Shown: piece after piece, positions 1 to 9,711 of the stretch
Layout of the letters: each line of letters starts with the position of its first letter
How positions within the stretch are numbered: position 1 is the first letter of the stretch
From: Candidatus Fermentibacterota bacterium
GTDB taxonomy: Bacteria; JAFGKV01
DNA: 9,711 nt
Assembly (NCBI GenBank): GCA_016928395.1
Contig: JAFGKV010000135.1
Span: 1-9,711 of the forward strand
Reading direction: 5' to 3'
Translations under genes and position numbers: made by a program
Notes under the pieces: model-generated
Databases searched by the model: none
What the model saw: the letters and a program-made list of their open reading frames with translations, nothing else
What the model was told of the DNA's origin: nothing

Positions 1-60
1 AATCGCAATCGCTATCGCTATCGGAGCCGCAGCTCCGAGTACGAGTATGAGTACGAGGTC
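1..60. repeat. Degenerate hexamer array
   Basis: The first 60 bases split cleanly into ten hexamers in one phase: AATCGC twice, TATCGC, TATCGG, two diverged units, then GAGTAC, GAGTAT, GAGTAC and GAGGTC. The array probably continues to the left of the window. Reading frames through it give monotonous Arg/Tyr or Asp/Thr runs with no domain character, so it is treated as non-coding simple repeat. Confidence 0.75.
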
Positions 61-63
61 AGG

Positions 64-82
64 ATGTACTCTCAAACAAGTC
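64..82 (+). repeat. 19-nt direct repeat, copy 1
   Basis: ATGTACTCTCAAACAAGTC recurs at 230-248 with one substitution (A to G at the 12th base). Both copies directly follow a stretch with GAGTACGAG or GAGTTCGAG hexamer character, so the repeat unit may be composite: hexamer tract plus 19-mer. Confidence 0.8.
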
Positions 83-85
83 GGG

Positions 86-150
86 CCCTACGCAGCACTG
101 CGAGGAGCCGTTGCCTCGTAGGGGCGATCGTCCCTGGTCGCCCGCCGGGG
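86..150. repeat. Structured spacer element with nested hairpins
   Basis: CCCTACG (86-92) pairs with CGTAGGG (117-123). Inside, CGAGG (101-105) can pair alternatively with CCTCG (114-118). Directly after, GGGCGA (122-127) pairs with TCGCCC (138-143). The GTAGGGGCGA...TCGCCC style resembles small dispersed intergenic palindromic repeats known from many bacterial genomes. No run of T follows, so this is not an ordinary terminator. Confidence 0.5.
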
Positions 151-204
151 CGGGGTCGGTATCGGTATTGCTATCGTTGTCGGTATCGTAGTCGAAACGA
201 CGAG
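151..204. repeat. Second degenerate hexamer array (CGGTAT-like)
   Basis: Nine consecutive hexamers in one phase: CGGGGT, CGGTAT twice, TGCTAT, CGTTGT, CGGTAT, CGTAGT, CGAAAC, GACGAG. It belongs to the same loose family as the array at 1-60 (TATCG-rich) and sits between the two copies of the 19-nt direct repeat. Confidence 0.7.
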
Positions 205-229
205 CCGGGCATTCGAGTTCGAGCCTTCC

Positions 230-248
230 ATGTACTCTCAGACAAGTC
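230..248 (+). repeat. 19-nt direct repeat, copy 2
   Basis: ATGTACTCTCAGACAAGTC is the second copy of the sequence at 64-82, offset by 166 bases. From here to about 430 I see no credible gene or strong signal. The open frames crossing this stretch lie upstream of the proposed sigma promoter and have no recognisable domain. Confidence 0.8.
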
Positions 249-431
249 AAGCACGCCCGGCCCCCTTTGCCCCTCTGCTTCCTTGCCCCTTCACGCTTGA
301 TGTTCGTGAATTCTCCACGGTTGACCTCGCGAGGCTCTCGATTCCCGGGCTTGGGCCGATTGCCGAACGCCCTCGCTCTTCTGTCTCTTGCGCGGATGAT
401 TCAGACCCGCAGGTTGATCACCAACGCTTTG

Positions 432-455
432 TACATACACGCGACGATGTATGTA
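432..455. promoter_or_regulatory. Operator-like palindrome overlapping the -35 block
   Basis: TACATACA (432-439) and TGTATGTA (448-455) form a perfect 8-bp inverted repeat around an 8-nt spacer. The right arm overlaps the first four bases of the proposed -35 block TGTAACC. The size and spacing (24 bp overall) fit a site for a dimeric repressor or activator. The corresponding promoter at 2364 lacks it, so any extra control would be specific to the sigma operon. Confidence 0.45.
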
Positions 456-480
456 ACCGCCCGGGCGATGCGTGCCACTA
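452..480 (+). promoter_or_regulatory. Proposed ECF-sigma promoter for the sigma operon
   Basis: TGTAACC (452-458) and GTGCCACTA (472-480) are separated by 13 bases. The same two blocks with the same gap occur at 2364-2392 before the export operon. TGTAAC is a known kind of ECF -35 element (compare Bacillus SigX). The second block would hold the -10, placing the transcript start near 485-490. This supports the downstream starts of the sigma gene (513 or 588) and argues against any start before the promoter. Autoregulation is typical of ECF factors. The motif is seen directly; its function is inferred. Confidence 0.65.
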
Positions 481-490
481 TCCTTAGTGG
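475..490. promoter_or_regulatory. Small palindrome at the -10 / transcript start
   Basis: CCACTA (475-480), TCCT, TAGTGG (485-490) is a perfect 6-bp inverted repeat. Its left arm is part of the proposed -10 block. It could be an operator half-site pair or a hairpin at the very 5' end of the transcript. It is absent from the sister promoter, where CCACTA is followed by unrelated sequence. Confidence 0.35.
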
Positions 491-587
491 ATGCGCCGAG
501 GGAAAGGCCACCATGGGCATCGATGGAGACCGAGACCATGAGCAGAAGAGTGGGAATGATGAGCCCGGATGTGAGGAGCGCCCCGTC

Positions 588-1214
588 ATGATCTCTTCAG
601 CGTCCGCCCTGGACGGGCGGTCAGCCGGCATTGTGGCGCATTCTCCCCCGAAAGCGCTGGTGCTTACCCTCGATCCGGATAGGGCGGATATCGATGCCTG
701 CCTCCGGGGCGAGCACGATGCGTTCGCCCGGATTGTTCGCCGGTATGAGCAGAGCATCGCTCGCCAGCTCTGGCGGTTCACCCGGGATCGCGATGAGTTG
801 GAGGATCTGATCCAGGAAGTCTTCGTCGAGGCATATCGGGGGCTGCGTTCATACCGGTCGAACGCGCCGTTGCTTCATTGGCTTCGCCGGATCGGCACGA
901 GGGTTGGCTATCGGCACTGGAAGAGGCGAGAGCGGGATGCTGCCGCAATCGACTGGGGCAGTGTGGAGGGCTTTCCGTCGCCCGAAGAGCAGGCCCCATC
1001 CGAAGCGGCCGAGTACCTTTTCCGGGTCTTCGGGCGGCTGCCGTCAGAAGATCGTCTCGTGCTGACGCTGCTCTATTTCGAGGAATGCTCCACCCAGGAA
1101 ATCGCAACCCGCACTGGTTGGAGCCGGGCCTTGGTGAAGGTCCGCGCCTTCAGGGCGCGGAAGAGACTCAAAGCCCTCATGGAACAGGCGGGGTATCGGG
1201 AGGTGACGCCATGA
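588..1214 (+). CDS. ECF-type RNA polymerase sigma-70 family sigma factor
   Basis: This 208-aa protein would direct RNA polymerase to stress-type promoters. Region 2 spans about residues 37-110 and includes DLIQEVFVEAYR (73-84), the core-binding helix signature. A linker follows, then region 4 at about 150-197 (LPSEDRLVLTLLYFEECSTQ, then EIATRTGWS and a basic recognition helix). Sigma-1 and sigma-3 regions are absent, as in ECF factors. ATG 588 is chosen because GAGGAG (573-578) lies 9 nt upstream. ATG 513 is an in-frame alternative with a weaker site. Starts further upstream, open back to 267, would precede the proposed promoter. The stop overlaps the next gene (ATGA), indicating translational coupling. 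The most likely targets are its own promoter and the export operon at 2448. The ECF subgroup cannot be assigned by eye. Confidence 0.93.
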   Translation: MISSASALDGRSAGIVAHSPPKALVLTLDPDRADIDACLRGEHDAFARIVRRYEQSIARQLWRFTRDRDELEDLIQEVFVEAYRGLRSYRSNAPLLHWLRRIGTRVGYRHWKRRERDAAAIDWGSVEGFPSPEEQAPSEAAEYLFRVFGRLPSEDRLVLTLLYFEECSTQEIATRTGWSRALVKVRAFRARKRLKALMEQAGYREVTP

Positions 1215-1468
1215 AGGATCCGCTCGTCTACGTTCAGCGGGTTGCGGAGAGGGCCCGTCTCGATGAGGCCCCAGTGGTACATGCCACTAACGGAGTGATG
1301 GCCGCGATCCGGGCCGAGCACTATCGACGCGATCGCGTGCTCCCGTGGATGGTTGCGGCCTCGGCCGCGGTCGCCGCGGGCATGTCGGCTCAGTTGTTCA
1401 CCATAGCGCGCGCTTTGAGCAACCCCCTGGCCACATTGTTTCACATGTCGGCCACGCTCATCCCCTGA
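1211..1468 (+). CDS. Small single-TM protein, candidate anti-sigma factor
   Basis: This is an 85-aa protein with no family I recognise by sequence. Residues 1-42 are hydrophilic and mixed-charge. Residues 43-63 (VLPWMVAASAAVAAGM and onward) form one transmembrane helix behind the basic cluster YRRDR, predicting a cytoplasmic N-terminus. About 20 residues would remain in the periplasm. The ATG overlaps the sigma stop as ATGA, the coupling usual for sigma/anti-sigma pairs. Size and layout (about 45 cytosolic residues, one TM, short periplasmic tail) match CnrY, the anti-sigma of the Cupriavidus cnr system. There is no zinc-finger (HxxxCxxC) anti-sigma motif, so the assignment rests on layout and position. 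It could instead be an unrelated membrane protein. Confidence 0.8.
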   Translation: MKDPLVYVQRVAERARLDEAPVVHATNGVMAAIRAEHYRRDRVLPWMVAASAAVAAGMSAQLFTIARALSNPLATLFHMSATLIP

Positions 1469-1477
1469 GAGGAAGCC

Positions 1478-1978
1478 ATGAGAGAGGAACACGCATCTGT
1501 TCAGTCCCCCAAGCGATTCCGCGGCCGAATGGCGCTGTACGGGGCTGTCCTCCTGATATGCGGCATGATCATCGGCGCTGGGGTGATGGCATCGGTGCTC
1601 TGGGAGCGTTTCCAGCATTCGGTGCGTGATCCAAAGGGGATGCCTGAACGCATTGCGGAGGACATGCGGCAAGGGCTCCAGTTGAGCGACGCGCAGGCCG
1701 ATCAAATCAAGGCTATCATGGAGCGGCACCGGGACGAGTTTGACGAGATTCGATCAGAGATGGAACCTCGGATACAGGCACACATGGATCAGGTCGATGC
1801 GGAGATCCGGGAAGTGCTTACGCCAGAGCAGCGAAGTGAGTGGGAACGCCGATTTGCCCGGGAGCGCCGCCGCTGGTCGCGGACTTCGGGCCAGTGGAAG
1901 GGGCCTCCCGGCCCTCCCGGCGAAGGAGGCCACCGGCCTCCTCCCCCTGGGCCTTTCCCTGACGAGGGCGACGAGTAG
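1478..1978 (+). CDS. Membrane-anchored Spy/CpxP/CnrX-like periplasmic sensor protein
   Basis: This 166-aa protein starts 9 nt after the previous stop, with GAGAGGAAG just before its ATG. Residues 18-41 form an N-terminal membrane anchor, with the rest predicted periplasmic. Residues 55-133 are charged and helical. LQLSDAQADQIKAI (67-80) and LTPEQRSEW (114-122) correspond to the paired LTxxQ motifs of the Spy/CpxP/ZraP heavy-metal-resistance superfamily, which also holds the sensor CnrX. His84 and His102 lie in the helices and could be ligands, but no metal site can be claimed. The tail (138-166) is Gly/Pro-rich. In CnrX-type systems such a protein senses the signal and acts on a small anti-sigma; the neighbours suggest that role. 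A plain periplasmic chaperone is the alternative. Confidence 0.85.
   Translation: MREEHASVQSPKRFRGRMALYGAVLLICGMIIGAGVMASVLWERFQHSVRDPKGMPERIAEDMRQGLQLSDAQADQIKAIMERHRDEFDEIRSEMEPRIQAHMDQVDAEIREVLTPEQRSEWERRFARERRRWSRTSGQWKGPPGPPGEGGHRPPPPGPFPDEGDE
1924..1942. other. Strong short hairpin at the 3' end of the Spy-like gene
   Basis: AGGAGGCC (1924-1931), ACC, GGCCTCCT (1935-1942) is a perfect 8-bp stem with a 3-nt loop inside the Gly/Pro-rich tail codons, 34 nt before the stop codon. It may stabilise or weakly terminate the transcript. No T-run follows, and it may simply reflect Gly/Pro codon composition. Confidence 0.35.
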
Positions 1979-2068
1979 GCTCTTTAGGACGCGAGCGAGG
2001 GTTTTGCGCCCCTCGACTCCGCCGAAGGTCAACGCCCTGAGAAGTAAAGAGGCGAAGAGGGCTGTCGA

Positions 2069-2082
2069 GTGAGGAGTGAGGA
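2069..2082. repeat. GTGAGGA heptamer pair
   Basis: Two tandem GTGAGGA units. The same heptamer recurs three times, with one variant, at 9613-9640 in the last spacer of the window. Confidence 0.7.
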
Positions 2083-2094
2083 GAAGGGCTTGGC

Positions 2095-2185
2095 CAGTCG
2101 GCAATAGGCAGTAGCCAGTAGCCAGTCGGCAGTCGGCAGTAGCCAGTCGGCAGTCATGAACTGAGAACTGCGAACTGCAAACTAC
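2095..2185. repeat. Heptamer array: nine CAGTNNN units then four GAACTGC-like units
   Basis: Thirteen contiguous 7-mers in a single phase: CAGTCGG, CAATAGG, CAGTAGC twice, CAGTCGG twice, CAGTAGC, CAGTCGG, CAGTCAT, then GAACTGA, GAACTGC twice, AAACTAC. Period 7 is incompatible with a coding repeat. The two sub-families share phase across their junction. The spacer 1979-2356 holds no credible gene. The long minus-strand frame across it is just the translated repeat. Confidence 0.8.
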
Positions 2186-2247
2186 GAGCGGAGCGAAGCA
2201 TCCATTCGTCCATTCATCCATTCCCGTCGTTCCTTCATTCCACCCCT

Positions 2248-2356
2248 GAACCCTGGGTACTGCTCGCGGAGCGAAGCCGAACCCCGAACCCTGAACCCTG
2301 CTCGCAAGGCGAGCTGAACCCTGAACCCCGAACCCTGGGTACTGCTCACGGAGCGA
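2248..2356. repeat. 27-nt direct repeat enclosing GAACCCT heptamers and a mini-hairpin
   Basis: A 27-nt sequence beginning GAACCCTGGGTACTGCTC is present at 2248-2274 and 2330-2356 with one substitution, 82 bases apart. Between the copies lie GAACCCC/GAACCCT heptamers (2279-2299 and 2316-2336). These are interrupted by a 6-bp hairpin, GCTCGC-AAG-GCGAGC (2300-2314). The second copy ends next to the lipoprotein promoter. Confidence 0.75.
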
Positions 2357-2363
2357 GCCGTCC

Positions 2364-2392
2364 TGTAACCAAAGACGGCGGCGGTGCCACTA
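2364..2392 (+). promoter_or_regulatory. Proposed ECF-sigma promoter for the export operon
   Basis: TGTAACC (2364-2370), 13 bases, GTGCCACTA (2384-2392) is the same bipartite motif as at 452-480, with 16 of 16 block positions identical and the gap equal. The 13-base gap itself is not conserved, as expected for a promoter spacer. A transcript start near 2398 would give a roughly 50-nt leader containing the strong ribosome site of the lipoprotein gene. The -35 block lies in the loop of a 6-bp inverted repeat, GCCGTC (2357-2362) / GACGGC (2374-2379). A second TGTAACC at 2399-2405 has no matching partner block. Confidence 0.65.
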
Positions 2393-2434
2393 ATCGTGTG
2401 TAACCGGACGGGTCAGCCCGCCGATGATCTCGAG

Positions 2435-2441
2435 AAGGAGG
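2435..2441 (+). promoter_or_regulatory. Shine-Dalgarno site fixing a GTG start
   Basis: AAGGAGG lies 6 nt before GTG 2448. The in-frame ATG at 2424 has no such site, and starting there would add eight residues, mostly arginine, in front of an otherwise ideal lipoprotein signal. Confidence 0.85.
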
Positions 2442-2447
2442 AGATAC

Positions 2448-3425
2448 GTGATTCGTCGAATCGCATCGTACGGAGTACTCATCATTCTGGTCAGCACATC
2501 GGGCTGCGGCGAAGAGCCCGTGGGGAGCACCTGGGCCAATACCCCGCCGATCATCGATGGCGACAGCGCCGACTGGCCGATGTCGCACATGACTTACGTG
2601 GAGAAGACACGGGGCGTTATCGGCGTCGCCAATGACGATTCGATGGTCTACCTGCTCTTCCGTTTCCGTGATCAGAATGCCGCCAGGAAGGCAATGGTGG
2701 GAGGGGCGACAGTGTGGTGGTCCCCCAGCGGGACGAAGGATCGTGAAGCGGGAATCCGTTTCTCTCCCACCATGTCCATTCGTGACGTCATGCCCGGACG
2801 GCCTCCCGAGGACTCGGAGCCGGATGATGATTCCGAGGGGAACTCCGCCGCTCCCGCACCTCAGTCTCCTCCCGGAGGATTCGGCGACAGGCAGGGATCG
2901 CATCGGGAAGGGCCCGGATGGATGCCGGGCCAAGGCTTCGGCCGGCCCGTTGTACCGACCCCTGAAGAGGGCACCTTGCACAGCGACATCAGGCTGGTGA
3001 CGGCCCAAGACCCGGCGGGCATCTCGGAGTTCGAGGCGCTGGGCTTGAGGGCGCAATCGACCTACAGGAAAGGGACCTATGCCTATGAACTGGCCATACC
3101 GCTCGGGGCAGCCGGCGAACTCGGGATCGGCGCTGCCGACGGCAAGGCTTTTCTCTCGGTGGTCGTGGGCGGGGTATCCGATGAGGACAGGGATTTCGTG
3201 AAACAGACCAGCTCTTCCAGGCAACGGCCGAGTCAGCCGCCTGAGGGCGCAGACGATAGATCCGGAGGTGGGCCGGGCGACGACGGGGGCATCGGCGCGA
3301 CTGGAGGGGGCCGAGGAGGGAGGGGACCCGGCGGTGGCCGACGAGGTATGCCCAACCCCATGGAGGATCTCCTGGAGACGATTGAGGCCTCCTTCACCAT
3401 CACTCTGGCCCATCGTACGAAATAG
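2448..3425 (+). CDS. Lipoprotein with CBM9/DOMON-like fold, function unknown
   Basis: This is a 325-aa protein starting at GTG 2448. Residues 1-20 are a compact lipoprotein signal (RR, hydrophobic stretch, then STSGC with Cys20 as the lipidated residue). IIDGDSADW (35-43), followed by a strand ending in YLLFRFRD (68-75) and the later YELAIPL (213-219), is the pattern of carbohydrate-binding family 9-like/DOMON beta-sandwiches. Residues 116-165 and 262-302 are Gly/Pro/Asp-rich, low-complexity insertions. It heads the export operon behind the proposed ECF promoter and could be an envelope accessory or substrate-binding component of the pump. No enzyme motif is visible and sugar binding is not implied. 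Expression is probably controlled by the upstream sigma factor. Confidence 0.85.
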   Translation: MIRRIASYGVLIILVSTSGCGEEPVGSTWANTPPIIDGDSADWPMSHMTYVEKTRGVIGVANDDSMVYLLFRFRDQNAARKAMVGGATVWWSPSGTKDREAGIRFSPTMSIRDVMPGRPPEDSEPDDDSEGNSAAPAPQSPPGGFGDRQGSHREGPGWMPGQGFGRPVVPTPEEGTLHSDIRLVTAQDPAGISEFEALGLRAQSTYRKGTYAYELAIPLGAAGELGIGAADGKAFLSVVVGGVSDEDRDFVKQTSSSRQRPSQPPEGADDRSGGGPGDDGGIGATGGGRGGRGPGGGRRGMPNPMEDLLETIEASFTITLAHRTK

Positions 3426-3448
3426 CGGCGTTAAGAGAGATGAATCTG

Positions 3449-3507
3449 ATGCCCCACGCGCGCAACTGCGCCTCTCCGTGTCGCGGTGCGGTGCGCGCGT
3501 GGGGCAT
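3449..3507. other. Perfect 16-bp inverted repeat between lipoprotein and tolC-like genes
   Basis: ATGCCCCACGCGCGCA (3449-3464) is exactly complementary to TGCGCGCGTGGGGCAT (3492-3507), with a 27-nt GC-rich loop that can fold further. There is no following T-run and the operon seems to continue, so an mRNA-stabilising, processing or attenuating hairpin is likelier than a simple terminator. A small palindromic mobile repeat is also possible. Confidence 0.75.
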
Positions 3508-3563
3508 GACTGCCTGAAGCGGCGGAATCATCCGATACCAGTGACTGACAAAGGGGTAGGAAG

Positions 3564-4928
3564 ATGAAGCGACTCGATAGGTTGACGCATAAGAGGGTGC
3601 CGGGAATGGCGGGGAGGGGCCGGGTGCTCGTGATCGCGATCTTTCTGGCGATCCAGACGGCGGCCGCGCATTCGTCGACCGTGCCGGACACTTTGGTGCT
3701 CTCGATGGAAGAGGCCCTGTCGGTTGCGCTGGCTCGCAATGTCGCCACACTGACCACGGGCGAGGCGGTGACGAGCCAGCAGGCAGCCCTCAACGAGTCA
3801 CGGTCGGCGTTTTTGCCCACAGCAAGTGCATCGGGATCATACTCCGATACGTGGGGAGAGCACGACGGGGGCCTTGCTGACGGAGGAGATGCTGCTCTGG
3901 GGGTCAGCATCACCGGATCTTGGACGATCTGGGACGGAGGCGGACGGTGGGCGGATCTTTCCCGTCAGTCAGCGGGTCTGCGCCGGGCGGAAGCATCGCT
4001 GTGGCGCACGAAACAGAGCGTGCTCCAGTCTGTCATCGAGGCATATCTCACGTTAGTCGAGGCCCTTCACTCCCTCGACAGTGCGGAGCAATCGCTCCAG
4101 CTGGCCCTGGCGACCAGCGAGAGAGTCTCCGGGTTGCTCAACGCAGGAAGGGCGACGGTCAGCGACGTGTTACGGGCGGATGTGAGTGTCGCGCAGCAGC
4201 GAACTGCCTTGGTGCGCTCTCGCAACGAGGTAGATACGGCCCGCCGCGAGCTGTCGGATCTGCTGGGAGGCCCTCCCCTGATTATGGTGCCTGTGGAGCC
4301 GGAGTTCGACCCTGTCACACTCCTGGCTGCGCCACTTCCTGATGGCGCGGAGGAGTCGACTCCCTCGGTGGCCATCGCCGAGGCGTCGCTGGCGCAGGCC
4401 CGCGCAGCCACCCAGGGGCAGAAATCACGCTTTCTTCCGCGGCTGAGCGCTTCGGCAACCTCGTCCTGGAGTGAGCAGGGGGGGAAGCTCGGGGAGCCCA
4501 ATCGCCGGGGATCACTCGCGCTCGGCTGGTCTCTGTTTGAAGGCGGCGCCCGCTGCTTCGCCCTCCAGGGCGCACGGGCATCCGAGCGAAGCGCGAACTG
4601 GGATCTGCAGGATACACGACGCCAAGCACGGAGTGACCTCCACCAGGCCGTGGCCGACATGCATGCGGCCGAAGCTCAGTGGGAAGCCGCGAAGCAGACC
4701 GTTGCCTTGGCCGAGGATTCCTATGCGCAGGAGACTGAGTTGTACAACCTGGGGCGCGCTACGTCGCTGGAAATCCTCACCGCACTGGACACGCTGAACG
4801 AATCGCGACGGGAGGAGATCGGCTCCCGCTACCAGATCCTACGTGCCTATGCGCGGCTGCGCGCAGTCCGCGGCACGCTCAATGCTGCCATGTTCAAAGG
4901 CAGCCACCTGCAGCCGGAGGCGATCTGA
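3564..4928 (+). CDS. TolC-family outer-membrane efflux channel
   Basis: This 454-aa protein is predicted to be the outer-membrane exit duct of the tripartite pump. A signal peptide covers about residues 1-36 (basic start, hydrophobic VLVIAIFLAIQTAAA). Two OEP repeats follow: one begins near LSMEEALSVALARN (about 46-59) and the second near VAIAEASLAQARAA (about 270-283). Each contains a beta-strand segment of the FLPxxSASxSxS type and long coiled-coil helices (EAYLTLVEALHSLDSAEQSL and similar). The length matches the family. AGGAAG precedes the ATG; Met15 (3606) is a less likely alternative start. The adaptor gene follows after a single base. The substrate cannot be read from the sequence. Confidence 0.93.
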   Translation: MKRLDRLTHKRVPGMAGRGRVLVIAIFLAIQTAAAHSSTVPDTLVLSMEEALSVALARNVATLTTGEAVTSQQAALNESRSAFLPTASASGSYSDTWGEHDGGLADGGDAALGVSITGSWTIWDGGGRWADLSRQSAGLRRAEASLWRTKQSVLQSVIEAYLTLVEALHSLDSAEQSLQLALATSERVSGLLNAGRATVSDVLRADVSVAQQRTALVRSRNEVDTARRELSDLLGGPPLIMVPVEPEFDPVTLLAAPLPDGAEESTPSVAIAEASLAQARAATQGQKSRFLPRLSASATSSWSEQGGKLGEPNRRGSLALGWSLFEGGARCFALQGARASERSANWDLQDTRRQARSDLHQAVADMHAAEAQWEAAKQTVALAEDSYAQETELYNLGRATSLEILTALDTLNESRREEIGSRYQILRAYARLRAVRGTLNAAMFKGSHLQPEAI

Positions 4929-4929
4929 C

Positions 4930-6288
4930 ATGGGGAAATATCCAGGCAAGGGCAAGAAATGGCTGATCGGAGCCATCGTTGTGATCGGTGTCACGGCAGG
5001 AATCCTGGTGGCTCGCGGCCTGCGTCGTTCGGGCGGTGCCGCTGGGTATGAATTCACAATGATCGAGCGAGGAACCCTGGAGAACATCATCTCTGGCACC
5101 GGTTCACTCCAGGCCGTGGGCACCGTGGAGGTCGGCACGCAGGTATCCGGCACCATTGATACCATCTTGGTTGACTACAACGACCATGTCCATCGAGGGC
5201 AGGTGCTGGCAGTACTTGACACGACCTTCCTATCGGCCGGAGTCCGCGAGGCGCGCGCGGGCGTCCTGCGGGCACAGTCAGAGTATGAACGCGCACGGCG
5301 TGAATACGAGCGCGACAAGGATCTCTATGCGAAGCACTTCGTCACCGAGGTGCAGTATCTGGACTCCAAGACCTCCGTAGAAACTGCCCGGGCAAGCCTT
5401 CTCTCGGCAGAAGCGAGCCTCGACCGGGCAGAGGCGAATCTTCGCTACGCGGTGATCACATCGCCTATCGAGGGCACGGTCATTCAACGAAACAACGAAC
5501 CCGGCCAGACCGTTGCCGCAAGCCTCTCGGCGCCCACCCTGTTCCTCATCGCCGAAGACCTTGCCACCATGGAGATCCTGGGGCTGGTGGACGAGAGCGA
5601 CATCGGCTCGATCCGGGAGAAGATGCCGGTCAGATTCACGGTGGTGGCGTACCCTGACAGGGAGTTCGAGGGAACGGTGCGACAGATCAGGCTGCAGCCG
5701 GCGACAGTGCAGAATGTGGTCAACTACACCGTGGTCATCGATGCGCCCAACGGGGATGAACTGCTCCTTCCCGGCATGACCGCGACTGTTGACTTCATCG
5801 TCGAACGGGTCGTGGACACACTACTGGCGCCCAATGCAGCGCTTCGATTTCAGCCCACCGAGGTTATGGTTCAGACATTGCGGGACGCCGCCGAAAAGCG
5901 CATGAGCGACCTGCCGGATTCCCTTCGTGCACGGTTTGCAGAACGCAGGGAGCGCCTCGGAGCGGAGGCGGGAGGATTCCCCGGGCGGGCAGCCAGGGGC
6001 GGCGGAGTCGCCGACATGGCCCAGCTCTGGGTTCTGGATGAGCAGGGGAATCTTGCCATGGTGCCCGTACGCAAAGGCCCCACCGATGGCGCGAAGACCG
6101 TCATCACGCCCCTCCGCCCTCAGGGGCCGCCCAGCGGTGAGCTTGCCATAATGCCTCAGCCCGGCATTGTCGTGAAGGAGGGCCTCTCTGTGATCAGTGG
6201 CGTGAAAAAGGCGCAGGCCTCGGCGCAGGCCAAGAGCAACGCGGCCTTCTCCCAGCGGTTCGGCGGCCCCCCGGGGCCTCCCCGGTAG
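4930..6288 (+). CDS. macA: MacA/HlyD-type periplasmic adaptor subunit
   Basis: This 452-aa membrane-fusion protein bridges the inner-membrane ABC permease and the TolC-like channel. Its order is: one N-terminal TM helix (11-28), then the first lipoyl half at about 60-95 (GTVEVGTQVSGTIDTILVDY, GQVLAVLD). Next come an alpha-helical hairpin (about 100-170), the second lipoyl half with SPIEGTVIQRNNEPGQTV (about 180-197), a beta-barrel (to about 305) and a membrane-proximal domain. An Arg/Gly-rich insertion of about 50 residues (about 322-375) interrupts the last domain. The tail ends GGPPGPPR. ATG 4930 starts one base after the tolC-like stop, with GGAGG at 4916-4920, so in-frame starts inside the tolC-like gene are rejected. 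The macA symbol is by family, not strict orthology. Confidence 0.92.
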   Translation: MGKYPGKGKKWLIGAIVVIGVTAGILVARGLRRSGGAAGYEFTMIERGTLENIISGTGSLQAVGTVEVGTQVSGTIDTILVDYNDHVHRGQVLAVLDTTFLSAGVREARAGVLRAQSEYERARREYERDKDLYAKHFVTEVQYLDSKTSVETARASLLSAEASLDRAEANLRYAVITSPIEGTVIQRNNEPGQTVAASLSAPTLFLIAEDLATMEILGLVDESDIGSIREKMPVRFTVVAYPDREFEGTVRQIRLQPATVQNVVNYTVVIDAPNGDELLLPGMTATVDFIVERVVDTLLAPNAALRFQPTEVMVQTLRDAAEKRMSDLPDSLRARFAERRERLGAEAGGFPGRAARGGGVADMAQLWVLDEQGNLAMVPVRKGPTDGAKTVITPLRPQGPPSGELAIMPQPGIVVKEGLSVISGVKKAQASAQAKSNAAFSQRFGGPPGPPR

Positions 6289-6294
6289 CGCTTC

Positions 6295-7062
6295 ATGCAT
6301 CCCGTCATCGACACCCGCGGTCTCTCCAAGACCTACCAGATGGGGCGCGTCGAAGTGCCGGCGCTACGGGACGCGACCTTCACGGTGGAGCGGGGGGAGT
6401 TCGTGGCCATCATGGGGGCATCGGGCTCGGGAAAGTCGACACTGATGAACCTGCTCGGGTGCCTGGATACCCCGACGGCTGGCGAGTACCATCTCGACGG
6501 CATCAATACCGCCGGCCTGTCTCGCAATGCGTATGCAGACATTCGCAATCGCAAGATCGGCTTCGTGTTCCAGGGGTTCAACCTTCTGGCCCGCACGTCG
6601 GCCCTGGAGAATGTCGAGCTTCCGCTCTTGTATGACCGGTCGGGCCGGGAGTTCGATCCGCCCAAGGCGGCGCAGAGCGCCCTTGAGCTGGTCGGCTTGG
6701 GCGATCGCCTCACCCATGAGTCGAACCAGCTCTCAGGCGGAGAACAGCAGCGGGTCGCCATCGCCCGCGCTCTGGTCAATGAACCCGCCCTCGTTTTGGC
6801 CGACGAGCCCACCGGCAACCTCGACTCACGAACATCGGTCGAGATCATGTTCATGCTGCAGGGCTTGAACGCACAGGGCATCACCATCCTGCTGGTGACC
6901 CATGAGCAGGACATATCTCTCTTCACGAAGCGGATCGTGCGTCTTCACGACGGAAGGATCATCAAAGACGAACCCGTGCACCACCGGACGACCCGCGAAG
7001 AAGCCATGGCCCAGCTCGATGCTCGCGGTCAGAGTCTCGGAGAAGGGAGGGATGGGTCATGA
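6295..7062 (+). CDS. macB: MacB/LolD-type ABC transporter ATPase
   Basis: This 255-aa ATPase powers the pump from the cytoplasmic face. All motifs are intact: Walker A GASGSGKST (41-49), Q-loop Gln93, signature LSGGEQQ (146-152), Walker B ALVLADEP with catalytic Glu171, D-loop NLDS, and switch His203 in LLVTHEQD. The sequence belongs to the MacB/LolD mechanotransmission class. In E. coli MacB this domain is fused to the permease. Here it is a separate gene whose stop overlaps the permease start (ATGA). It starts 6 nt after the adaptor stop and lacks a clear ribosome site, so translational coupling is likely. The substrate is unknown. Confidence 0.94.
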   Translation: MHPVIDTRGLSKTYQMGRVEVPALRDATFTVERGEFVAIMGASGSGKSTLMNLLGCLDTPTAGEYHLDGINTAGLSRNAYADIRNRKIGFVFQGFNLLARTSALENVELPLLYDRSGREFDPPKAAQSALELVGLGDRLTHESNQLSGGEQQRVAIARALVNEPALVLADEPTGNLDSRTSVEIMFMLQGLNAQGITILLVTHEQDISLFTKRIVRLHDGRIIKDEPVHHRTTREEAMAQLDARGQSLGEGRDGS

Positions 7063-8276
7063 AGTGGTCGAGCCTTCCCAAGGTCGCGGTACGAAGCCTG
7101 CTGAAGAACAAGATGCGCAGCCTGTTGACCTCACTGGGCATCATCATCGGTGTCGGCGCCGTCATCATCATGGTCGCCATCGGTGAAGGCTCGCAAGTTG
7201 CCATCGCGGAGACCATCAACTCCCTGGGCACCAACATGATCATGATCCGTCCCAGTTTCAGCAGGATGGGCGGGGTAAGCCGGGGCGCCGGAAGCCACAA
7301 TCGCCTCACCATGGATGACGCGGAGACGCTCAAGAGCGAAGCGACGCTCTGCCGGTGGGTGTCGCCGGTGGTGAGCTCCGGCGATCAGGTCATCGGCGGC
7401 GCGGGGAACTGGAACACCAGCATCATGGGTGTCGATGTTGACTATCTCAGTATCAGGGCCTGGGAATTGACGTCCGGCGAATTCTTCACCGAGCGTGACG
7501 TGCGCGCCCGGGCAAAGGTCGCCGTCTTGGGGAAGACGGTCGCCGATGAGCTATTCCCGGGGCAGGACCCAGTGGGAGAGAGACTTCGCATCAGGAACAC
7601 GCCCTTCATGGTCATCGGTCTGCTAACCGAGAAGGGAGAAGATGCCATGGGCAGGGACGAGGATGACGTCGTGATGGCCCCCTCCACCACGGTGTTCTAC
7701 CGCCTCAGCGGTGGGGGTCGCATCCACATGATCGTCGCCAGCGCGGTGTCGCCCGACAGCCTGGAAGCCGCCCAGGAGCAGATTATTGGCCTGATGCGAA
7801 CCGCTCACAAGCTTGCTCCGGCAGAGGATGATGACTTCGCAGTCAATACACAGACGGAGATCGTCGAGCGGGCATCGGAGACGGCCCAGGTCATGACCGT
7901 GCTCCTGGGGTCCATCGCGGCAGTCTCGCTGCTGGTAGGCGGTATCGGGATCATGAACATCATGCTGGTCTCGGTGACGGAGCGAACCAGGGAGATCGGC
8001 ATCCGCATGTCAGTGGGCGGCCGTGGTAGTGACATCCTGCTCCAGTTTCTGGCCGAGGCCATCCTGCTGAGCCTCGTCGGAGGCATCATCGGCATCCTGC
8101 TCGCCTTCGGTATTGCATATGCACTGGAGCACATCTGGCATATTCGAACCGTCATCGACCCCGCCATGACCGTTCTGGCCTTCAGTTTCTCCGGAGTGGT
8201 GGGTGTCTTCTTCGGCCTGTACCCGGCCCGGAAGGCCGCCGCGCTCAACCCCATCGATGCGTTGAGACACGAGTAG
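7059..8276 (+). CDS. MacB-type ABC transporter permease (FtsX family)
   Basis: This 405-aa inner-membrane subunit has one TM helix near the N-terminus (about 22-44, LLTSLGIIIGVGAVIIMVAI). A periplasmic MacB-PCD-like domain of about 230 residues follows, then three C-terminal TM helices (about 279-302, 332-354, 367-388). The FtsX hallmark IMLVSVTERTREIGIRMSVG follows TM2. The protein ends with the usual YPARKAAALNPIDALRHE. This is the full length for a stand-alone MacB-type permease. With the ATPase, adaptor and TolC-like channel it completes a type VII-like mechanotransmission ABC exporter, which moves substrates from periplasm to outside. The overlap with the ATPase gene (ATGA) implies matched expression. 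Confidence 0.94.
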   Translation: MKWSSLPKVAVRSLLKNKMRSLLTSLGIIIGVGAVIIMVAIGEGSQVAIAETINSLGTNMIMIRPSFSRMGGVSRGAGSHNRLTMDDAETLKSEATLCRWVSPVVSSGDQVIGGAGNWNTSIMGVDVDYLSIRAWELTSGEFFTERDVRARAKVAVLGKTVADELFPGQDPVGERLRIRNTPFMVIGLLTEKGEDAMGRDEDDVVMAPSTTVFYRLSGGGRIHMIVASAVSPDSLEAAQEQIIGLMRTAHKLAPAEDDDFAVNTQTEIVERASETAQVMTVLLGSIAAVSLLVGGIGIMNIMLVSVTERTREIGIRMSVGGRGSDILLQFLAEAILLSLVGGIIGILLAFGIAYALEHIWHIRTVIDPAMTVLAFSFSGVVGVFFGLYPARKAAALNPIDALRHE

Positions 8277-8278
8277 GT

Positions 8279-8293
8279 CCTCGCTGCGCGAGG
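8279..8293. other. Mini-hairpin after the permease gene
   Basis: CCTCGC-TGC-GCGAGG, a perfect 6-bp stem with a 3-nt loop, begins 2 nt after the permease stop codon and directly precedes the heptamer array. It has the same style as GCTCGC-AAG-GCGAGC at 2300-2314. Without a T-tract it is at best a weak terminator. Confidence 0.55.
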
Positions 8294-8294
8294 C

Positions 8295-8406
8295 GTTGAC
8301 GGTGTGCGGTTGACAGTTGACGGTTCACGGTTCACGGTTCGCGGTTGACGGTTCACGGTTCGCGGTTGACGGTTCGCGGTTGACGGTTCGCGGTTGACGG
8401 TGCACG
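8295..8406. repeat. Sixteen-unit heptamer array, consensus GTTSRCG
   Basis: Sixteen contiguous 7-mers without a phase slip. The variants are GTTGACG/GTTGACA, GTTCACG and GTTCGCG, with GTGTGCG and GTGCACG near the ends. In the second half GTTCGCG and GTTGACG alternate, giving a 14-nt higher-order unit. Minus-strand frames through it give the empty-looking NREPSTVNRQPRT type of peptide and are not genes. Confidence 0.9.
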
Positions 8407-8413
8407 GTAGAGA

Positions 8414-8434
8414 CGCCAGGCGTGGCTCCTGGCG
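8414..8434. terminator. Possible weak terminator hairpin
   Basis: CGCCAGG (8414-8420), 7 nt, CCTGGCG (8428-8434) forms a 7-bp stem between the export operon and the tonB-like gene. There is no T-run behind it, so the terminator call is tentative. From here to 8555 I see only a lone TATGAT (8447-8452), a possible -10 for the next gene without a convincing -35. Confidence 0.3.
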
Positions 8435-8555
8435 GCGCGGTTGGGGTATGATGAGCCGGCGGAGCGTTGCACAGCCGTTGCGCCCGACCCCCGTGGCGAC
8501 GCGCGACAAGACCTCTCATCCCTGAAACGGCACGACTATCCTTGGGAATCCAGCC

Positions 8556-9584
8556 ATGACGACGGACAGGACACACGCACGGGTCTGGTGGGCGGCCTTT
8601 TTCCTGGCAGTGCTCTTCCATGGGCTCGTGGTGCTCCTCGTGAATCTTGGGAGGCCCTTCGCCCCCCGCGAGGCCATGGCTGCCCCGCCACAGCCCATCG
8701 AGCTTGTCTTCGCCGCTTCGGCGGAGGAACCCCCTGCCCGCAGCGAACCCTCGTTTTTCAGCGAGCTTCCCCCGGATCGAGCCGACGAACCGCCCCAGCG
8801 GCCGGATTTCCTGAGCACGGTCGACAGCCGCGCCCGCGATCTCGTTCCCGATGGCGACGAAGCCATGCCGCTGCTGGCCGGCCTGTCGGAAGCCCCCCAC
8901 ATACGCATCGATCCGGGTACCGATGGGCTCACCGGCGCAGACGTGCCGGCCGAGCAGTGGCAGGAACCCGCGCCTCTCGACAGGCCGCAGGAGAGCCGCC
9001 AGCCGGCACAGGAGCCCGACCCCGCCTCGCTTCAGGTTCTTCACGAAGAAGACACCGTCCTCTCGCCGGATCGAGCCGATGCGCCGGGAGGCGCCTCCCG
9101 GGAGGCGCCATCGCTTGAGCCCCCCAGTTCCCTGGATCCTCGGGCATCCGCGTTCCAGCCCCAGGTTCCCCCCCGCGGGTTGGCTCGGAGGCCAGGTACG
9201 GACTTTTACCAGGTTGAAATGCACCGGCCCGAGGGGAATGCGGCCCTTCCCGGCTCCATCAGCCTCAATACCGTTGCCTGGGCGTATGCGCCGTGGCTTT
9301 CCGAGTTCTCCCGCAGACTGCAGCGAAGCTGGTTGGCCCCGGTGGCCTACTATATGGGCATCATCGACGGCGTCACGGAGATCGAGATGGAAGTGGCCCG
9401 GGACGGTGCGCTCATGCGTCTAGTCGTCCTCAATGCCAAAGGCCACGATTCCCTCCGCGAGACGAGCGTCTCGGTTCTGGAAGCCATCGCTCCCTATCGA
9501 CCCCTGCCGGATGACTTCCCCGAGAAAAGCCTCATCCTGCGGATCACTCTGGTGTATCCCTCCCTGCGCTCCCGGGGACGATGA
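8556..9584 (+). CDS. TonB-like energy transducer protein
   Basis: This is a 342-aa protein. Residues 10-30 (VWWAAFFLAVLFHGLVVLLV) form one N-terminal TM helix with His22 in the place of the functional His of TonB. The Ser four residues earlier in E. coli TonB is Ala18 here. A Pro/Glu/Asp-rich periplasmic linker runs to about 225. The C-terminal domain starts at SISLNTVAWAYAPWLSEFSR, then LQRSWLAP, a beta-alpha-beta TonB-type core (TEIEMEVARDGALMRLVVLNAKGHDSLRETSVSVLEA) and APYRPLPDDF. It would carry proton-motive-force energy from an ExbBD-like motor to outer-membrane receptors; neither is in the window. The ribosome site is weak (TTGGGAA). The 280-nt repeat-filled gap suggests a transcript separate from the pump. 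A TolA/AgmX-like role is the alternative. Confidence 0.8.
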   Translation: MTTDRTHARVWWAAFFLAVLFHGLVVLLVNLGRPFAPREAMAAPPQPIELVFAASAEEPPARSEPSFFSELPPDRADEPPQRPDFLSTVDSRARDLVPDGDEAMPLLAGLSEAPHIRIDPGTDGLTGADVPAEQWQEPAPLDRPQESRQPAQEPDPASLQVLHEEDTVLSPDRADAPGGASREAPSLEPPSSLDPRASAFQPQVPPRGLARRPGTDFYQVEMHRPEGNAALPGSISLNTVAWAYAPWLSEFSRRLQRSWLAPVAYYMGIIDGVTEIEMEVARDGALMRLVVLNAKGHDSLRETSVSVLEAIAPYRPLPDDFPEKSLILRITLVYPSLRSRGR

Positions 9585-9612
9585 AGGGAAGACTCGCTCC
9601 GCTTTCTTCGAA

Positions 9613-9698
9613 GTGAGGAGATAGGAGTGAGGAGTGAGGAGATGTAGGGCAGAAGTCAGAAGCCAGAATTCAGCCCCAGGGTTCAGGGGTCGGGGTTC
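9613..9698. repeat. Terminal heptamer arrays (GTGAGGA, CAGAAGY, AGGGTTC/GGGGTTC)
   Basis: GTGAGGA, GATAGGA and GTGAGGA twice occupy 9613-9640. CAGAAGT, CAGAAGC, CAGAATT and CAGCCCC occupy 9650-9677, followed by AGGGTTC, AGGGGTC and GGGGTTC (9678-9698). All keep period 7 within each block. The last sub-family is the reverse complement of the GAACCCT/GAACCCC family at 2279-2336. The array probably continues past the window end. Confidence 0.8.
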
Positions 9699-9711
9699 AG
9701 GCCGGACAGCC

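Follow-up and report, generated by a model that had tools for sequence, protein, structure and literature searches.

A candidate autoregulated ECF sigma factor module with a second predicted promoter before a MacAB-TolC-type pump operon in Candidatus Fermentibacterota

In Cupriavidus metallidurans, the sigma factor CnrH is paired with the anti-sigma factor CnrY and the sensor CnrX and drives cnrYp and cnrCp (PMC9045368). Caulobacter sigma-F controls a small ECF regulon, in which the promoters of its own operon and of another unit closely resemble each other (PMC3511200). Moreover, an Azospirillum operon encodes, in order, RpoE8, a hypothetical protein and a periplasmic heavy metal sensor (PMC12826043). 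An AAC in the -35 element is a hallmark of ECF promoters. The CGT-type -10 element is a hallmark drawn from a small, early studied subset and is common, not defining (PMC8103513).

The window is the whole stretch of DNA analysed here, 9,711 nucleotides of a contig from a Candidatus Fermentibacterota bacterium. It contains TGTAACC-N13-GTGCCACTA at 452-480 and at 2364-2392, with both blocks and the gap length identical, and each exact site precedes the first gene of one of two adjacent units. This pair had been reported in a preliminary description of the sequence, and its coordinates, blocks and gap length all match. The description also held that there is no third copy. That stands for the window, where a pattern search tolerating up to 3 mismatches found 0 further copies, and for exact copies in the organism's own genome (G000; 4,794,814 bases, spacers 11-18), where the proposed genome scan returned only these two; but once mismatches were allowed, a relaxed third copy, TGTAACC-N16-CCACCA, was found on another contig (G000:C260:40495-40523). 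Shuffled sequences held a mean of 0.03 copies of the TGTAACC-N13-GTGCCACTA pattern and none held two, and reversed-pattern controls across G000 (spacers 11-18) gave 0 matches. Searches of the window for Rfam families and for sigma-70 promoters returned no match, and terminator-like matches amounted to two weak ones that overlap on the minus strand, which is not above the level in shuffles. Near the beginning of the window, TGTACTCTCARACAAGTC occurs at 65-82 and 231-248. It belongs to an interspersed repeat: with up to 2 mismatches allowed, the same genome has 45 copies, many of them near contig ends, the sister species has 2, G002 has 16 and reversed controls have 0.

When the sites before orthologous genes are aligned, conservation between species covers TGTAACC and (C)CACTA, rather than the longer second block; the GTG that precedes CCACTA in the motif first described varies. 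The first of the two end blocks proposed earlier is thus retained, and the second is redrawn to a predicted -10 core of (C)CACTA. In these terms P1, the predicted ECF promoter of the sigma operon, lies at 452..480 on the plus strand, with a -35 of TGTAACC (452-458), N16 and a -10 of CCACTA (475-480). P2, the predicted ECF promoter of the pump operon, lies at 2364..2392 on the same strand (TGTAACC 2364-2370, N16, CCACTA 2387-2392). The locus shows an ECF trait in that one -35/-10 motif, with AAC in its -35, stands before the sigma factor's own operon and its candidate targets. The CGT-type -10 is absent, with CCACTA in its place. The -10 of Caulobacter sigma-F is CGAA, which also differs from the CACTA found here.

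The first unit begins with an ECF sigma factor gene at 588..1214 (plus strand) that encodes 208 aa with regions 2 and 4 only, a trait of ECF (group 4) sigma factors (Pfam Sigma70_r2, 3.5e-11; Sigma70_r4_2, 3.8e-13). The protein matches SigH, RpoE and CnrH in the PDB and is 40-74% identical to 18 orthologues. The gene start had been placed downstream of about 490, and ATG 588 agrees with this placement. GAGGAG lies ~9-14 bases upstream and the sister species has an equivalent ATG, so that ATG 588 appears to fit better than any upstream candidate. In the sister species, the sigma factor is 74% identical, the gene order is the same through the pump, and TGTAACC-N16-CCACTA is found before the sigma gene (L014:1382-1410).

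A scan of genome contigs yielded 17 close sigma orthologues, nearly all from Hydrogenedentota and Planctomycetota. Conservation was scored out of 13 for TGT(A/T)ACC-N15/16-CCACTA in the 340 bp upstream of 18 orthologues (sister species, Hydrogenedentota and Planctomycetota), with 1080 stretches from the same loci as controls. Scores of at least 11/13 were reached by 14 of 18 orthologues versus 0.37% of the control stretches, scores of at least 12/13 by 12 of 18 versus 0.2%, and the full 13/13 by 6 of 18 versus none. Four orthologues (L033, L042, L046 and L047) have no strong site within 340 bp: in L033 a site lies 2.4 kb upstream of sigma, before a possible operon, L046 has a diverged form, and no site was found upstream of sigma in L042 and L047. 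A whole-genome search for TGTWACC-N15/16-CCACTA gave 12 exact matches in 20 genomes. Ten of these matches are located in the window or next to the sigma gene; the other two (G098 and G102) fall in or adjoin unrelated coding regions and were treated as chance hits. A search with the reversed control pattern yielded about the same number, so the background is not zero, and the evidence lies in where the matches fall. For the sigma gene, the motif is neither absent before the orthologues nor scattered through coding regions, two of the outcomes that the preliminary description had named as telling against it. Because the motif is conserved before sigma orthologues, the earlier proposal that the sigma factor drives its own synthesis is supported, and P1 is almost certainly a sigma promoter of its own operon.

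The aligned sites fall into two types. The window's clade has TGTAACC-N16-(C)CACTA, and most Planctomycetota have TGTTACC-N15-CCACTA. On the sigma protein tree, these A/N16 and T/N15 types are split by a single change. Residue 185, in region 4, is Val in all A/N16 members and Thr or Met in all T/N15 members, without exception among the 16 classed sigma proteins of alignment A3. This residue is offered as a lead to what may determine the fourth -35 base and the spacer; since the split amounts to one evolutionary event, it is not proof of contact. Dimeric regulators also have bipartite motifs with fixed spacing, and the sites could in principle be bound by some other DNA-binding regulator instead of being recognised by the sigma factor. 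However, the halves of the motif are neither palindromic nor direct repeats and have the geometry of a -35 and a -10, the motif is co-conserved with the sigma gene itself across two phyla, and the spacing and fourth -35 base shift together with the sigma clade. Such a regulator is consequently very improbable, and recognition by the sigma factor is the preferred reading.

The sigma gene heads a conserved trio. After it come genes for a short protein that crosses the membrane once and for a periplasmic protein that is membrane-anchored and Spy/CpxP-like. The second gene (1211..1468, plus strand) overlaps the sigma stop codon and encodes an 85 aa protein with a single TM segment and a CnrY-like layout, for which no Pfam family reached cut-off. 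A single-TM protein of ~85-99 aa directly follows sigma in 19 of 19 loci (alignment A2). The third gene (1478..1978, plus strand) encodes a membrane-anchored periplasmic helical protein of 166 aa that is Spy/CpxP/LTXXQ-like. Its matches are to LTXXQ (3.5e-5, just above cut-off), Metal_resist (1.8e-5, below cut-off) and NCBIfam Spy (1.4e-6, far below cut-off), and the profile of its family matches E. coli Spy (2.6e-6) and, weakly, CpxP in the PDB. Neither Foldseek nor VIA-align found a useful PDB match for a structure model of this protein (pLDDT 79.7, pTM 0.46). In the sequence available, a membrane-anchored helical protein was called in 15 of 19 loci. Because the layout resembles CnrYXH, we infer that the 85 aa protein is a probable anti-sigma factor and the 166 aa protein a probable sensor.

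Given the same components as CnrYXH, a weak Metal_resist match for 9 of the 15 sensor orthologues, and the precedent of CnrH, which likewise acts on an efflux operon as well as its own (PMC9045368), the module might be a true metal-sensing CnrYXH system (nickel, cobalt or zinc) with a different pump. The invariant residues of the sensor family are G29, G33, L114 and the start Met (alignment A1). No His, Cys or further Met is invariant, which argues against metal sensing of the CnrX type, and the best sequence matches of the sensor are Spy and CpxP. Metal sensing is for these reasons unlikely, and a Spy-like envelope sensor is preferred.

The second unit is a lipoprotein-TolC-MacA-MacB operon, and P2 lies ~55 bp before its first gene. 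All genes are on the plus strand. The first encodes a lipoprotein of unknown function with no Pfam family (2448..3425); it starts at GTG 2448 after AAGGAGGAG, and the sister-species orthologue likewise starts at GTG, after GGAGG. The others encode a TolC-family outer-membrane efflux protein (3564..4928; Pfam OEP, 1.5e-56), a MacA/HlyD-type periplasmic adaptor (4927..6288; HlyD_D23, 2.2e-15; start approximate, with an open frame back to 4843), a MacB-type ABC ATPase (6295..7062; ABC_tran, 4.7e-32; MacB N-terminal half, 4.3e-70, below the full-length cut-off) and a MacB-type permease (7059..8276; MacB_PCD, 3.9e-49; FtsX, 6e-18). All parts of a MacAB-TolC tripartite exporter are therefore present: the MacA adaptor, the MacB ATPase with periplasmic core/FtsX domains, and the TolC-type channel. 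The ATPase and permease are two genes here, whereas they are fused in E. coli MacB. After the pump, a 342 aa protein (8556-9584) has an N-terminal membrane segment and a proline-rich middle and is TonB-like by eye; it is conserved in the sister species (54%) and has no Pfam or NCBIfam match.

The preliminary description had tied the sigma factor to this pump. The second exact copy speaks for the tie, as does a parallel arrangement in L046 described below, but the site is missing from the pump leader of the sister species, which makes the pump link lineage-specific. There, the gene order is the same and the pump genes begin only ~190 bp after the sensor gene, as would be expected if P1 alone worked, P2 had arisen by chance or had decayed, and transcription of the pump came from read-through or another promoter. 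This account has a small share of the probability: P2 equals P1 in all 16 specified bases and in the spacer, it is one of only two exact genome copies and sits just ahead of the first pump gene, and L046 independently shows the same coupling. P2 is thus very likely to be a sigma-dependent promoter of the pump operon. The spacer before P2 (2093-2356) consists of short degenerate repeats (GCCAGTCGGCAGT..., CCCTGAACCCTGGG...) that are missing from the shorter sister-species spacer, and P2 may have arrived with this repeat expansion.

L046, a Hydrogenedentota contig, carries a divergent sigma orthologue between a TolC-type gene and MacA-MacB genes. Within 16.5 kb it has exactly three copies of TGTAAC-N18-CAC, one each ahead of the sigma, TolC and MacA genes. 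With other spacers the mean is 0.11 matches over this length, an expectation that understates the freedom of choice as the pattern was defined after viewing L046, though its spacing is fixed by the window sites. L046 is, on its sites and gene order, an apparent independent repeat of the sigma-MacAB coupling. In the window's own genome, the relaxed C260 site is found ~200 bp before an operon encoding an HlyD-type adaptor, an AcrB-family pump and an outer-membrane efflux protein. The RND pump orthologues of the sister species (72% identity) and of the same-family genome G002 are without the motif; we regard a sigma promoter of this RND pump operon as reasonably likely. In four Phycisphaerae-type loci, a divergent copy of the site on the minus strand faces away from sigma (L036, 7610; L037, 6888; L038, 7749; L039, 7678). 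In L036, L038 and L039 it faces a gene for a small secreted protein followed by type II secretion genes; Pfam identified these in L036, and in L038 and L039 they were recognised by eye from their similarity. This suggests that the sigma factor has a different candidate regulon in Phycisphaerae, composed of a periplasmic/secreted protein and type II secretion. With the pump sites missing from the sister species and the Phycisphaerae site placed before another unit, the self-promoter appears to be conserved and the targets to change between lineages.

What the DNA shows directly is the pair of sites, the way these are conserved along with the sigma gene, and the recurring trio of genes; from these we infer a signal and actual transcription as follows. 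The membrane-anchored Spy/CpxP-like periplasmic protein and the short single-pass protein would keep the ECF sigma factor inactive. Upon an envelope signal, the sigma factor would be released, bind RNA polymerase and start transcription at TGTAACC-N16-CCACTA. At P1 it would amplify its own operon, and at P2 it would turn on the adjacent export operon; from the weaker C260 site, it would probably turn on the distant RND pump operon. As a whole, the locus is with high probability an envelope-stress/efflux module in which an autoregulated ECF sigma factor has a second promoter before a MacAB-TolC-type pump. The ECF regulon of sigma gene and adjacent export operon proposed in the preliminary description was right in substance, given the two sites and the orthologue conservation.

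More tentatively, and a little short of an even chance, these loci may represent an ECF subfamily that spans phyla and is so far undescribed, with Spy-like sensing of the envelope, a deeply conserved self-promoter, a repeatedly rewired output and a residue 185 that tracks the fourth -35 base and spacer. Its outputs would be pumps of the MacAB and RND types in this lineage, MacAB-TolC, independently, in L046, and a periplasmic protein with type II secretion in Phycisphaerae. An open-access literature search found no paper joining an ECF sigma factor, MacAB and a TGTAACC-N16-CCACTA promoter. The result gives uncultured phyla a specific pairing of sigma factor and promoter that can be put to the test, with its recognition sequence defined. 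In addition, a MacAB-type exporter would be tied to envelope sensing by a CnrYXH-like module without metal ligands, and the family illustrates how targets can shift from one lineage to another while the regulator itself stays conserved.

Among described systems, CnrYXH has a matching three-part layout: a sigma factor, a short single-pass protein (the anti-sigma factor CnrY there, the 85 aa probable anti-sigma factor here) and a membrane-anchored helical periplasmic sensor, the last represented here by a TM segment and an LTXXQ/Metal_resist-like domain. There, as predicted here, the sigma factor serves the operon that encodes it and a neighbouring trans-envelope efflux operon (PMC9045368). The two differ in gene order (sigma-Y-X here, Y-X-H there), in the adjacent pump (MacAB-type ABC rather than CnrCBA) and in the sensor, which has no conserved metal ligands here; profile searches of the PDB with the trio families found no CnrY or CnrX chain. 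In sequence, the sensor domain comes nearest to Spy, of the Spy/CpxP periplasmic chaperones and stress sensors of the Cpx/Bae responses, but is membrane-anchored and paired with an ECF sigma factor rather than a two-component system. Caulobacter sigma-F is alike in its small regulon and matching promoters, and the string GTAACC occurs in its description (PMC3511200), though its other targets differ. The Azospirillum RpoE8 operon has the same three-gene order, a likeness by annotation rather than by sequence.
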